A DNA stretch of 64,000 bases from Deltaproteobacteria bacterium (GCA_006226595.1 SBGP01000014.1:1-64000); one strand, 5' to 3'; shown: positions 1 through 64,000, counted from the stretch's first letter. The notes: generated by a model not told the origin, from the letters alone. A program made the numbers and translations.

Positions 1-20
1 GATCAGTAAAAAAAAAACGC

Positions 21-932
21 ATGCTGCGACGGGGACTCGAAGCGCGTGGACACGAGGTGGTCGTGCTCTCGCGCCACGCGGACCCGGCGCGCGGCATCGT
101 CGCCTGGGATGGCCGCTCGCTCGGCCCGTGGGTCGACGAGATCGACGGTGCCGACGCGGTGATCAACCTCACCGGACGCTCGGTGAACTGCCGCTACCAC
201 GAGGCCAACCTGCTCGAGATGATGAGCAGTCGCGTCGACAGCGCACGGGTCGTCGGCGAGGCCATTGCCCGCTGCGAGCGTCCGCCCGCGGTCTGGCTGC
301 AGGCCTCGACCGCCACCATCTACGCCCACCACTTCGGTCCGGAGCCCCACGACGAGTCCGGCGTGCTCGGCGGCCACGAGCCTGACGTCCCCCGCTACTG
401 GGCGCGCTCGACCGACATCGCGAAGAGCTGGGAGGCGCACTGTCTCGCGGCAGAGACCCCGCACACTCGCAAGGTCCTGCTCCGCAGCAGCTACATCATG
501 AGCGCCGACGAGGACGGCATCTTCGACGTGCTCAACTGGCTCGTCAGCTGGGGACTGGGAGGGCCGGTGATCGGCGGCCATCAGATGATCAGCTGGATCC
601 ACGAGCACGACCTCGTGCGGGCCATCCTGCTGATCATCGAGGACGAGCGGCTCTCGGGTCCCGTGAACCTCGCCGCTCCCCACCCGCTGTCCCAGGGGGA
701 CGCCATGCGCGTCTTGCGCGAGGCCCGCGGCGTGTCCCTGGCGCTGCCGATTGCCCACTGGATGGCGAAGATCGGCGCGGTGTGGCTGCAGACCGACGTC
801 GAGCTGATCGAGAAGTCGCGCTGCGTGGTCAGCCGAAAGCTCGACGAGGCCGGCTTCGACTTCGCGTACCCCGAGTGGTCGGCGGCGGTCGACGAGCTGC
901 TGTCGCGGTGGCCCATCCCCGACGCCGCGTGA
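21..932 (+). CDS. TIGR01777-type sugar-nucleotide epimerase, N-terminus missing
   Basis: The 303 visible residues match the YfcH/TIGR01777 branch of the extended short-chain dehydrogenases: a strand ending GHEVVVLSR, NLTGRSV, an STATIY segment where the catalytic Ser/Tyr lie, and a C-terminal DUF1731-like tail (SRKLDEAGFDFAYP). Family members begin with a GxxGFxG dinucleotide-binding loop about 15-20 residues before the first visible helix. That loop is absent here. The frame stays open to the window edge, but the first 17 bases are an A-rich run that does not encode it. The ATG at 21 has no ribosome site and is probably internal. Substrate unknown. The gene is best treated as a 5'-truncated partial at a contig edge. 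Confidence 0.8.
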   Translation: MLRRGLEARGHEVVVLSRHADPARGIVAWDGRSLGPWVDEIDGADAVINLTGRSVNCRYHEANLLEMMSSRVDSARVVGEAIARCERPPAVWLQASTATIYAHHFGPEPHDESGVLGGHEPDVPRYWARSTDIAKSWEAHCLAAETPHTRKVLLRSSYIMSADEDGIFDVLNWLVSWGLGGPVIGGHQMISWIHEHDLVRAILLIIEDERLSGPVNLAAPHPLSQGDAMRVLREARGVSLALPIAHWMAKIGAVWLQTDVELIEKSRCVVSRKLDEAGFDFAYPEWSAAVDELLSRWPIPDAA

Positions 933-1039
933 ACAACGGCGGGCTCGCGCCGTGCGAGTCCGCGTTTTGCAGACGCCGCGACAATACCGACGGCGCGTTC
1001 CCGTTCTCCGCCGTGAACCACGCAGTCAGGGAGGACGCG

Positions 1040-2449
1040 ATGGGCCGAGGCATGGGATGGGTGTGGGTACTGGCGCTTGGATGTGCGGGAGGGGACGGCG
1101 ACACCGCCGAGATCGTGCCCGACACCGGCGATGTCGTGCTCCTGGATCTTGCGGTCACGTTCACCGAGACGCCGACCGACGGCGTACCCGAAGCCGCCAG
1201 CTGGTTCGCGTTCTCGGCGCCGGACGCCGCGGCCTACACGTGCGCCATCGATGGGAGCGCGTTCGCCTGTGACGACGGCACTGCCTTCGTCGTGCCGATG
1301 ACCCTGGGCGAGCACGTGTTCTCGGTGACCGCGTCGGGACCGGACGGCGAGCAGGGAGCCCCCGCGGCCTTCGAGTGGACCATCACCAGCGTGTTCGACG
1401 GCGACCACCCCGAGCTGGTGCCGACCTCCATGCTTCCCGCTCCCGTCGGAGACGACGGCTGGCGCGGCATCTTCCGGATCAACTGCGACTTCGCCCACTC
1501 GAGCTACGACGACCCCATCGTGTTTCCCGGCGAGGAGGGACGCGCCCACCTGCACCGCTTCTACGGCAACATGGCGACGGACTTCATGACCACCATGGAG
1601 TCGCTCTACGCCATCCCCGAGTCCTCGTGCCAGGGCAACACCGTGAACAGCTCGGCCTACTGGGTGCCGGCGCTGCTCGCGCCGGCCTACGACGAAATCA
1701 CCGGAGAGCGACTGCTCGACGGCGACGGCGAGCCCGCCTGGGAGGCGGTTCCCGCGGTGGTCGGCAACGACGACGTCGCCCACGAGGTCTTCTACTACTC
1801 GGCGGGCGTGGACGACCTCGACAGCATCGAGAGCATCCCGCCCGGACTGCGCATGATCGCGGGCACGGCGACGACCATGCCCGGGACCGAGCAGGACGCG
1901 AGCATCGTGCGCTGGCACTGCCAGTCCTGGGAGTCGAGCGACGGCAGCAACCCGAACTTCTCGGCGACCATCCCCGAGTGCGTCGAGCCCGACCGGCTGC
2001 GCATGGACATCTTCTTCCCGAACTGCTGGAACGGCGTGGACCTCGACTCCGAGGACCACAAGAGCCACATGGCGTATCCGGTGAACGACGGCGGCCCGAA
2101 CGGCACGCACTGCCCGGAGACCCACCCGATTCCCCTGCTCCGGCCGAGCTACCACTACGCGTTTCCCGTGTTGCCCGGAAACTCCGACCCGGAGACGCAG
2201 TCGAGCCGAGGCTGGCGCCTGGCCTCGGATCATTACGAGGTCACGGACAGCCAGGCAGGTGGCCTGTCGTTGCACGGTGACTGGTTCAACGCCTGGCACC
2301 CGGAAGTCCTCGAGGCCATCCTCGAGGGCTGCGTGAAGGGCGGTCTGGACTGCCACGACGGCAACCTCGGCAACGGCTACCGCCTGTCCGGGACCACCGC
2401 CGGCACCCAGGTCGAGCCCGAGGTCGTCAACCGCGGCATGGGCCTGTGA
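1040..2449 (+). CDS. DUF1996-domain lipoprotein
   Basis: A 469-residue protein, starting at an ATG with a GGGAGG site about 6 bases upstream. A short hydrophobic signal ends in LALGC (Cys15), a lipobox, so it is probably a lipoprotein. Residues of about 40-110 look like an immunoglobulin-like spacer. From about residue 125 it matches DUF1996 (PF09362): FRINCDFAHS, the GRAHLHRFYGN metal-site-like His motif, CWNGVDLDSEDHKSHMAYP, the CPETHPIPL block and LHGDWFNAWHPEVL. Eight or more Cys probably form disulfides. The family is best known from fungi and actinobacteria and has no established biochemical role. The gene stands alone between the epimerase fragment and the peptidase. Confidence 0.85.
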   Translation: MGRGMGWVWVLALGCAGGDGDTAEIVPDTGDVVLLDLAVTFTETPTDGVPEAASWFAFSAPDAAAYTCAIDGSAFACDDGTAFVVPMTLGEHVFSVTASGPDGEQGAPAAFEWTITSVFDGDHPELVPTSMLPAPVGDDGWRGIFRINCDFAHSSYDDPIVFPGEEGRAHLHRFYGNMATDFMTTMESLYAIPESSCQGNTVNSSAYWVPALLAPAYDEITGERLLDGDGEPAWEAVPAVVGNDDVAHEVFYYSAGVDDLDSIESIPPGLRMIAGTATTMPGTEQDASIVRWHCQSWESSDGSNPNFSATIPECVEPDRLRMDIFFPNCWNGVDLDSEDHKSHMAYPVNDGGPNGTHCPETHPIPLLRPSYHYAFPVLPGNSDPETQSSRGWRLASDHYEVTDSQAGGLSLHGDWFNAWHPEVLEAILEGCVKGGLDCHDGNLGNGYRLSGTTAGTQVEPEVVNRGMGL

Positions 2450-2488
2450 GCCCGGGCTCGTAGGCCCCCACCGGGCTAGCCCGCGTGC

Positions 2489-4612
2489 ATGCGAAGCCAT
2501 CTGCTGTTCGTCCTGCTCGCCGGGTGCACCCGCCCGATTCCCGCCTCGTCCTCGGCTGACGCTCCCGCGAGTCCCCCCCTCGCCCGGACCGTCGACGTCG
2601 TGGACGAGGCCTTCGGCATGCAGATCGCCGATCCGTACCGCTGGATGGAAGACCCGGCCCATGCGGACGAGCTGCAGGCGTGGCTCCTCGCCCAGGGCGC
2701 GTACAGCCGCACCGCGCTCGACGCGCTCCCCGGACGCAGCGCGCTTCATGCTGAGCTCCTCGAGCTGCTCGGCGCGAGCGCCCGCGACGAGCGGATGCAG
2801 GTTCGCGGCGAGCAGCTGTTCTACCTGCACACCGAACCCGGCGGCGGCTCGGCCAGCCTGTGGGTCAAGCACGAGGACCGCCGGCGACAGGTCTTCGACC
2901 CCGCTTCGCTGGCACCCGAGCGCGTGCTCCTCGACTTCACCGCGTCACCCGACGGGCGGCTGGCCGTGCTCCAGCTCGCCGAGGGTGGCTCGGAGATCAC
3001 CACCCTCCATGTGGTGGACACCCAGACGGGCGCGCTCGATCCGCTCGCCATTCCGAACGTGTGGGGCGAGATCACCGCGCAGTGGCTTCCGGACGGCGCG
3101 GGCTTCGTCTACACGCAGCTCGACGCGGATGCCGTCGCCGACCCGGACAAGGAACTGTTCCAGGGCATGGTCGTGCGCCGCCACCTCCTCGAAGGCGAGG
3201 ACATCGCGCTGATCGGGCCGGAGACGGGGGGTCCACCGGCCATCGTCGCCAGCCCGTTCCCCAAGATCCACATTCCAGCGGGCTCGACGTGGGCCGTCGC
3301 GCTCGGATGGAGTGCCAGGGCCGAGCTCGAGGTCGCTGTGGCGCGGATCGAGGAGCTCTCCGAGTCGCCGGTGCCCTGGCGACACGTCGCACACCTGGAG
3401 GACGGCGTCATCGACGTCGAGGTCGACGGCGACGAGCTGTACCTGCTGGTGACCCAGCGCTCGCCACACGGGGAGGTACTGCGAGTGAGCGCCGAGTCCC
3501 CTTCCCTGGACGTCGCGCCCCTGATCCCCGCTGGACCGCGCATCATCGAAGACCTCGCGGTCGCCGCCGACGGCGTGTACCTGGCGGACAGCCTCGATGG
3601 CGACTCCGGCCTGGCGCGCTTCGCCGACGGGGCGCTGTCCCGGGTGGACGTGCCGGAGTCTCGCATGCTCCGGCTGGTGCATGCCGACCCGCGGACCGAG
3701 GGCGTGTGGCTGTGGTCCAGCGGCTACGACCAGCCCCGTCGCTACTTCGCCGTCGACGGGTCGGGTGCATGGTCCGACACCGGCGTCGCGCACACCGGCA
3801 CCGCGGACTTCTCGGATGCCGTCGTCACCCGGACCACGGCGACCAGCGCCGATGGCACCACGGTGCCGATGACGCTCGTGCACCGCCGCGACCTGGCCCG
3901 CGACGGGCAGCGCCCGACACTGCTCCGCGCGTATGCGAGCTACGGCATGACGCTGACGCCCTACTACCAGCCGGACCTGCGCGCGTGGCTCGATCGGGAC
4001 GGGGTCTACGCGGTGTGCCACGCGAGGGGTGGCGGCGCGCGGGGTCCTGCGTGGCACGCGGCGGGCCAGGGCCCCAACAAGCCAGCGGCGGTCGCGGACT
4101 TCGCCGCCTGCGCGCAGCACCTGGCCGAGCAGGGCTACACGGACGCGGCCCACACCGGAGCCTGGGCGGCGAGTATGGGCGGCGTGCTCGTCGGCGGTGC
4201 ACTTGCCCGCTCGCCCGAGCGGTTCGCGGGCGTGTTTCTCGAGGTTCCCGTGCTCAACCCACTGCGCCACCTCGAGGCACAGAACGGACCCAACCAGACC
4301 GCCGAGCTCGGAGCCACGCCCGACAGCGCCGAGGGCGTCGCCGTGCTTGCGGCGCTCGATCCCTACGTGCAGCTCGATGCCGACGGTCAGTACCCGGCGA
4401 CCCTCGTGGCGCTCGGACTCGAGGATCAGCGGGTCGAGGCGTGGATGAGCGCGAAGTTCCCGGCACGCCTGCAGGCGACGGCCACCCGCGAGCCCGTGTG
4501 GGTGCGCGTCGCCGCCGGCGAGGGGCACGGCGTCGGTGCCTCCTCGGACCAGCGTGCTGCCCTGCTCGCCGACGGATGGAGCTTTCTGCTCTCCGCCATG
4601 GACGCGCCGTGA
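2489..4612 (+). CDS. Prolyl oligopeptidase family (S9A) lipoprotein
   Basis: A 707-residue S9A serine peptidase. A lipobox-like signal ends LLAGC (Cys13), which suggests anchoring in the envelope; classical prolyl endopeptidases are soluble. Residues 35-100 carry the N-terminal DPYRWMED block typical of the family, followed by the seven-bladed propeller and the C-terminal alpha/beta-hydrolase domain. The catalytic triad is visible: Ser562 in AASMGG, Asp646 in LEDQRVEAW and His680 in GEGHGVG. Family members cut after proline in short peptides. The RGGG oxyanion-region motif (HARGGGARGPAWH) is also intact. It begins 39 bases after the DUF1996 gene and may share its transcript. Confidence 0.92.
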   Translation: MRSHLLFVLLAGCTRPIPASSSADAPASPPLARTVDVVDEAFGMQIADPYRWMEDPAHADELQAWLLAQGAYSRTALDALPGRSALHAELLELLGASARDERMQVRGEQLFYLHTEPGGGSASLWVKHEDRRRQVFDPASLAPERVLLDFTASPDGRLAVLQLAEGGSEITTLHVVDTQTGALDPLAIPNVWGEITAQWLPDGAGFVYTQLDADAVADPDKELFQGMVVRRHLLEGEDIALIGPETGGPPAIVASPFPKIHIPAGSTWAVALGWSARAELEVAVARIEELSESPVPWRHVAHLEDGVIDVEVDGDELYLLVTQRSPHGEVLRVSAESPSLDVAPLIPAGPRIIEDLAVAADGVYLADSLDGDSGLARFADGALSRVDVPESRMLRLVHADPRTEGVWLWSSGYDQPRRYFAVDGSGAWSDTGVAHTGTADFSDAVVTRTTATSADGTTVPMTLVHRRDLARDGQRPTLLRAYASYGMTLTPYYQPDLRAWLDRDGVYAVCHARGGGARGPAWHAAGQGPNKPAAVADFAACAQHLAEQGYTDAAHTGAWAASMGGVLVGGALARSPERFAGVFLEVPVLNPLRHLEAQNGPNQTAELGATPDSAEGVAVLAALDPYVQLDADGQYPATLVALGLEDQRVEAWMSAKFPARLQATATREPVWVRVAAGEGHGVGASSDQRAALLADGWSFLLSAMDAP

Positions 4613-4685
4613 GCTAGCGCCCGGCCTCGAGTGCGCCATCGCGCTCCTTCCAGCGCGTTCAGGTCCCGACGACCAGGCGAGCGTA

Positions 4686-5171
4686 CTACCGCGAGAGCGC
4701 TGCCACGAACGCCTCGGACGCAGGCTCCGGCCCGAGTCCCAGGAAGTGCGTCCCTCGCTGGGCCGCGCCAGGCGTCACGCCGGTGAGGTGCAGTCCGTGA
4801 TCCTCGCGCATCGCGAACATGGGCGTGCTCTCGTAGCGCTGAAGCTCGAGCCCATCGCGGAGCAGCACCGCGCAGATGGGCGCTTGCGCGTCGAGCCGGA
4901 TCACGCGGACGAGGAGCGCTGGCGTGACCATGGCGAGGGCGCGCTCGCTCACGGTCCGCCCCATCCACCGCGCCACGAAGCCAGTGGGCTCGACCGTGGA
5001 CTCGACGAGCACGATCGAGCGCACGACCGTGGCGTCGCCATCGAGCAAGGCCAGCGTGTCGGCGTGCTCGGGCAACCACTTCGCGAGGTGAGCGCGCAAT
5101 ACCTCCCGGAGGTCGGCCGGAGCTTCGCCAAGGGTGGTCAACGCACGAGTCACGCGGGAGGGTGCAGGCAT
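4686..5171 (-). CDS. Hypothetical protein downstream of a UspA gene
   Basis: A 161-residue protein of no family I recognise, translated from the ATG at 5171 (MPAPSRVTR). It has no signal peptide or membrane segment and looks like a mixed alpha/beta cytoplasmic protein. It starts 25 bases after the stop of the upstream universal stress protein gene on the same strand, so the two are probably co-transcribed. Longer in-frame starts would reach into the UspA gene. It ends convergent with the prolyl oligopeptidase gene, 73 bases away. Confidence 0.6.
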   Translation of the reverse strand: MPAPSRVTRALTTLGEAPADLREVLRAHLAKWLPEHADTLALLDGDATVVRSIVLVESTVEPTGFVARWMGRTVSERALAMVTPALLVRVIRLDAQAPICAVLLRDGLELQRYESTPMFAMREDHGLHLTGVTPGAAQRGTHFLGLGPEPASEAFVAALSR

Positions 5172-5196
5172 GCCCACGCATACCACGCGCCCGAGG

Positions 5197-6036
5197 CTAG
5201 CCCTGGGTCTCGGCGCGAAGAATCGCCGGCAGCGTGAGCACGGAACAGTCCGCATTGCGGACGACGTGTTCCGCTACCGAGCCCAACACGAGCCGGGCGA
5301 CGCCCGTCCGCTCGAGGGTGCCGACGAGCACCAGTCCGTACTCGATCGAGCGCTCGACGATGGCGGTACCCGGCTCGCCCTCGGCCACGGCCGCTTCGCC
5401 ACGCACCGACTCGTCGAGGGTGGCGAGCAGCGCGTGAAGCGCCTGGATGTCGGGCTTTCGCGCCTCGGCGATCTCTCGCTCGGCCTGAGCGCGCACCTTG
5501 GCATCCGCGATGTACGGCACGCGGACCGGGTCGACATACGCGATGTCGAGCCGCCCACGCAGGGCCTTCGCCCACTCGCCGCCCATCTGCACGAGCCACT
5601 TGGCGGACTCGCGATGCGGGTCGACGCCAACGAGCAGCCGAAAGTCGTCTCCTTCGGGGAGGTCGGCACGCGGGATCAGCACCGGGCAGCGCGCGCGGTG
5701 GATGACACGAGCAGCCATCGGACCGACGAACCAGCGGGTCAGGGCATCGGGCTCGCGGGGGCCGACGACGAGCGCATCGTAGTTGGCGGTCGCATCGAGG
5801 AGTCCCTCGACGGGAGCACCGGGCCGCGTGATCGCCTCGCCCCGCACGGACTCCGGCACGGTGGCGAGCAGGCCCTCGAGGGCCTTCTGCCGTCCCGTCA
5901 CGGTCGGCGCGTCTTCACGACCGGTCACATAGAGCAGATCGAGCTGCCCCCCGAGCCGGATGGCGAAGTTGCTCGCCTGCTCGACCAGCCAGTCGTGACC
6001 GTCGATTCGTAGATCGACACCGAGAAGGATGCGCAT
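5197..6036 (-). CDS. Tandem universal stress protein (UspA family)
   Basis: A 279-residue protein with two Usp domains in tandem. Each opens with an ILLGVDL/LLVGVDPH strand (residues 1 and about 150). Each closes with the nucleotide-loop region (VVGPREPDALTRWFVGPMA; VLVGTLERTGVARLVLGS) followed by the typical CPVL/CSVL strand. Usp proteins bind ATP or act as signalling adaptors under stress. The second domain keeps more of the G-2x-G-9x-G(S/T) ATP-loop pattern than the first. The start is the ATG at 6036 (MRILLGVD), because the family begins directly at this first strand. Confidence 0.88.
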   Translation of the reverse strand: MRILLGVDLRIDGHDWLVEQASNFAIRLGGQLDLLYVTGREDAPTVTGRQKALEGLLATVPESVRGEAITRPGAPVEGLLDATANYDALVVGPREPDALTRWFVGPMAARVIHRARCPVLIPRADLPEGDDFRLLVGVDPHRESAKWLVQMGGEWAKALRGRLDIAYVDPVRVPYIADAKVRAQAEREIAEARKPDIQALHALLATLDESVRGEAAVAEGEPGTAIVERSIEYGLVLVGTLERTGVARLVLGSVAEHVVRNADCSVLTLPAILRAETQG

Positions 6037-6189
6037 GGTTCTCTCGTCGCGGCCGTGCCACCGCAAGAACTGCCGTTGTACACGAGACGAGCGCGTGAGT
6101 CGAGTCCATAGGCACGCGTTGTGCAGGCGCTTGTCAGGTCGACAAGCCCCCGTTCGGGAGCGGGATGCATCCTACCGGAATGGCGGGCG

Positions 6190-8073
6190 TCACCCGCCGC
6201 AGTCGACGATGGAGAGGTCGTACTCGAGCAAGGTCTCGGTGCCGTTCGGGAAGCGAGTGGCAACCTCGACGTGGTAGTCGTGGCCCGGCTCCACGCTGGC
6301 CACACTGTCGAAGGTCCACCCGACCGCGTAGCGAGAGCCGTAGTACGGGAGGAGCGCCCGCTGGGTGATGTTCACTTCCACCCCGTCGCGCCACACGCGC
6401 ACCGCCGTCCCCGACCAGTCGAGCTCGATGGTGTCGGACTGCACGGTCCATCCGTTCTCGTCGATGTTCCTGCCAAAGGTGGTCGGAGGCGCCAGGGCGT
6501 CGGCGGGTACCACGCCGGCAGGCGGCCAGGCGGTCCACGCCGCCCCCGCACTCCCACTCCCGCCGATCACCTCCAGACACGAGTAGGCGCTCGTGCTGCC
6601 GATACCGATGGGCCCCAGGGAGTTGGAGAGGATCCACCGTCGGTGGCCCATGGACGAGGCATTGCCGCCGCCGAAGTCGACCATGTAGAGGTCCACCGCC
6701 CTCACCGTCGCCGTGCTCGCGATGTTGCTCCGGCCCGCCGAGGTCGCGCCCGCGTCGAGCGTGAGGCAGTTGCCGTCGGGGGCAAAGCCAGGTCGCTGCG
6801 GATCGGTGCGGTCGTTCTGCGGGAAGTGCGAGAGGCTGTTGTTCGCGTCCATGATCAGTGCGCACTCCTGCGCGCTGCTGTTCTTGGTCGCGCTGTCGGT
6901 CACTTCCGGAAGTCCGGACAGCCACCGGTACAGGTTCACCTGCGTCAGCGTGTTCGGACGGCCAGGGTCCTGCACATCCCCGGGATCGCAGGTCGACTCG
7001 TTGCCGGTCCACGACCCCTCCGACGTGAACGCACGATCGGCATTCCAGCGGTCACACACCGCGGCGACGACATCGGTGTCCGTGTCCGTGTCCGTGTCGG
7101 TGTCCGCGTCGGCATCGGTATCCGCGTCGGCATCGGTATCCGCGTCCGCGTCCGTATCCGCGTCCGCGTCCGTGTCCGCATCCGCGTCCGTGTCCGCATC
7201 CGCGTCCGTGTCGGAGTCGGCATCGGTGTCCGCATCCGCGTCGGTGTCTGCATCCGCGTCCGTGTCCGCATCCGCGTCCGTGTCCGCATCCGCGTCCGTG
7301 TCGGTGTCCGCGTCCGCTTCCTCCGAGAACACCAGGTCGTAGGCGAACTCGGCCCCCGGCGCAGCCGTGCCCGCATCGACCACCACGTACACGTTGGTGT
7401 CGGCCGTCGCCGACCACGTCGCCTCCGAGCACTTGTCCCCGCTGGCCCGGTCGTCGTTCGAGGTGAGCACCGTCTGCCCATTCGCCGCCAGGATCTGGAT
7501 CTGCGAGTCCAGGTCGGTGGCGCAGTCATGCGTGCCGGTGCTCCACACCCGTGCGCGGAGGGTCGTGCCCCCGGTCACCGCCGTGCGGAAGTAGTCCTGG
7601 TCACCACTGCACACGGTGAGATCCGAGAACGTGTCCGTGGGCGTCGCCGCGGTCGCATCCTGGCGGCGGTCATTGCTCTCGAGCGTGTCCGCGGCGCACA
7701 CCCAGGCTGGGTCGGTGTCCGTGTCCGCGTCGGTGTCCGCATCCGCGTCGGTGTCCGCATCGGCATCGGTATCGGCGTCCGCGTCGGTATCTGCATCCGC
7801 GTCGGTGTCCGCATCCGCGTCGGTGTCCGCATCCGCGTCGGTGTCCGCATCCGCGTCGGTGTCCGCATCCGCGTCGGTGTCCGCATCCGCGTCGGTATCG
7901 GCGTCCGCATCGGTATCGGCGTCCGCGTCGGTGTCGGCGTCCACGTCCGTGTCGCTATCGGTATCCGTATCGGTGTCGGTATCCGTCTCGAGGGCCGTGT
8001 CCTCGGCGGTGTCCTGGATGGCGTCGTCGCGGCAGCCGACGAGCAGTGCGAGCATCAGTACGGTGGATCGCAT
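6190..8073 (-). CDS. CAP-domain lipoprotein with Asp-rich repeat linkers and a PPC-like domain
   Basis: A 627-residue probable lipoprotein (LALLVGC, Cys14). Domain order: Asp-rich DTDADADT repeats (about 28-121); a beta-sandwich resembling a bacterial pre-peptidase C-terminal domain (about 121-250, with [11 protein letters not shown] and DQDYFRTAV); a second Asp-rich repeat (about 251-334); and a CAP/SCP-like C-terminal domain (about 335-627). The CAP part shows [24 protein letters not shown], a MGHRRWIL motif typical of bacterial CAP proteins, and paired Cys. The repeats would be highly acidic and could bind calcium or act as a stiff spacer lifting the CAP domain off the outer membrane. A GTG six bases upstream (8079) is an alternative start. 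Function unknown. Confidence 0.85.
7072..7318. repeat. Coding tandem repeat (Asp-Ala/Thr), second block of the CAP lipoprotein
   Basis: Degenerate tandem array of 6-, 12- and 18-base units; on the coding strand they read Asp-Ala-Asp-Thr permutations. The frame is unbroken. There are no spacers, so this is a protein repeat and not a CRISPR array. Confidence 0.9.
7710..7990. repeat. Coding tandem repeat (Asp-Ala/Thr), first block of the CAP lipoprotein
   Basis: Near-identical 18-base units (coding sense Asp-Ala-Asp-Thr-Asp-Ala), at least six in succession at about 7736-7890, flanked by shorter DT and DAD variants. The high identity between units suggests recent slippage or homogenisation. Short-read assemblies may have miscounted copies. 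Confidence 0.9.
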
Positions 8074-8116
8074 GGGCACTCCGGACGCTCACGATGCCCG
8101 GTCCGCCCCCCGACAG

Positions 8117-9274
8117 TCAATCGGTCGCGCCCCCCGAGTCGTCCGCGAAGAAGGCCTCCAACTGGTCGTGGGCCTCGGCGGCATCCTCGTGTCCCGACTC
8201 CTCGAGCGCTCGGGTGAACGGCGCGTGCATGTAGATGTAGGAGAGCAGGTCCGCCTCCTCCTCGGCCTCGCCGGCAGCGACGGTCGCGAGCAGCACCCGC
8301 GACGCCCACGGCAGCTCACCCCGGTGCGAGGCGAAGGTCTCGGCGGCGAGCCCGCCGATGTCGAAGCTCGGGCGGATCATCAGCGGCTGGATCAACCGGT
8401 ACCGATGCGCGCGCACCGCGTCGAGGAAGCCCGGATGCAGCGACTCCCCGAGGCGAAGCAGATCGTTGATCGCCTCGAGCTGCCGCAGATCGTCGTCGAT
8501 GGGGTCGAGCAGCAGTGCATTGAGCGCCTTTCCCGCGAGGAACAGCGGCGTGGGCGCGATGCTGACCTCGGGTCGGTGCGGATCGCGAGGGCGCGACAGG
8601 CCGATGACGAGCACCCGGTCGGCGCCCACATCGACCACCGGGGACAGCGGCGTGTTCTGGCGAAGCGAGCCGTCGACGTAGGTGTGGCCGTCGACCTCGA
8701 CCGGCGTGAAGATCAACGGAATCGCCGCCGACGCCGCCGCATGCTGGGCGCGGATGCGCGTGCGCAGGACCCGGGTGTGGCTGCGGCTGCGGGGTGCGCG
8801 GGCGCCATCGGCAAAGAGCACGGTCGCACCGGTGCCCACATCGGTCGCAGCGACGATCATCGCCTGCAGGCGGCCCTCATCGAGGCGCCGGTACAGGTTG
8901 GGCCACGGCACGGTGCGCTCGAGGATCGTGCGCAGCGGAGTGGCATCCCACACGCTGGCCCCGTGACCCACGGCCGGGTGCGGCCGGAGCAGGCGGACCG
9001 GCGTCGACACCAGGTCGCCGCGGCTGAAGTCGTACACGTTCTCGGGACGCAGCTGGCGCCAGAACGCGCTGAGGCGCACCGCTCCCTCGATGCCCATCGA
9101 CGCCACGAAGGAGCCGTTGATCGCACCAATCGACGATCCGGAGATCACGTCGAAGTCCGCATGGGGGAAGTGCTCGCGGATGTAGCGGAGCACGCCGGCC
9201 TGGTAGGCACCTCGGGCGCCACCTCCGGCGAGGATGAGGCCGCGGAACGGACGTCGGCGAGGTTCGGTCTTCAC
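8117..9274 (-). CDS. Patatin-like phospholipase (RssA type)
   Basis: A 385-residue patatin-family acyl hydrolase that would cleave fatty acids from phospholipids. The oxyanion loop [11 protein letters not shown] is at residues 17-27. The nucleophile elbow GSSIG puts Ser48 as nucleophile. The catalytic Asp is Asp201 in a DGS motif (more often DGG or DGA). A C-terminal helical extension of about 120 residues follows. No signal peptide. The start is a GTG whose last bases overlap the murJ stop (GTGA), so translation is probably coupled to murJ. Confidence 0.9.
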
Positions 9275-10839
9275 CGTCCCATCTTACGGCGAACGAGGGC
9301 GACGAAGCGGGTGAGCTCCTCGACACCGAGCGCGTAGCTCGCCCCCAGGTACAAGCCGGCGCCTCCGCCGAAGCCAGCCGCGAACACGGCCCAGTTGCGC
9401 GCGGAGAACGGGCCGAGCCCCCACTCACCGAAGGGGGTCGCGAGCCAGAACCATGCGGCCGCGGGCAGCGTGCACAGCACCATCCGTCCGATGCCGGAGG
9501 CGAGCCCCTCGAAGCGCACGTCGTCGCCGAGCCAGGACTTGAGCAGCACGCCGTAGATCACGAACTGCAGGACGGTGGAGGCCGAGAGCGCTCCGGCCAC
9601 CCCCATCAGCCCGAAGTCCTCCTTCAGCCACCACCCGAGGCCCACGGTCAGCCCGACGCCGATGATGCCGACGCCGAGCAGCGCGTTGCGCCAGTTGTAG
9701 GCGAAGAACACCTTCTTGAGCAGGTTGATGCCCGCCACCGAGAGCATGAACGGGGTCATCACCGCCATGGTCAGCGCGGTGGCCTCCACGTCCGCGAGGG
9801 TGTAGGCCCGGAGCCGCAGCACCATCGCCGCGGAGGGCAGCCCGAAGCCAGCGAGCACTGCCGACGCGGGAAGCAGCAGGAAGGCTGCGAGTCGCAGCGA
9901 GCGGGTCAGCTCCTTGCCGAGCGCCGCCTCGTCATGGGCGGCGGCCGCCTTGGCGAGGGCCGGCAGCAGTGCCGAGCCGATGCCGACGGCGATGATGCCC
10001 TGCGCCAGGTCCACGAGGCGCACCGCGTTGTCGTAGTGGGTCGTCGCGCCGACGGCGACCGATGTGGTGAGCTGGCGCAGCGCGAGGATGTTCACCTGGG
10101 CGACGAGGCCGATGACCACGACCTTCGACAGCTCCTTGGCCAAGGCGCGAAAGCGTGGATCCGCGAAGCGCGTGCGCAGGCCGATCGGCCCCCACAGCCG
10201 CCACACGACGGGCACGTTGATCAAGGCGTGCGCGACGCCGCCGACCAGCGCTCCCCACCCCAGGCCGTGCGCGGCGCCGACGCCGAGCGACTCACCGGTC
10301 GCGACCCCGGCCACCATGCCGATCGAGAGGATGGCCGGCGCCACCTTGGGCACGAAGTAGTGGTCGCGGTGGTTGAGCAGCCCCTCGAGGAACGAGGTCA
10401 GGCTGACGAGGAAGACGAGCGGCGCGGTGAGCCGAAGCAGGGACACCGCCAGCGCGAGCTGCTCCGGGTCGTCCTTGAACGCGAATGCGAACGCCAGCAC
10501 CGCCTGCTCCGAGAACAGGAGCAGGGCCGCGACGATGAACGTGCACGCCACCGCGAGGAACGCCAGCGTCGTGTTCGCGACCTCCTGCGCCCGCGCGAGC
10601 CCCTCGTGCTCCTCGGCATCCGCGACCGCCGGGATCAGCGCACCCGTCAGCCCCTCGTCGGCGACGAAGCGCCGAAAGGCGTTGGGCACGGTCCACGCGA
10701 TGTTCCACGCATCCGACGCCACCCCGGCGCCGAGGAACGCGGCCACCGCGACGGTTCGGGCCAGCCCGGCGATGCGGGACAACGCCGTCCCCAGCGAGGA
10801 CGACAGCACGGCGCGGTAGAAGCGGGAAGCGGAGGACAC
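9271..10839 (-). CDS. murJ: Lipid II flippase MurJ
   Basis: A 522-residue MviN/MurJ family inner-membrane protein with about 14 hydrophobic segments. It moves lipid-linked peptidoglycan precursor across the membrane. The family signature lies at the N-terminus: [17 protein letters not shown], then [28 protein letters not shown]. The conserved Arg residues in these stretches line the central cavity in characterised homologues. The start is GTG at 10839 with no strong ribosome site. It overlaps the patatin gene by 4 bases, pairing cell-wall precursor export with a lipase on one transcript. Confidence 0.94.
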
Positions 10840-10940
10840 GGGGAAGGCTCGGCGACGTCCGCGGCGCGCCGACTGGATGTCGACCTGCGCGGGAGAGCCT
10901 CGGGCGAGGCGAGCGGACGAGGGGGTAGCTCTCCCCTAGC

Positions 10941-12185
10941 CTACGCCGCGCGGCACTTCACGCTGAACCGTTCGATGTAGTCCGCGTAGCGGGCGCGAAT
11001 GGCGTCGGGATCGAGTCCGTACAGGCCCGCGTCGTACTTGTGGGCCCCGCGCTTGTCCTTGCGGCCGTTGGTCAGCCAGTCCTCGATCTGCGCGCGGCTG
11101 GTCGGCTCGAGGCCGAAGTGCTCGCAGATCTGCTGGATCATGTCGGCCTGATCCTCGACGAGCTCGGAGAACGGCACGTCGAAGAAGCGCGCCTCGTCGT
11201 GGCGCGAGCGCGCCTCGAGGGCTCGGTCGATGCCGACCTTGAACCGCTGGGTGATGTCGGCGCCGAGCTTGTGCGGGTCGATGCTGCCCCACAGCGAGCG
11301 GCGTCCCATCGAGATCAGCGAGCAGTACGACGCGATCGAGTCGAACGGGTCGCGGTGGGTCTGGATGATGCACGCATCCGGAAACACCTCGAGCAGCGCG
11401 TCGAGGAACCACAGGTGCTCGGGGCACTTGAGCACGAGGTTCTCGGCGGGGCGCTGGTGAAGCAGGATCTGGAGCGCGAGCTTGTACTCGCGGTAGGCCT
11501 GCGTCATGTCGCGCGTCATGAGCCAGTCGCCGTACTCGGTCATGCCGCTGGCGAGGTCGTAGTTGAGCACCTGGAAGGTGTTGCTGAACAGGTACCAGCA
11601 CTCCTCCCAGCTATCGACGGAGACCTCGTGGATCTCGGCCATCTCGGGCGCGACGAAGTACCCGATGTCGAGCATGGACTTGGCGCTGCGCTTGCGCTTG
11701 CGCTCGTCCTTGGCCTTGTTGTCGAGCATCGGCACCGGGTGGGTGAGCTCCCAGAACTCGAGGCCGCGGCGCCCCTCGTCGAGGCACAGCAGGTTCTGGA
11801 GCACGGTGGTCCCGGTCCGCGGGAAGCCGAGCACGAACACCGGCCGCTTCACCTCGATGTCGAGGACCTCGGGGTGCTTCTTCACGTACTCGTTCATCCA
11901 CGCGCGGTTGCACGCGGCGCGGATCATGGTCTGGCGGATGAACACGCGACCGAGCGAGGTCATCGGCGCCGTGCGCGCGATCTCGACGATCTTGTCGAGG
12001 GGCTCGCGGAAGGAAGGGTCGCCGAGGTCGTCGAGACCGGTCTGCCGGCGAGCGCTGGCGAGGATGCTCTCCGCGTCCAGCTTTCCAATGGGGAGACGGA
12101 GAATTTCGCCGACACGTGCCAGTGAGTCCACGAGACGAGCCTGCCACGTGTACTCGAGGTTGCCGACGGTCAGAGCGTTGGTCAT
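10941..12185 (-). CDS. PAPS-dependent sulfotransferase family protein
   Basis: A 414-residue sulfotransferase-3-type protein (PF13469). The 5'-phosphosulfate loop reads FVLGFPRTGTTVLQNLL at about residues 117-133. The 3'-phosphate region is IIQTHRDPFDSIASYCSL. Enzymes of this group transfer sulfate from PAPS to hydroxyl or amine groups of lipids, sugars or small molecules; the acceptor cannot be told. A helical N-terminal region of about 110 residues precedes the catalytic fold. I chose the ATG at 12185 because GGAG lies upstream and longer starts would add low-complexity basic residues. No sulfate-activation genes are nearby. Confidence 0.85.
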   Translation of the reverse strand: MTNALTVGNLEYTWQARLVDSLARVGEILRLPIGKLDAESILASARRQTGLDDLGDPSFREPLDKIVEIARTAPMTSLGRVFIRQTMIRAACNRAWMNEYVKKHPEVLDIEVKRPVFVLGFPRTGTTVLQNLLCLDEGRRGLEFWELTHPVPMLDNKAKDERKRKRSAKSMLDIGYFVAPEMAEIHEVSVDSWEECWYLFSNTFQVLNYDLASGMTEYGDWLMTRDMTQAYREYKLALQILLHQRPAENLVLKCPEHLWFLDALLEVFPDACIIQTHRDPFDSIASYCSLISMGRRSLWGSIDPHKLGADITQRFKVGIDRALEARSRHDEARFFDVPFSELVEDQADMIQQICEHFGLEPTSRAQIEDWLTNGRKDKRGAHKYDAGLYGLDPDAIRARYADYIERFSVKCRAA

Positions 12186-12282
12186 GCGTGCTCCGTGGGG
12201 GCGAACGGCCGTTGTGGGCCATGCGCCGCCTCTTTGGCTCGACTTGTAACGGATTTCACGAGAGAACGGGGATTTCGTACGC

Positions 12283-13023
12283 TTACCGTGCAGCCTTGCC
12301 TTCGGAAATCCGGGCCTTGATCGCCGACAGTGGCACCGCCGAACCCGCGAGGCCACCGTCTTCGAAACGAATCACGCCCACCTGGACACCGACGACCTCG
12401 CCCTTGGCATTCACCAGGGGCGCGCCCGACGTTCCGGCCAGGTTCAAGTCCTTGTCGGCGATGTCGTAGAACAGGAAGTCGCCGTTGAGCTCGGCGACGG
12501 TCCCGAGGTGAAGGTGTCCCGTGCCCTCGGCGAGCGGAGCGACGAGCCAGATCGACTCGCCCTTCGCCGGAGGCTCGGCAGCGAGCGCGCCCGGCTTGAC
12601 CGTGGCGCGGTTGCCAGTGGTCAGCGAGGTCGTCTTCTCCTTCGGCTTGTCGACGGGGAACACGACGAGATCCTTGGAGGCGGTGGCGCCAATGACCTCC
12701 ATCGAGGTCTTCAGCGGGGCACCGCCGTTCACGAGCCACATGCCCGACGACACCTCGGAGAGCGCGAGCTTGGACACCTTCTCGGTCACCTGGGCCGCGG
12801 GAATGGTCTCGATGCCGCTGGGGGCGCCGAGCAGCTGGTAGGCGGTGAGCGCGAAGCGGTCCTCCCCCTCGTCGACGACGAAGGCCAGACCGCCGGCACG
12901 GGCCTTCTTGTCCTCGCCCATGTGCAGCTCCGGGCGGAGCACGAACCCGGCGAGCGAGACATCGGGGGCCTCGGCGACCTCACCGGCATGAGCGGAGAGG
13001 AACAGGGCGGCGGCGAGAAGCAT
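12283..13023 (-). CDS. Secreted trypsin-like fold protein with incomplete catalytic triad
   Basis: A 246-residue exported protein (signal MLLAAALFLSAHA) with a GGAGG site before the ATG at 13023. The fold resembles chymotrypsin/HtrA-type domains. The C-terminal half has NLAGTSGAPLVNAKGEVVGVQVG with Ser199 in the usual GxSGxP setting, and SKDLVVFPV with Asp118 at the expected acid position. The His is missing: the segment that normally reads TAAHV is TAYQLL, with Gln63 at the His position. It may be a non-catalytic binding or regulatory protein, or the alignment of that strand may be off. It is divergent from the gene at 13167. Confidence 0.7.
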   Translation of the reverse strand: MLLAAALFLSAHAGEVAEAPDVSLAGFVLRPELHMGEDKKARAGGLAFVVDEGEDRFALTAYQLLGAPSGIETIPAAQVTEKVSKLALSEVSSGMWLVNGGAPLKTSMEVIGATASKDLVVFPVDKPKEKTTSLTTGNRATVKPGALAAEPPAKGESIWLVAPLAEGTGHLHLGTVAELNGDFLFYDIADKDLNLAGTSGAPLVNAKGEVVGVQVGVIRFEDGGLAGSAVPLSAIKARISEGKAAR

Positions 13024-13166
13024 GGAGGACCTCCGAGATTCCCACCCGCATAACCCCAGCGGCGCGTTGTTCACAGGACACGTGTCAGCGTAGAGTCGCC
13101 GGTCATGCGTGATCCTGACCTCCGCCACACATCCTCGGCGCTAGAGTCCTAGGACTGGAGGAACGC

Positions 13167-13712
13167 ATGCGCATCGCACTTCTGTCTCTCGCGCTTCTCG
13201 CTCCCACCGTCGCCTCTGCCGGCGTTGGTGTGGGCACCACCATTGGCATGGGCCCGCAGCAGATCGACATCAACTTCAACGGCACCGCCGTGCCGTCGCT
13301 CACCGCGGGCGGCTTCCGGCCGAGCCTCGATCTGCACTTCGACACCTTCCGCCTTCAGATCCACGCCCTCGAGACCCTCGATCAGCTGTTCGACGAAGAG
13401 ATCTTCCTGGGGGTCAACGGCTACATCGAGGTCGTCCAGAGCCCGGTGAGCGGCGGCCTCGACGCCGTGTTCGCGCCCGGCGCGGGCATCGACCTCCTCG
13501 GCGACCCCTTCACGCTCGCGCTGACCGGCGAGGCCCAGGTCGGCATTCGTACCCGCGGCGCGTCCGGCATCGGTGTGTTCATCGTCCCGGCCGTCGGTGT
13601 CGGCGTCGGCGATGGCAACTCCGACCTCATCGCCACCGGCACCCTGCAGGTGTCGTGCTGGTTCGGCGGCGGGAGCAGCAACACGGTGAACAACACCGCG
13701 CCCACGCTGTAG
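13167..13712 (+). CDS. Exported Gly-rich beta-structured protein, unknown function
   Basis: A 181-residue protein with a clean signal peptide (ALLSLALLAPTVASA). The mature part alternates short amphipathic strands (RPSLDLHFDTFRLQIHAL, GLDAVFAPGAGIDLL, GEAQVGIRT) like a small outer-membrane barrel. It ends in a Gly/Ser/Asn tail without the usual terminal Phe. Ribosome site GGAGG lies 8 bases before the ATG. I recognise no family. It shares a divergent 143-base promoter region with the trypsin-like gene. Confidence 0.65.
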   Translation: MRIALLSLALLAPTVASAGVGVGTTIGMGPQQIDINFNGTAVPSLTAGGFRPSLDLHFDTFRLQIHALETLDQLFDEEIFLGVNGYIEVVQSPVSGGLDAVFAPGAGIDLLGDPFTLALTGEAQVGIRTRGASGIGVFIVPAVGVGVGDGNSDLIATGTLQVSCWFGGGSSNTVNNTAPTL

Positions 13713-13840
13713 GCAAGCTCCCGCCAGCGCTATCCGGCGGCCTCGCCACGAGCGCGGTCCACAGGCCGCGAGAAAAGCCGACACGGCCCCTGGACGCAGG
13801 GGCCGTTCGTGCTCAGGGCAAGGCTCTCCCGGAGGACTGC

Positions 13841-14371
13841 ATGGACTTCATTGGCGCACTGGCCGGACAGCTCGGCCTCGATCACCACCAGGCCAAGGCG
13901 CTCGCCGGCGCCGTCGTCGGAGGGGTGAAGACCCAGCTCGCCGACGAGGACGAAGCCGCGGCCGCCGAGCTCGACGCCGCCGTTCCCGAGCTGGGCGAGT
14001 GGTCCTCCGTCGCCGACAGCCTGCTGAGCCAGGCCGCTCCCAGCAAGCCCGCAGGCGGCGGCCTCGGCGGTGTACTCGGCGGTCTCGCCGGCGCCGCGGC
14101 AGGCGGTGGGCTCGTGGGCGAGGCGTTCGAAGCGGTGGCGGGCACCGAGGCCAAGCAAGCCGCGCAGGTCGTCGCTCTCCTCGACCGCTTCGGACTCGAC
14201 AAGAGCCACGCAGCGCTCGTCGCCCCGCTCGCCGTGACCTTCCTCAAGGAGCGGTTGCCCGCGGGAACCTTCGACAAGGCCCTGCTCATCGCGCCCCTGC
14301 TCCTCGGCGTCACCCCCGAGGATGGCAAGCCGGGCGGACTCGGTGGCATGCTCGGCGGCCTGCTCGGCTGA
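13841..14371 (+). CDS. DUF2780 family protein
   Basis: A 176-residue protein starting at the ATG 13841 behind GGAGG. It resembles DUF2780 (VcgC/VcgE-like): an N-terminal MDFIGALAGQLGLDHHQAKALAG helix pair, a central Gly/Ala-rich stretch (GGGLGGVLGGLAGAAAGGG), then a second helical domain (LLDRFGLDKSHAALVAPLAVTFLKER) and a Gly-rich tail. No signal peptide. Members are small helical proteins of unknown role. It precedes the Kbp-like gene by 60 bases on the same strand, so the pair may be co-expressed. Confidence 0.75.
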   Translation: MDFIGALAGQLGLDHHQAKALAGAVVGGVKTQLADEDEAAAAELDAAVPELGEWSSVADSLLSQAAPSKPAGGGLGGVLGGLAGAAAGGGLVGEAFEAVAGTEAKQAAQVVALLDRFGLDKSHAALVAPLAVTFLKERLPAGTFDKALLIAPLLLGVTPEDGKPGGLGGMLGGLLG

Positions 14372-14431
14372 CGCCGACTCCCTCTTCGGCGCACACCGTG
14401 ACGCCGCACTCCCCTCGCCTGGAGGCATTCG

Positions 14432-15094
14432 ATGGGTCTGTTTTCGTTCATTCAGAGCGCTGGCGCCAAGGTGGCCAGCATGGTTGGACTCGGTGGAAGT
14501 GACGAGGCGGAGGCCAAGTCCGGCCCCACCGACACCGACATTGCCGCGGGCCTCGGCAACGCCGTGCGCCGCCACAACCTCCCGATCGAGGACCTGTTCG
14601 TGAGCTTCGCGGACGGCACCGCGACGGTCAGCGGCAAGACCACGTCCACCGAGTACGCGGAGAAGGCGGTGCTCATCATCGGTAACCACGCCGGCGTGGG
14701 CGCCGTGGACGACCAGATCGTCGTCGAGGTCCCCGAGCCGCCGAGCGTGTACCACACGGTCGTGGCCGGCGACACGCTGTCGAAGATCTCGCTCGACGTG
14801 TACGGCGTGATCTTCCTCTACGACAAGATCTTCGAGGCCAACCAGCCCATGCTGTCCGACCCGGACGAGATCTTCCCGGGCCAGGTGCTCCGCTGCCCGC
14901 CCGTCGAGGCGCCGGTGCACACCGTCGAGCGCGGCGACACCCTCGGCAAGATCGCGAAGCACTGGTACGGCAACGCGAAGAAGTACACGGACATCTTCGA
15001 GGCCAACCGGGACAAGCTCGCCAACCCCGATGCCATCGAGGTCGGCCAGGAGCTGGTCATTCCGCTCGGCGAGAACGCGCCTACGCTCGCGTAG
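14432..15094 (+). CDS. Kbp/YgaU-like BON-LysM protein with two LysM domains
   Basis: A 220-residue protein that opens MGLFSFIQSAGAK, very like E. coli Kbp (YgaU), a cytoplasmic potassium-binding protein. A BON-like domain (about 30-105, DGTATVSGKT and VGAVDDQIVVE) is followed by a LysM (about 108-150, YHTVVAGDTLSKIS to IFPGQVLRCP). A second LysM-like domain follows (about 156-215, VHTVERGDTLGKIA to VGQELVIPL). E. coli Kbp has a single LysM, so this is an extended form. No signal peptide. Ribosome site GGAGG precedes the ATG. Potassium sensing is inferred from homology only. Confidence 0.85.
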   Translation: MGLFSFIQSAGAKVASMVGLGGSDEAEAKSGPTDTDIAAGLGNAVRRHNLPIEDLFVSFADGTATVSGKTTSTEYAEKAVLIIGNHAGVGAVDDQIVVEVPEPPSVYHTVVAGDTLSKISLDVYGVIFLYDKIFEANQPMLSDPDEIFPGQVLRCPPVEAPVHTVERGDTLGKIAKHWYGNAKKYTDIFEANRDKLANPDAIEVGQELVIPLGENAPTLA

Positions 15095-15148
15095 CGCCAC
15101 TGAACGTCAGAGGCGTCCTCACCACCGCGGTGGGGGCGCCTCGCGTGC

Positions 15149-16150
<1,002 letters not shown>

Positions 16151-16214
16151 CGTCACCTCCGTCGACGCACAGGCTATCAGCGCCCGAGCCCGGTTGCGAG
16201 CCCGGCGCTGCGGG

Positions 16215-17221
16215 TCAGCTCGCGGTGCGTCCGGTGAGGTCGCCGATGTCCTCGGCAAAGTGGCAGCTGACCTGCCGTCCATCGAGCTCGCGAAGGCGCG
16301 GGGCCTCGGTGGAGCAGCGCTGGTCGCGCACCGCGGGACAGCGCGTATGAAACGGGCAGCCGGAGGGCGGCTTGAGCGGGCTCGGCACGTCGCCCTGGAG
16401 CACGATGCGCTTGCGGCGACGCTCGATCACCGGGTCGGGAACGGGAATCGCCGACACGAGCGCCTGGGTGTACGGGTGACGCGGGTTGTCGCAGATCTCC
16501 GCGTAGGTGCCCGTCTCGACGATGCGCCCGAGGTACATCACGGCGATGCGGTCGCTGATGTGCCGCACCGCCGACAGGTCGTGGGCGATGAACACGTACG
16601 AGAGGTTCCGCTCCCGCGCGAGCGACTGCAGCAGGTTGAGGATCTGCGCCTGGATCGACACGTCGAGGGCCGAGATCGGCTCGTCGCACACGATGAAGTC
16701 CGGGTCGCTCGCCAGCGCGCGGGCGATGCCGATGCGCTGGCGCTGACCGCCGCTGAACTCGTGAGGGTAGCGGCGCACGAAGGCCGGGTCGAGGCCACAG
16801 CGCTCCATCAGTTCCTGGGCCTTCTTCTGGCGCTCCCCGGCGGGCACGAGGTCATGGGCCCCGAGCGGCTCGGCGATGATGTCCCCGACCGTCATGCGCG
16901 GGTTCAGGCTCGCGTAGGGGTCCTGGAAGATCATCTGCATGCGGCGGCGCATGCGGCGAAGCTCCTCACCCTTGAGCTTGGCCAGGTCGACGCCGTCGAA
17001 CACCACCTCGCCGGCGGTGAGCGGCACGAGACGGAGCAGCGCGCGACCGGTGGTGGACTTGCCGCAGCCCGACTCACCGACGAGTCCGAGCACTTCGCCG
17101 CGATGCACGGTCAGATCGAGGCCATCGACGGCCTTGACCGCACCGGACTGCCGCGGGAACCAGCCCTTCGAGTACACCGGGAAGTGCACCTTGAGGCCGC
17201 GGACGGTGAGGAGCGGGTCGC

Positions 17222-17225
<4 letters not shown>
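16215..17225 (-). CDS. oppF: Oligopeptide ABC transporter ATPase OppF
   Basis: A 336-residue ATP-binding subunit of the Opp/Dpp peptide importers. Walker [10 protein letters not shown], signature [15 protein letters not shown], Walker [14 protein letters not shown] and the family-specific C-terminal Cys cluster ([15 protein letters not shown]), which binds an iron-sulfur centre in some relatives. The N-terminal insertion [11 protein letters not shown] is typical of OppF as opposed to OppD. Its ATG overlaps the oppD stop (ATGA). Last gene of oppBCDF. Confidence 0.93.
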
Positions 17226-18174
<949 letters not shown>

Positions 18175-18178
<4 letters not shown>

Positions 18179-19080
18179 GACTTCCTCGCACTGGGGTCGA
18201 GGGCATCGCGCAGGCCATCGCCCAGGAAGTTCAGGCAGAACAGGGTCAGCGTCATCAGGCCGCCGGGGAACACGAGCAGCCACGGCATGACGCTCATCGC
18301 GTTGCTCCCCTCGTTGACGAGCGTGCCCCAGCTGGCCTGCGGCTCGCGAATGCCGAGTCCGAGGAAGGACAGGAAGGCCTCGGAGAGCATGACCCCCGGA
18401 ATCGTCATCGAGGCGTACACGATGACCGGACCGAGGGTGTTGGGCACGATGTGGCGGAACAGGATGAGGTGCGGCTTCACCCCGATGGCGCGGGCCGCCT
18501 CGACGAACTCGCGCCGCTTGAGCGAGAGCACCTGTCCGCGGACGATGCGCGCGAGCACCAGCCACGACACCAGGCCCAGCGCGCCGAACATGAGCACGAA
18601 GGAGCCGTCGAGGCCCGCGAAGGACACCGACGACGGCGGAATCACCGCCATGAGCACGATGACGAGCAGCAGGTACGGGGTGCTCATCATGATGTCGACG
18701 AAGCGCATCATCGCGGCATCGACGCGGCCGCCCGAGTAGCCGGAGACCGCGCCATAGGTCACGCCGACGGTGAGTGAGACGGCGGTGGCGACCAGCGCGA
18801 CGAGCAGGCTCACCCGGCCCCCGTGCATGGTGCGGACCATGAGGTCGCGACCGAGCTGATCGGTGCCGAACGGGTGCTCCGCGGAGGGCGGCACCGCGCC
18901 GAGCGGGATGTCCTGCATCTCGTAGGTCCAGCCCCAGATGGCCTGGACGAGCGGTGGCCCGATAGCGCAGAACACGATGACGAAGGCGAGCACGACGGCA
19001 CTCGCGACGCTCACCCGGTGCTTGCGCCAGCGACGCCACGCGTCCTGCCACAGGCTGGTTCCCTCGACGAGCTCGGCCAT
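18175..19080 (-). CDS. oppC: Oligopeptide ABC transporter permease OppC
   Basis: A 301-residue inner-membrane permease. The N-terminal SLWQDAWRRWRKHRVSVAS stretch ahead of the first membrane segment is typical of OppC. HPFGTDQLGRDLMVRTMHGGRVSL is the family hallmark. The ATPase-contact loop reads EFVEAARAIGVKPHLILFRHIVPN. Its start overlaps the oppB stop by one base (TAATG). Confidence 0.93.
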
Positions 19081-19991
19081 TACAGCTCCACCCGCGGGTC
19101 GAGGTAGGTGTAGGCCACGTCGACGAGCAGGTTCATGACCATGAGCAGCGTCGCGTAGAACATGACCACGCCGAGGACCATGGAGTAGTCGCGGTCGAGG
19201 GCCGACTGGACGAAGTAGTAGCCGAGCCCCGGCACGTTGAAGATCTTCTCGATGACGACGGTACCGGTGAGGATGCGAGCGGTCGCGGGACCGAGCCAGG
19301 TCACCACGGGAAGCAGGCCGCCCTTCAGTGCGTGCCGGACCACCACCTGGAGCTCGGAGAGGCCCTTGGCCCGTGCCGTACGCACGAAGTCACTGCGGAT
19401 GACCTCGAGCATGCCCGCCCGGGTGAGCCGCGCGACGTAGGCCGCATACGCCGCCCCCAGCGTGACGGCGGGCAGGATCATGTTCCGTGGCCCGTCCCAC
19501 AGCGCCGGCGGGACCAGGCCCAGCTGCAGCGCGAACAACGAGACGAGCAGCGGCCCGAGCACGAAGTTCGGCACAGAGATGCCGATCAACGCGATCGACA
19601 TCGACCCATAGTCGAGCAGGCTGTTCTGCCGCAGGGCCGCGATCACGCCGGCGGGAATGCCCAGTGCCAGCGCGACGAGCAGCGCCATGCTCCCGAGCGT
19701 GAAGCTCGCGGGCACGCTGGTCGCGATGAGCTCGCCGACGGTCTCCCCCGGCCGCTTCAGCGACGGAAGCGTGCCGTCGAGGATGCCGCCGACGTAGGCG
19801 AAGTACTGCTCGTGGAAGGGCCGATCGAGCAGGAACTTCTCTTCGAGCTGACGCTCGATCTCGGGCGGAAGCGCGCGCTCGGCGGAGAACGGTCCACCGG
19901 GGGCGAGCTTGAGCAGTGCGAAGGTGACGAGCGCGAGCAGCAGCACCAACGGGATGATGCCGAGCAGGCGACGAAGGACGTGGCCGAGCAT
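19080..19991 (-). CDS. oppB: Oligopeptide ABC transporter permease OppB
   Basis: A 303-residue permease close to E. coli OppB along its length: LAPGGPFSAERALPPEIE near residue 30, the QYFAYVGGILDG periplasmic segment, the DFVRTARAKGLSELQVVVRHALK coupling loop, and a terminal DVAYTYLDPRVEL. First gene of the oppBCDF transcript. No substrate-binding protein (oppA) gene lies beside the cluster in this window. Confidence 0.93.
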   Translation of the reverse strand: MLGHVLRRLLGIIPLVLLLALVTFALLKLAPGGPFSAERALPPEIERQLEEKFLLDRPFHEQYFAYVGGILDGTLPSLKRPGETVGELIATSVPASFTLGSMALLVALALGIPAGVIAALRQNSLLDYGSMSIALIGISVPNFVLGPLLVSLFALQLGLVPPALWDGPRNMILPAVTLGAAYAAYVARLTRAGMLEVIRSDFVRTARAKGLSELQVVVRHALKGGLLPVVTWLGPATARILTGTVVIEKIFNVPGLGYYFVQSALDRDYSMVLGVVMFYATLLMVMNLLVDVAYTYLDPRVEL

Positions 19992-20063
19992 GGGCGGATG
20001 CTTAGCACATCGTGGGCGGCAGCGCGTCAGGACCGCGTCGACGGCCGCTTTCCTCGCCCTCGG

Positions 20064-20429
20064 TCAGCGCAGATCGCCGCTCGCGTCCATGTGCGCGATG
20101 GACTGAAAGGACAGCTCGGTCGGGCCCCACACAGCCTTGGCCTGCACCGTCCACTCGCACACCACCGAGCGCGCGCCCTGCTCGGTCGCCTCGAGCACGC
20201 ACGAATCATCGCGCACGGCCGGGTCGATGCCCTGCGCGTCGAGCTCGAACTGCAGCCGCTCGCGGGCGGCCTCCTCGCCGAAGTCGCGCCAATCGAGCGC
20301 CACCGCACGCACGATGCCGTCGAGTCGCACGTCGTCGACCCAATACGGCACCAGCGGTCCGAGGAGAATCGCCGCGATCAGGGTGATCACGACGACCGCC
20401 GCTAGACCGACCCAGCGGGCGGTGTCCAT
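20064..20429 (-). CDS. Small single-pass membrane protein coupled to lepA (DUF4845-like topology)
   Basis: A 121-residue protein with one N-terminal membrane helix (about residues 7-28) and a roughly 90-residue periplasmic or extracytoplasmic part with two Cys. Its ATG overlaps the lepA stop by one base (TGATG), so it is translationally coupled. Size and topology (YW.DDVRLDGIVRAV after the helix, then a strand-rich tail) recall DUF4845 proteins found after lepA/lepB in other proteobacteria, but I cannot confirm homology. No lepB or rnc follows. Confidence 0.6.
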   Translation of the reverse strand: MDTARWVGLAAVVVITLIAAILLGPLVPYWVDDVRLDGIVRAVALDWRDFGEEAARERLQFELDAQGIDPAVRDDSCVLEATEQGARSVVCEWTVQAKAVWGPTELSFQSIAHMDASGDLR

Positions 20430-22234
20430 CAGTCGGAGCCCACCTTGAGCACGGCGAGGAACGCGGTCTGCGGGATCTCGACGTTGCCGACCGCCTTCAT
20501 GCGCTTCTTGCCCTTCTTCTGCTTCTCGAGGAGCTTGCGCTTGCGGCTGATGTCGCCGCCGTAGCACTTGCTGGTCACGTCCTTGCGGAAGGCCTTGACC
20601 GTGGTGCGAGCGACGATCTTGCCGCCGATCGCAGCCTGCACGGCGACGTCGTACATCTGCCGCGGGATGAACTCCTTGAGCTTCTGCGTGAGCGCGTTGC
20701 CGCGGTGGTAGGCGTCGTCCTTGTGGCAGAGGATGGACAGCGCATCGACGAGCTCGCCGTTGAGCAGGATGTCCACCTTGACCAGCTTGTCCTGTCGCCA
20801 CTCGTGCACGTCGTAGTCCATCGACGCGAGGCCGCGGGACACGCTCTTCAGGCGGTCGAAGAAGTCGAACACGACCTCGGAGTACGGGATGTCGTACGTG
20901 AGGATCACGCGGCCGACGCCGGAGTACTCGAAGTTCACCTGCTGACCGCGGCGGTCCTCGCACAGCTTGAGGACGTTGCCGATGTGACTCTCGGGGCAGT
21001 GGATGGTCAGCCGCGCGATGGGCTCGCAGATGTGGTCGACCTTCGACAGATCCGGCAGCTGGGAGGGACTGCGAATGTCGATCTGCTCGCCGTCCTTCAT
21101 GTGCACCTGGTACACGACGGACGGGGCGGTGGTGATCAGGTCGAGGTCGTACTCGCGCTCGAGCCGCTCCTGGACGATCTCCATGTGGAGCAGCCCGAGG
21201 AAGCCCACGCGGAAGCCCAGCCCGAGGGCATCGGAAGACTCGGGGTCGATCGAGATCGCCGCGTCGTTGAGCTTGAGCTTCTCGAGGGCATCGCGGAGGT
21301 CGTGGTAGTCGCCGGACTCCACCGGGTAGATCCCGGAGTAGACCATCGGCTTGATCTCCTGGAAGCCCGGCAGCGGCTCGGTCGCGCCATTGCGGAAGGT
21401 GGTGATCGTGTCACCGACCTTCGCGTCCGCGATGTCCTTGATCGACGCGACGACGAAGCCCACCTCGCCGGCCTTGAGGCTCGGCACCGACAGCGCAGCC
21501 GGCGTGAAGATGCCGAGCTTGGTGAGGTCGTGCGCGGCACCGGTCGCCATCATCTTGATGCGCTCGCCGACGCTGAGCTCGCCCTCCATCATACGCACCA
21601 GACAGATCACGCCGACATAGGTGTCGAACCACGAGTCGATGATCAGCGCGCGGGCGGGCACGTCCATCGGGGCCTTCGGTGGCGGTACGCACTTCACGAT
21701 GCTCTCGAGCACCTCGTCGACGCCCACACCGGTCTTCGCCGAGCACATCACTGCATCCTCGATCTCGAGGCCGATGTGCTCCTCGACCTCGCCGAGCACC
21801 CGCTCGGGCTCGGCGCCCGGGAGGTCGATCTTGTTGACCACGGGCACGATCTCGAGGTCTGCCTCGAGCGCCAGGTACACGTTGGCCAGCGTCTGGGCCT
21901 CGATGCCCTGCGCCGCATCGACGACGAGCAGCGCGCCCTCGCAGGCGGCCAGGCTGCGGCTGACCTCGTAGGTGAAGTCCACGTGGCCGGGAGTGTCGAT
22001 CAGGTTGAGGATGTAGTCCTCACCGTCCTTCGCCCGGTACTTGATCGTGGCGGTCTGGGCCTTGATCGTGATGCCGCGCTCGCGCTCGATGTCCATCGAG
22101 TCGAGGAGCTGCTCTTTCATCTCGCGGTCGGACACAGCACCCGTGAGCTGGAGGATGCGGTCCGCCAGCGTGGACTTGCCGTGATCGATGTGAGCGATGA
22201 TCGCAAAGTTGCGAATGCGTTCGGCGCGGTCCAC
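20429..22234 (-). CDS. lepA: Elongation factor 4 (LepA), ribosome back-translocase
   Basis: A 601-residue GTPase with the expected EF4 length. G1 [10 protein letters not shown]2 RGITIKAQ, G3 DTPGHVDF, G4 NKIDLPGA. The unique C-terminal domain includes [24 protein letters not shown]. The start is a GTG at 22234 because GGGAGGG lies just upstream and the family begins MxxIRNFxIIAHID. EF4 remobilises stalled ribosomes by back-translocation. It is divergent from rpsT, a frequent arrangement. Confidence 0.96.
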
Positions 22235-22321
22235 GCGCTCCCTCCCAGATCCGGCTACTGAGCGCCAGAGGTTGCCCGGAGTAACGCGGCAGCGCCCCAT
22301 AGCCGAGCGCCAGCATCGCGC

Positions 22322-22349
22322 TTGACAGGCAAAGTCCCGGTGTTAATCC
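22322..22349 (+). promoter_or_regulatory. Candidate sigma-70-type promoter for rpsT
   Basis: TTGACA at 22322-22327, 16-base spacer, TAATCC at 22344-22349 preceded by TGT, so an extended -10 is possible. It lies 43 bases before the GTG start of rpsT. Inferred by eye only. Confidence 0.5.
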
Positions 22350-22391
22350 GGCGTGTCTCGCGCCCAGAGATTGGCGCGACTGGAGTTTCAA

Positions 22392-22655
22392 GTGGCCCAC
22401 CACAAGGACGCGATCAAGCGTATCAAGCAGAACGAGAAGCGGCGGACGAAGAACCGTCACTACCGCAGCCGTATGCGCAACCAGATCAAGAAGGTTCGCG
22501 CGGCGGTCGAGGCCGGCGATCACGCGGCCGCGATGGATCAGCTCCGCACCGCGCAGAGCGTCATTGCTCGCGTCGTGAGCAAGGGCGTGATCCACAAGAA
22601 CGCTGCTGCTCGTCGCATCTCCCGCCTGAACAAGGCGGTCAAGGCGCTCGCGTAG
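22392..22655 (+). CDS. rpsT: 30S ribosomal protein S20
   Basis: An 87-residue, very basic protein beginning VAHHKDAIKRIKQNEKRRTKNRHYR, the classic S20 N-terminus. It ends with the VIHKNAAARRISRLNKAVKAL helix. It binds 16S rRNA in the 30S body. The start is a GTG at 22392 with GGAG about 6 bases upstream; an in-frame ATG at 22353 would add 13 residues foreign to the family. A terminator follows at 22702. Confidence 0.97.
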   Translation: MAHHKDAIKRIKQNEKRRTKNRHYRSRMRNQIKKVRAAVEAGDHAAAMDQLRTAQSVIARVVSKGVIHKNAAARRISRLNKAVKALA

Positions 22656-22701
22656 CACCTTGATGCGGGTGCCCTCGGGCCTCCCGTAGTCGCGATGCAA
22701 G

Positions 22702-22726
22702 ACCCTCCGAGTCCTCGGGGGGTTTT
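22702..22726 (+). terminator. Rho-independent terminator after rpsT
   Basis: Ten-base stem (ACCCTCCGAG with CTCGGGGGGT, one G-U pair), 2-base gap as written (loop widens to 4 on opening the last pair), then TTTT. It sits 47 bases after the rpsT stop. Confidence 0.75.
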
Positions 22727-22871
22727 CGCGTTGGATCCACGGGAGCTGGTCTCGGGCATGCTCTCCGCCCGCACCGCTGCCGCGCCACGGCGCGACCTAC
22801 GCGCGGTGTGACGAGCCGTACCGCTGCCCCTCAGCTTGGTTTCTGCGGGCCGCCTACGGTACTCCTCACGC

Positions 22872-23783
22872 ATGACGACCACGTTCTCCGCCGCACCGCC
22901 CCTTCCCGACTGGCTCGCCGAGCACTTCCCGTACCGGCGCCGCATGGCGACCGTCGATGGCGTGCGTCTGCACTTCGTCGACCACGGCGAAGGACCAGTC
23001 GTGCTGCTGTTCCACGGCAACCCGACCTGGTCCTTCCTGTGGCGCAAGGTGATCGCCCGCCTCGACGGCTACCGCGTGATCGCCCCGGACCTGTGGGGTC
23101 TGGGTCTCTCGGACAAGCCGCGGAGTACCCGTGCCCACAACCTGGAGCGCCACCTCGAGCTGCTCACCGGGCTGGTCCGTGGGCTTCAGATCGAGGCGTT
23201 CATCACCGTGGGGCAGGACTGGGGCGGACCGATGGCGGCCGGCGTCGCCGCGCGGGATCCGAATCGTGTCCGCGGAGCGGTGTTCGGCAACACCGGGGTG
23301 CTCGCGCCTCGACGGCCGCTCAAGGTCACGTCCTTCCACCGCTTCGCGCACACGCCGCTGATCAGCGATGCCGTGTTCCGCCTCGGCAGCTTCCCGCAGC
23401 GTGGGCTGTCCCGCGTCCAGGGCGATCGCAGCTCGATCGGCAAGCTCGAGACCCGCGCGTACACCTGGCCGCTGCGCCGACTGCGCGACCGCGCGGCGCC
23501 GCTCGCAATGGCGCGCATGGTGCCGAACCGCGAGGGGCATCCGACGCTCGCGCCCATGGAACACATCGACGCGTGGGTGCGTGGGTTCGACGGCCCGATC
23601 GGCCTGGTGTGGGGCACGCGTGACCCGATCCTCGGTCGGGGCCTGCGGCGCCATCGCGAGGCCCTGCCCCAAGCGCGCGTCTGGGAGACGGAGGCCGGAC
23701 ACTTCCTGCAGGAGGAGGTCCCGGACGAGCTCGTCGAGGCCATTCGCTGGGTCGACGGCGAAGCACGGGCCGCCGGACGCTAG
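22872..23783 (+). CDS. Haloalkane-dehalogenase-like alpha/beta hydrolase
   Basis: A 303-residue alpha/beta hydrolase with an Asp nucleophile: GQDWGG gives Asp116, followed by Trp117. HGNPTWS at residues 49-55 supplies Asn50, the usual second halide ligand. The acid is Asp251 (GTRDPIL) and the base His277 (EAGHFLQ). Asp-His-Asp with an Asn-Trp halide pair is the pattern described for the HLD-III group of haloalkane dehalogenases. Epoxide hydrolases share the nucleophile but normally have two lid Tyr that I cannot place here. It would hydrolyse carbon-halogen bonds; substrate unknown. It stands alone, convergent with holA. Confidence 0.8.
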   Translation: MTTTFSAAPPLPDWLAEHFPYRRRMATVDGVRLHFVDHGEGPVVLLFHGNPTWSFLWRKVIARLDGYRVIAPDLWGLGLSDKPRSTRAHNLERHLELLTGLVRGLQIEAFITVGQDWGGPMAAGVAARDPNRVRGAVFGNTGVLAPRRPLKVTSFHRFAHTPLISDAVFRLGSFPQRGLSRVQGDRSSIGKLETRAYTWPLRRLRDRAAPLAMARMVPNREGHPTLAPMEHIDAWVRGFDGPIGLVWGTRDPILGRGLRRHREALPQARVWETEAGHFLQEEVPDELVEAIRWVDGEARAAGR

Positions 23784-23786
23784 AGA

Positions 23787-24797
23787 CTAGGTCCCCGACG
23801 AGACCGCGATCACGAACTCTTCGAGGATCCGACGACTGCCGGCGCGATGCGAGTTCATCAGTCGGTTGGCGACGGCGAGCCGGTGGAGCACATCGGCCGC
23901 GGCCGGCGGGTTCTGCGCGAGGGCCTTCACGCGCTTGAACGCATCCCAGCGCAGTCGGGTGCGCTTCTGGACATCCTTGTCCGGCACGCCCCGCGCGAGC
24001 AGATCCGTCGCCTCGAGCACCTGCCGGAGCTGCCAGCCGATCAGCCCGAGCAGCTTGTGCTCCGGCTCACCCTCCTCGAGGGCCCGGTGCAGCGCGGCGA
24101 GCGCCATGTCCGGATCGCGCGCGACGAGTCCGGCGGTGAGGTCCCACACCTGGCCCTCGGCGACCATGGACGACGCGGCGAGCACCATCTCTTCGGTCAG
24201 TTCGGGCTCGTCACCGGCGAACAGCGCGAGCTTCTCGACCTCCTGCACGAGCCGACCGAGATCCTCGCCGACGACCTCGAGCAACAGCGACGCCGCGCGG
24301 TTGCCGAGCTGCTTGCCCAGCGTCTCGGCGTGCTCGCGGACCAGGCGGCTGGCGTTGACGTCGCTGGCCGACAGCTTGACCAGCAGCCCGCTCTTCTTCA
24401 CCTGGTTGCCCAGCCGCACGCCCCAGTTCGACCCACCCTTCTTGACCTTGGGGAAGCCGGAGCCCGTGATCACCAACACCGTCTCGACCGGAGGCGCCTC
24501 CGCATACTCGACCAGCGCCTCGAACAGAGCATTGCTCCCGTCCTGGATGCCCCGGACTACCACCAGGCGACGATCCGCCATCATCGGCACCGTCTGCGCC
24601 GTCGCCAGCGCCTCGAGGGCGTTCGCTTCGCCCGCACGATGCAGCGAATAATTGAACGCGGCGATGCCGACCGTGGGGAGGACCGCGTCGACGAGTGCCT
24701 TCTCGGCACGCTCGACGAGAAGCCCGGCTTCGCCCACGACCACCACGATGGGAGGCACCCCTTCCTGGATGGCCTTGTGAATGGCGGACGGAATCAT
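23787..24797 (-). CDS. holA: DNA polymerase III delta subunit
   Basis: A 336-residue clamp-loader subunit. The N-terminal P-loop-like fold lacks a working Walker motif, as expected for delta: VVVVGEAGLLVERAEKALV, then MADRRLVVVRG and VLVITGSGFPK. The C-terminal collar has LLLEVVGEDLGRLVQEVEKLALFAG and LLGLIGWQLRQVLEATDLLARG. It opens the beta clamp during loading. The start is the ATG at 24797 with GAGG upstream. It is divergent from the outer-membrane protein gene at 24938. Confidence 0.93.
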   Translation of the reverse strand: MIPSAIHKAIQEGVPPIVVVVGEAGLLVERAEKALVDAVLPTVGIAAFNYSLHRAGEANALEALATAQTVPMMADRRLVVVRGIQDGSNALFEALVEYAEAPPVETVLVITGSGFPKVKKGGSNWGVRLGNQVKKSGLLVKLSASDVNASRLVREHAETLGKQLGNRAASLLLEVVGEDLGRLVQEVEKLALFAGDEPELTEEMVLAASSMVAEGQVWDLTAGLVARDPDMALAALHRALEEGEPEHKLLGLIGWQLRQVLEATDLLARGVPDKDVQKRTRLRWDAFKRVKALAQNPPAAADVLHRLAVANRLMNSHRAGSRRILEEFVIAVSSGT

Positions 24798-24855
24798 CGG
24801 ACCTCGGGAGTACCCACGATGTGCGCTCGACCGGGCAGATCGGCACATCCAGGGC

Positions 24856-24885
24856 TTGACATCGCCCTTGCGGTGGCGGTAGCAC
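24856..24885 (+). promoter_or_regulatory. Candidate promoter for the outer-membrane protein gene
   Basis: TTGACA at 24856-24861, 18-base spacer, TAGCAC at 24880-24885. The -35 is perfect and the -10 weak. Confidence 0.4.
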
Positions 24886-24937
24886 GATGGAGCTTCGCGG
24901 GCACGTCCCGCGCCCTCACCTCTCTGGAGAGCGTCCC

Positions 24938-25714
24938 ATGACCCGCCTCGCTGCCCTCCTGGTTCTGTCCGCGTCCCCTGCCCTGGCCAGCGAGTCTCCG
25001 GCTCCGATCGCCGAGCTCGAGCCCCAGTTCGCGGACGGCGAGATGGCACCGACCTCCGAGATCGGTCCGCGTCGCGGCTACTTCATGGAGATCGGCTTCC
25101 GCTCCCGCTACGTCTTCGTGCCCGACTCGATCCTCGACATCTGGTACTTCAACGAGGACGACCCGGGCTGGGCCCTGCCCGGTCAGAAGCGCCCCGACAT
25201 GCGCGGCTACGCGCTCGGCCTCGAGTACGTGGTCAAGGGCGACAGCGCGAACGGCATCTTCTACTTCGAGTACATCAACTCGCTGATGAAGGAAGGCTAC
25301 TGGGACGACGTCGAGGAGCCCGCCGACCACGGTGACGGCGACTACCTCGTCCCGACGGACGGGCTCGGTCTGCTCACCTTCGGCGCCGACTACGCCTACG
25401 AGCTGCACTTCGTGACCACCGCCCAGACCAACGGCCAGTTCGGCCTGTCCTTCCTGGTCGGCGGCGGCCTCGGCGTCGCGGCGATGCTCGGCCACCTCGA
25501 TCGCTGGGGTCCGGCCGGCGGCGTGCCCGCCTACGTCCGCCACGAGGCCGATCCGGACAACCCGGACGAGGAGAAGCGCATCCCGAAGGTCTACCCGATG
25601 GTCGACATCAACGCGGGCCTTCGCTTCAACTTCGGCGATCGCGTGGTGCTGCGCGTCGAGGGCGGCCTCCACGACCTGCTGTACATGGGCGGGTCGCTGG
25701 GCCTGATGTTCTAG
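24938..25714 (+). CDS. Outer-membrane beta-barrel-like protein
   Basis: A 258-residue exported protein (signal LAALLVLSASPALA) with GGAGAG before the ATG. The mature part shows alternating aromatic/hydrophobic strands: GYFMEIGFRSRYVFVPDSIL, GYALGLEYVVKG, GIFYFEYINSLM, QFGLSFLVGGGLGVAAML, INAGLRFNFGDRVVLRVEGG. The protein ends GGSLGLMF with a terminal Phe, the sorting signal for outer-membrane barrels. About 8-10 strands. Function unknown. Convergent with the esterase, 4 bases apart. Confidence 0.75.
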   Translation: MTRLAALLVLSASPALASESPAPIAELEPQFADGEMAPTSEIGPRRGYFMEIGFRSRYVFVPDSILDIWYFNEDDPGWALPGQKRPDMRGYALGLEYVVKGDSANGIFYFEYINSLMKEGYWDDVEEPADHGDGDYLVPTDGLGLLTFGADYAYELHFVTTAQTNGQFGLSFLVGGGLGVAAMLGHLDRWGPAGGVPAYVRHEADPDNPDEEKRIPKVYPMVDINAGLRFNFGDRVVLRVEGGLHDLLYMGGSLGLMF

Positions 25715-25718
25715 CGAC

Positions 25719-26948
25719 TCACTCGAGCGCAGCGAAGATCGCGAGTGGCCGGCTGACCCGCGCAGCCCAGGCCGCTTCGTTGTGTGGCGCACCCTCTTCG
25801 TGCCAGTGGAACAGGTTGGCGTCCCACGTGTAGCCGCCCGCGGCGAGCCGATCCGCGAAGTCGCGGTTCGCGCAGTAGTTGTCGCTGTCGTCGGGATCGT
25901 CGACCGGGTAGCCGTCCCCGTTCGGATCCGTACACCCGTCGAGGCCGGCCGAGCCGCCGGAGTCCACGTAGATCACGGGTCCGCGCGGCGCCTGCTCCCA
26001 GCGCTCGACGATGAGCTCGTTGTCGGAGCCGAGCTTGCCCCAGCCGAGCGTGCCGGAGAGCGAGCCGACGAAGTCCCATGCGGTCGGGTCGGCGTCCGCG
26101 ACGACGAGGCTGACCAGACCGCCGAGCGACGAGCCGAGCAAGCCGTCGGTTCCCGTGCTCCCGTAGGTCGCTTCGATGTGCGGACGGACGTGGTCGTGCA
26201 CGAGGCGAGCGTAGGCAGCCCCGCCGCCGCCGGTATCGAGCACGGCGTCGTAGACGTGGGTGTACTCGTTCGCGCGATCGAGGGTGTTGTCGATCCCGAC
26301 CACCAGCATCGGGGGCTGCTCGGCGAGCGCTGTCTGGAGCCGCCAGCCCCCCCACAACGCGTTCGGGTCGAACAAGTTCTGCCCGTCATGTGCGTAGAGC
26401 ACGTCGAACGGGCCCGCACCGGGAGGCACGAACACGCGCAGATCCCGAGCGGCGAGTCCCTCAGCCTGGAGTTCGGGCCAGCGATCCAGGCGCGGTGCGT
26501 CCGACGGCGGCGCCACGAAGGAGATCTCGCCGAACGCGTCGTAGTCGTAGCTTCGCGCCCAGGGGTCGGCGGCGAGGCCCGGGCCGAGCTTGTAGCCGCT
26601 CCCCGCCGGTGAGCCGACCGCGACCTCGGCCCACGAGAAGCCGCTGCCCTCGGTCATCGCGATCTCGGTCCAGTCGCTGTGATCGCCCGCCAGGGTCCGT
26701 CCGCTGCCGTCCGCGATGAACAACCAGGTCTCGGAGCAGGTGCGCACAGGCCAGCCCTCGGACCACGCGACCGCGAACCGCGTCTCGTCGAGGGTCGCCG
26801 TGCCGTCGATCAGCGCGCGAACCGCACTTTCGTCCGGGCAGTCCGAGTCATTGCCGGTGTCCGGGTCGCCGGAATCCACCGGGGTCTCGTCCTCCGGCGA
26901 TGGCGTCGGGGACGAGCTACACGCGATCAGAAGCACGAACAGGGTCAC
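25719..26948 (-). CDS. Esterase-family (enterochelin-esterase-like) lipoprotein
   Basis: A 409-residue lipoprotein (LLIACSS, Cys10) starting at GTG 26948. An acidic linker with VDSGDPDTGNDSD follows. Residues about 45-150 look like the N-terminal carbohydrate-binding-like sandwich of Fes/IroD-type esterases. The alpha/beta hydrolase domain (PF00756) shows LYAHDGQNLFD, the nucleophile elbow LLGSSLGGLVS and a late His (APHNEAAW). Enzymes of this fold hydrolyse siderophore esters, feruloyl esters or mycolates; which applies cannot be said. No siderophore genes nearby. Confidence 0.82.
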   Translation of the reverse strand: MTLFVLLIACSSSPTPSPEDETPVDSGDPDTGNDSDCPDESAVRALIDGTATLDETRFAVAWSEGWPVRTCSETWLFIADGSGRTLAGDHSDWTEIAMTEGSGFSWAEVAVGSPAGSGYKLGPGLAADPWARSYDYDAFGEISFVAPPSDAPRLDRWPELQAEGLAARDLRVFVPPGAGPFDVLYAHDGQNLFDPNALWGGWRLQTALAEQPPMLVVGIDNTLDRANEYTHVYDAVLDTGGGGAAYARLVHDHVRPHIEATYGSTGTDGLLGSSLGGLVSLVVADADPTAWDFVGSLSGTLGWGKLGSDNELIVERWEQAPRGPVIYVDSGGSAGLDGCTDPNGDGYPVDDPDDSDNYCANRDFADRLAAGGYTWDANLFHWHEEGAPHNEAAWAARVSRPLAIFAALE

Positions 26949-27059
26949 GGCATCTCCCGCCGATCATTGGCACGTTCCATCACCACAGGCTACATGCGCC
27001 GGGTCGTCCGCAGGAGATCCATCTGCGGCCCAGGTAACCGTCATTCTCAGGAGCCAGCC

Positions 27060-27290
27060 TTGATCCTGGTCACCGTTCGCGACAACGAGCCCTTCGAGAA
27101 GGCGCTCCGCCGCTTCCGCCGGAAGGTCGAGCGCGAGGGCATTCGCAAGGACATCAAGAAGAACAGCTTCTACCTGAAGCCCGGTGAGAAGCGCCGCCTG
27201 AAGCAGCGCCTCGCCGAGAAGCGTCGTCGCAAGGCCTCGCGTCGCGCCGCCCGTCGGGCCGCCCGCAAGTCCTCCCTGCCGCGCCGCTAG
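27060..27290 (+). CDS. rpsU: 30S ribosomal protein S21
   Basis: A 76-residue basic protein with the S21 core VRDNEPFEKALRRFRRKVEREGI and an Arg/Lys-rich tail. The start is a TTG at 27060: AGGAG lies 6 bases upstream and no ATG or GTG fits the family N-terminus. S21 helps 30S subunits engage mRNA. Followed by a terminator. Confidence 0.93.
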   Translation: MILVTVRDNEPFEKALRRFRRKVEREGIRKDIKKNSFYLKPGEKRRLKQRLAEKRRRKASRRAARRAARKSSLPRR

Positions 27291-27334
27291 TTCGTCTTCC
27301 GGCCGCCAGGCCGGTCCGTCGCGACGGCTGAATG

Positions 27335-27358
27335 AACCCGAGCACGCGCTCGGGTTTT
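27335..27358 (+). terminator. Rho-independent terminator after rpsU
   Basis: Perfect 9-base stem (AACCCGAGC / GCTCGGGTT), 4-base loop, with the T run continuing beyond the stem. 45 bases after the rpsU stop. Confidence 0.85.
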
Positions 27359-27391
27359 CTCGCTCAGCCCGACGCGACCTGCGAGCCAGCC

Positions 27392-28192
27392 CTACAGCGA
27401 GCCGAGCCGCTCGAGCGCCCGCACGTCTTCCGGCGTGTCCGGGCTGCTTCGCCGTGCCCGCTCCAGCGCATCTCGTGACTCACCGGCGATCTCCGCCTCG
27501 GTGAGCAGGAGCAGATCCGCCGTGCGCGCGAGATCTCCCGGGTCGACCTCGACCGCCTGCGCGAGCAGCGCCCTTCCTCGCGGGGAGCTCAGGCCGTTGG
27601 CGCGATCCTGGAGCGTCTGCGACAAGCCGCGACTCCACGTGAGTCGCCCCTCCGGATCGACACGCCGCACGCGCAGCTCGTCGATCAGCGGATTGATCCG
27701 CGCGAAGTCGAGCTCGGCGGCCCGCGGCCCGACCTGCTCCATCCAGCGGAGCCAGGCGAACACCGTCCACACCGCGCAGCCCTCGCGATCATCGGGCAGC
27801 GCATCGACTGCCGCGTCCCACCCGAGCTCCGCCTGCCGCGCATCGAACACGGGATCATCGAGCAGGCAGGCGAGCCCCGCGCCTCGCGCCTCGGCGTAGT
27901 GATGCCGGGCGTCGTCGGCGTCGCCTGCGGCAAGCCCACGCCCCACCGAGTACCGCGCCCAGCGCCACGACAGCTCCGGGTGCGCCGGAAGGGCCAGCTC
28001 GGCCTCGGTGAGCAGCTCGTGCACCGGCGCGAAGCCCTGCTCCCCCCGAAGCTGCCACGCCGCATCGATCTTCTGCAGGTACTCGGCGAGCAGCTTGGCG
28101 GGATCGTCGACATCGCCGCGCTTGGGGCAGCCAGCGAGCAACAGGGAGAGCAGCAGGACGCGCACCGGAGGCCTCGGGAGCGGGAATGCCAC
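27392..28192 (-). CDS. Helical-repeat lipoprotein, unknown function
   Basis: A 266-residue lipoprotein (LLLSLLLAGC, Cys22). The mature part is almost wholly alpha-helical with TPR-like pairs: ELSWRWARYSVGRGLAAGDADDARHHYAEARGAGLACLL and LLAQAVEVDPGDLARTADLLLLTEAEIAGES. Three Cys in the middle could form a disulfide. I recognise no specific family. It is divergent from the thioredoxin-like gene at 28244. Confidence 0.65.
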   Translation of the reverse strand: MAFPLPRPPVRVLLLSLLLAGCPKRGDVDDPAKLLAEYLQKIDAAWQLRGEQGFAPVHELLTEAELALPAHPELSWRWARYSVGRGLAAGDADDARHHYAEARGAGLACLLDDPVFDARQAELGWDAAVDALPDDREGCAVWTVFAWLRWMEQVGPRAAELDFARINPLIDELRVRRVDPEGRLTWSRGLSQTLQDRANGLSSPRGRALLAQAVEVDPGDLARTADLLLLTEAEIAGESRDALERARRSSPDTPEDVRALERLGSL

Positions 28193-28243
28193 AGTGTGAC
28201 ACGCCGGGTTGCCTGGATGCGCATCCTATGCCACTACGCACGC

Positions 28244-28768
28244 ATGCACACTGCCCTGCTCTTCGCCCTGCTCGGCTGCGGGACCACTGCCACGGCCGAG
28301 CGTCCGGAACCCGCTCCCTCCCCTGCTCCGACGGCCCCGGCCCGAGCAGAGTCGCGTGTGGCCATGGCCAGCGTCGACACCCTGCGCGAAGCGATGGAGG
28401 ATGCGTCCGGGCACGTGCGGATCTTCAACTTCTGGGCCACCTGGTGCCAGCCGTGCATCGCGGAGCTTCCGCACCTCGAGGCCATCGGCAAGGAGTACCC
28501 GGACATCGAGGTGATCCTGGTCAGCCTCGACCACCGCGTCATTGGCGCCCCGCGCGTCAAGGGCTTCCTCGAGAAGCAGGGCCACTCGCTGCAGTCGTTC
28601 ATGCTCGACGCCGAGGACCCGGCCGTCGCGGTCCAGGAGCTGTACCCCGAGTTCCCCGGCGCGATCCCGATCACGCTCGTGTACGACGCGGATGGCGACC
28701 TGTCCAAGGCCTACCACCGCAGCGTGAGCCTCGCAGACCTGCGCAAGGCCGTCGACGAGGCGCGCTAG
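28244..28768 (+). CDS. TlpA-type thioredoxin-like lipoprotein
   Basis: A 174-residue thioredoxin-fold protein with a lipobox (LLFALLGC, Cys12), a Pro/Ala-rich linker (about 20-40) and an active site WATWCQPC (Cys68, Cys71). A cis-Pro position follows in GAIPITLVYDADG. TlpA-like proteins reduce or isomerise disulfides in the envelope, often for cytochrome c maturation; no such genes are adjacent. An ATG at 28217 is in frame but would put nine residues in front of the signal peptide. Confidence 0.85.
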   Translation: MHTALLFALLGCGTTATAERPEPAPSPAPTAPARAESRVAMASVDTLREAMEDASGHVRIFNFWATWCQPCIAELPHLEAIGKEYPDIEVILVSLDHRVIGAPRVKGFLEKQGHSLQSFMLDAEDPAVAVQELYPEFPGAIPITLVYDADGDLSKAYHRSVSLADLRKAVDEAR

Positions 28769-28789
28769 CCGCCGACGAGAGAGGCAGGG

Positions 28790-28873
28790 TGCCCGGGGCG
28801 GGGGTCGAACCCGCACTCGCGTACGCGAAAGGGATTTTAAGTCCCCTGTGTCTACCGATTCCACCACCCGGGC
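28790..28873 (-). tRNA. tRNA-Leu(UAA)
   Basis: Reads GCCCGGG... to CCCGGGC plus discriminator A on the minus strand. Seven-base acceptor stem, long variable arm as in class II tRNAs, anticodon loop CTTAAAA with anticodon TAA, T loop TTCGACC. CCA is not encoded. It lies only 12 bases after the plsC-like gene on the same strand, so it may be processed from that transcript. Confidence 0.95.
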
Positions 28874-28885
28874 GTGGTCCTCTCG

Positions 28886-29680
28886 CTAGCCTCGCTCCTC
28901 CTCGGCACGCAAGGCCTCGAAGCGCGTGCGAACATCGCCCCACACCGCGTCCGCGAACGCTTCGGCCGTCGCGTAGTCCTGGGGATCGACGACCTCGCCG
29001 ATGTCCATACGACAGCGCTGGAACGGAATGGCCACGGACCAGGTCGTCGGCAGCGAGCGCTCTGTGCCGTACACCGCGCATGGGAGCACGGCGACGCCCT
29101 CCTCCCAGCAGTCCTTGGGGAGGGTCAGGTACACCTTGTCGCGCAGCTCGCCGTCTCGAGAGCGCGTACCCTCGGGGAAGAGGCCGATGCGCGCACCGCC
29201 ACGGATCAGCATCATCACCTCTTCCCGTGCACGCTGACGGCCCGCACGCGAGCGCCGGTTCACGAACACCGCTCCGCACAGCCACGCGTACTGCCCGATC
29301 GCCGGCAGCCAGAAGATCTCGGACTTCGAGAGGCCGACCGCGCGCAGCTCGGCGATGAGAAGCAGCGGATCGAGCCACGAGCGATGGTTCGCCACGACGA
29401 GGGCGCCGCGATCGCTGGGGAGGTTGCCCTTGCCCGTGACCCGGGGCCTCGCGCCCAACAGCCCGTGCAGCACGACCCGGCTCCACACGACGGCGGCCCA
29501 CACGGTGAACGACTCTCGGCGACCGCGGGCGATCGGCGCGAACGGCAGCGCCATCACCGTGCCCACCACCAGCGCCGCGAGCACCGCGAACAGAAGCACG
29601 AACAATCCGTACACGAGCCCGAGCACGCTCAGTAGCGGGCGAAGCGGTGTGTTGGCTCCCGGAAGCGGCGGCGAAGACAT
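28886..29680 (-). CDS. 1-acylglycerol-3-phosphate acyltransferase (PlsC family)
   Basis: A 264-residue membrane acyltransferase. One N-terminal hydrophobic region of about 35 residues (VLGLVYGLFVLLFAVLAALVVGTV), then the NHRSWLDP catalytic motif (His/Asp), a GAVFVNRRSR block and FPEGTRSRDG. It would acylate lysophosphatidic acid to phosphatidic acid in phospholipid synthesis. The downstream tRNA-Leu is on the same strand. The pair is divergent from the coiled-coil gene at 29768. Confidence 0.9.
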   Translation of the reverse strand: MSSPPLPGANTPLRPLLSVLGLVYGLFVLLFAVLAALVVGTVMALPFAPIARGRRESFTVWAAVVWSRVVLHGLLGARPRVTGKGNLPSDRGALVVANHRSWLDPLLLIAELRAVGLSKSEIFWLPAIGQYAWLCGAVFVNRRSRAGRQRAREEVMMLIRGGARIGLFPEGTRSRDGELRDKVYLTLPKDCWEEGVAVLPCAVYGTERSLPTTWSVAIPFQRCRMDIGEVVDPQDYATAEAFADAVWGDVRTRFEALRAEEERG

Positions 29681-29767
29681 CCGCCCACTTATAGCTCAAC
29701 GCAACGCGACGGCCCGGTGGGAGTCGGCTGCGAAATCGGATATCCAGGTGCCCCCGTCGGAGGAACC

Positions 29768-30076
29768 ATGGCCGAAGAATCCACCGCGCTGAGTCCTTTC
29801 GCTGAGATCGTCGGCTCCGCCCTGGGCCGTCTGCTCGATCGCGGACGCGAAGGCGTCGGCCGCGCCGCCGAAGTCGGGCGCTCGCGCCTCGAGCTGCGCC
29901 AGCTCCAGCGCGACCGCGACGCGTTCTGGATCCGTCTCGGCAAGACCGCGTACCACCTCGTGGACGACGGCGAGATCGAAGATCACCCCGCCCTGCGCAA
30001 GGCGATCGACCGTATTGACGCTCTCGAGCGGCAGATCGCTGCGCTTCAGAGCGGAGGCGGCACCGAAGAGGGCTGA
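29768..30076 (+). CDS. Small helical cytoplasmic protein, unknown function
   Basis: A 102-residue protein with GGAGGA before the ATG. It is predicted to be all helix: GSALGRLLDRGREGVGRAAEVGRSRLELRQLQRDRDAFWIRLGKTAYHLVDDG, then a C-terminal coiled coil (KAIDRIDALERQIAALQ). No signal or membrane segment. No family recognised. tRNA-Ala follows 74 bases downstream with its own promoter. Confidence 0.6.
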   Translation: MAEESTALSPFAEIVGSALGRLLDRGREGVGRAAEVGRSRLELRQLQRDRDAFWIRLGKTAYHLVDDGEIEDHPALRKAIDRIDALERQIAALQSGGGTEEG

Positions 30077-30092
30077 ATGCGCCTGTTCTCGC

Positions 30093-30121
30093 TTGCCGGC
30101 GTCGCGCAGCCCCATTAATAA
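30093..30121 (+). promoter_or_regulatory. Candidate promoter for tRNA-Ala
   Basis: TTGCCG at 30093-30098, 17-base spacer, TAATAA at 30116-30121. It places the transcript start about 20-25 bases before the tRNA. Confidence 0.6.
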
Positions 30122-30150
30122 GGCGGCGCTTCTCCTGAAGAGAATCCTCT

Positions 30151-30226
30151 GGGGCCATAGCTCAGCTGGGAGAGCATTTGACTGGCAGTCAAAAGGTCGG
30201 GGGTTCGAGTCCCCCTGGCTCCACCA
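30151..30226 (+). tRNA. tRNA-Ala(GGC)
   Basis: A 76-base tRNA with encoded CCA. Acceptor GGGGCCA/TGGCTCC with one G-U, D loop AGCTGGGAGA, anticodon loop CTGGCAG giving GGC, T loop TTCGAGT. Very close to E. coli alaW-type tRNAs. Confidence 0.97.
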
Positions 30227-30235
30227 CCTAGAGGG

Positions 30236-30264
30236 CGGCCTTCCGGAAACGGAAGGCCGTTTTT
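30236..30264 (+). terminator. Rho-independent terminator after tRNA-Ala
   Basis: Perfect 10-base stem (CGGCCTTCCG / CGGAAGGCCG), GAAA tetraloop, then TTTTT. Confidence 0.92.
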
Positions 30265-30409
30265 CTTTGGATCGGCGGTCCGAGGCGCGTCTTGCGAGAC
30301 CCCGTCCCCCCAACCGCAGCCGAAAGGTCCGCGAATGCGCTCCTGTGGCGCACTTCCGGTTGACGAGACCCCTCCGCAGCGCCTAGCCTGCCGTTGCACC
30401 GGAGGTTCC

Positions 30410-31453
30410 GTGCACACGCTGCTCGCCCTGCTTCTTCTCCCCAGCTCCGCCCTCGCCGCCGAGGTCACGGACATGCCCACGGCCCTGCGCGGAGACGTGA
30501 ACATCGACTACGTCGGGGCCATCTCCTCGACGGGCATCGAAGAAGCCGGCGAGATCTACGCGCGCCGTCAGAACGCCCGCCACGAGCTGCGCTGGGGAGT
30601 CGAGTTCGCCCCGGCCGATGGACTCGCGATCACGCTCGCCGCGGACACCACGCCCTATGTCGGCCAGACGTGGAAGAGCGCAACCTCGATGGGCTACGAC
30701 CCGGTGCGCGAGACGGGCACCTACACCGTCGGTAGCGACATCACGGTCGACAAGATCCAGGGACGCGGCTTCAACGGCATCTGGATCGGCGCGGCCCTGC
30801 AGCCGTTCAACGAAGCCTGGCGGCGCAACCACCAGACCACGTGGCGCATCGACCTCGCCTACCGGACCGGCAATAAGAACGCGACCTTCTGGACCGAAGA
30901 CGGCGATGGCTGGCGAGGGGCGGCTCCCGGCGGCCCGGCGTACAAGCTCTCGGGCGCGTTCTCGGCCGACAATGGCGCCGCGAATCCCTACGTGGTGGGC
31001 ACCTTCAAGCACGAGGGTCGCGTCACGGTCGACGTCGCCGACGCGAGTGGCACCGTCGTCGCACCCTCGCTGCGCATCCAGCCGGGCACCGACTTCGATC
31101 TCATCGGGGGCATCGAGGTCGTGGGCTACCGCGACGCCGACACCCAGGACCGCTTTGCCGTCGACCTGCGTCTCGGCGTCGGCTACCGCAGCTACCGCCT
31201 CATGCCGAGCGGCCTGTATCTGCCGGACGTGCTCGACGCGTCGAAGTCCCTGCTCGTCACCCAGGATGACCGTCTCGTCGCACGTGCGGGCATGGGCTTC
31301 GACACCCACATCCGCAAGTACGTGAGCATCCGCGTCGGCGGCGACTTCGTGTACAACATGCCCTACCGCATCGAGCACCTCTACGAGGCCCGCACCAGCG
31401 GCAACTCCTACACCGTCGAGATCGGCTCGCGCCTCAACGTTCGGATTCGCTGA
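30410..31453 (+). CDS. Outer-membrane beta-barrel-like protein
   Basis: A 347-residue exported protein. The start is a GTG at 30410 five bases after GGAGG, giving a proper signal peptide (LLALLLLPSSALAA). Strand-like repeats run through the mature part: HELRWGVEFAPADGLAITLAADT, TWRIDLAYRTG, FAVDLRLGVGYRSYRL, YVSIRVGGDFVYNMPYRIEHL, SYTVEIGSRLNVRIR. Family unknown. Its 3' end overlaps the convergent rsmI gene by 20 bases. Confidence 0.7.
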   Translation: MHTLLALLLLPSSALAAEVTDMPTALRGDVNIDYVGAISSTGIEEAGEIYARRQNARHELRWGVEFAPADGLAITLAADTTPYVGQTWKSATSMGYDPVRETGTYTVGSDITVDKIQGRGFNGIWIGAALQPFNEAWRRNHQTTWRIDLAYRTGNKNATFWTEDGDGWRGAAPGGPAYKLSGAFSADNGAANPYVVGTFKHEGRVTVDVADASGTVVAPSLRIQPGTDFDLIGGIEVVGYRDADTQDRFAVDLRLGVGYRSYRLMPSGLYLPDVLDASKSLLVTQDDRLVARAGMGFDTHIRKYVSIRVGGDFVYNMPYRIEHLYEARTSGNSYTVEIGSRLNVRIR

Positions 31454-32228
31454 CCTCACGCTCGAGCGAGAGCAGGTGCTGGTAGGCCTCGCGCTTGCCG
31501 ATGCCCCAGCGCTCGGCGAGCACGGCAGCGACCTCCTTGAGCGAGCCGCCTCCGACCTCGGCCTGCTCCGCGACGTAGGCATCACCCGGCCCGACGACGA
31601 GTACGCACTCGCCTCGGATCTCCGTGGTGTCGAGGCTCGCGAGCGGTCCCCGGCGATGCTCCTCGAACTTCTTCGAGATCTCGCGGCTGATCACGGCCAT
31701 GCGCTCGGGCTGACGCGCGGCGAGACGCTCGACCAGATCCCCCACCCGCCCCGGTGCCTCGTAGACGAGCACGGTCCCGGTGTGTCCGAGGAGCTCGTCG
31801 GCGAAGCCGTCGCGACGCTTGCGCGGCGCGAAGCCAAGGAAGGTCGACGGGGCCGCGGGAAAGCCGGAAGCCGCGAGGGCCGAGGCCAGGGCACTCGGCC
31901 CCGGAACCGAGAGCACCTGCACGCCCCGCGCGTGGGCCGCCGCGACCACCAGGCCGCCGGGATCGGAGACCGCCGGCGTACCGGCGTCGCTGACGAGCGC
32001 GATGTCCTCGGTCAGCGCGCGCTCCGCGATGCGCTCGCCGACGCGATCCTCGTTGTGTGCGTGCACGGCGACCAGCTCGGGCGCGTCCACGTCGCAGGCC
32101 GAGAGCAGCTTGCGGGTACTGCGGGTGTCCTCACAGGCGATCGCGGCCACGGATCCAAGGACCTCGCGCGCACGCGGAGAGAGGTCCCCGAGGGTACCGA
32201 TGGGAGTGGCGACGACGTACAGCGGCAT
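31434..32228 (-). CDS. rsmI: 16S rRNA (cytidine-1402 2'-O)-methyltransferase
   Basis: A 264-residue SAM-dependent methylase of the tetrapyrrole-methylase fold. LYVVATPIGTLGDLSPRA at the N-terminus, EDTRSTRKLL, LVSDAGTPAVSDPG and VPGPSALASALAASG are RsmI signatures. The C-terminal helical part (WGIGKREAYQHLLSL) is also typical. It modifies C1402 in the ribosomal P site. Last gene of the rpsP operon, 4 bases after yraN. Confidence 0.95.
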   Translation of the reverse strand: MPLYVVATPIGTLGDLSPRAREVLGSVAAIACEDTRSTRKLLSACDVDAPELVAVHAHNEDRVGERIAERALTEDIALVSDAGTPAVSDPGGLVVAAAHARGVQVLSVPGPSALASALAASGFPAAPSTFLGFAPRKRRDGFADELLGHTGTVLVYEAPGRVGDLVERLAARQPERMAVISREISKKFEEHRRGPLASLDTTEIRGECVLVVGPGDAYVAEQAEVGGGSLKEVAAVLAERWGIGKREAYQHLLSLEREVSESER

Positions 32229-32232
32229 GGTC

Positions 32233-32610
32233 CTACCCGTCGAAGGCGTCGTCGAGCCACTCGACAGCCCAGCCATCCGCATGCGCACTCACGGAGGCAA
32301 TCAGGAACGCCACGTCATCGTAGACGGGAGGCTGCGTCGCGAGAAAGGCACGAGCCGCGCCGCGAAGCTTGCGGAGCTTGCTCGGAGTCAGCGCCTCCAG
32401 CGGATCTTCGCCAGGACGCCGCGCCTTGACCTCGACAAAACGAATCGCGGTCTCGCGATGCACGACCACATCGAGCTCGCCGCCCCCGCCACGCCAGTTG
32501 CGTGCGAGGACAGTCCAGCCCTGGGTCTCGAGCTCGCGGACCGCGAAGGTCTCGGCCTCGGCGCCGCGCTGCAGAGCTGCGCGACGGTCGTCGGCCGAGC
32601 GGAAGGCCAA
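32233..32610 (-). CDS. YraN family (UPF0102) nuclease-like protein
   Basis: A 125-residue protein with the Holliday-junction-resolvase-like core of UPF0102: RGAEAETFAVRELETQGW, then GGELDVVV and RFVEVKARR, which supply the Glu/Asp/Lys of a PD-(D/E)XK-type metal site. It is usually found next to rplS/rnhB or rsmI, as here. Cellular role unsettled. Three bases separate it from rplS. Confidence 0.88.
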   Translation of the reverse strand: MAFRSADDRRAALQRGAEAETFAVRELETQGWTVLARNWRGGGGELDVVVHRETAIRFVEVKARRPGEDPLEALTPSKLRKLRGAARAFLATQPPVYDDVAFLIASVSAHADGWAVEWLDDAFDG

Positions 32611-32613
32611 AGC

Positions 32614-32982
32614 CTACTTCTTGCGCTTGAAGTCGCGGATCGGCTTGAGGCGCGCGGCCTTGCCACGGCGGCTGCGGAGGTAGTGCAGCTTGGCGCGACG
32701 CACGCGGTGACGGCCGGTCACCTCGATCTTGGTCAGGTCGGGGCTCTGCGCGGGGAAGATACGCTCGACGCCAACGCCGTTGCTGATCTTGCGAACGGTG
32801 AAGGTGGTGCGCGGGCCGCCGGACTTGATGCGGATGACGGTGCCCTCGAAGACCTGGACGCGGGTCTTCTCACCCTCGCGGATGCGAACGTGGACGCGTA
32901 CGGTGTCGCCGGGGCGAACGTCGACGTCGGCGCGCTCGCGGCCCTGGAGCATCTCGCTCTCGATCTGCTGAATGAGGTTCAT
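32614..32982 (-). CDS. rplS: 50S ribosomal protein L19
   Basis: A 122-residue protein with the L19 core: FRPGD-like [42 protein letters not shown] and [19 protein letters not shown]. It sits at the 30S-50S interface. 89 bases downstream of trmD. Confidence 0.97.
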
Positions 32983-33071
32983 GACTTCCTCGCTTCGGAC
33001 CGTCGCATCGCGAGAGGGTCCGGTAGAAAATGACGTGCCGCGGACGAACCGCGGACCTGAGCCCGGGTCGT

Positions 33072-33767
33072 TTATTCCCCGGAGCCCGACTCGTCAACGA
33101 AGCGCTTCCAGAGGTCCGGGCGTCGCTCGCGTGTGCGACGCTCGGCCTGCTGCTGACGCCAGCTCTCGATCCGGGCGTGGTGCCCCGAGAGGAGCACGTC
33201 AGGCACCTCCATGCCGCGAAACTCGCGGGGTCGGGTGTACTGCGGATACTCGAGCAGGTGCCCCGAGAACGACTCGTCCATCGCGCTGGCCGCGTTGCCG
33301 AGCACCCCGGGTACCAGGCGCGCGACAGCGTCGACGTATGCCACGGCGGCGATCTCACCGCCGGTGAGCACGAAGTCCCCCAGCGACAGCTCCTCGTCGA
33401 CCAGGGTCTCGATGCGGGCGTCGATGCCTTCGTAGTGACCACAGACGACGATCATGTGCTCGTGCGTGACCAGCTGCTCGGCGACGCGCTGCGAGAAGCG
33501 CCGTCCCGCGGGGCTGGTGAGCACCACGTGCGACGCGTCGGTGCGCAGGGCCTCGAGGGCGCGCGCGACGATGTCGACCCGCATCACCATGCCGGGCCCA
33601 CCGCCGTAGGGCGTGTCGTCCACGTTCTTGTGCTTGTTCTCGGCCCAGTCCCGGATGTCGTGCACGCCGATGTCGACGAGACCCGCCTCGGTCGCGCGCC
33701 CGAGGATCGAGCTGCCGAGCGGCACGCGCACCATCTCGGGGTGAAGCGTGAGGATGTCGAACTTCAC
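33072..33767 (-). CDS. trmD: tRNA (guanine-37 N1)-methyltransferase
   Basis: A 231-residue SPOUT-class methyltransferase. The trefoil-knot segments are visible: [25 protein letters not shown] and [29 protein letters not shown]. It methylates G37 to prevent frameshifting. Its GTG start overlaps the rimM stop (GTGA). Confidence 0.97.
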
Positions 33768-34312
33768 GCCAACCCCTCGCGGGCCACGTGGACGATCCCC
33801 TCATCCAGGTCGAAAGAGACGAACTCGGCCTCGCAGGGCACGAACAGCGGCTCCTTCTTGCCGACGTCGATCTCGATCACCTCGATCGGACCGGCGGCGT
33901 GGATCTGCGCGACCACGCCGATGCGCTCGCCGTCGACGTAGACGTCCAGCCCCTCGATGTCGGAGAGATAGAACTCGTCCTCGTCGAGCTCGGGCAGCGC
34001 GTCGCGGGCGATCGCAATCCGCCACTGGAGCCAGGCCTGGGCCTGGTCCCGGTACTTCACCCCGCCGATGCGTCCAATGATGCGCTTTCCGGCACCCGGA
34101 CGCGCGGTGAGCATCGCACTGCGGCGCTCCCCCTTCGGACCAATGAGCACGACCTGGCGCGGCTTCGCGAGCAACGTGGACTCGCGGTTGTGGAGGTGCA
34201 GACGCACCTCACCCCGAACGCCAAAGAAGCCGGACACAAAGCCCAGCTCCAGCTCATCGTCGGCGATCCCGTTCCCGTCGAGCGGGAACGGTGCATCACT
34301 CGGCGTCGTCAT
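33764..34312 (-). CDS. rimM: 16S rRNA processing protein RimM
   Basis: A 182-residue 30S maturation factor. N-terminal RimM domain with LGFVSGFFGVRGEVRLHLHN; C-terminal PRC-barrel with DEFYLSDIEGLDVYVDGERIGVV and PLFVPCEAEFVSFDL. The ATG at 34312 overlaps the khpA end by 17 bases; another in-frame ATG lies at 34324. Confidence 0.94.
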   Translation of the reverse strand: MTTPSDAPFPLDGNGIADDELELGFVSGFFGVRGEVRLHLHNRESTLLAKPRQVVLIGPKGERRSAMLTARPGAGKRIIGRIGGVKYRDQAQAWLQWRIAIARDALPELDEDEFYLSDIEGLDVYVDGERIGVVAQIHAAGPIEVIEIDVGKKEPLFVPCEAEFVSFDLDEGIVHVAREGLA

Positions 34313-34553
34313 CCTCGGCGGCATCCTCTTCCGCCTCGTCGACGAGCTCGACGGAGGCCTTGGTGGAGCCAGCAGCGGCGGAGACGATCGTACGGATCGA
34401 CCGCATGGTGCGGTCATCCGCGATGATCTCGTGATCCGCCTCGTCGACGGACACCTTGAGCAGCAGGACGTCGTCGCCCTCGACTGCGGAGATGGACACC
34501 GCCTCGGGGTTGGTGACGGCGGGCTCGACGAGATGGCGGATCAGGTCTTCCAT
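34296..34553 (-). CDS. khpA: KhpA-like KH-domain protein with degenerate GxxG loop
   Basis: An 85-residue protein in the usual khpA slot between rpsP and rimM, starting [40 protein letters not shown]. KhpA normally reads GKVIGKQGRTAKALR next; here the segment is HEIIADDRTMRSIR. Both Gly of the GxxG RNA-binding loop and its basic residues are lost. The C-terminus is an acidic tail (EEDAAEDDDAE). Identity rests on position and flanking sequence; RNA binding in the normal way is doubtful. Confidence 0.82.
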   Translation of the reverse strand: MEDLIRHLVEPAVTNPEAVSISAVEGDDVLLLKVSVDEADHEIIADDRTMRSIRTIVSAAAGSTKASVELVDEAEEDAAEDDDAE

Positions 34554-34801
34554 TACGCGGAAGCCTCGGTCCGGGCACGCTCGATGAGGCGCTTGGCGGT
34601 GTCGCTCGGGCGGGCGCCGTTGGACAGCCAGTGATCGACGCGCTCGAGGTCGAGCTTGAGCGTCTTCTGCTCGGTCATCGGGTCGTAGAAGCCGAGCTGC
34701 TCGATGAACCGGCCGTCGCGGGGGGCGCGGGAATCGGCGGCGATGACACGGTAGAACGGCCGCTTCTTGGCGCCGAGACGGGTCAGACGAATACGAACCA
34801 T
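34553..34801 (-). CDS. rpsP: 30S ribosomal protein S16
   Basis: An 82-residue protein with the S16 signature [41 protein letters not shown]. First gene of the operon rpsP-khpA-rimM-trmD-rplS-yraN-rsmI. Its stop overlaps the khpA start (TAATG). Confidence 0.97.
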
Positions 34802-34852
34802 GGGAATCTTTCCTCGAGTGGCGGCCGAGTTGGGGCCGCGGGGAGACGGGGC

Positions 34853-34881
34853 CGTTTAGCCGGCCGTGCGTGACCCGTCAA
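34853..34881 (-). promoter_or_regulatory. Candidate promoter of the rpsP operon
   Basis: On the minus strand TTGACG (34876-34881), 17-base spacer, TAAACG (34853-34858). About 50 bases ahead of the rpsP ATG. Confidence 0.6.
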
Positions 34882-35127
34882 GCGGGGCGCTGCCAAAGGA
34901 ACCGAGGCGGCTTCTGCCGGATGCCCGCAGTCCTAGAGCTGGTGGAACGCCTCGCGCCGAGCGAAGTGCTCGCCCCCGATATCCCACGAGATGACGACGT
35001 GCCCGCGCTGGGCGAACGAAGCCGCCGGGATTCGTGCAGCCGCTCGAGGACCGAGAGCCCGCCGAGCCGTCAGGCCCGAACGAGGTTGGGAGACGCGCCC
35101 TGCCACCGGGCCTCGTCCCTCAACGCG

Positions 35128-35162
35128 AAACGGGCGCCGCAGCCTTCGCTGGACGCCCGTTC
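35128..35162 (-). terminator. Probable terminator of the carboxylase gene
   Basis: Minus-strand interrupted hairpin: outer arms ACGGGCG / CGCCCGT, inner arms CAGC / GCTG, then a short TTT. 17 bases after the stop. Confidence 0.5.
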
Positions 35163-35179
35163 CCCGCTCTCGGCGAGCC

Positions 35180-36730
<1,551 letters not shown>

Positions 36731-36834
36731 TCAGGCCTCCGGACGGCGCCCATAACCTCCCTGGGCGACGCCGACCGTGGGTTGTGGTCGGTCACCGGGT
36801 CAAGCTACGGTATCGAGAGATCTGGAGGCGCACG

Positions 36835-39453
36835 ATGCGCGCATGCTGCGGGCTGATCGGCATCCTTGCCCTGGTGGGCTGCAAGGGAGACGACGGCGAG
36901 GACACCGGGGAGGAGATCACCTACCCGACGGGCTGTATCGCCACGTCCGAGGGCGGCAGCTTCGCGCTCCTCGCGGACGCGGTGGTCGCCTCGTCGGCGG
37001 GAACGACCATCACCCTGTGCGACGGTCCGTTCACCGAGACGGTCACCGTCAGCGGCAAGGAACTGACGATCGAGGGTGGCGTCGACACGGTGTGGCAAGC
37101 GCCGGTCAACGAGCCGGCACTGGTCCTCGGCGAGCAGGCCGACGTCACCGTCAGCGGCCTCACCATCGAGACCACGCGCAACGGCGTCACCACGGACGCG
37201 AGCACCCTCACCCTCACCGACGTCGTGTTCCCCTCCCCCGGAAACTACGCGGTCGAAGGCACGGCGAGCAGCGTCAACGCGACCAACGTCACCGTCGAGA
37301 CACCGGGCTGGGGCGCCATCCGCCTGAGCGGTGCGAGCGCGATGCTCACCGCGTCGGCCCTGGAGGTGAACCAGTCGACCGGCAACGCCGTGACCCTGGA
37401 ACAGGGCGCGAGCGGCGACATCCGCGACAGCAGCTTCCTCGAGTCGGTGTGCACCAACGACGGCGTCAACTGCCTCGAGAGTGACGGCTGGGGCGTCGAG
37501 ATCACCGATGGCGGTTCGCTGAACCTCGTCGGCAACAACTTCGAGCTCGGCTTCCTCGGCGGAGTTCGCGCAGAGTCCGCTTCGGTGACCAGTACCGACG
37601 ACGTGTTCAGCTTCAACTGGTTCGGCATGTGGATCGAAAACGGCGACCTGACCGCCAACGGCACCCTCGTCGAGTACTCGACGCAGTACGGCATCCTCGG
37701 TCTGACCATGGATGCCGACCTCACCGATGTCTCGGTGATCTCCGAGGAGTGGGCTGGCGAGTACGAGGTCAACGACGAGGACACCGACGGCGACGGCGTT
37801 CCCGACTCCCAGTCCACGCTCGACGGCACCTACGGCATCGTCGGCTTCGACACCGATCTCGTCGGCGATGGGCTCGAGATCACGGGCAACAACGGCGGCG
37901 GCATCTACCTGAGCACCCGCCTCGACACCGCCGTCAGCCTCGATCTCGCGAACTCGGTGATCGACGACAACGCCGGCTGGGGCATCTTCGCGCTGCTCGG
38001 CGAGCTGACCCTGTCCGACGTCGACATCACCAACACGCGGCGCAACGAGGACTTCTGTGTCCAGGGCTCGACCCTGCAGTGCGATGGCGGCATGTGGGCC
38101 GCTGCCAGCGACGTGACCTGGGATGGCGGGCGGATCTCGGGCAACCAGTTCATCGGCTACATCGGCATCCAGAACAACCACACGCTCAGCAACGTGGTGA
38201 TCGCCGACAACGAGGACACCGGCGTGCGCGTGGACGCGGGCGCGCTGACGATGACGAGCTCGGAGATCACCGGACGCGGCGCCTTCGCGACCGTGGTCAG
38301 CAACGGCGCCGTCGGAAGCTTCGATGGGCTCGACGTCCACGACCGAAGCCACGACTCGCTGCTCTCGTTCACCGACGGGTCGAGCTACCGCACCTACTAC
38401 GACGGCACGGACCTGCTCCTCACCAGCGCCACGGCCACCATCGCCAACAGCACGTTTGCGCGAGGCGACACCGGCATCCAGGTGACGGGCACGACCGCCG
38501 CCCTCACCCTCGAGGACTCGAGCTTCACCGACTACAACCGCCGCGCGCTCTACGCCTATCAGGGCGGGCTGGACGTCGCGCGCACGACGTTCACCAACGT
38601 TGGCGGGTACGTCGTCTACTGCTCCCAGGGCACGTTCACCGGCCAGAGCCTCGGCTTCACCGGTGTGCCCGAGTACGCGACCCACTACGTGAACACCGAC
38701 GCCACCGGCTCGGTGACGGAGAGCGAGTACACAACGGCTGCCGCGGCCCTCTACAACTCGACCTGTACCCTCGACCTCACCAACGTGGTGATGTCCGACG
38801 TCGTCGAGCGGGCCATCTACGCCTCCTCGGGGAGCACCCAGCTCGACCGGTTCACCGTGGACGGAGCCGGCGCGAGTGCCTCGACCACCGAGGCCACCGT
38901 GCACCTGAGCAACGCCGCGGATGCCCTGCTCAACGACATCGACATCCGCAACGTGACCGTGGGCCACGCGCTGCGCGTCGCCGGCGGCACCGCGGGCACG
39001 AGCACGGTCCGGGTGAGCGAGCTGTTCGTGGACGGCGTGACCGACGGCTCGGCGGTGTACGCCGACAGCGCGCCAGACGTGCGGATCAGCGGACTGGCGG
39101 TCGCGAACACCAGCGATGCCGCCCTGCGCTTCGAGAACAGCACCGTCACCGTCGACGGCACCGCCCTCGCCAGTGCCGGCACGATCGATGGCGCCGGGGC
39201 CGAGGGCGTCTCGGTCACTGGGGGCACGGCCTCGCTGTCGAACCTGACCATTGCCTCGCCCGTCACCGCGGGCATGCTGATGAGCGGCGGCACGGATCAC
39301 GTGCTGAGCGGCGCGACCGTCACGGGAGCCGGAACCTTCGGCATGGTATGTGACACCACGCCCAGCTTCGCGACCTGCGAGTCCCTGGCGCTCGACGGGG
39401 CGAGCGGACCCCACTCTGGTTGCGACGACTGCGCGAGCCTCGCGGGCCTCTAG
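36835..39453 (+). CDS. Right-handed beta-helix lipoprotein
   Basis: An 872-residue lipoprotein (ILALVGC, Cys16) with TGGAGG before the ATG at 36835. Almost the whole mature chain consists of about 23-residue parallel beta-helix coils with Asn and Gly at turns (LTIEGGVDTVWQ, VTVSGLTIETTRNGVTT, STLTLTDVVF, and so on), as in pectate-lyase-like and NosD-like proteins. A Ser/Thr/Asp-rich insertion with DEDTDGDGVPDSQ at about residue 320 looks like a calcium-binding thrombospondin-3-type turn. No catalytic residues can be assigned. Probably a surface adhesin or glycan-binding protein. Confidence 0.78.
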   Translation: MRACCGLIGILALVGCKGDDGEDTGEEITYPTGCIATSEGGSFALLADAVVASSAGTTITLCDGPFTETVTVSGKELTIEGGVDTVWQAPVNEPALVLGEQADVTVSGLTIETTRNGVTTDASTLTLTDVVFPSPGNYAVEGTASSVNATNVTVETPGWGAIRLSGASAMLTASALEVNQSTGNAVTLEQGASGDIRDSSFLESVCTNDGVNCLESDGWGVEITDGGSLNLVGNNFELGFLGGVRAESASVTSTDDVFSFNWFGMWIENGDLTANGTLVEYSTQYGILGLTMDADLTDVSVISEEWAGEYEVNDEDTDGDGVPDSQSTLDGTYGIVGFDTDLVGDGLEITGNNGGGIYLSTRLDTAVSLDLANSVIDDNAGWGIFALLGELTLSDVDITNTRRNEDFCVQGSTLQCDGGMWAAASDVTWDGGRISGNQFIGYIGIQNNHTLSNVVIADNEDTGVRVDAGALTMTSSEITGRGAFATVVSNGAVGSFDGLDVHDRSHDSLLSFTDGSSYRTYYDGTDLLLTSATATIANSTFARGDTGIQVTGTTAALTLEDSSFTDYNRRALYAYQGGLDVARTTFTNVGGYVVYCSQGTFTGQSLGFTGVPEYATHYVNTDATGSVTESEYTTAAAALYNSTCTLDLTNVVMSDVVERAIYASSGSTQLDRFTVDGAGASASTTEATVHLSNAADALLNDIDIRNVTVGHALRVAGGTAGTSTVRVSELFVDGVTDGSAVYADSAPDVRISGLAVANTSDAALRFENSTVTVDGTALASAGTIDGAGAEGVSVTGGTASLSNLTIASPVTAGMLMSGGTDHVLSGATVTGAGTFGMVCDTTPSFATCESLALDGASGPHSGCDDCASLAGL

Positions 39454-39466
39454 GCGCTGCGGTGGC

Positions 39467-40537
39467 TCACGGCTCCGGGGTGATCGTCGTCGCGAGCACC
39501 TCGGTGCCACGCCGCGTGATGCGCACCCGACGCGCCTGATCCATGGCGCCGGGCCAGCGATAGGCGCGGTACTGCGGCACGTCGCGGATCGCGTACACGA
39601 AGGCCTGGGGCTGCCCCTCCGGCTTGGGCTCGACCACCACCTTGTCGCCGATGTCGATGGTGACGACGAGATCGCCAGAAGCGTCGAGAGCACGCGGACG
39701 ATCCCCGAGTCCGAACTCCAGTGGCGTCGGAATCCGCGCCTCGTGCTCGACCGTGATCACCGCGGCATCCGGCGCGGCGAGGATCTCGACCTCGGCGGCC
39801 TCGAGCGACAGGGAGCGCTCGTCGACCCGGGCGATCACGGGTCCGATCACCATCGTCCCCGGCCCCAGCCCACGCCAGGTCCACTCGATCTCCCGCACCA
39901 GGCCGTCGGTCGAGTCGAGCAGCGTCTCCCGTGCCCCAGTGAGCACCGCCGGCCCCTCGAGCCGCTCCGCGGTCACCCCGATCGGGCGAGTGCCAGCCCC
40001 CGCGATGCGCACCGTGATCGTGAACTCGCTGCCCTCGAAGACCGGCGCGCCGGGAGCTTGGATGCCCAGTGAGCTCAGCACCGAGCCCGGCAGGAACCCG
40101 AAGGCGTCGAGGCCGAGGAAGGGCTCGAAGTCCGGATCGGCCGCAGCCTCGCGGGGCGTGCGCACACCGGCGAGCAACGCCGCCTCGAGCTCTGGACCCG
40201 CGAGCTCGGGCCGCCCCATGCGCGCGAGGTAGGCCGCGCGGTTGTAGCGGGCGATCGCGAAGCTCGGGTCGAGGAGCAGGGCCTTGTCGAGCAGCTCCAC
40301 CGCCTCTTCGAGGTCTCCCAGCTCGGCGTTGGCTCGCGCCTCCCACGCCAGTAGCAGCGGATCGCGCGGCTGGTGCCGGCGCGCGTCCTGAAACGCGATC
40401 CGGGCCCCTTCCACGTCTCCCTGCTCGAGCGCCTCCACGCCGTCGCGCCAGGCGTCGAGCGCCGCGCGGACGGGCGCGAGTTCGCGATCCTCCGCCGACT
40501 GGCAGGCGAGCAACAGCCACAGGCACCACCAGGTCAT
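39467..40537 (-). CDS. TPR lipoprotein coupled to pgeF
   Basis: A 356-residue lipoprotein (LWLLLAC, Cys12). The N-terminal third has about three tetratricopeptide repeats (ALEQGDVEGARIAFQDARRHQP, ANAELGDLEEAVELLDKALLLDP, FAIARYNRAAYLARMGRPELAGPELEAAL). The rest is beta-rich (FTITVRIAGAGTRPIGVTAERL), perhaps an immunoglobulin-like domain. Its ATG overlaps the pgeF stop (ATGA). No known family. Confidence 0.72.
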   Translation of the reverse strand: MTWWCLWLLLACQSAEDRELAPVRAALDAWRDGVEALEQGDVEGARIAFQDARRHQPRDPLLLAWEARANAELGDLEEAVELLDKALLLDPSFAIARYNRAAYLARMGRPELAGPELEAALLAGVRTPREAAADPDFEPFLGLDAFGFLPGSVLSSLGIQAPGAPVFEGSEFTITVRIAGAGTRPIGVTAERLEGPAVLTGARETLLDSTDGLVREIEWTWRGLGPGTMVIGPVIARVDERSLSLEAAEVEILAAPDAAVITVEHEARIPTPLEFGLGDRPRALDASGDLVVTIDIGDKVVVEPKPEGQPQAFVYAIRDVPQYRAYRWPGAMDQARRVRITRRGTEVLATTITPEP

Positions 40538-41274
40538 GCGGGCCTCAGCGCGATCACCCCGGCGACACGGCCCGCGTTGCGGCCATCGCGACGCCAGCTG
40601 TGGAGCTCCGGGTCTTCCCAGGTACAGCGCCGGTGAGCGTGCACGTGGGTCACGCCCGCATGCGCGAGCTGCCACGCCACCGCGCAAGCACCGTCCACGT
40701 GGGGCTTCGGCCCCCTGCCCGGCACCACGAAGCTGGCCGCGGGAATGCCCGCAGCCTCGAGTTGTTCGACGACCTCGGCCCCGACCTCGTAGTGACGACC
40801 GCAGATGGCGGGCCCGACGACGGCGTTTAGCTCGGCGGGGTCACAGCCCGCCTCCGCGCACAGACGGGCCACCGTCTTCGGCACGAGCCGACACGCCACG
40901 CCGCGCCATCCCGCGTGAACGGCGGCGACGATACCGGGGCCCGCGAGCAGGATGGGTACGCAGTCCGCCACCCTCACGGCCACCGCTAGTCCAGGTACAC
41001 GGGTGAACAGCGCGTCCGCTTCGCCAACGGTGGCGAGTGGTCCGGTCGCCACCGTCGCCTCGACGATGCCATCGCCGTGAACCTGCGTCATCAGCGCGAG
41101 CGCATCGACCCCGAGATCCGTGAGCACGCGCGCCCACGACCGCTCGGTCTCGGCGTCCGGCTGCCGTTCGGAGCGCGCGAGATCCACGCGCCGCGAGAAC
41201 CCCGCGACAACGGGGGACGGCAGGCCCAAGAAGGGCTCGAAGTGCGCGTGAGCAGCGGTTGACAGAGGCACCAC
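40534..41274 (-). CDS. pgeF: PgeF/YfiH family laccase-domain protein
   Basis: A 246-residue DUF152/Cu-oxidase_4 protein. The zinc-site residues are present: TQVHGD (His), VADCVPILL (Cys) and VHAGWRG (His). Members act on purine nucleosides (adenosine deaminase or phosphorylase activity) and edit peptidoglycan precursors in E. coli (PgeF). Start GTG at 41274, divergent from the kelch-like gene with only 21 bases between them. Confidence 0.9.
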   Translation of the reverse strand: MVPLSTAAHAHFEPFLGLPSPVVAGFSRRVDLARSERQPDAETERSWARVLTDLGVDALALMTQVHGDGIVEATVATGPLATVGEADALFTRVPGLAVAVRVADCVPILLAGPGIVAAVHAGWRGVACRLVPKTVARLCAEAGCDPAELNAVVGPAICGRHYEVGAEVVEQLEAAGIPAASFVVPGRGPKPHVDGACAVAWQLAHAGVTHVHAHRRCTWEDPELHSWRRDGRNAGRVAGVIALRPA

Positions 41275-41295
41275 CCGATTCTACCCTCCCTGCAC

Positions 41296-42813
41296 ATGCC
41301 CGACGAACTCCACAGTCCCCGACTGCCTGCCTCGCTGACGCTCGTGCTCGCCCTCGCCGCGAGCGGATGCGCCGTCGACGCCGACTACACGCTGACCCTC
41401 GTGCCCCGCACGCTGCCGAGCCAGGACGTCTTCGCCGGAGAGGTCGAGGTCAAGGCCCTGCTGCGCGGCGTGGACAACGCGGTAGAGATCCCCGCCAAGG
41501 ACGCCGAGAACCTGCGTCCGCTCGACGGAGATCACGTCGGGATCGTCGTCGAGACCGTGGGTGGCGCCTACGAGACCTTCAATCGCTTCCGGATGACCGC
41601 CTACGGCGAGATCGGACCGATCTCGCTGTCCGCGGGAGGGCGCGAGGACACCTTCGAGGTGTTCGTGTCGAGCTTCGGCGTGGTCGGCGAGATGGACACC
41701 TTCCCCGAGGCACACCATCTGGCGGCAGCGGCGATGTTCCCCCGAGGCGGCGTGGTCGTCGCCGGCGGCGGAGACATCGACAGTGGCGCGACGGACGACG
41801 GCGTGTACTGGATGCGGCACCCCGACACCGCGGACTGGCGCCTCGAGCGCGTCGCCAGCCTCCCCGGGCCCCGAGCCGGCGCAAGTGCCGACATCGTCGA
41901 GATCGACGGGATTCACCGGGTCCTGATCGCCGGCGGACGCTCGGCGGTGGACGACGTGAGCACCAATCGGCCCCAGGCCATGCTCTTCGATCCGCTCGAG
42001 GCGCGTCTCGGCTGGCAAGGCGAGCTGGCGGTCCGTCGCTCCGAGCACGCCTCGGTGGTCCTCGACAATGGCAAGGTACTGCTCGTCGGTGGGTGGACCG
42101 ACGACGGAAGCGCCGCGGGTCAGGCCACCTTCGAGATCTTCGACCCCGCGACCAAGACCCTGACTCCGGGCGCCACGGCGCTGGACATGCCAAGCGTGGG
42201 TCTCAGCGCCGCATCCCTCGGGCCGGACGGCGCCCTCGTGTGTGGCGGTGGAGCCCTCTCCGGCTCCACGTTCACGCCGAGCGCGACCTGCAACCGCATC
42301 ACCCTCACCGGGCAGGTGCTCGAGGCCGCGAGCATGCTCGGGCCGCGCATGGGGCACGCCCTGCTGCGCCTCGCCGACGACTCGGTGCTCCTCACCGGCG
42401 GTGTGGATCAGACCGTGACCCAGGGCACACCGGCCCAGGGCATCACGACCGCGTCGCTCTACATTCCCCGCGAGGACGAGTGGCAGCAGATCGGACCGAT
42501 GGAGCTGCGCCGTGTGGGCCACAAGCTCGTGCCGACCGGCGATGGCCGATACCTCGCCGTCGGCGGTTCCGAGCTCGCCGACTTCGACCTCGGCTTCGAA
42601 ACGCCGCGCGACTGCACCGAGCTCTTCGACCCGGCCACGTTCCAGTGGACCGTGCTCACGCCGTGTGATCCGACCGGACGCGGTGCCGCCCAGGCCGTGG
42701 CCTCGCGCCCGGACCAGGGAGCGTTCGTGCTCACGGGCTACGATCCCGCCGCGAGCTCCGGGCGGACCTACGGCTGGATCGGCTTCGGTCCGCCGATCCC
42801 GGCTGCCGAGTAG
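41296..42813 (+). CDS. Kelch-like beta-propeller lipoprotein
   Basis: A 505-residue probable lipoprotein (LALAASGC, Cys25). After a beta-sandwich-like N-terminal domain of about 110 residues come kelch-type blades: RGGVVVAGGGDIDSG, HRVLIAGGRSAVDD, GKVLLVGGWTDDG, GALVCGGGALSG, DSVLLTGGVDQTV, GRYLAVGGSELAD. The six GG doublets fit a six-bladed propeller. Such propellers bind sugars or proteins; role unknown. Its last 46 bases overlap the convergent nadD gene. Confidence 0.78.
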   Translation: MPDELHSPRLPASLTLVLALAASGCAVDADYTLTLVPRTLPSQDVFAGEVEVKALLRGVDNAVEIPAKDAENLRPLDGDHVGIVVETVGGAYETFNRFRMTAYGEIGPISLSAGGREDTFEVFVSSFGVVGEMDTFPEAHHLAAAAMFPRGGVVVAGGGDIDSGATDDGVYWMRHPDTADWRLERVASLPGPRAGASADIVEIDGIHRVLIAGGRSAVDDVSTNRPQAMLFDPLEARLGWQGELAVRRSEHASVVLDNGKVLLVGGWTDDGSAAGQATFEIFDPATKTLTPGATALDMPSVGLSAASLGPDGALVCGGGALSGSTFTPSATCNRITLTGQVLEAASMLGPRMGHALLRLADDSVLLTGGVDQTVTQGTPAQGITTASLYIPREDEWQQIGPMELRRVGHKLVPTGDGRYLAVGGSELADFDLGFETPRDCTELFDPATFQWTVLTPCDPTGRGAAQAVASRPDQGAFVLTGYDPAASSGRTYGWIGFGPPIPAAE

Positions 42814-43340
42814 CTCGCGCGTACCGCCTCGAGGATCGGGGCGGGCACGAGATGATCGACGGGCTCTCCCGCGGCCAGCCGCGTGCGTACCTCGGTCGAC
42901 GACACCCCGGGAAAGATCACGCAGCCGGCCGGGTTGTCGTAACCATCGCGCCCGACGACGACGAGCTCGTACGAGGCCTGCAGACGCTCGGCCTCCTTCC
43001 ACTTGTCGAGCTTGGGCAGGTTGTCGGCGCCAATCACCAGCGAGAAGCGGTGCTCCGGGTACTCCTCGCGCAGCCAGTCCAGCGCGTCCACCGTGTACGT
43101 AGGCGGCTCGAGCTCGGCCTCGACGGCGGTGACGCGGTGTCCCCCACCGAGGGCACGCGTGAGGCTCTCGACCAGCTCGAGGCGGCGCTCGAAGGGCGGC
43201 AGTGCCTTGTCGAACGGGTGGGAGAAGCTCGGCATCCACCACACCTGATCGGCGCGCCCCGTCCACAGCACCCAGCTCGCGACCATCGCGTGGCCCACGT
43301 GCGGGGGGTTGAAGCTGCCGCCGTAGATGGCGATTCGCAT
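42768..43340 (-). CDS. nadD: Nicotinate-nucleotide adenylyltransferase
   Basis: A 190-residue nucleotidyltransferase. IAIYGGSFNPPHVGHAMVA carries the GxFxPxHxGH motif; the late SSTEVRTRLAAG is the ISSTxIR signature. It makes deamido-NAD from nicotinate mononucleotide and ATP. The start at 43340 puts the first strand at residue 2. Divergent from murI, 52 bases apart. The 3' end overlaps the kelch-like gene. Confidence 0.95.
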   Translation of the reverse strand: MRIAIYGGSFNPPHVGHAMVASWVLWTGRADQVWWMPSFSHPFDKALPPFERRLELVESLTRALGGGHRVTAVEAELEPPTYTVDALDWLREEYPEHRFSLVIGADNLPKLDKWKEAERLQASYELVVVGRDGYDNPAGCVIFPGVSSTEVRTRLAAGEPVDHLVPAPILEAVRASYSAAGIGGPKPIQP

Positions 43341-43392
43341 GGGAACTCCCGGGTCGGGTGTTAGAGCAGGGCACTTACAGCGTGGAGCCCTC

Positions 43393-44196
43393 GTGCGCAT
43401 CGGCATCTTCGACTCGGGAATCGGTGGACTGACCGTTCACCGTGAGCTGCGAGCCGCTCTCCCCGGTCATGATCTGGTGTATCTGGGCGACACCGCGCGC
43501 GTCCCCTACGGCACGCGCTCCCCCGAGACGGTGAAGCGCTACTCGTTCGCGGTGGCGAGTCACCTCGCCGAAGCTGGCGCAGAGGCCGTCGTGATCGCGT
43601 GCAACACCGCCACGACCTATGCTCTCGAGGACCTCGCAGAAGCAGGCGCCCGCGCCGGCATCCAGGTCTTCGGCGTCGTCGAGCCGGGCGTTCGTGCCGC
43701 GCTCGCCGCGCATCACGACGGGGCCATCGCGGTGCTCGGCACCGAAGGCACCATCCGAGGCGGCGCGTACCAGCGCGCGCTGACCCGCACGATTCCCGAG
43801 GACCAGATCCGCGGCGTCCCCTGCCCTCTGTTCGTGCCGCTGGCCGAGGAGGGCTGGGTGGACGGCGACGTGCCGCTCGCCGTGGCCGAGCGCTACCTGG
43901 GCGGCCTGCGGGGGCAGATCGACACGGCGATCCTCGGCTGCACGCACTACCCGCTGCTCAAGCCGGTGCTCGCCGAGATCCTGCCCGGCGTCACGCTGGT
44001 CGACAGCGCGGAGTCCACGGCCCAGGCGGTGCTCGCGGCACTCGGCCCGGGAGACGGCGACGGCAGCGAGTCCTTCGTGGTCACCGACCATGTGGACCGC
44101 TTCACCTCGGTGGGCGAGCAGTTCCTCGGACGCCGTCCCCAATCCGTGAGCTGGGTGGACGTCGGCCCCCCGCGCGGCGTGTTCTCGCTCCCCTGA
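43393..44196 (+). CDS. murI: Glutamate racemase
   Basis: A 267-residue racemase. IGIFDSGIGGLTV with Asp7, YLGDTARVPYGTRSPET, ACNTATT with Cys70 and LGCTHYPLL with Cys183: both catalytic thiols are present. It supplies D-glutamate for peptidoglycan. The start is a GTG at 43393 with GGAG 5 bases upstream. Confidence 0.96.
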   Translation: MRIGIFDSGIGGLTVHRELRAALPGHDLVYLGDTARVPYGTRSPETVKRYSFAVASHLAEAGAEAVVIACNTATTYALEDLAEAGARAGIQVFGVVEPGVRAALAAHHDGAIAVLGTEGTIRGGAYQRALTRTIPEDQIRGVPCPLFVPLAEEGWVDGDVPLAVAERYLGGLRGQIDTAILGCTHYPLLKPVLAEILPGVTLVDSAESTAQAVLAALGPGDGDGSESFVVTDHVDRFTSVGEQFLGRRPQSVSWVDVGPPRGVFSLP

Positions 44197-44233
44197 TGGG
44201 AACCCGCAGGGCTATGCTGACGTCAGTGCTCCT

Positions 44234-44238
44234 GGAGG
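44234..44238 (+). promoter_or_regulatory. Ribosome binding site implying an ATC start for the CtpA-type gene
   Basis: GGAGG lies four bases before ATC at 44243. From that ATC the frame reads a textbook signal peptide. No ATG, GTG or TTG lies at a proper distance. Confidence 0.55.
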
Positions 44239-44242
44239 CCCC

Positions 44243-45547
44243 ATCCGCACCACGCCCGCTCGCGCCACGCTGATCCTCGGCCTGATCTTCGGCACGGGCC
44301 TCGTGCTCGGCGGAGCGAGCGGCGCGAGTGCCGCGAACCGGGCTACGGACCCCTACGCGGGCCTCGATCTGTTCGCCAGGGCGCTGACGCTGGTCGAACG
44401 CGACTATGTCGAGGAACGGGAGCCCGACGCCTTGGTACAGGCCGCCCTCGAGGGCATGGTCAAGGACCTGGACCGCCACTCGCGGTGGATGAGCGCCGAG
44501 GAGTACGGACGCCTTCGCTCGGAGACCGATGGCCGCTACGAGGGCATTGGCGTCGAGGTACGTCCCGAGGAGCGCGGCGTGCGCATCGCGCGCGTACTGG
44601 ACGACTCCCCCGCCCAACGGGATGGGCTCGTGGCGGGTGACCTGCTGCTCGAGCTCGATGGGCAGTCGCTGGCGGGGCTGACCCAGGCCGAGATCAGCGA
44701 GCGTCTCAAGGGACCGCGCGGCAGCGAAGTCACGCTGCTCGTCGAGCGCGAAGGCTGGGACGGGCCGAAGACGCTGACCACCACGCGCGACCGCATCGAC
44801 ACCAAGGCGGTGCTTGGCGCCCGCCTGGACGACGTCGTGTACCTGCGCCTGGTGCAGTTCACCTCCGAGATCGCCAACGACCTCGTGCTCGCCTGGGACA
44901 CCCACAGTGCCGGCGAAGCCCCCAAGGCCCTGATCCTCGACCTGCGCGACAACCCGGGCGGCCTGCTCGACCAGGCCGTCGCCGTCTCCGACCTGTTCCT
45001 CGACGAGGGCGTCATCGTCTCGACCCGCAGCCGCGTCGACGGTGAGCACGTCCACGAGGCCACCGCAGGGGGCCTGCCCGCCGATCTCCCCGTGTTCCTG
45101 CTGATCAACGGCATGAGCGCCTCCGCGAGCGAGATCCTCGCGGGCGCCCTGCAGGACACCGGCCGCGCGATCCTCGTCGGCACCCGCACCTACGGCAAGG
45201 GCAGCGTGCAGAGCGTGTACGAGAACTCCGACGGCTCCGCGCTGAAGCTCACCACCGGCGCGTACTTCACGCCCTCCGGCGAGCCCGTCGCACGCGCCGC
45301 CGGGCGCAAGCCGGACCACGAGGTTCGCTTCCCCGTGGACGACGCGCCCGCCCTGCAGCTCCGCGCGCGCATCGAAGCGAGCGATCTCTCCGAAGAAGAG
45401 CGCGAGGCGATGCTCGCCCTCCTCGACGAGCTGCCTACCGCGCGCACGGCGCGACCGTCGATTCCGTGGCATTTGCCCCCGGCCGAGCGGGTCGCGGTCG
45501 ACCCGCAGCTGGCCAAGGCGCTGGAGCTCGCACGCGCTAGCCGATGA
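44243..45547 (+). CDS. C-terminal processing protease (S41, CtpA type)
   Basis: A periplasmic serine protease of about 434 residues. A PDZ domain (about 100-185, GIGVEVRPEERGVRIARVLDDSPAQRDGLVAGD) precedes the S41 catalytic domain with RDNPGGLL, NGMSASASEI (nucleophile about Ser294) and TYGKGSVQ (Lys319), a Ser-Lys dyad. The signal peptide (RTTPARATLILGLIFGTGLVLGGASGASA) is only complete if translation begins at ATC 44243. The nearest standard start, GTG 44303, falls inside the hydrophobic core. So this gene uses a rare start, or the base is an error. Overlaps the convergent rimO by 11 bases. Confidence 0.9.
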   Translation: MRTTPARATLILGLIFGTGLVLGGASGASAANRATDPYAGLDLFARALTLVERDYVEEREPDALVQAALEGMVKDLDRHSRWMSAEEYGRLRSETDGRYEGIGVEVRPEERGVRIARVLDDSPAQRDGLVAGDLLLELDGQSLAGLTQAEISERLKGPRGSEVTLLVEREGWDGPKTLTTTRDRIDTKAVLGARLDDVVYLRLVQFTSEIANDLVLAWDTHSAGEAPKALILDLRDNPGGLLDQAVAVSDLFLDEGVIVSTRSRVDGEHVHEATAGGLPADLPVFLLINGMSASASEILAGALQDTGRAILVGTRTYGKGSVQSVYENSDGSALKLTTGAYFTPSGEPVARAAGRKPDHEVRFPVDDAPALQLRARIEASDLSEEEREAMLALLDELPTARTARPSIPWHLPPAERVAVDPQLAKALELARASR

Positions 45548-46874
45548 TGCGGCCGACGAGGTCGTGGTCGCCGGCCTGCTCGACGAGGAACGGCCGGATC
45601 TGCCCGATGGCGACGTCCGCGGGCGCCTGGGTGATGTACACCTGACCGTCGACCTCGGGCGCCTGGGTCTCGGTGCGACCGCGCAGCAGGTCCTCGGACT
45701 CCTCGGCATGTCCCTCGACGAGCACGGGCACGACCTGTCCGACCATGGCGGTGAGCTTCTTGCGGCTGATGGCGGCCTGAAGTCCCATGAGGTGCTCCTG
45801 ACGCGCAATCTTCACGTCCTCGGGCACCTGACCGTCGAGCTCGGCGGCGGGCGTTCCGTCCTCGGGGAAGTACGTGAACACGCCCACCCGGTCGAACTGC
45901 TGAGCTTCGACGAAGTCGCAGAGCTCGGCGAAGTCCTTGTCCGTCTCACCCGGGAAGCCGACGATGAACGTCGTCCGCAGGGCGATGTCCGGCACCGCGT
46001 TGCGCACGCGCTCGAGGATGCGCTCCTGGCCGGCGCGGGTCACACCGCGACGCATGGCCTGAAGCATCGGCCCCGACGCGTGCTGGAGCGGGATGTCGAG
46101 GTATCGGCACACCTTGGGCTCGTTGGCCAACGCCTCGAGCAGCCCCTCGGGGAGACCGTGAGGGTACGCGTAGTGCAGGCGGATCCACTCGAGCCCGTCG
46201 ATCGCGGCGAGGTTGGTCATCAGGTCGCCGAGACCGGTCCCGTCCCGTAGATCGCGGCCGTAGGCCGTCGAGTCCTGCGAGATCAGGTTGATCTCCTTGA
46301 CCCCACCCTCGACCAGCCGGCTGGCTTCGGCCACCAGCGAAGGAATCGTCCGCGAACGCAGGCGTCCACGCAGCTGCGGGATGATGCAGAACGCACAGCG
46401 GTGGTTGCAGCCCTCGCTGATCTTCAGGTAGGCGCTGGCCTGGCTCCACGAGTTGACCCGCGGGGCCATCTCGTCGTGGATGTACATCGGCACGTCCACG
46501 TGGGAGCGCGGCAGCGCGCCCTCACGGGCCTCGAGCACGTCGCGGATGCGGTGGTACTCGCCCGTGCCCAGGAAGGCATCGACCTCGGGAAGCTCGCCCT
46601 CGAGGGAGCTGCCGTAGCGCTGGACCATGCAGCCGGTGACGACGAGCTTCTTGCAGCGCCCCGCTTCCTTGAACTTCGCCATCTCGAGGACGGTCTCGAT
46701 GGACTCCTCGGTGGCGGGCTGGATGAACGAGCAGGTGTTGACGACGATCACGTCGGCGTCATCGGGCTCACCCACGAGATCGTAGCCCTCGCCTTCGCGA
46801 AGCAGGCCGACCATGACCTCGCTATCGACCCGGTTCTTGGGGCAACCCAGCGAGACGAGATGCACCTTCTGCAT
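45537..46874 (-). CDS. rimO: Ribosomal protein S12 methylthiotransferase RimO
   Basis: A 445-residue radical-SAM methylthiotransferase. Cys11, Cys48 and Cys82 hold the N-terminal auxiliary cluster; CNHRCAFC (Cys156, 160, 163) holds the radical-SAM cluster. A C-terminal TRAM domain follows. KISEGCNHRCAFCIIPQLRGRLRSR is the RimO form rather than MiaB. It methylthiolates an Asp of S12. Confidence 0.95.
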   Translation of the reverse strand: MQKVHLVSLGCPKNRVDSEVMVGLLREGEGYDLVGEPDDADVIVVNTCSFIQPATEESIETVLEMAKFKEAGRCKKLVVTGCMVQRYGSSLEGELPEVDAFLGTGEYHRIRDVLEAREGALPRSHVDVPMYIHDEMAPRVNSWSQASAYLKISEGCNHRCAFCIIPQLRGRLRSRTIPSLVAEASRLVEGGVKEINLISQDSTAYGRDLRDGTGLGDLMTNLAAIDGLEWIRLHYAYPHGLPEGLLEALANEPKVCRYLDIPLQHASGPMLQAMRRGVTRAGQERILERVRNAVPDIALRTTFIVGFPGETDKDFAELCDFVEAQQFDRVGVFTYFPEDGTPAAELDGQVPEDVKIARQEHLMGLQAAISRKKLTAMVGQVVPVLVEGHAEESEDLLRGRTETQAPEVDGQVYITQAPADVAIGQIRPFLVEQAGDHDLVGRIIG

Positions 46875-46933
46875 GGGAACTCCTCAGTCCCGCGCAGATA
46901 CCCCGATTCTCGCGCGTCCGCTCGTCGCGGGCC

Positions 46934-47599
46934 TTACAGGCCGCCGGCATCCACCAGCTGAGCGCCCTCGGGAACCGTGAACGAGAACGTGCCATCGGCC
47001 AGCTCGGCACCAAGGTTCACCTCGGTGAACGCGAGCTCGGTGACGTTGTCGAACGCGTCGGTCATCGTCACGCCCTGAATCACGTACTGCTGATCGAGCA
47101 CGAGCTGCAGGCTCTTGAACTGCGCCTCGCCCTCGCGGGGAGAGAGCGCCAGGGTGTGGATCGCCTCGTCTCCGTCGTCGACGACCTTGACCTCGAACAG
47201 CTCGTTGAGCTTGTCGAGCGACTGCAGCAGGCTGTCCGCCTGGGACTTCATGGACGACACGTCCTCGTACTTGAGGACCTGGTTGTCAGCCTTGGTGTAG
47301 ATCCACATCGTGGACCCGTCGGTCACGAACTCCTTGCCGCCGTCGCCCTCGAAGGTCCAGCGCATCATCGACGGGCGCTTGACCTTCAGCTCGCCGGCCT
47401 GCTTCTCGTCCCCGAAGACCGAGGACTTCGTGGTCTGCACGAAGCGAGCCGTGAGCGCGTCGACGTCCTTGTACTTGGTCTCGACACCGCTGATCACGCC
47501 ATCGAGCTCGGCCTGCTTGGGGTCCGAAGGAGTCTCCTCGGCCACCGCGAGAGCGGCAAACAGGGAGAGAGCGGCGGTGGAAGCGAGGATGCGGGTCAC
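46934..47599 (-). CDS. lolA: Outer-membrane lipoprotein carrier LolA
   Basis: A 221-residue periplasmic chaperone. Start GTG 47599 with GGAGGTCAGT upstream; signal peptide LASTAALSLFAALAVA. LolA-type features: VDALTARFVQTTKSSVFGDEKQAGELKVKRPSMMRWTFEG, GSTMWIYTKADNQVLKYED, and a strand-rich C-terminus. It shuttles lipoproteins to the outer membrane, relevant given the many lipoproteins here. LolB and LolCDE are not in the window. 59 bases upstream of rimO on the same strand. Confidence 0.9.
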   Translation of the reverse strand: MTRILASTAALSLFAALAVAEETPSDPKQAELDGVISGVETKYKDVDALTARFVQTTKSSVFGDEKQAGELKVKRPSMMRWTFEGDGGKEFVTDGSTMWIYTKADNQVLKYEDVSSMKSQADSLLQSLDKLNELFEVKVVDDGDEAIHTLALSPREGEAQFKSLQLVLDQQYVIQGVTMTDAFDNVTELAFTEVNLGAELADGTFSFTVPEGAQLVDAGGL

Positions 47600-47754
47600 A
47601 CTGACCTCCGTCGGGCGCAAGTAATCTGCCGAGGCCGTCTCTCGCAAGACGCGAGCTTCCTCGGTTGTCTGCCATGACGATTCGTAGGCCCGAGGTATTC
47701 GGACGGAAAGGGCCCGAAGGCGCCGCGACGGCGCCCGCGAGCGAACCACGAAAC

Positions 47755-47779
47755 GCAACGAGCCCGCTGGGAAGCGGGC
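47755..47779 (-). terminator. Possible terminator after ftsK
   Basis: Minus strand: GCCCGCT, TCCC loop, AGCGGGC, then TCGTTGCGTTT. Strong stem, poor T run. 34 bases after the ftsK stop. Confidence 0.45.
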
Positions 47780-47812
47780 ATTCGTGCATTCGGGGCGCGC
47801 GGTGTCACCGCA

Positions 47813-50701
47813 TTACACCAGGACTTCACGCGGGCGAGCGCCATCGGCAGGGCCGATGATGCCAGCCATCTCGAGATCGTCGACAATGCGCGCGGCGCGG
47901 TTGTAGCCAATCTTGAGGTGGCGCTGGAGCATGGACGTCGAGGCCTTGCCCTCGCGCAGGACGATGTTCACCGCATCCTGGAACAGCTCGTCCCGGTCGT
48001 CCGCGTCGCCCACCGCGTTCGGGCCACCACTCGACTCGCTGATGTTGATCAGGTACTCCGGCGGCGCCTGGTGCCGCAGGAAGTCGTTGACGCGGTTCAC
48101 CTCGTCATCGCTGACGAAGGCACCGTGACAGCGCTGCAGCGTGCCCACGCCGGGCGCGAGGTAGAGCATGTCGCCGCGACCGAGCAGCTGCTCGGCACCG
48201 CCGGTGTCGAGGATGGTGCGGGAGTCGATGTTGGTACGCAGCTGGAAGCTGATACGGGTCGGCAGGTTCGCCTTGATCAGGCCCGTAACGACGTCCGCGG
48301 ACGGGCGCTGGGTCGCGACGATGAGGTGGATGCCACACGCACGCGCCTTCTGGGCGATACGCACGATGGCGGTCTCCGCCTCCTTGGCCTCCTGCTTCGA
48401 CATCATCATCAGGTCGGCGAGCTCGTCGATGACGATGACGATGTACGGCATCTTCGCCGGCGGCTTTGCGTCCTCGGGGCACGGCGCCTCCGGGTCCGCG
48501 TACTTGCGCGCCTTCGTCGGCGTCCAGTTCTGGGACTCCCGCTCGACCTTCTCGTTGAAGCCCGAGATGTTGCGCGTGCCCCAGCGAGCCAGGAGCCGGT
48601 AGCGGTCATCCATCTCGTCGCACGCCCACATCAGGGCCGAAGCCGCCTTCTTGGGCTCGGTGATGATGGGGTGCAGCAGATGCGGGATGTCCCGGTACGG
48701 GTCGAACTCGAGCATCTTCGGGTCGACGAGGAGCAGGCGCAGCTCGTCGGGGGTCTTCGTGAACAGCAGCGAGAGCAGCATGCCGTTGACGCCGACCGAC
48801 TTACCCGAGCCCGTGGTACCGCCGACGAGCAGGTGAGGCATCTTCGCGAGGTCGGCGACGACCGGCTTGCCCTCGACGTCCTTGCCGATGACCACCGGCA
48901 GCGCGCCCTTGTGGTCGCGGAACACCGGGGAGGCAAACAACTGGCGCAGGAAGATGGTCTGGCGGCGCTGACTCGGGATCTCAATGCCGACGACGCCACG
49001 ACCGGGAATCGGAGCCACGATGCGGACGCTCAGAACCTCCATGGCCATGGCCAGGTCGTCGCCGAGCTTGGAGATGCGGGCCACTCGAATGCCGGCGTCG
49101 GGCTGGAACTCGAGGATGGTAACGACCGGTCCCGGGCGAATGCCGGTAACGGTGCCGCCGATCTTGAAGGTCTCGAGCTTCTCTTCGACCACGCGCGCGA
49201 GACGCTGCAGCTCGTGGGGCTCGTAGGACGCGTCCTGCTCGGGGACGACGTCGAGCAGCTTGAGCGCCGGCAGCTTGACCTTCGCCAGGCGCGTCGCCCG
49301 ACGCACCTCACGGCCATCGTCCTTGGACTCGTCGCGGAGCAGCGGGTTGTCGTGGACAACGGCGACGCTGGGGGTGCCGTCCGCATGGGGCACGCTCGGT
49401 GCCCGGTCCGCGCGAGGCACGCTCGGCGCGGGGGTAAGGCCCGCGATGCTCGGCGGAGCGATGGACGGCGGCTCGCGGAACGGGATGACCGGGTCTGCAT
49501 CAGACACCGGCGGGGCCATCACCGATGCCGGCGTGGCCAGGCCCGCCGGAGGCGTCATCGGGTGGTTGTCACTCGGGTTCGGGCCCGAGTCCGTAGGCTC
49601 GCGCACGCGAATGATCGGGCCGGTCATCGACGGAAGCGCCGGCTCCGGCTCCGGGGTCGGATCGGCGTGCGACTCGACGGTGTGATCGGCTTCCTGGGTC
49701 TCGTCGCGCCCGTCCCGAAGGCTGAAGTCGGGGAACAGGCCAAGCACGTCCTGGGCACCGGTGCTGCCAATCGAGGCCGTGGGGTCCCACTCGACCTCGA
49801 CCACCGCGAGCGGCGCGTCCTTCACGAGGGTGCCGCCCTGCGTGTGGTCGGTCGGCGGCGGCAGGTTGGACATGTCGAAGGTGTGCGCGTCGGTTCCAGG
49901 CGAGGTCCAGTCCGGCTCGCGATCGTTCTCGGCCCGGAACAGCGAGCGCCCCATGCGCCGCAGCGCCCCCAGGGTCCGACCGCCGAGGGACTTCACTCCG
50001 CCCCCCGCGGCAACGATGGCGGCCTTGCTGGCACCCGCAGCCTGCTGGCCAGACCACACGCTGGCGTCGCGCGCCGCCCCGGCGCTCCACGACGCGGCCT
50101 GCCCGACCGACTGGCCGACCTGCAGTCCCATGCGGGCGAGCACAGCGCGAACCGGCGGCCACGCCCGCTCGGCCTGCTCGACGAGCCAGGAGGCGACGAC
50201 GCGCCACTCGATCTTGCCCAGCACGGTGATCATGAGCACGGCCGAGAAGAACAGCGCCAACGACGCGCCCACGGTGCCGACCACGCTCTCGAGCGTCCAC
50301 AGGATGGTGGCTCCGAGCGTGCCACCCGCCGGGAACGCGGAAGAGCCCGGCCACGCGCGCGAACCCATCTCCAGCGTCGCGAGCGTCGTCACGTACAGGC
50401 CGCCGGCAGCTACCCACCGCGTGGGTGCCCCGAGCGGACGTCGCGCGAGCGCGAGCACGCCCACACCCATGGGCACGACCAGCGCGTAGGCGCCGTAGCC
50501 AACGACCGTGAGCGCCACGTCGGCGATCAACGCGCCAGCGGGACCGCAGGGATTCTCCACCAGCCCGGTGCCCGGGTGCAGCCAGGTCGGGTCGGTGGGC
50601 TGAAAGCCAGCCACCGAGACAAGGGCAAACGCACCGGAAAGCACGCCGCCGAGGAGGAGCAGCTCTCTCTGCTTGTCACCGAGCAGGGAGGAAACGGACA
50701 T
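47813..50701 (-). CDS. ftsK: DNA translocase FtsK
   Basis: A 962-residue translocase. Four N-terminal membrane segments (to about residue 190), a Pro/Ser/Asp-rich linker (about 250-480), then the motor: Walker A GGTTGSGKS near residue 630, Walker B YIVIVIDELADLMM near 757, RPSADVVTGLIKANLP, and a C-terminal gamma winged helix (TSMLQRHLKIGYNRAARIVDDLE) that reads KOPS sites. It segregates chromosome termini at division. The ATG 50701 gives the family-typical short N-terminus. Confidence 0.95.
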   Translation of the reverse strand: MSVSSLLGDKQRELLLLGGVLSGAFALVSVAGFQPTDPTWLHPGTGLVENPCGPAGALIADVALTVVGYGAYALVVPMGVGVLALARRPLGAPTRWVAAGGLYVTTLATLEMGSRAWPGSSAFPAGGTLGATILWTLESVVGTVGASLALFFSAVLMITVLGKIEWRVVASWLVEQAERAWPPVRAVLARMGLQVGQSVGQAASWSAGAARDASVWSGQQAAGASKAAIVAAGGGVKSLGGRTLGALRRMGRSLFRAENDREPDWTSPGTDAHTFDMSNLPPPTDHTQGGTLVKDAPLAVVEVEWDPTASIGSTGAQDVLGLFPDFSLRDGRDETQEADHTVESHADPTPEPEPALPSMTGPIIRVREPTDSGPNPSDNHPMTPPAGLATPASVMAPPVSDADPVIPFREPPSIAPPSIAGLTPAPSVPRADRAPSVPHADGTPSVAVVHDNPLLRDESKDDGREVRRATRLAKVKLPALKLLDVVPEQDASYEPHELQRLARVVEEKLETFKIGGTVTGIRPGPVVTILEFQPDAGIRVARISKLGDDLAMAMEVLSVRIVAPIPGRGVVGIEIPSQRRQTIFLRQLFASPVFRDHKGALPVVIGKDVEGKPVVADLAKMPHLLVGGTTGSGKSVGVNGMLLSLLFTKTPDELRLLLVDPKMLEFDPYRDIPHLLHPIITEPKKAASALMWACDEMDDRYRLLARWGTRNISGFNEKVERESQNWTPTKARKYADPEAPCPEDAKPPAKMPYIVIVIDELADLMMMSKQEAKEAETAIVRIAQKARACGIHLIVATQRPSADVVTGLIKANLPTRISFQLRTNIDSRTILDTGGAEQLLGRGDMLYLAPGVGTLQRCHGAFVSDDEVNRVNDFLRHQAPPEYLINISESSGGPNAVGDADDRDELFQDAVNIVLREGKASTSMLQRHLKIGYNRAARIVDDLEMAGIIGPADGARPREVLV

Positions 50702-50721
50702 GAGGGGCCTCTCGTCCGCGG

Positions 50722-50745
50722 AGTGTAGCACCCCTTGACGCGTCA
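50722..50745 (-). promoter_or_regulatory. Candidate ftsK promoter element with palindrome
   Basis: On the minus strand an extended -10 (TGCTACACT, hexamer at 50722-50727) lies 21 bases before the ftsK ATG. Immediately upstream is a perfect 10-base palindrome, TGACGCGTCA (50736-50745), in the -24 to -33 range, which could be an operator. No good -35 box. Confidence 0.35.
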
Positions 50746-50852
50746 TGGCCAACCCTCAGCTATTACTTAAACAACAGCCACGATCCGCGCGGACACGTCC
50801 TCAGCTCGCAACCCGCTCGCGAGCGCACAAATCGGGACCTCACGCAGACACG

Positions 50853-50868
50853 GTGGCCTCGAGGCCAC
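50853..50868. promoter_or_regulatory. Perfect 16-base palindrome in the intergenic region
   Basis: GTGGCCTCGAGGCCAC reads the same on both strands. It lies in the 285-base gap between the outer-membrane barrel gene and ftsK. There is no loop or T run, so it is unlikely to be a terminator; a dimeric regulator site is possible. Confidence 0.35.
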
Positions 50869-50986
50869 TCCCCTGCCCCGCCCTCGGACAGTTGCAGCCG
50901 CGCCACACCGGACAACCGAAGAGTGGCGCATTCGCGAATCCGTGGACTGCTCTCACCTCGAGCCCGCTGCGTCCGTGCAGCTCGCT

Positions 50987-52210
50987 CTAGTAGGTGAAGG
51001 TCGCCAGCCAGTGGATGTTGACGTCGTTGTACCGGACGAGGGAGTCGGTCGACCCACGCTGCGTGTACCAGACGCCAAGCGTCGTCGACGCCCAGTCCTG
51101 GAGGGCAACGCTGCCATCCAGCTTGAGGCGGAGCAGCGAGTCACTGCGCAGGCTGCCGCCCTTGTAGCCCTCGAACCGGATCATCGCCTCGGCATCGGAG
51201 CTCAGGCGCGAGCCGTACTTGCCGTGGTGCTTCACGTACAGGTGGTTGTACGTCATGTAGTTGGTGAACCAGCTGTCATCGAAGTCCTTCTTGTACCCGA
51301 TGGACAGCTTCTGGGTCGACGACATGTCGTACTGGGCCTGCGCGGCCACGAGCAGGCCCTCGAGCCCGCCGAGGTCGGTGTCGTCGTCCTTGTAGGACGC
51401 GAGGCCGTAGCCGAGCTCCACGGTGCTCGAGATGCGCTCGGTGACCCGCCCCCGAAGACCCGCACGCAGCTTGAAGTGCGTCGAGTTCGGAATGGCCACG
51501 GTCAGCGCGCCGCCCTCCTGGTCGAAGCGCGGGCGAGTGTTCTCTTCCCACGAATACACGATCAGGTCGGTGTCAAGCACGATGGACGTGCGCGGCAGGA
51601 ACTTCCACTCCGCGTCGAGGCCGGGATTCAGGCCCTGACGCGTGTTGTAGTCACGACCCGTCTGGTTGAACAGCGCTCCTTCCGGCACCCGGAAGTCCGT
51701 GTACAGGTGCGTGAACCCGGGGGCGATCTGCAGTGCCTGCCCGAAGCGGATCTTGACGCGGGCGCCAGCCTCGTTGCGCAGCTGAGTCGCGAACGGGTCC
51801 TCGGCAAGGCCGCTGTCGTTCGTGTTGTTCCGAAGCGCCGCGTACTCGCGGAGCTCGATCCCCAGCGCGCGGTTGCGGAACAGGTCGAGGCTGCCACCGA
51901 GGTTGAAGTCGTTCATCCGGTCGAGCGAGCTCGCCTGCGACTGGATGTACTTGCGGATCTCCCACTCGCCACCGAAGGTAGCTGCAACCTCGGGACCGTC
52001 GAGCGCGAGCTCGAGGCCGGGTGCAACCCGAAGAGCGGTACCCGCGATGGCTCGCGTGTCGCGCTGGAAGGCGTTGGTGCGATGCTCGATGCCGAGGTCG
52101 AGGGTCGGCGTGATCACCGCCTCGCCGAGGCGAATGTGATCACCCGGCTCCGCCGCCGCAATCGTCGTAAAAGAGCATCCGACGGCGACGACCAACAGTC
52201 GTGACGTCAT
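50987..52210 (-). CDS. Large outer-membrane beta-barrel protein (BBP2_2-like)
   Basis: A 407-residue exported protein (signal LLVVAVGCSFTTIAAA). Regular amphipathic strands run through the chain: ITPTLDLGIEHRTNAF, LRVAPGLELALDG, VKIRFGQALQIAPGFTHLY, TSIVLDTDLIVYSW, HFKLRAGLRGRV, QKLSIGYKKDF, RLKLDGSVALQDW. It closes HWLATFTY with a terminal Tyr. The pattern recalls BBP2_2-type barrels with long poorly conserved strands. An AT-rich -10-like TATTAT lies at 52275-52280. It follows a periplasmic gene and the TonB-like gene on the same strand and might be their outer-membrane partner. Confidence 0.78.
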   Translation of the reverse strand: MTSRLLVVAVGCSFTTIAAAEPGDHIRLGEAVITPTLDLGIEHRTNAFQRDTRAIAGTALRVAPGLELALDGPEVAATFGGEWEIRKYIQSQASSLDRMNDFNLGGSLDLFRNRALGIELREYAALRNNTNDSGLAEDPFATQLRNEAGARVKIRFGQALQIAPGFTHLYTDFRVPEGALFNQTGRDYNTRQGLNPGLDAEWKFLPRTSIVLDTDLIVYSWEENTRPRFDQEGGALTVAIPNSTHFKLRAGLRGRVTERISSTVELGYGLASYKDDDTDLGGLEGLLVAAQAQYDMSSTQKLSIGYKKDFDDSWFTNYMTYNHLYVKHHGKYGSRLSSDAEAMIRFEGYKGGSLRSDSLLRLKLDGSVALQDWASTTLGVWYTQRGSTDSLVRYNDVNIHWLATFTY

Positions 52211-52297
52211 CCAGCCTGTGGGGGTCGAGGGGCGCAAAGGTCTCCCAGCGCAGTCGCACCGCGCAGCGCGGTCGATAATACACTCGCGTGCGTCAGT

Positions 52298-52837
52298 CTA
52301 CTGGTAGGGGCTCGCCGCCGGCGGATCGAAGCCGAGATCCAGAGGGTCGAGCTCGAACCCGTCCAAGTCCTCGGAGCCCTCAAGAAGCTCGCTGGTCCAA
52401 TCGACCTGCGTGCTGCCATCGGTCACCGTGCCGTCGTCGGTACACTGCTGCGCCAGAGCGAGCAGCTCACGGCCCTTGCCGCGAGCGACGACGACGCGTC
52501 GGAAGGTGTGGTCGGCCTGGGCCGAAGAGGACTGCAGCTCGCCAGCGAGCTGACCCGCGCCATCCTCGACAGAGCCGAGAAGCACGCGGAGACCCTGGAG
52601 CTGACGCGTGATGCACTCGAGGCGCTCGACGTCGGTCGACGTCCGTCGCGCTTCTTCGAGAAGCGTCGCCACCTCTTCGACCGCAGACTGCAGTTCGACC
52701 GCGGCCGACTCCGCGTACTCGATCTTCTCGGCGTCGCTGGTCGAAGCCGCGCGCTCGAGGTCACCCGAGATTCCACCTTCCTGGGCGATGGCCGGAGCGA
52801 CCGCCAGAAGGACGAGCATCGAGATGGTGCGGATCAT
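52298..52837 (-). CDS. Periplasmic coiled-coil protein, unknown function
   Basis: A 179-residue exported protein (signal MIRTISMLVLLAVAPAIA) with GGAG before the ATG 52837. Residues about 25-135 form long helices with heptad character (AESAAVELQSAVEEVATLLEEARRTSTDVERLE, LRVLLGSVEDGAGQLAGELQ). There are two Cys and an acidic, aromatic-poor tail (DLDGFELDPLDLGFDPP). It sits between the TonB-like gene and the barrel gene. No family recognised. Confidence 0.65.
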   Translation of the reverse strand: MIRTISMLVLLAVAPAIAQEGGISGDLERAASTSDAEKIEYAESAAVELQSAVEEVATLLEEARRTSTDVERLECITRQLQGLRVLLGSVEDGAGQLAGELQSSSAQADHTFRRVVVARGKGRELLALAQQCTDDGTVTDGSTQVDWTSELLEGSEDLDGFELDPLDLGFDPPAASPYQ

Positions 52838-52867
52838 GGATTCTCCAGAGGGCTGAAATCCACTTAC

Positions 52868-52897
52868 TTCGTACCCGCTCACCCCCCCCGGCGTCAA
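52868..52897 (-). promoter_or_regulatory. Candidate promoter for the coiled-coil gene
   Basis: Minus strand TTGACG (52892-52897), 18-base spacer, TACGAA (52868-52873), 30 bases before the ATG. Confidence 0.45.
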
Positions 52898-52926
52898 GCG
52901 CGCCGGTGGGAGCGAACGAAGCCTTG

Positions 52927-54279
52927 TCACTTCGGGCTGAACACGAACGGCGCCGCGACCAACTCGCCGTCGGTATCGATCCCGTCGAACTTCCACCGGG
53001 CGATCTTGCCCTTGATGCAGGTCGCGAACTCGCTGTCACCCGTGGAGTTGGCGAAGATCGAGATGCCGGTCGGGCGACCCTGACGGATGGCCCACTCGAC
53101 CTCGACACGGCCAGAGAGCGACGGGTTCTGACGCAGACGCTGCTCGTAGCAGTAGGTCAGGGCGCCCTGGTTGCGACCGATGATGGCCTTGATCTTGTCG
53201 CCATCCGGAAGGTCGGACGCGTCGACGTTGCCGCCGGTCACCGACCCCTTGATCTCGGTCTTCACCGAGCCGATCTCGGAGGTGCCGCCGCCAGCCTGGG
53301 CCACCGCGCCGATGTCGGCGTCCTCGGTGGTGCCGGTGCCGCCACGGATGCCGCCGTTCTCGCCGGTCGCCATCTCGACACCACCGACGCCCTGGAGCGC
53401 CGCGTCGAGATCGCCGAGGCCCTCGTCACCCTCGGCGAACGCGTCCTCGGCCGTGCCGACACCGTGCTCGCTGCGGGTGGTGAGCATCTTGAGGAGAAGG
53501 CTCTTTTCCTTGAGCGCCTCGATCTGCTTCTGCTCGTCGGCCGCCTGCTCTTCCTTCGTCTGCGGCTCCTTCTTCACCTCGGGCTCGGGCTCGGGCTCGG
53601 CCTTGGTCTCGGTGGACTCGGCGTTCTCGTCGATCGCCTCCTCCGTTTCCTCGGTCTCCTCGACCTCCACATCCGGCGGATCGGGTGCGAGGATGATCTT
53701 GGTGAAGCGATCCGGCATCTCTTCGAGCGTGTACTCCGGCGGATCGGAGTTCCACACGACGAGGAGCAGGATCACCGCTAGCGCGCACCAGACACCGAGG
53801 AACCCGAGGAAGATCGGATCGTCGTCCTCGAGCAGCCGCGGGCGAAAGTCCATCGCCTTGAGCGGCTGGACGGCCTGCACCGGCGGAGGCGGTACGAACT
53901 GGAAGAGGATCGTGATGTCGCCGAGCGCGATCTTGCCGCGATCCTGGTCGGTGAGACCGAGACGCCAGCTCCCACCCTGGTTCGCGACCGACGGATCGGC
54001 GCGAAGCTTCGCGAGAGTCACGGCGGCGCCGCCGGACGAGATCTTGCCCTTCATGCCCTCGGTGAAGTTCAGGACGTAGTCGCCCTTTCGATTCACGAAG
54101 AGCGGGTACTCCGCGCGCGGAAGACCGGTCTTGGGAAAGACGAAGGTCGCCTTGGCGCTCTCGCCGATCGTCACCGACTCCCCAGAGGGAATCAGACGCT
54201 CCTGGACGAGCTTGCCGCTCTGGATCACACCGATCCGGAGCACCTTCTTCTTGTCATTCTTGGTGGCCTGGGCTGCCAT
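52927..54279 (-). CDS. FHA-like/TonB-like transducer (AgmX/PglI C-terminal domain, GltG/GltJ-like)
   Basis: A 450-residue inner-membrane protein. Cytoplasmic N-terminus (about 12-130) resembles an FHA domain (SGESVTIGESAKATFVFPK). One membrane helix (about 156-176). Then an acidic and Pro/Glu/Lys linker (EVEETEETEE, EPEPEPEVKKEP). The C-terminal domain is of the AgmX/PglI type (about 360-450): IIGRNQGALTYCYEQRLRQNPSLSGRVEVEWAI, ATCIKGKIARWKF, with two Cys. TonB-like domains of this kind couple a proton channel to outer-membrane partners; M. xanthus GltG and GltJ have this layout. It is a separate transcript, 313 bases below the ExbD genes. Confidence 0.85.
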   Translation of the reverse strand: MAAQATKNDKKKVLRIGVIQSGKLVQERLIPSGESVTIGESAKATFVFPKTGLPRAEYPLFVNRKGDYVLNFTEGMKGKISSGGAAVTLAKLRADPSVANQGGSWRLGLTDQDRGKIALGDITILFQFVPPPPVQAVQPLKAMDFRPRLLEDDDPIFLGFLGVWCALAVILLLVVWNSDPPEYTLEEMPDRFTKIILAPDPPDVEVEETEETEEAIDENAESTETKAEPEPEPEVKKEPQTKEEQAADEQKQIEALKEKSLLLKMLTTRSEHGVGTAEDAFAEGDEGLGDLDAALQGVGGVEMATGENGGIRGGTGTTEDADIGAVAQAGGGTSEIGSVKTEIKGSVTGGNVDASDLPDGDKIKAIIGRNQGALTYCYEQRLRQNPSLSGRVEVEWAIRQGRPTGISIFANSTGDSEFATCIKGKIARWKFDGIDTDGELVAAPFVFSPK

Positions 54280-54592
54280 CGATCAGGACTCCGATGCCTG
54301 GTTCCCGGACGTCTTGAGACGCCTGATGCCTCTGACCATGTTCGGCCGAAAAAGTTCGCGAGATGTGAGAGAGGCGTCAGTCATGAATTGCAGGCACTGC
54401 GGGGAAGGGGTGAGCCCGCGACAGGGCCGAGAATAGACGTGCGGGTGCAGGTCCGCAAGCCTCCCCTCGACCTCCGCTGAGGATTGCATCCTAGCGCGGG
54501 TGAGAGCACAGCGCGACGGTGGCCGCATAAAGAAAAAATCCGCCACAGCGGGGCTGCGGCGGATCGAACGGTAGGTCCCGGAGCGAGTGCCC
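54280..54592. other. Intergenic region between exbD-like and TonB-like genes
   Basis: 313 bases with no credible gene. It contains the terminator of the ExbB/ExbD unit at 54533-54564 and, presumably, the promoter of the TonB-like gene nearer 54300-54400, though I see no clear hexamers. Confidence 0.55.
54533..54564 (-). terminator. Rho-independent terminator of the ExbB/ExbD unit
   Basis: Minus strand: ATCCGCCGCAGC, CCC loop, GCTGTGGCGGAT with one mismatch-type G-U/T pair, then TTTTTT. Strong. 28 bases after the last ExbD stop. Confidence 0.9.
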
Positions 54593-55129
54593 TTACAGGC
54601 CCTCGCCACCCTGAATGACGACGAACTTGAACTCGCCGAACTTGGCCTGGCCCGCGGTGTACATGACCTCGCGAATGACGGAGAACGGCAGGCGACGGTC
54701 ACACTGGAGCAGGATCTGCCCCTTGAACTCGCCGTCCTCGGCTCCGGTCTTCGCGGACAGCTCCTCGGCGTACTCGGCCTTCTCGAGGAGGCGGTCATAC
54801 AGCTTCGAGATCATCTGTCCCTTCTTCTCGTCGTCGGGCACGCGCACGACCTCTTCGCCGGTCTCCTCGTCCGGCACACGCTCGAGGCCGAGCACCGGGA
54901 CGGAGTCCACGAGGATGCCAGAGCGCGTGACGATGAGGTTGACCGCGAGACGCGGCGGCTTCTTCGCCGAGGAGATCGGAACTTCCAGATCGTCCGAGGG
55001 CTTCACCGAGATGTCCTCGGTGGAGTAGCTCTTCAGGAGGAAGACCAGGATGATCGTCATCATGTCCATCATGGACGTGATCGACAGCTCACCACTGACC
55101 GGCGGGCGACGCCCCTTCTTCTTACCCAT
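54593..55129 (-). CDS. ExbD/TolR-family proton-channel subunit (Asp present)
   Basis: A 178-residue protein with one N-terminal membrane helix. SITSMMDMMTIILVFLLKSY places Asp22 where ExbD/TolR carry the essential proton-binding Asp. The periplasmic domain (PPRLAVNLIVTRSGILVDSVPVL, ILLQCDRRLPFSVIREVMYTAGQAKFGEFKFVVIQ) is the usual TolR fold with an acidic insertion. Last gene before the terminator; 18 bases after the first ExbD. Confidence 0.88.
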   Translation of the reverse strand: MGKKKGRRPPVSGELSITSMMDMMTIILVFLLKSYSTEDISVKPSDDLEVPISSAKKPPRLAVNLIVTRSGILVDSVPVLGLERVPDEETGEEVVRVPDDEKKGQMISKLYDRLLEKAEYAEELSAKTGAEDGEFKGQILLQCDRRLPFSVIREVMYTAGQAKFGEFKFVVIQGGEGL

Positions 55130-55147
55130 CTCAGGTACTCCGATGAA

Positions 55148-55687
55148 TCAGGCGCCGCCGGCAATGACGACGAACGGGAACAGGAGACCCTCGTCACCCT
55201 TGCGGGCCGGGTCGTTACGCGACGCATCCATGGTCAGGACCAGGACCTCGTAGGGGATCTTCGGCTCGGGCACGAGGATGACGTTCTCTTCCTCGTCGTT
55301 GCCCGGCAGCGCCTTGATCTCGACGAGCATCCGGTTCAGCTCCTCGGTGTTGTAGGCGTCGGGAGTCGGGCAGCCCTGCACGGTGCAGGGGATGGTCGGA
55401 CCTGCGTCCTCGCCCTCTTCCTCGGTGGCGCCGACGATGTCGTCGATGCCGTTGCCCTTGACCGTGAAGCCCTCGTCCGTGATCAGAATCGAGAGGCTGA
55501 GCGGCGGATCCTCGTCTTCCTGCTGGTCAGCCGGCTGCGGCGGACCGATGGCGGGCAGCGTGGAGTCGATGACCGCCAGACTGATGAACTGCGCAGCCAT
55601 CAGCAGGAACGGGATGAGGATCGTAACCAGGTTCATGATGGGAACCAGGTTGAGCTCCTCAGCCTCGCCAAGTCGCTTCTTTGCCAT
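55148..55687 (-). CDS. ExbD/TolR-family protein with Asn at the Asp position
   Basis: A 179-residue paralogue of the next gene. The membrane helix LNLVPIMNLVTILIPFLLMAAQF has Asn19 where the family has the conserved Asp. The periplasmic part includes a 25-residue acidic insertion and a pair CTVQGC (probable disulfide), then VPEPKIPYEVLVLTMDASR. It may be a structural partner while the other ExbD carries protons. 87 bases after ExbB. Confidence 0.86.
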   Translation of the reverse strand: MAKKRLGEAEELNLVPIMNLVTILIPFLLMAAQFISLAVIDSTLPAIGPPQPADQQEDEDPPLSLSILITDEGFTVKGNGIDDIVGATEEEGEDAGPTIPCTVQGCPTPDAYNTEELNRMLVEIKALPGNDEEENVILVPEPKIPYEVLVLTMDASRNDPARKGDEGLLFPFVVIAGGA

Positions 55688-55774
55688 GGTAGGGGCTCCA
55701 GTGACCGGTGGAGTGGCCAGGGAAAAGGCGCGCGGGCAAGACCCGCAGCGCCATCACGGGGTAGCAGTCGAGGC

Positions 55775-56434
55775 TTAGGCCTCGGCCGCCACCTCCTCCT
55801 TCAGGCCGCCACGGCGACGAGCGGTGAGCAGGTTCACCGTCTTGAGGCCGTACTGGTCGACGTCGTCGAGGATCTTGTTGGTGCGCGCCAGGATGATGGC
55901 GTGGAGGATCAGCGTCGGGATAGCGACGATGAGACCACCGGCCGTGGTGTACATGGCGACGGAGATACCAGCAGCCAGCAGGGTCTGCTTCATCTCGGCG
56001 GACGCGTGGGCCACAGCCTCGAACGCCTGAATCAGACCCATGATGGTTCCGAGGAGGCCGAGGAGGGTCGCGACGTTCGCGAGCATGGAGAGGTAGCCGC
56101 TGCGCTTGTTGAGGATCGGGCCGACCTCGAGGGTCGCCTCGTCGATCGCGTTCTCGATCTCCTTCTCGGTGCGGTTGGCGCGGGTCAGACCGGCCTTCAC
56201 AACCTTCGGGAGCGCCGCGTGGGGCTCGGCGTTGCAGAGCTTGATCGCGCGGTCGATGTTGTTGGCCATGATCAGCTTCTGGACCTGGGCCATGAACGCC
56301 GTCGCGTTGATGTTCGCGCGGAAGAAGATGTAGAACAGCCGCTCGAACGCGATCGCCATCGCGAACACGGCCGCGATGAGGATGAAGTACATGAACGGAC
56401 CGCCGTCCTGGAACATGGTGACAGGGTTGACCAT
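55775..56434 (-). CDS. MotA/TolQ/ExbB-family proton channel protein
   Basis: A 219-residue inner-membrane protein with three membrane helices (about 12-34, 115-140, 150-175). ANVATLLGLLGTIMGLIQAFEAV and LLAAGISVAMYTTAGGLIVAIPTL are ExbB/TolQ signatures. With the two ExbD proteins it would form the 5:2-type motor driven by proton flow. Closest in context to M. xanthus AglR. GGAGG precedes the ATG. Begins a new unit 244 bases below the 78-residue gene. Confidence 0.92.
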   Translation of the reverse strand: MVNPVTMFQDGGPFMYFILIAAVFAMAIAFERLFYIFFRANINATAFMAQVQKLIMANNIDRAIKLCNAEPHAALPKVVKAGLTRANRTEKEIENAIDEATLEVGPILNKRSGYLSMLANVATLLGLLGTIMGLIQAFEAVAHASAEMKQTLLAAGISVAMYTTAGGLIVAIPTLILHAIILARTNKILDDVDQYGLKTVNLLTARRRGGLKEEVAAEA

Positions 56435-56547
56435 CTCGTGAGCCTCCGCTCGGTGTGGATCTCCCCCAACCCGGACACGTCCGCTGGGGGCTGATTGCAG
56501 GACCCGGGGACTGTAAACGACCGGGCCGGTTTTGGTGAGGGGGGGTT

Positions 56548-56576
56548 CGTCAGGAGCCTGTCAGACGTTCCTGACG
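56548..56576. promoter_or_regulatory. Inverted repeat upstream of the ExbB gene
   Basis: CGTCAGGA (56548-56555) and TCCTGACG (56569-56576) are perfect inverted arms around 13 bases that include a further TGTCAG. It lies about 115 bases upstream of the ExbB start, in the promoter region. Without a T run it is more likely a regulator site than a terminator, but it could also attenuate read-through from the TPR genes. Confidence 0.4.
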
Positions 56577-56678
56577 GGCGCATCGTCCAGGAAGATGGAC
56601 GACATCCGCGTCCGGCGGTTCGTCAAGCAACCGCCAAGAGAGGAATAGAACAAGCACGCACTCCGAGGTCCGACGATC

Positions 56679-56915
56679 TCAGAATGGTGCGTTCTCGACG
56701 CTCTCGAGGATGCGAGGCACGAAGCTCTCGCGCAGCTCGAGGCGATAGTTCTTGTGCAGGTTCTCGCGCGAGATGAACACGGCCACCTCCGGCTTCTGAA
56801 CCTCGACCTCGATCTCGGTCGTCTCGAAGGTGAAGCGGCGCGCAGCGTCGGCAGAAGATGCGAGCACGCCCAGGGCGAGGATCGCGGCGCAGAATACGAA
56901 TCCGTGGCGGATCAC
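56679..56915 (-). CDS. Small exported protein of the TPR/ExbB cluster
   Basis: A 78-residue protein: signal peptide (VFCAAILALGVLASSADA) then a mature chain of about 54 residues (FETTEIEVEVQKPEVAVFISRENL, LELRESFVPRILESVENAPF). Its ATG overlaps the stop of the TPR lipoprotein gene (ATGA), so the two are coupled. The compact strand-then-helix pattern and position suggest a conserved small periplasmic part of the machine. No named family known to me; GltF of M. xanthus is a possible counterpart but I cannot show it. Confidence 0.75.
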   Translation of the reverse strand: MIRHGFVFCAAILALGVLASSADAARRFTFETTEIEVEVQKPEVAVFISRENLHKNYRLELRESFVPRILESVENAPF

Positions 56916-58270
56916 TGATCACCTCCCTCGGGCGCGGGCTCTCCCCCACCCTCTTCGGGCGCCGGATCACCGCCACCCTCGGGCGCGGGCTCTCCCCCAC
57001 CCTCTTCGTCGAGCAGCTTCTGGCGCTCGGCCGCTTCCTGCTCGGCCTTCTTGCGGGCCTCTTCGCGCTCGCGGCGACGATCGGCGCGCTTCTTTTCCTT
57101 GTCGAGCGCATCGATGTACTCGGCGGCGCGACCAGACTGATCACCACCCATGTCGATGTACGTCTGGAGGGCCTTCATGCCCTTCGCGTACTCCTTGCGG
57201 TGATCGCCCTCGAGGATGCCGAGGTTGAAGTACGGCGCCGGGTTCTCCGGCTCGAGCTTCATGGCCGCCTCGTACTCCGCCTGGGCCTTGTCGAACTGAC
57301 CGGTGCCGCGGTAGGCGATGCCGAGGTTGAGCACGACCCAGAAGTTCCGGGCGTCGAGTTCCTTCGCCTTCTCGAGCAACTTCACCGCGTCACCGTAGTT
57401 CCGATCCTCCATGTAGAGGTCGGAGAGGTGCACGAGACCCGGGAGGTACTTGTCGTCGAGCTCGACGGCCTTGGTCAGGTGGAACCGCGCGTTCGGCAGG
57501 TCGTCCTGCATGCGCAGCACGCGGCCGAGGTTCGCGTGGATCAGCGCGCTGTCGTCAGCGCCAGCCACCGTGTTCCGCGCCTTCTCGTACACGAAGCGAG
57601 CGAGCGCGTAGTCACCCTTCTCGATGTAGGCGAGACCCAGGCTGTTGTACAGCGACACGCTCTGGGTGTTCACCTGGAGCGCGGCCTTCGCGGCGCGGAT
57701 CGCCTCGTCGATCTCACCGGCCTGGACCAGGCCACCGACGAGGGCCTCGCGAAGGAGGATGTCGTCGGGTGACTTCTCGACCGCCGCCTTGTACTGGGCG
57801 AGCGCGAGATCGGGACGACCGGCCTGCTCCTGAAGTCGACCCATGTACAGCTGGACCTGGCTCAGGCTGCGGTCGAGGTCGCCCGCGGACATGTAGCTAC
57901 TGCGCGCGCCGGCAAGATCGCCGAGCTGATGCTTGGCGACGCCCATGTTCAGGTGGGCCACCGCGATGCTCGGATCGTTGGTGATCACCTGGGACAGGAT
58001 CGTCTTCGCACCATTCGGGTCGTGGCTGGCCTTCGAGGGATCGAGCAGGCGCACCGCCTCGTTGATCCGCTCGTACTGGGTGCCATCCAGCTTCGCGACG
58101 GTTCCGGACGTCGGCGCCGCCGGCGTCTCGGGGTTGGCGTTGGTCGCGCTACCGCCATCATCCGACGGCTGCTCGGTCGTGCTGTTGCCGCCGGCAGCGC
58201 TCTCGACGCCGCCACCCTTGGGGCCGCAGGCGGTGAGTCCGATCAGGGAGAGGAGGACGAGGGTACGCAT
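56912..58270 (-). CDS. TPR outer-membrane lipoprotein (GltE/AglT-like)
   Basis: A 452-residue lipoprotein (LLSLIGLTAC, Cys15). After a low-complexity linker (about 20-60) come about eight tetratricopeptide repeats (about 90-395), for example VAHLNMGVAKHQLGDLAGARSSYM, SLYNSLGLAYIEKGDYALARFVYEKA and FWVVLNLGIAYRGTGQFDKAQAEYEAAMKLEP. A charged coiled coil follows and a tail of GGGEPAPE repeats. M. xanthus GltE (AglT) is a TPR lipoprotein of similar size in an equivalent place. It overlaps both neighbours by 1-4 bases. Confidence 0.85.
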   Translation of the reverse strand: MRTLVLLSLIGLTACGPKGGGVESAAGGNSTTEQPSDDGGSATNANPETPAAPTSGTVAKLDGTQYERINEAVRLLDPSKASHDPNGAKTILSQVITNDPSIAVAHLNMGVAKHQLGDLAGARSSYMSAGDLDRSLSQVQLYMGRLQEQAGRPDLALAQYKAAVEKSPDDILLREALVGGLVQAGEIDEAIRAAKAALQVNTQSVSLYNSLGLAYIEKGDYALARFVYEKARNTVAGADDSALIHANLGRVLRMQDDLPNARFHLTKAVELDDKYLPGLVHLSDLYMEDRNYGDAVKLLEKAKELDARNFWVVLNLGIAYRGTGQFDKAQAEYEAAMKLEPENPAPYFNLGILEGDHRKEYAKGMKALQTYIDMGGDQSGRAAEYIDALDKEKKRADRRREREEARKKAEQEAAERQKLLDEEGGGEPAPEGGGDPAPEEGGGEPAPEGGDQ

Positions 58271-61200
58271 CACTTCTTCTCCGGAGCCGGGGGCTCGGCG
58301 CGAACCGGCAGGATGGGCGGCACGTCCGCAGCCCAGGGCTCGCCGCGAATCTCGAGCTTGAGCGCCGGGTAGTCCTTCGGCTCGAGCTCGTTCAGCGCGT
58401 CGTAGGCCTTGCCGACCCACTCGCTGTACTGCTTCTGGTCGGTCGCGGTCTTGATGATGCGCTCGAAGCGAGCGATCGCCTTGGCCTGCGCGGCGTCGAA
58501 CTGCGGGTAGCCCTCGGCGTAGATGACCTCCATGAACAGGTCACACTCCGCCTCGGAGTAGCCGCGGGGGCACTCGATGCTGTAGCCGAGGTCGGCGAGG
58601 TACAGGTACCCGGAGCCGGCGAGGTACAGGGCAGCCGCCGAGTACTCGAAGTCCTGGTAGCGGCTGACGAGGTCGAGCGCCTTCTTCTCGAACTCGACCA
58701 CCTCAGCCGGCTTGATCTGGAAGATCAGCTCGGCGTCCTTGGCCTCGTCGCGAATCAGCTTGTCCTTGGTGAGGACCTCGAACTCCTCGCTCAGCAGCGC
58801 GAAGGCACGCTCGGCCGCGTAGCGACGACCCATGCCGACCGGCACGCCCTCGGACACGAGGCGCGCGTAGTCCGCCACGATCTCGTCCTTGAGCTGCTTG
58901 GCCTTGGTCACGCGCCCGGCCCGCAGATGCATCTCCGACAGCCAGTACTTGGAGTACAGCGCGTGGTCGGGGTTCGAGAATCCGTACTCGGCGAGGTAGC
59001 CCTCGTAGAACCGGCGAGCATCACGATCGCCGACCTCTTCCCACTGCTTGCCAGCCTGGAAGTAGACCTCTTCGCGGTCGTCCTGGTCCGGGTAGTCCTT
59101 CGCGTAGGCCATGTAGCCCTGCGCGGCACCCTTGTGGTCGCCGAGGCCGATCTTGAGGAACGACTGGTTGTAGACCGCGTTCGGCGTGTCCTGGTAGTCC
59201 GGGAAGCGAGAGATCAGGCGGCCGTAGTAGTCGATCGCCTTCTCGAGCTCGAAGGTGGCCTCGTAGTTCGCCGCGATGCGGAAGTAGAGCTGCTTGGAGC
59301 GCTCGTCATCCGGGTAGCGGTTCACGTAGTCCTCGAACAGCTCGTTGGCGCGCGCCGCGTCACCGGCCTTCTCGGAGTTGTTGGCCGCGTTGTACAGCGC
59401 GAGCGGGACGTACTCGGACTCGGGGAACTCGTTGGTGAACGCGTAGAACGCGTCGGCGGCCTCGGCGTACTCCTTGGCATCCGTGAACGCGAGGGCCTGC
59501 TTGAATGCCGTGCCTTCGAGGATGTTGCGGAACTCGGACTGGCGCGCCTTCTGGAGCTCCTCGTCCGGGCCGAGCGGGATGCGCACGAACTCGCTCGTGA
59601 GGCGACGGACCTCGGCGAGATCGCCCTCGTTCTGCGCTGCCGTGACCATGAGGCCGGCGGCGTACGAGCCTTCGAGCGTCTCGTTGTAGTCGCGAACGAG
59701 CGACATCAGGCGCGGGCGCGCCTCTTCGTAGCGGTTGTGGAAGAACAGGACCTGCGCGATGAGGTACTGAATCTTGTGATGGCGCTCGCCGATGATCTCG
59801 TTGAAGTCCGGCAGGCCCTCGATCGGCTCGGCCGTGAAGTCGTGCGAGAGGACCGCGTCCGCCGAGTCGATGAAGCGAACGTGGTCGTCCGAGAGAGAGT
59901 GCACGGCGATGTTGCCGCTCGGCGCCTCGTACGTCTTCTCGACCTTGTTCTTCTGCGGGACCACCCAAAGCGGCGCCTTGAGGTTGAGCGCCATCTCGCG
60001 CTGGGCGGGATCGAGCTGCTCCTCGGGAAGGGCCGGGGGCGCGTTGTTCTGCTGGAGCAGAGCGAGGGCGGCATCCATCGAGAAGTAGGTCGCCGCATCG
60101 CCGTAGTCGTGCGCGCGCTGCGTGCGAATGAGGTCCGCGTTCTCGGACAGCGCTTCCTCGTGGAAGCCGCCACGGTACAGCGTGTCCGCCAGGTACCACT
60201 GGACCTGGTAGTAGTCGTCGCTGATCGGGAACTTGTCCATGTACTCGCGGAACTTGGCGGCCGCGAGCGCGTAGTCGTCCGGGTTGCCGGTCTGGTCCGC
60301 ATTGAGGCGGTACTCGATCGCCACGTCCTGGAGCGACGCCTCGATGTACGAGCGAGCGGTCGCGAGCGCACGCGGGTTGTTCCGGTTCGCGAGCCACCAC
60401 TCCGAGCCGTCGGAGTAGCGCTCGGTGAGTTCGATACGTGCCGCGGCGGAAGCTGCAAGGTCCGGCGGAACCGGCTGCAGCCACAGCTTGACGATGCGCA
60501 TCTGCCAGTCCGGGTTCTCCGGGTGGTCGACCCAGCGCGGATCGTCCTGGAGGAAGCGGAACACGCTGATCGCCTCGTCCCAGCGGGCCTGCTGGGTGAG
60601 GACCTCACCTAGCTGCACGTAGACGTCGCGCTCGTAGTCGGTCGGCGTCGCGCGCGAGAAGTAGCCCTTGGCGACCTCGACCGGGTCGGTGTCGGTCTTG
60701 TCCGCGATGTCCGACATCGAGATCGCCATGTACTTCACGGCGTCCGGGGCGTACTCGGACTCACGACCACTCTCGCGGAGCGAGACCTCCGAGTCGGTGA
60801 GGACCTGCGCGAACATGTCGAGCGCGCGGTCGTACTCGGCGGGCTGGGCCGCTTGCTTGTAGTAGGCCCAGGCGAGCTGGTACAGCGAGGCGATGTAGTA
60901 CTCGCCCTCCGCACCCTTGTCGAAGACGGCCTTGTAGTGCGCGACCGCCGGCTCGAGCTCGTTCCGATCGAAGTGGTAGTTGCCGATGAACAGGTGGCCC
61001 GGGTCGGACAGCGCGCTCTCGGGGTGGTTCTCGACCAGCTTGTTGAAGGCCACCAGGGCAGCGTCTTCGTCGAACTGCGCAGCGTTCGGCTCGTTGTGAC
61101 ACCAGCCGAGCATGTAGTACACGCCATCCATGAACTGGTAGCGCTGGTCGGCCGGGCGGTCCTTGTTGTCGGCGATGATCCGCTCGTAGAGCGAGATCGA

Positions 61201-61746
61201 GCGACCGAAGTCGACCTTGGGCTCGGGCGGGAGCTCGTCGAGTCGATCGAAGCCGAGCTCCGCAGCAAGGCGCTCGTACTCGACGCCGTCGGAGAGCCAC
61301 TTCTCACGCGCGAGCTCGAACTCCATCTCGGCGAGACGGAAGCGAACGTGGTCGTGGTAGTCGCTGTCGGCGTACTTCTTGAGGTACGCCTCCATGCGGG
61401 CGATGGCCTGCTCGCGCTGGTCGGTCTCGGCCGTCTCGAGCGTCGAGATGACGCCGTCGTAGCTCGCGGAGAGCTTGTCCCGCTCGATCGCTTCCTTGCG
61501 GTCGACGAAGGCGCGGGTGTCGTCCTCGAGCTCCTTCATGCGAAGCGCAAAGCGCTCCTGGACCTGGCGGAACGCGAGGGCCTCGGAGGCGTTGTAGCCC
61601 TCGACCCGCTCGACATTCCCGCTCTGAGCCGGCGCCGCCGGCTCGTCGTCCTGGGCCACCGCGGACAGCGGCAGCGTGAGCGCCAGCGCCAGGACCACGG
61701 TGCTCTTGAGGGAGCGAAGGCCAGCCGTGTACATGCTGCCCCGCAT
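58270..61746 (-). CDS. Large exported TPR protein (GltD-like)
   Basis: An 1158-residue periplasmic protein (signal STVVLALALTLPLSAVAQ). It is made almost wholly of TPR-like helical hairpins: VAHYKAVFDKGAEGEYYIASLYQLAWAYYKQ, DVYVQLGEVLTQQARWDEAISVFRFLQ, PLALYNAANNSEKAGDAARANELFEDYVNRYPDD, VYFQAGKQWEEVGDRDARRFYEGYLAEYG. M. xanthus GltD is a similarly long TPR protein. Translationally coupled to the gene above and below (TGATG overlaps). Confidence 0.83.
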   Translation of the reverse strand: MRGSMYTAGLRSLKSTVVLALALTLPLSAVAQDDEPAAPAQSGNVERVEGYNASEALAFRQVQERFALRMKELEDDTRAFVDRKEAIERDKLSASYDGVISTLETAETDQREQAIARMEAYLKKYADSDYHDHVRFRLAEMEFELAREKWLSDGVEYERLAAELGFDRLDELPPEPKVDFGRSISLYERIIADNKDRPADQRYQFMDGVYYMLGWCHNEPNAAQFDEDAALVAFNKLVENHPESALSDPGHLFIGNYHFDRNELEPAVAHYKAVFDKGAEGEYYIASLYQLAWAYYKQAAQPAEYDRALDMFAQVLTDSEVSLRESGRESEYAPDAVKYMAISMSDIADKTDTDPVEVAKGYFSRATPTDYERDVYVQLGEVLTQQARWDEAISVFRFLQDDPRWVDHPENPDWQMRIVKLWLQPVPPDLAASAAARIELTERYSDGSEWWLANRNNPRALATARSYIEASLQDVAIEYRLNADQTGNPDDYALAAAKFREYMDKFPISDDYYQVQWYLADTLYRGGFHEEALSENADLIRTQRAHDYGDAATYFSMDAALALLQQNNAPPALPEEQLDPAQREMALNLKAPLWVVPQKNKVEKTYEAPSGNIAVHSLSDDHVRFIDSADAVLSHDFTAEPIEGLPDFNEIIGERHHKIQYLIAQVLFFHNRYEEARPRLMSLVRDYNETLEGSYAAGLMVTAAQNEGDLAEVRRLTSEFVRIPLGPDEELQKARQSEFRNILEGTAFKQALAFTDAKEYAEAADAFYAFTNEFPESEYVPLALYNAANNSEKAGDAARANELFEDYVNRYPDDERSKQLYFRIAANYEATFELEKAIDYYGRLISRFPDYQDTPNAVYNQSFLKIGLGDHKGAAQGYMAYAKDYPDQDDREEVYFQAGKQWEEVGDRDARRFYEGYLAEYGFSNPDHALYSKYWLSEMHLRAGRVTKAKQLKDEIVADYARLVSEGVPVGMGRRYAAERAFALLSEEFEVLTKDKLIRDEAKDAELIFQIKPAEVVEFEKKALDLVSRYQDFEYSAAALYLAGSGYLYLADLGYSIECPRGYSEAECDLFMEVIYAEGYPQFDAAQAKAIARFERIIKTATDQKQYSEWVGKAYDALNELEPKDYPALKLEIRGEPWAADVPPILPVRAEPPAPEKK

Positions 61747-64000
61747 CAGTTCCTCTCCTCGCCGAGCTTGGAGCGAATCAGCGAGAACCGCGACTCGAGC
61801 TCTTCGATCAGCTCATTGCGTTCTTCAGCCAGCCGCTCACGCCGCTCGGCCGTCTGCAGCTTCTCGGCCCAGAAGACGTCGACGATGCCGACATCCGCGC
61901 CGAGCAACGCCTCGGAGAAGAAGTCCTCCAGGCGCGCGAAGCCCTCACGCGTCAGGTCCACGGCGACGCTCTCGACCTCGGTCTTGGTCGCCGCGATGTC
62001 CGCCTTCTGCTTCGCGACCTGACCGATCTCGAAGTCGAAGCGCTCGCGGATCTTCGCCATCTCGTCCGACTGCGCGGTGGCCACGCGGTCGAGGATCTCG
62101 GCGTAGACCTCGGTGTTGTGCTCGAGCGTGGTGTACATACCGTCGAAGCGCGCGATCATCAGCGCGGCCTGGCCGGTGTCCCCCGCGGGGCGGTAGGGCT
62201 CGTAGCTCTTGCGCAGCTCCTGGAGCTCGCGGGAGAGCTCGATGGCCCAGCCACCGCTACTCGACCGCGCGATGGAGCCGCCGCCGCCCGGGTTTCCGAG
62301 ATCACCCTCGAGCGGGCCACCGGCTTCGGTGAGTGCCTCGCCCTTCTCGGTGAGCTCGGCTTCGACCTCTTCGAGCTCGAGCGCCGCCTCGGCCTGAAGC
62401 TCGGGAGCCACCGACGGGTTGGTGCTCTTGTCGATCAGCGACTCGGCCCGCGCCTGGAGCGCCTTGACCTCGGTGGTCAGCTCGATGCGCACGCGCTCTT
62501 CCGCCGTCCACGACTTGGGCTTGGGCTGCTCCTCCCCTTCGGAGGTGCTGCCGCCGGCGCCACCCTGGGCCGCGAGCCGTTCGCCAATGCTCTGACGCTG
62601 GATCACGAGTGGCTCGATCTCCTCGGCCATGCGCTTGTTGGGCGAGTTCTTGATCAGCCACTCCTCTTCGAGGAACAGCACGTCGAGCTCGGTCTGCAGC
62701 ACCATGTACTGGTTCGTGGACGCCTGGTAGCCGATCTCGCCGAAGCCACCGACGGACTCGCTGCGAGTGAGCGCTTCCTCGATCTCGGCGATCAGCTTGT
62801 CGGAGCCGGCGATGACCTCTTCCTGGCGGACGAGGTCCTCGTACACGGAGAGCGAGCGCGCGAGCTCGTCGTCGGCGAGCATCATCGCGACCGCGTAGGC
62901 CGGCAGCGCACCATCGGCGGAGAGCTCGCCGCGGGAGATCTCGAGCACCCGCTGGAAGTAGCGCTCGGGGTCGTCGAGGGTCGACGCGAGATCGGCGAAG
63001 CGATCGCGCACGGGCGTGTAGTCGGAGATCACGTCTTCGTAGGACACCAGAGCAGGCTCGTACTGTTCCTGCTGCAGGTGAAGGTGCCCCTCGAGGAGCT
63101 TGAGACGCGCCGTGTACTCGTGCTCCGGGAAGCCGAGGAGGAAGACCTCGACGGAACGCAGGGCCTCGGCCCAGCGCTCCTGCTTCACGTGCACCCAGAC
63201 CTGCTCGTAGAGCTTGTCGGCGAGGTACTCGCTGTCACCGCCGATGCGGATGTAGGCCGAGCTGGCGTCGTCGTAGCGACCGAGCTCGTAGTTCAGTCGA
63301 CCGACGGCGAGCAGCGCCAGGTCCTGGACCTTGCGGTCGTCGACCGTCTGCGGCGGCAGGTCGGAGACCTCGACGAAGTAGGGCAGCGCCGTCTCGTAGC
63401 TCTCCTTGGCGACGTCGATGGTACCGAGGAAGTAGCGACCCCGGCCGTACCACTCGGACTCGGCGGGGATGCGCGCGAACTGCTCGCGCGCCTTCTCGAG
63501 CTCGCCCTGGGTGTAGAACGCCTTGGCGACGGTGTAGGAGACCAGCGGGCTCGGCGCGACCTTGCCGGAGAGGATCTCGGACCGGTAGACCTCGTAGAAC
63601 AGCTCGGTCTGGCCGGTGACGGCGTAGAGCTCGAGCAGGCGGCGAACCGCGTCCTCGCGGAACGGGTGGTTCCGGTTGGTCGCGATGGCCTGGTACTGCC
63701 CTTCGGCGGTGCTCGCGTTGCCCATGCGGAACAGCGACTCGGCCAGGTACCACTCGCTGTCGGAGTGCAGGCCAGCGTCGGTGAGCACACCCGAGGCGAC
63801 AAGCGAGAAGAACGCCTCGCCCGCGCGCTCGTAGTCACCGAGCATGAAGTCGTAGACGGCGTCCTGGAAGCGCAGGGTCGCCATCTCGCGAGAGAGGATG
63901 CCACGGCCGGGCGCGATGCTCGCGTCCAGCGTACGGGCCTGGCTGTCGAGGGTATCGACGGCCTTTGTGAGGTCGTTCACGCGCTGCTTGAACGAGTCCG
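61746..64000 (-). CDS. Large TPR/coiled-coil protein, 5' end outside window (GltC-like)
   Basis: At least 750 residues; the frame is open to the right edge, so the start and any signal peptide lie outside. The visible N-terminal half is TPR-like (FMLGDYERAGEAFFSLVASG, AFYTQGELEKAREQFARIP, LEGHLHLQQEQYEPALVSYEDV). The C-terminal half is coiled coil with a Gly/Ser break (GNPGGGGSIARSSSGGWA) and a long acidic helix at the end. A GTG at 63980 is possible but the open upstream codons (DSFKQR) continue the same coiled-coil character. First visible gene of the coupled TPR run. Confidence 0.82.
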   Translation of the reverse strand, partial: DSFKQRVNDLTKAVDTLDSQARTLDASIAPGRGILSREMATLRFQDAVYDFMLGDYERAGEAFFSLVASGVLTDAGLHSDSEWYLAESLFRMGNASTAEGQYQAIATNRNHPFREDAVRRLLELYAVTGQTELFYEVYRSEILSGKVAPSPLVSYTVAKAFYTQGELEKAREQFARIPAESEWYGRGRYFLGTIDVAKESYETALPYFVEVSDLPPQTVDDRKVQDLALLAVGRLNYELGRYDDASSAYIRIGGDSEYLADKLYEQVWVHVKQERWAEALRSVEVFLLGFPEHEYTARLKLLEGHLHLQQEQYEPALVSYEDVISDYTPVRDRFADLASTLDDPERYFQRVLEISRGELSADGALPAYAVAMMLADDELARSLSVYEDLVRQEEVIAGSDKLIAEIEEALTRSESVGGFGEIGYQASTNQYMVLQTELDVLFLEEEWLIKNSPNKRMAEEIEPLVIQRQSIGERLAAQGGAGGSTSEGEEQPKPKSWTAEERVRIELTTEVKALQARAESLIDKSTNPSVAPELQAEAALELEEVEAELTEKGEALTEAGGPLEGDLGNPGGGGSIARSSSGGWAIELSRELQELRKSYEPYRPAGDTGQAALMIARFDGMYTTLEHNTEVYAEILDRVATAQSDEMAKIRERFDFEIGQVAKQKADIAATKTEVESVAVDLTREGFARLEDFFSEALLGADVGIVDVFWAEKLQTAERRERLAEERNELIEELESRFSLIRSKLGEERN

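What the first reader, a model, noticed from the sequence alone, without database searches (positions are those of the whole stretch)
52927..64000. Core of a Glt/Agl-type energised trans-envelope machine
Two large TPR proteins, a TPR lipoprotein and a 78-residue exported protein are translationally coupled, followed by ExbB, two ExbD, and an FHA-TM-TonB-like transducer. This matches the part list of the ancestral Glt core (GltC, D, E, G/J plus AglRQS) known from Myxococcus, where it drives gliding by moving complexes along the envelope. The Myxococcus literature describes related core clusters in non-gliding bacteria with unknown roles. Here it lacks the visible cytoplasmic and focal-adhesion accessory genes, so its job may be transport, surface secretion or envelope positioning.
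Basis: partly seen in the sequence, partly recalled or inferred. Interest (0 to 1): 0.75.

Follow-up and report, generated by a model that had tools for sequence, protein, structure and literature searches.

The report
Second Glt-like envelope motor, half-charged axle
This is a second, separately conserved relative of the Myxococcus gliding machine, a proton-driven motor that reaches from the inner membrane to the outer membrane, and its motor differs from the known ones in that one of its two axle proteins has lost the proton-binding residue in 68 genomes examined.

Summary
The minus-strand block encodes GltC, GltD, GltE and GltF relatives, ExbB, two ExbDs and an FHA-TM-TonB-like GltG. The order is conserved in relatives, and the marker protein occurs in 137 of 189 sampled genomes of the phylum. 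It is not the organism's canonical Glt set. That set lies on another contig (GltB-A-C-D-E-F-G, no motor beside it), and the same two-machine pattern holds in 12 relatives. The Glt-type core is known (Luciano 2011), and paralogous clusters of unknown function exist in M. xanthus. New here: the motor sits inside the block; three parts have no secure counterpart in the canonical set; and in 68 genomes ExbD1 carries Asn, Ser, Gly or Ala where ExbD/TolR/MotB proteins carry the essential membrane Asp, while ExbD2 keeps Asp in all 68. M. xanthus AglQ and AglS are both reported to keep it. The most likely reading is a self-motorised trans-envelope machine with an obligate ExbD1-ExbD2 heterodimer. Cargo is unknown.

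The parts
61746..64000 (-). GltC-like exported TPR protein, 787 aa (continues to contig base 64109)
   Evidence: NCBIfam GltC 4.5e-13; profile match to the canonical GltC set, hhalign probability 99.8
58270..61746 (-). GltD-like exported TPR protein, 1158 aa; shares one base with GltC
   Evidence: TPR matches; 37 of 38 relatives; hhalign to canonical GltD probability 100 over 976 columns
56912..58270 (-). GltE-like TPR lipoprotein, 452 aa, lipobox LTAC
   Evidence: NCBIfam GltE 3.8e-42
56679..56915 (-). GltF/CglF-like small exported protein, 78 aa
   Evidence: CglF 0.007 alone; 12 of 19 aligned members match CglF at E<=0.1, the best being the canonical member; hhalign to canonical GltF probability 97 over 49 columns
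55775..56434 (-). ExbB/AglR-like motor subunit, 219 aa
   Evidence: PF01618 7e-25; Val where E. coli ExbB has the TM3 Glu
55148..55687 (-). ExbD1, 179 aa, Asn (VPIMN) in place of the essential membrane Asp
   Evidence: PF02472 1.4e-8; residue survey
54593..55129 (-). ExbD2, 178 aa, membrane Asp kept (SMMDMMT)
   Evidence: PF02472 1e-8; residue survey
52927..54279 (-). GltG-like transducer, 450 aa: FHA fold, TM helix, disordered stretch, TonB-like C-terminal domain
   Evidence: NCBIfam GltG 2.9e-41 and myxo_SS_tail 71 bits; structure model and PDB matches
52298..52837 (-). P232 family: exported protein, 179 aa from the ATG, conserved C-terminal SPF/SPY motif; specific to this machine
   Evidence: alignment A5; 13 of 20 phylum or class level loci
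50987..52237 (-). Outer-membrane beta-barrel (BBP2_2 family), likely OM partner
   Evidence: PF10082 2e-7; 11 of 18 homologues match; 17 of 20 relatives and 13 of 20 phylum or class level loci
47813..50752 (-). FtsK translocase, flanking gene, conserved neighbour mainly within the order; probably not a part

Best explanation
A second, self-motorised relative of the Glt/Nfs machines. SHOWN by sequence: the part list, conserved gene order, paralogy to a canonical Glt set elsewhere in the genome, and loss of the acidic residue in ExbD1 but not in ExbD2. INFERRED: ExbB and an ExbD1-ExbD2 heterodimer form a 5:2-type proton motor with one proton-binding site per axle. Its motion is passed by GltG (FHA domain in the cytoplasm, TonB-like domain in the periplasm) to the TPR scaffold GltC/GltD, the lipoprotein GltE, GltF and the exported proteins P229 and P232, and so to the BBP2-type outer-membrane barrel. 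The output is most likely lateral movement or energisation of an outer-membrane or surface cargo, as Nfs moves the spore-coat polymer, and not cell gliding. The cargo is not identified.
For: Profile matches to GltC, GltE, GltG and CglF. Block order conserved in relatives and across the phylum; marker P229 in 137 of 189 genomes, 116 of 153 high-quality ones. Canonical Glt set on C63, same two-machine pattern in 12 relatives. GltC, D, E, F and G have profile-level counterparts in the canonical set, while P229, P232 and the barrel have none that is secure. FHA and TonB-like folds in GltG. ExbD1 non-acidic (N 49, S 14, G 3, A 2) and ExbD2 Asp in 68 of 68 genomes, 49 of them with the motor 6.0-11.5 kb from P229 on one contig. 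Controls with Asp in both ExbDs: this genome's C36 triad and motors outside the block in other genomes. The literature says AglQ and AglS both carry the Asp (PMC9389320).
Against: No experiment, expression or localisation data. In some genomes the block has no block-type motor beside it (L064, L108, L110, L111, L115, L116, L123, L124), and in G010 and G004 the motor at the block keeps Asp in both ExbDs, so the half-charged pair is not indispensable to the machine. No ExbB-ExbD complex was modelled, so heterodimer formation is inferred. No M. xanthus sequence could be reached for direct comparison with M2, G4 or G5.
Confidence: 0.68

Rival explanations
1. It is the cell's gliding machine itself.
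For: Homologous core with its own motor; the canonical set on C63 has no AglRQS-like triad beside it.
Against: Canonical Glt set with GltA/B-like barrels on C63, a separate AglRQS-like triad on C36 with Asp in both ExbDs. In M. xanthus the extra clusters G3, G4, G5 and the M2 motor are dispensable for motility (PMC3169522).
Confidence: 0.12
2. It works as a TonB/Tol-like energiser: GltG opens or energises the BBP2-type barrel for import or export of a substrate.
For: TonB-like C-terminal fold, barrel conserved at the end of the block.
Against: No plug domain or TonB-dependent receptor profile in the barrel; the TPR scaffold C, D, E is not part of Ton or Tol systems (general knowledge).
Confidence: 0.22
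3. The block's motor is simply the AglRQS of this organism and drives the C63 Glt complex.
For: In M. xanthus one AglRQS drives two Glt-type complexes (PMC3858216); C63 lacks an AglRQS-like motor beside it.
Against: The C36 triad has AglRQS-like lengths and both Asp, and the motor stays embedded between GltF and GltG of this block in many genomes.
Confidence: 0.15
4. ExbD1 is a non-motor subunit (regulator or wall anchor) and ExbD2 forms an ordinary two-Asp homodimer.
For: Asp loss is what one expects of a subunit released from proton transfer; the replacement varies (N, S, G, A).
Against: ExbD1 keeps a well conserved membrane helix with the ExbD-type proline and the small residue at the Asp position, and is retained beside ExbD2 in all 68 genomes.
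Confidence: 0.3

Closest known systems
Glt/Agl core complex of Luciano et al. 2011 (PMC3169522)
   Same: All seven Group B parts clustered: AglR, Q, S, GltC, D, E, G.
   Different: Adds a GltF relative, P229, P232 and a BBP2-type barrel; ExbD1 lacks the membrane Asp; sits in the same genome as a full canonical Glt set.
M. xanthus Nfs/AglRQS spore-coat machine (PMC3858216)
   Same: Paralogous Glt-type envelope complex driven by an AglRQS-type motor; precedent for non-gliding surface transport.
   Different: nfs has no motor of its own and its genes are homologues of G1 and G2 genes except GltI, J and K; AglQ and AglS are reported to both keep the Asp.
M. xanthus clusters G4, G5 and motor M2 (MXAN_1922, MXAN_1327, MXAN_3003-5), function unknown
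   Same: Extra Glt-type clusters and a spare Agl-type motor dispensable for motility; plausible orthologues.
   Different: Orthology not tested: no M. xanthus sequence was reachable.
E. coli Ton (ExbBD-TonB) and Tol (TolQRA) motors
   Same: ExbB/ExbD-type proton motor with a TonB-like transducer.
   Different: One ExbD type with Asp there; here two ExbD types, one without Asp; TPR scaffold and FHA domain added.

Membership tests
Glt/Agl core complex | GltC, GltD, GltE, GltG and AglR, Q, S homologues clustered in one region | tested here: met
Glt/Agl core complex | Scores above the NCBIfam equivalog cut-offs of the M. xanthus gliding proteins | tested here: not met
   GltG 142 vs 650, GltE 145 vs 225, GltC 49 vs 450 bits: related, not the equivalog; the canonical C63 copies also fall below
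Gliding (A-motility) machine of M. xanthus | GltA and GltB barrels, GltH, I, J and K in or near the set | tested here: not met
   No GltA/B-type (OMP_myx_plus) match in the block's proteins; such barrels are on C63. GltH, I and K were not searched for genome-wide
Gliding (A-motility) machine of M. xanthus | Drives gliding together with MglA and AglZ | not testable with these tools
   An MglB-like Roadblock protein exists on C30, 77 bits; MglA not searched
AglRQS motor | ExbB plus two ExbDs | tested here: met
AglRQS motor | Conserved membrane Asp in both AglQ and AglS (PMC9389320) | tested here: not met
   ExbD1 non-acidic in 68 genomes
Tol-Pal | TolB and Pal with TolQRA, ExbB above the TolQ cut-off | tested here: not met
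   TolQ 59 bits vs 221; no TolB or Pal match among the block proteins scanned
TonB-dependent uptake | Plugged TonB-dependent receptor in the cluster | tested here: not met
   Barrel is BBP2_2, no plug domain match

The most novel reading that the evidence does not exclude
A phylum-wide class of ExbBD-type motors that works with a heterodimeric axle carrying a single proton-binding Asp, so that each axle is charged on one side only. This would mean an obligate ExbD1-ExbD2 pair and possibly half the usual number of power strokes per turn, and it would bear on the open question whether the two ExbDs of AglRQS pair with each other.
Probability: 0.5. Interest if true: 0.8.

Novelty: new variant of a known kind. 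Interest (0 to 1): 0.62.

Why it matters
The Glt-type core has stood since 2011 as a complex of unknown function in non-gliding bacteria. Here most sampled genomes of the phylum carry a second version with a defined part list, including the outer-membrane barrel through which it could act. Its motor is a natural Asp-to-Asn experiment on one axle subunit: in MotB the same change is used to mimic the protonated state (PMC9389320). That review states that it is not known whether AglQ and AglS form heterodimers or homodimers; a motor in which one partner cannot bind the proton makes that question directly testable.

Tried and rejected
Naming the organism: the one genome-contig scan returned a single named relative, MAG Proteobacteria bacterium GY13CH_bin.7; the phylum is taken as Myxococcota by inference only. 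Finding Myxococcaceae for direct comparison with G4, G5 and M2: two further order-level searches gave no genome over the GltG equivalog cut-off. Identifying P229 by fold: the coiled coil plus beta-sandwich model gives only middling matches to common beta-sandwiches (best Z 8.6), so no identity is claimed; no Pfam family reaches significance. Link to cell division or wall synthesis through flanking dacB and ftsK: the neighbours are kept in the window's order and partly in its class, not in other classes, so shared descent explains them. Loss of the ExbB TM3 glutamate is noted but rests on an E. coli ExbB sequence recalled from memory as the yardstick; this genome's other ExbBs mostly keep Glu there.

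Full report
OBSERVATION. The minus strand of the window from 64000 down to 52927 carries the genes described: GltC-like (61746 to contig base 64109), GltD-like (58270-61746), GltE-like lipoprotein (56912-58270), a 78-aa exported protein (56679-56915), ExbB (55775-56434), two ExbDs (55148-55687 and 54593-55129) and a GltG-like transducer (52927-54279). GltC/GltD and GltD/GltE share one base each and GltE and the 78-aa frame overlap by four, read from the coordinates. Curated profiles match GltE (3.8e-42), GltG (2.9e-41), GltC (4.5e-13) and, weakly, CglF, the curated family that the 89-aa GltF appears to belong to (0.007), all below the equivalog cut-offs; ExbB and both ExbDs pass Pfam cut-offs. 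Profile-profile comparison ties the 78-aa family to the canonical GltF of relatives (probability 97 over 49 columns).

BOUNDARIES. Comparison with 20 relatives shows that the conserved unit is larger. Upstream, overlapping GltC by four bases, is an exported 229-aa protein (P229, contig 64106-64795, outside the window), and before it dacB. Downstream are an exported protein (P232 family, 52298-52837) and an outer-membrane beta-barrel (50987-52237, Pfam BBP2_2; 11 of 18 homologues match that family), then ftsK. In 20 further genomes of the class or phylum outside the window's order, P229, GltC and GltD lie together in all or nearly all, with GltG in 17 and P232 and the barrel in 13; three of these contigs are cut short, and some blocks have no block-type motor. 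P229 itself is found in 137 of 189 sampled genomes, 116 of 153 of high quality. The dacB and ftsK neighbours are kept mainly in the window's order and partly in its class.

TWO MACHINES PER GENOME. The same genome has a canonical Glt set on contig C63: two OMP_myx_plus barrels in the GltB/GltA positions, GltC (238 bits), GltD, GltE, a second GltG-type protein, CglF/GltF (62 bits) and full-length GltG (365 bits). Twelve relatives show the same order of this set, as far as their contigs reach, and none of the stretches read there contains an ExbB or ExbD of the block type. GltC, GltD, GltE, GltF and GltG of the block have profile counterparts in the canonical set, but P229, P232 and the barrel have no secure one. 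A further triad on C36 (ExbB 246 aa, ExbD 151 aa, and an ExbD fused to a myxo_SS_tail domain) resembles AglRQS in the size of the first two, and an MglB-like Roadblock protein is on C30. The window block is therefore a paralogous second machine, not the gliding set. Luciano et al. described the core in non-gliding bacteria and extra clusters G4, G5 and M2 of unknown function in M. xanthus (PMC3169522); Wartel et al. found that the spare motor M2 is not needed for sporulation and that its AglR homologue does not bind GltG or NfsG (PMC3858216). The block may be their counterpart; this was not tested because no M. xanthus genome was reached.

THE MOTOR. In ExbD, TolR and MotB a membrane Asp binds the proton. 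In the block's ExbD1 the position is Asn (VPIMNLV), while ExbD2 has Asp (SMMDMMT). In 68 genomes with a block-type motor ExbD1 has Asn in 49, Ser in 14, Gly in 3 and Ala in 2, never an acid, and ExbD2 has Asp in all 68; in 49 of them the motor lies on the same contig, 6.0-11.5 kb from P229. How the set was chosen: block-type motors were taken by ExbB similarity. At similar scores three motors have Asp in both ExbDs: L062 and L066, which lie at the block in G010 and G004, and L220, which is not beside P229; these are not among the 68. Motors that lie outside the block in other genomes (G192, G166, G101, G050, G202, G047, and others) and this genome's C36 triad carry Asp in both. On an ExbB tree the non-acidic state needs about 4 changes against 11 for shuffled labels, so it is an inherited trait, though several long branches make the exact number unsure. 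A review states that AglQ and AglS of M. xanthus both have the Asp and that homo- or heterodimers are not known (PMC9389320). Searches of the paper library found no report of an Asp-less ExbD partner; that is absence from one library, not proof.

MECHANISM. Shown: parts, order, paralogy, residue pattern. Inferred: ExbB with one ExbD1 and one ExbD2 forms the proton motor; GltG couples it to the periplasmic TPR scaffold and through it to the outer-membrane barrel; the output is movement or energisation of a surface or outer-membrane cargo. The Nfs machine, which carries a polymer around the spore surface (PMC3858216), is the nearest working model. The cargo, and whether the barrel is a channel or an anchor, cannot be told from sequence.

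VERDICT. The kind is known. The distinct phylum-wide machine with its own barrel and the half-charged ExbD pair make it a new variant.

Noticed in passing
G000:C63, L029:1103-15456 (minus strand): Canonical Glt-type cluster of the same genome, conserved in order in 12 relatives, without an AglRQS-like motor beside it.
   Followed up: yes
G000:C36, L034:3059-5124 (minus strand): AglRQS-like triad in which the second ExbD is fused to a GltG-type myxo_SS_tail domain; both ExbDs keep the Asp.
   Followed up: partly
L062 (G010) and L066 (G004): Blocks whose motor has Asp in both ExbDs; in G010 the motor genes are also inverted, so the motor seems to have been swapped.
   Followed up: partly
L064 (G005), L108, L110, L111, L115, L116, L123, L124: Blocks with no block-type motor beside them; which motor drives them is open.
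   Followed up: partly
G000:C44, L033:3179-5669: Two ExbB frames in tandem followed by one ExbD.
   Followed up: no
window 55775-56434: Block-type ExbB has Val, Thr, Met, Ile or Leu where E. coli ExbB (recalled sequence) has the TM3 glutamate.
   Followed up: partly
G000 genome-wide: Eighteen matches to the myxo_SS_tail (GltG/GltJ C-terminal) domain, eleven over the cut-off, more than the Glt sets found here account for.
   Followed up: no
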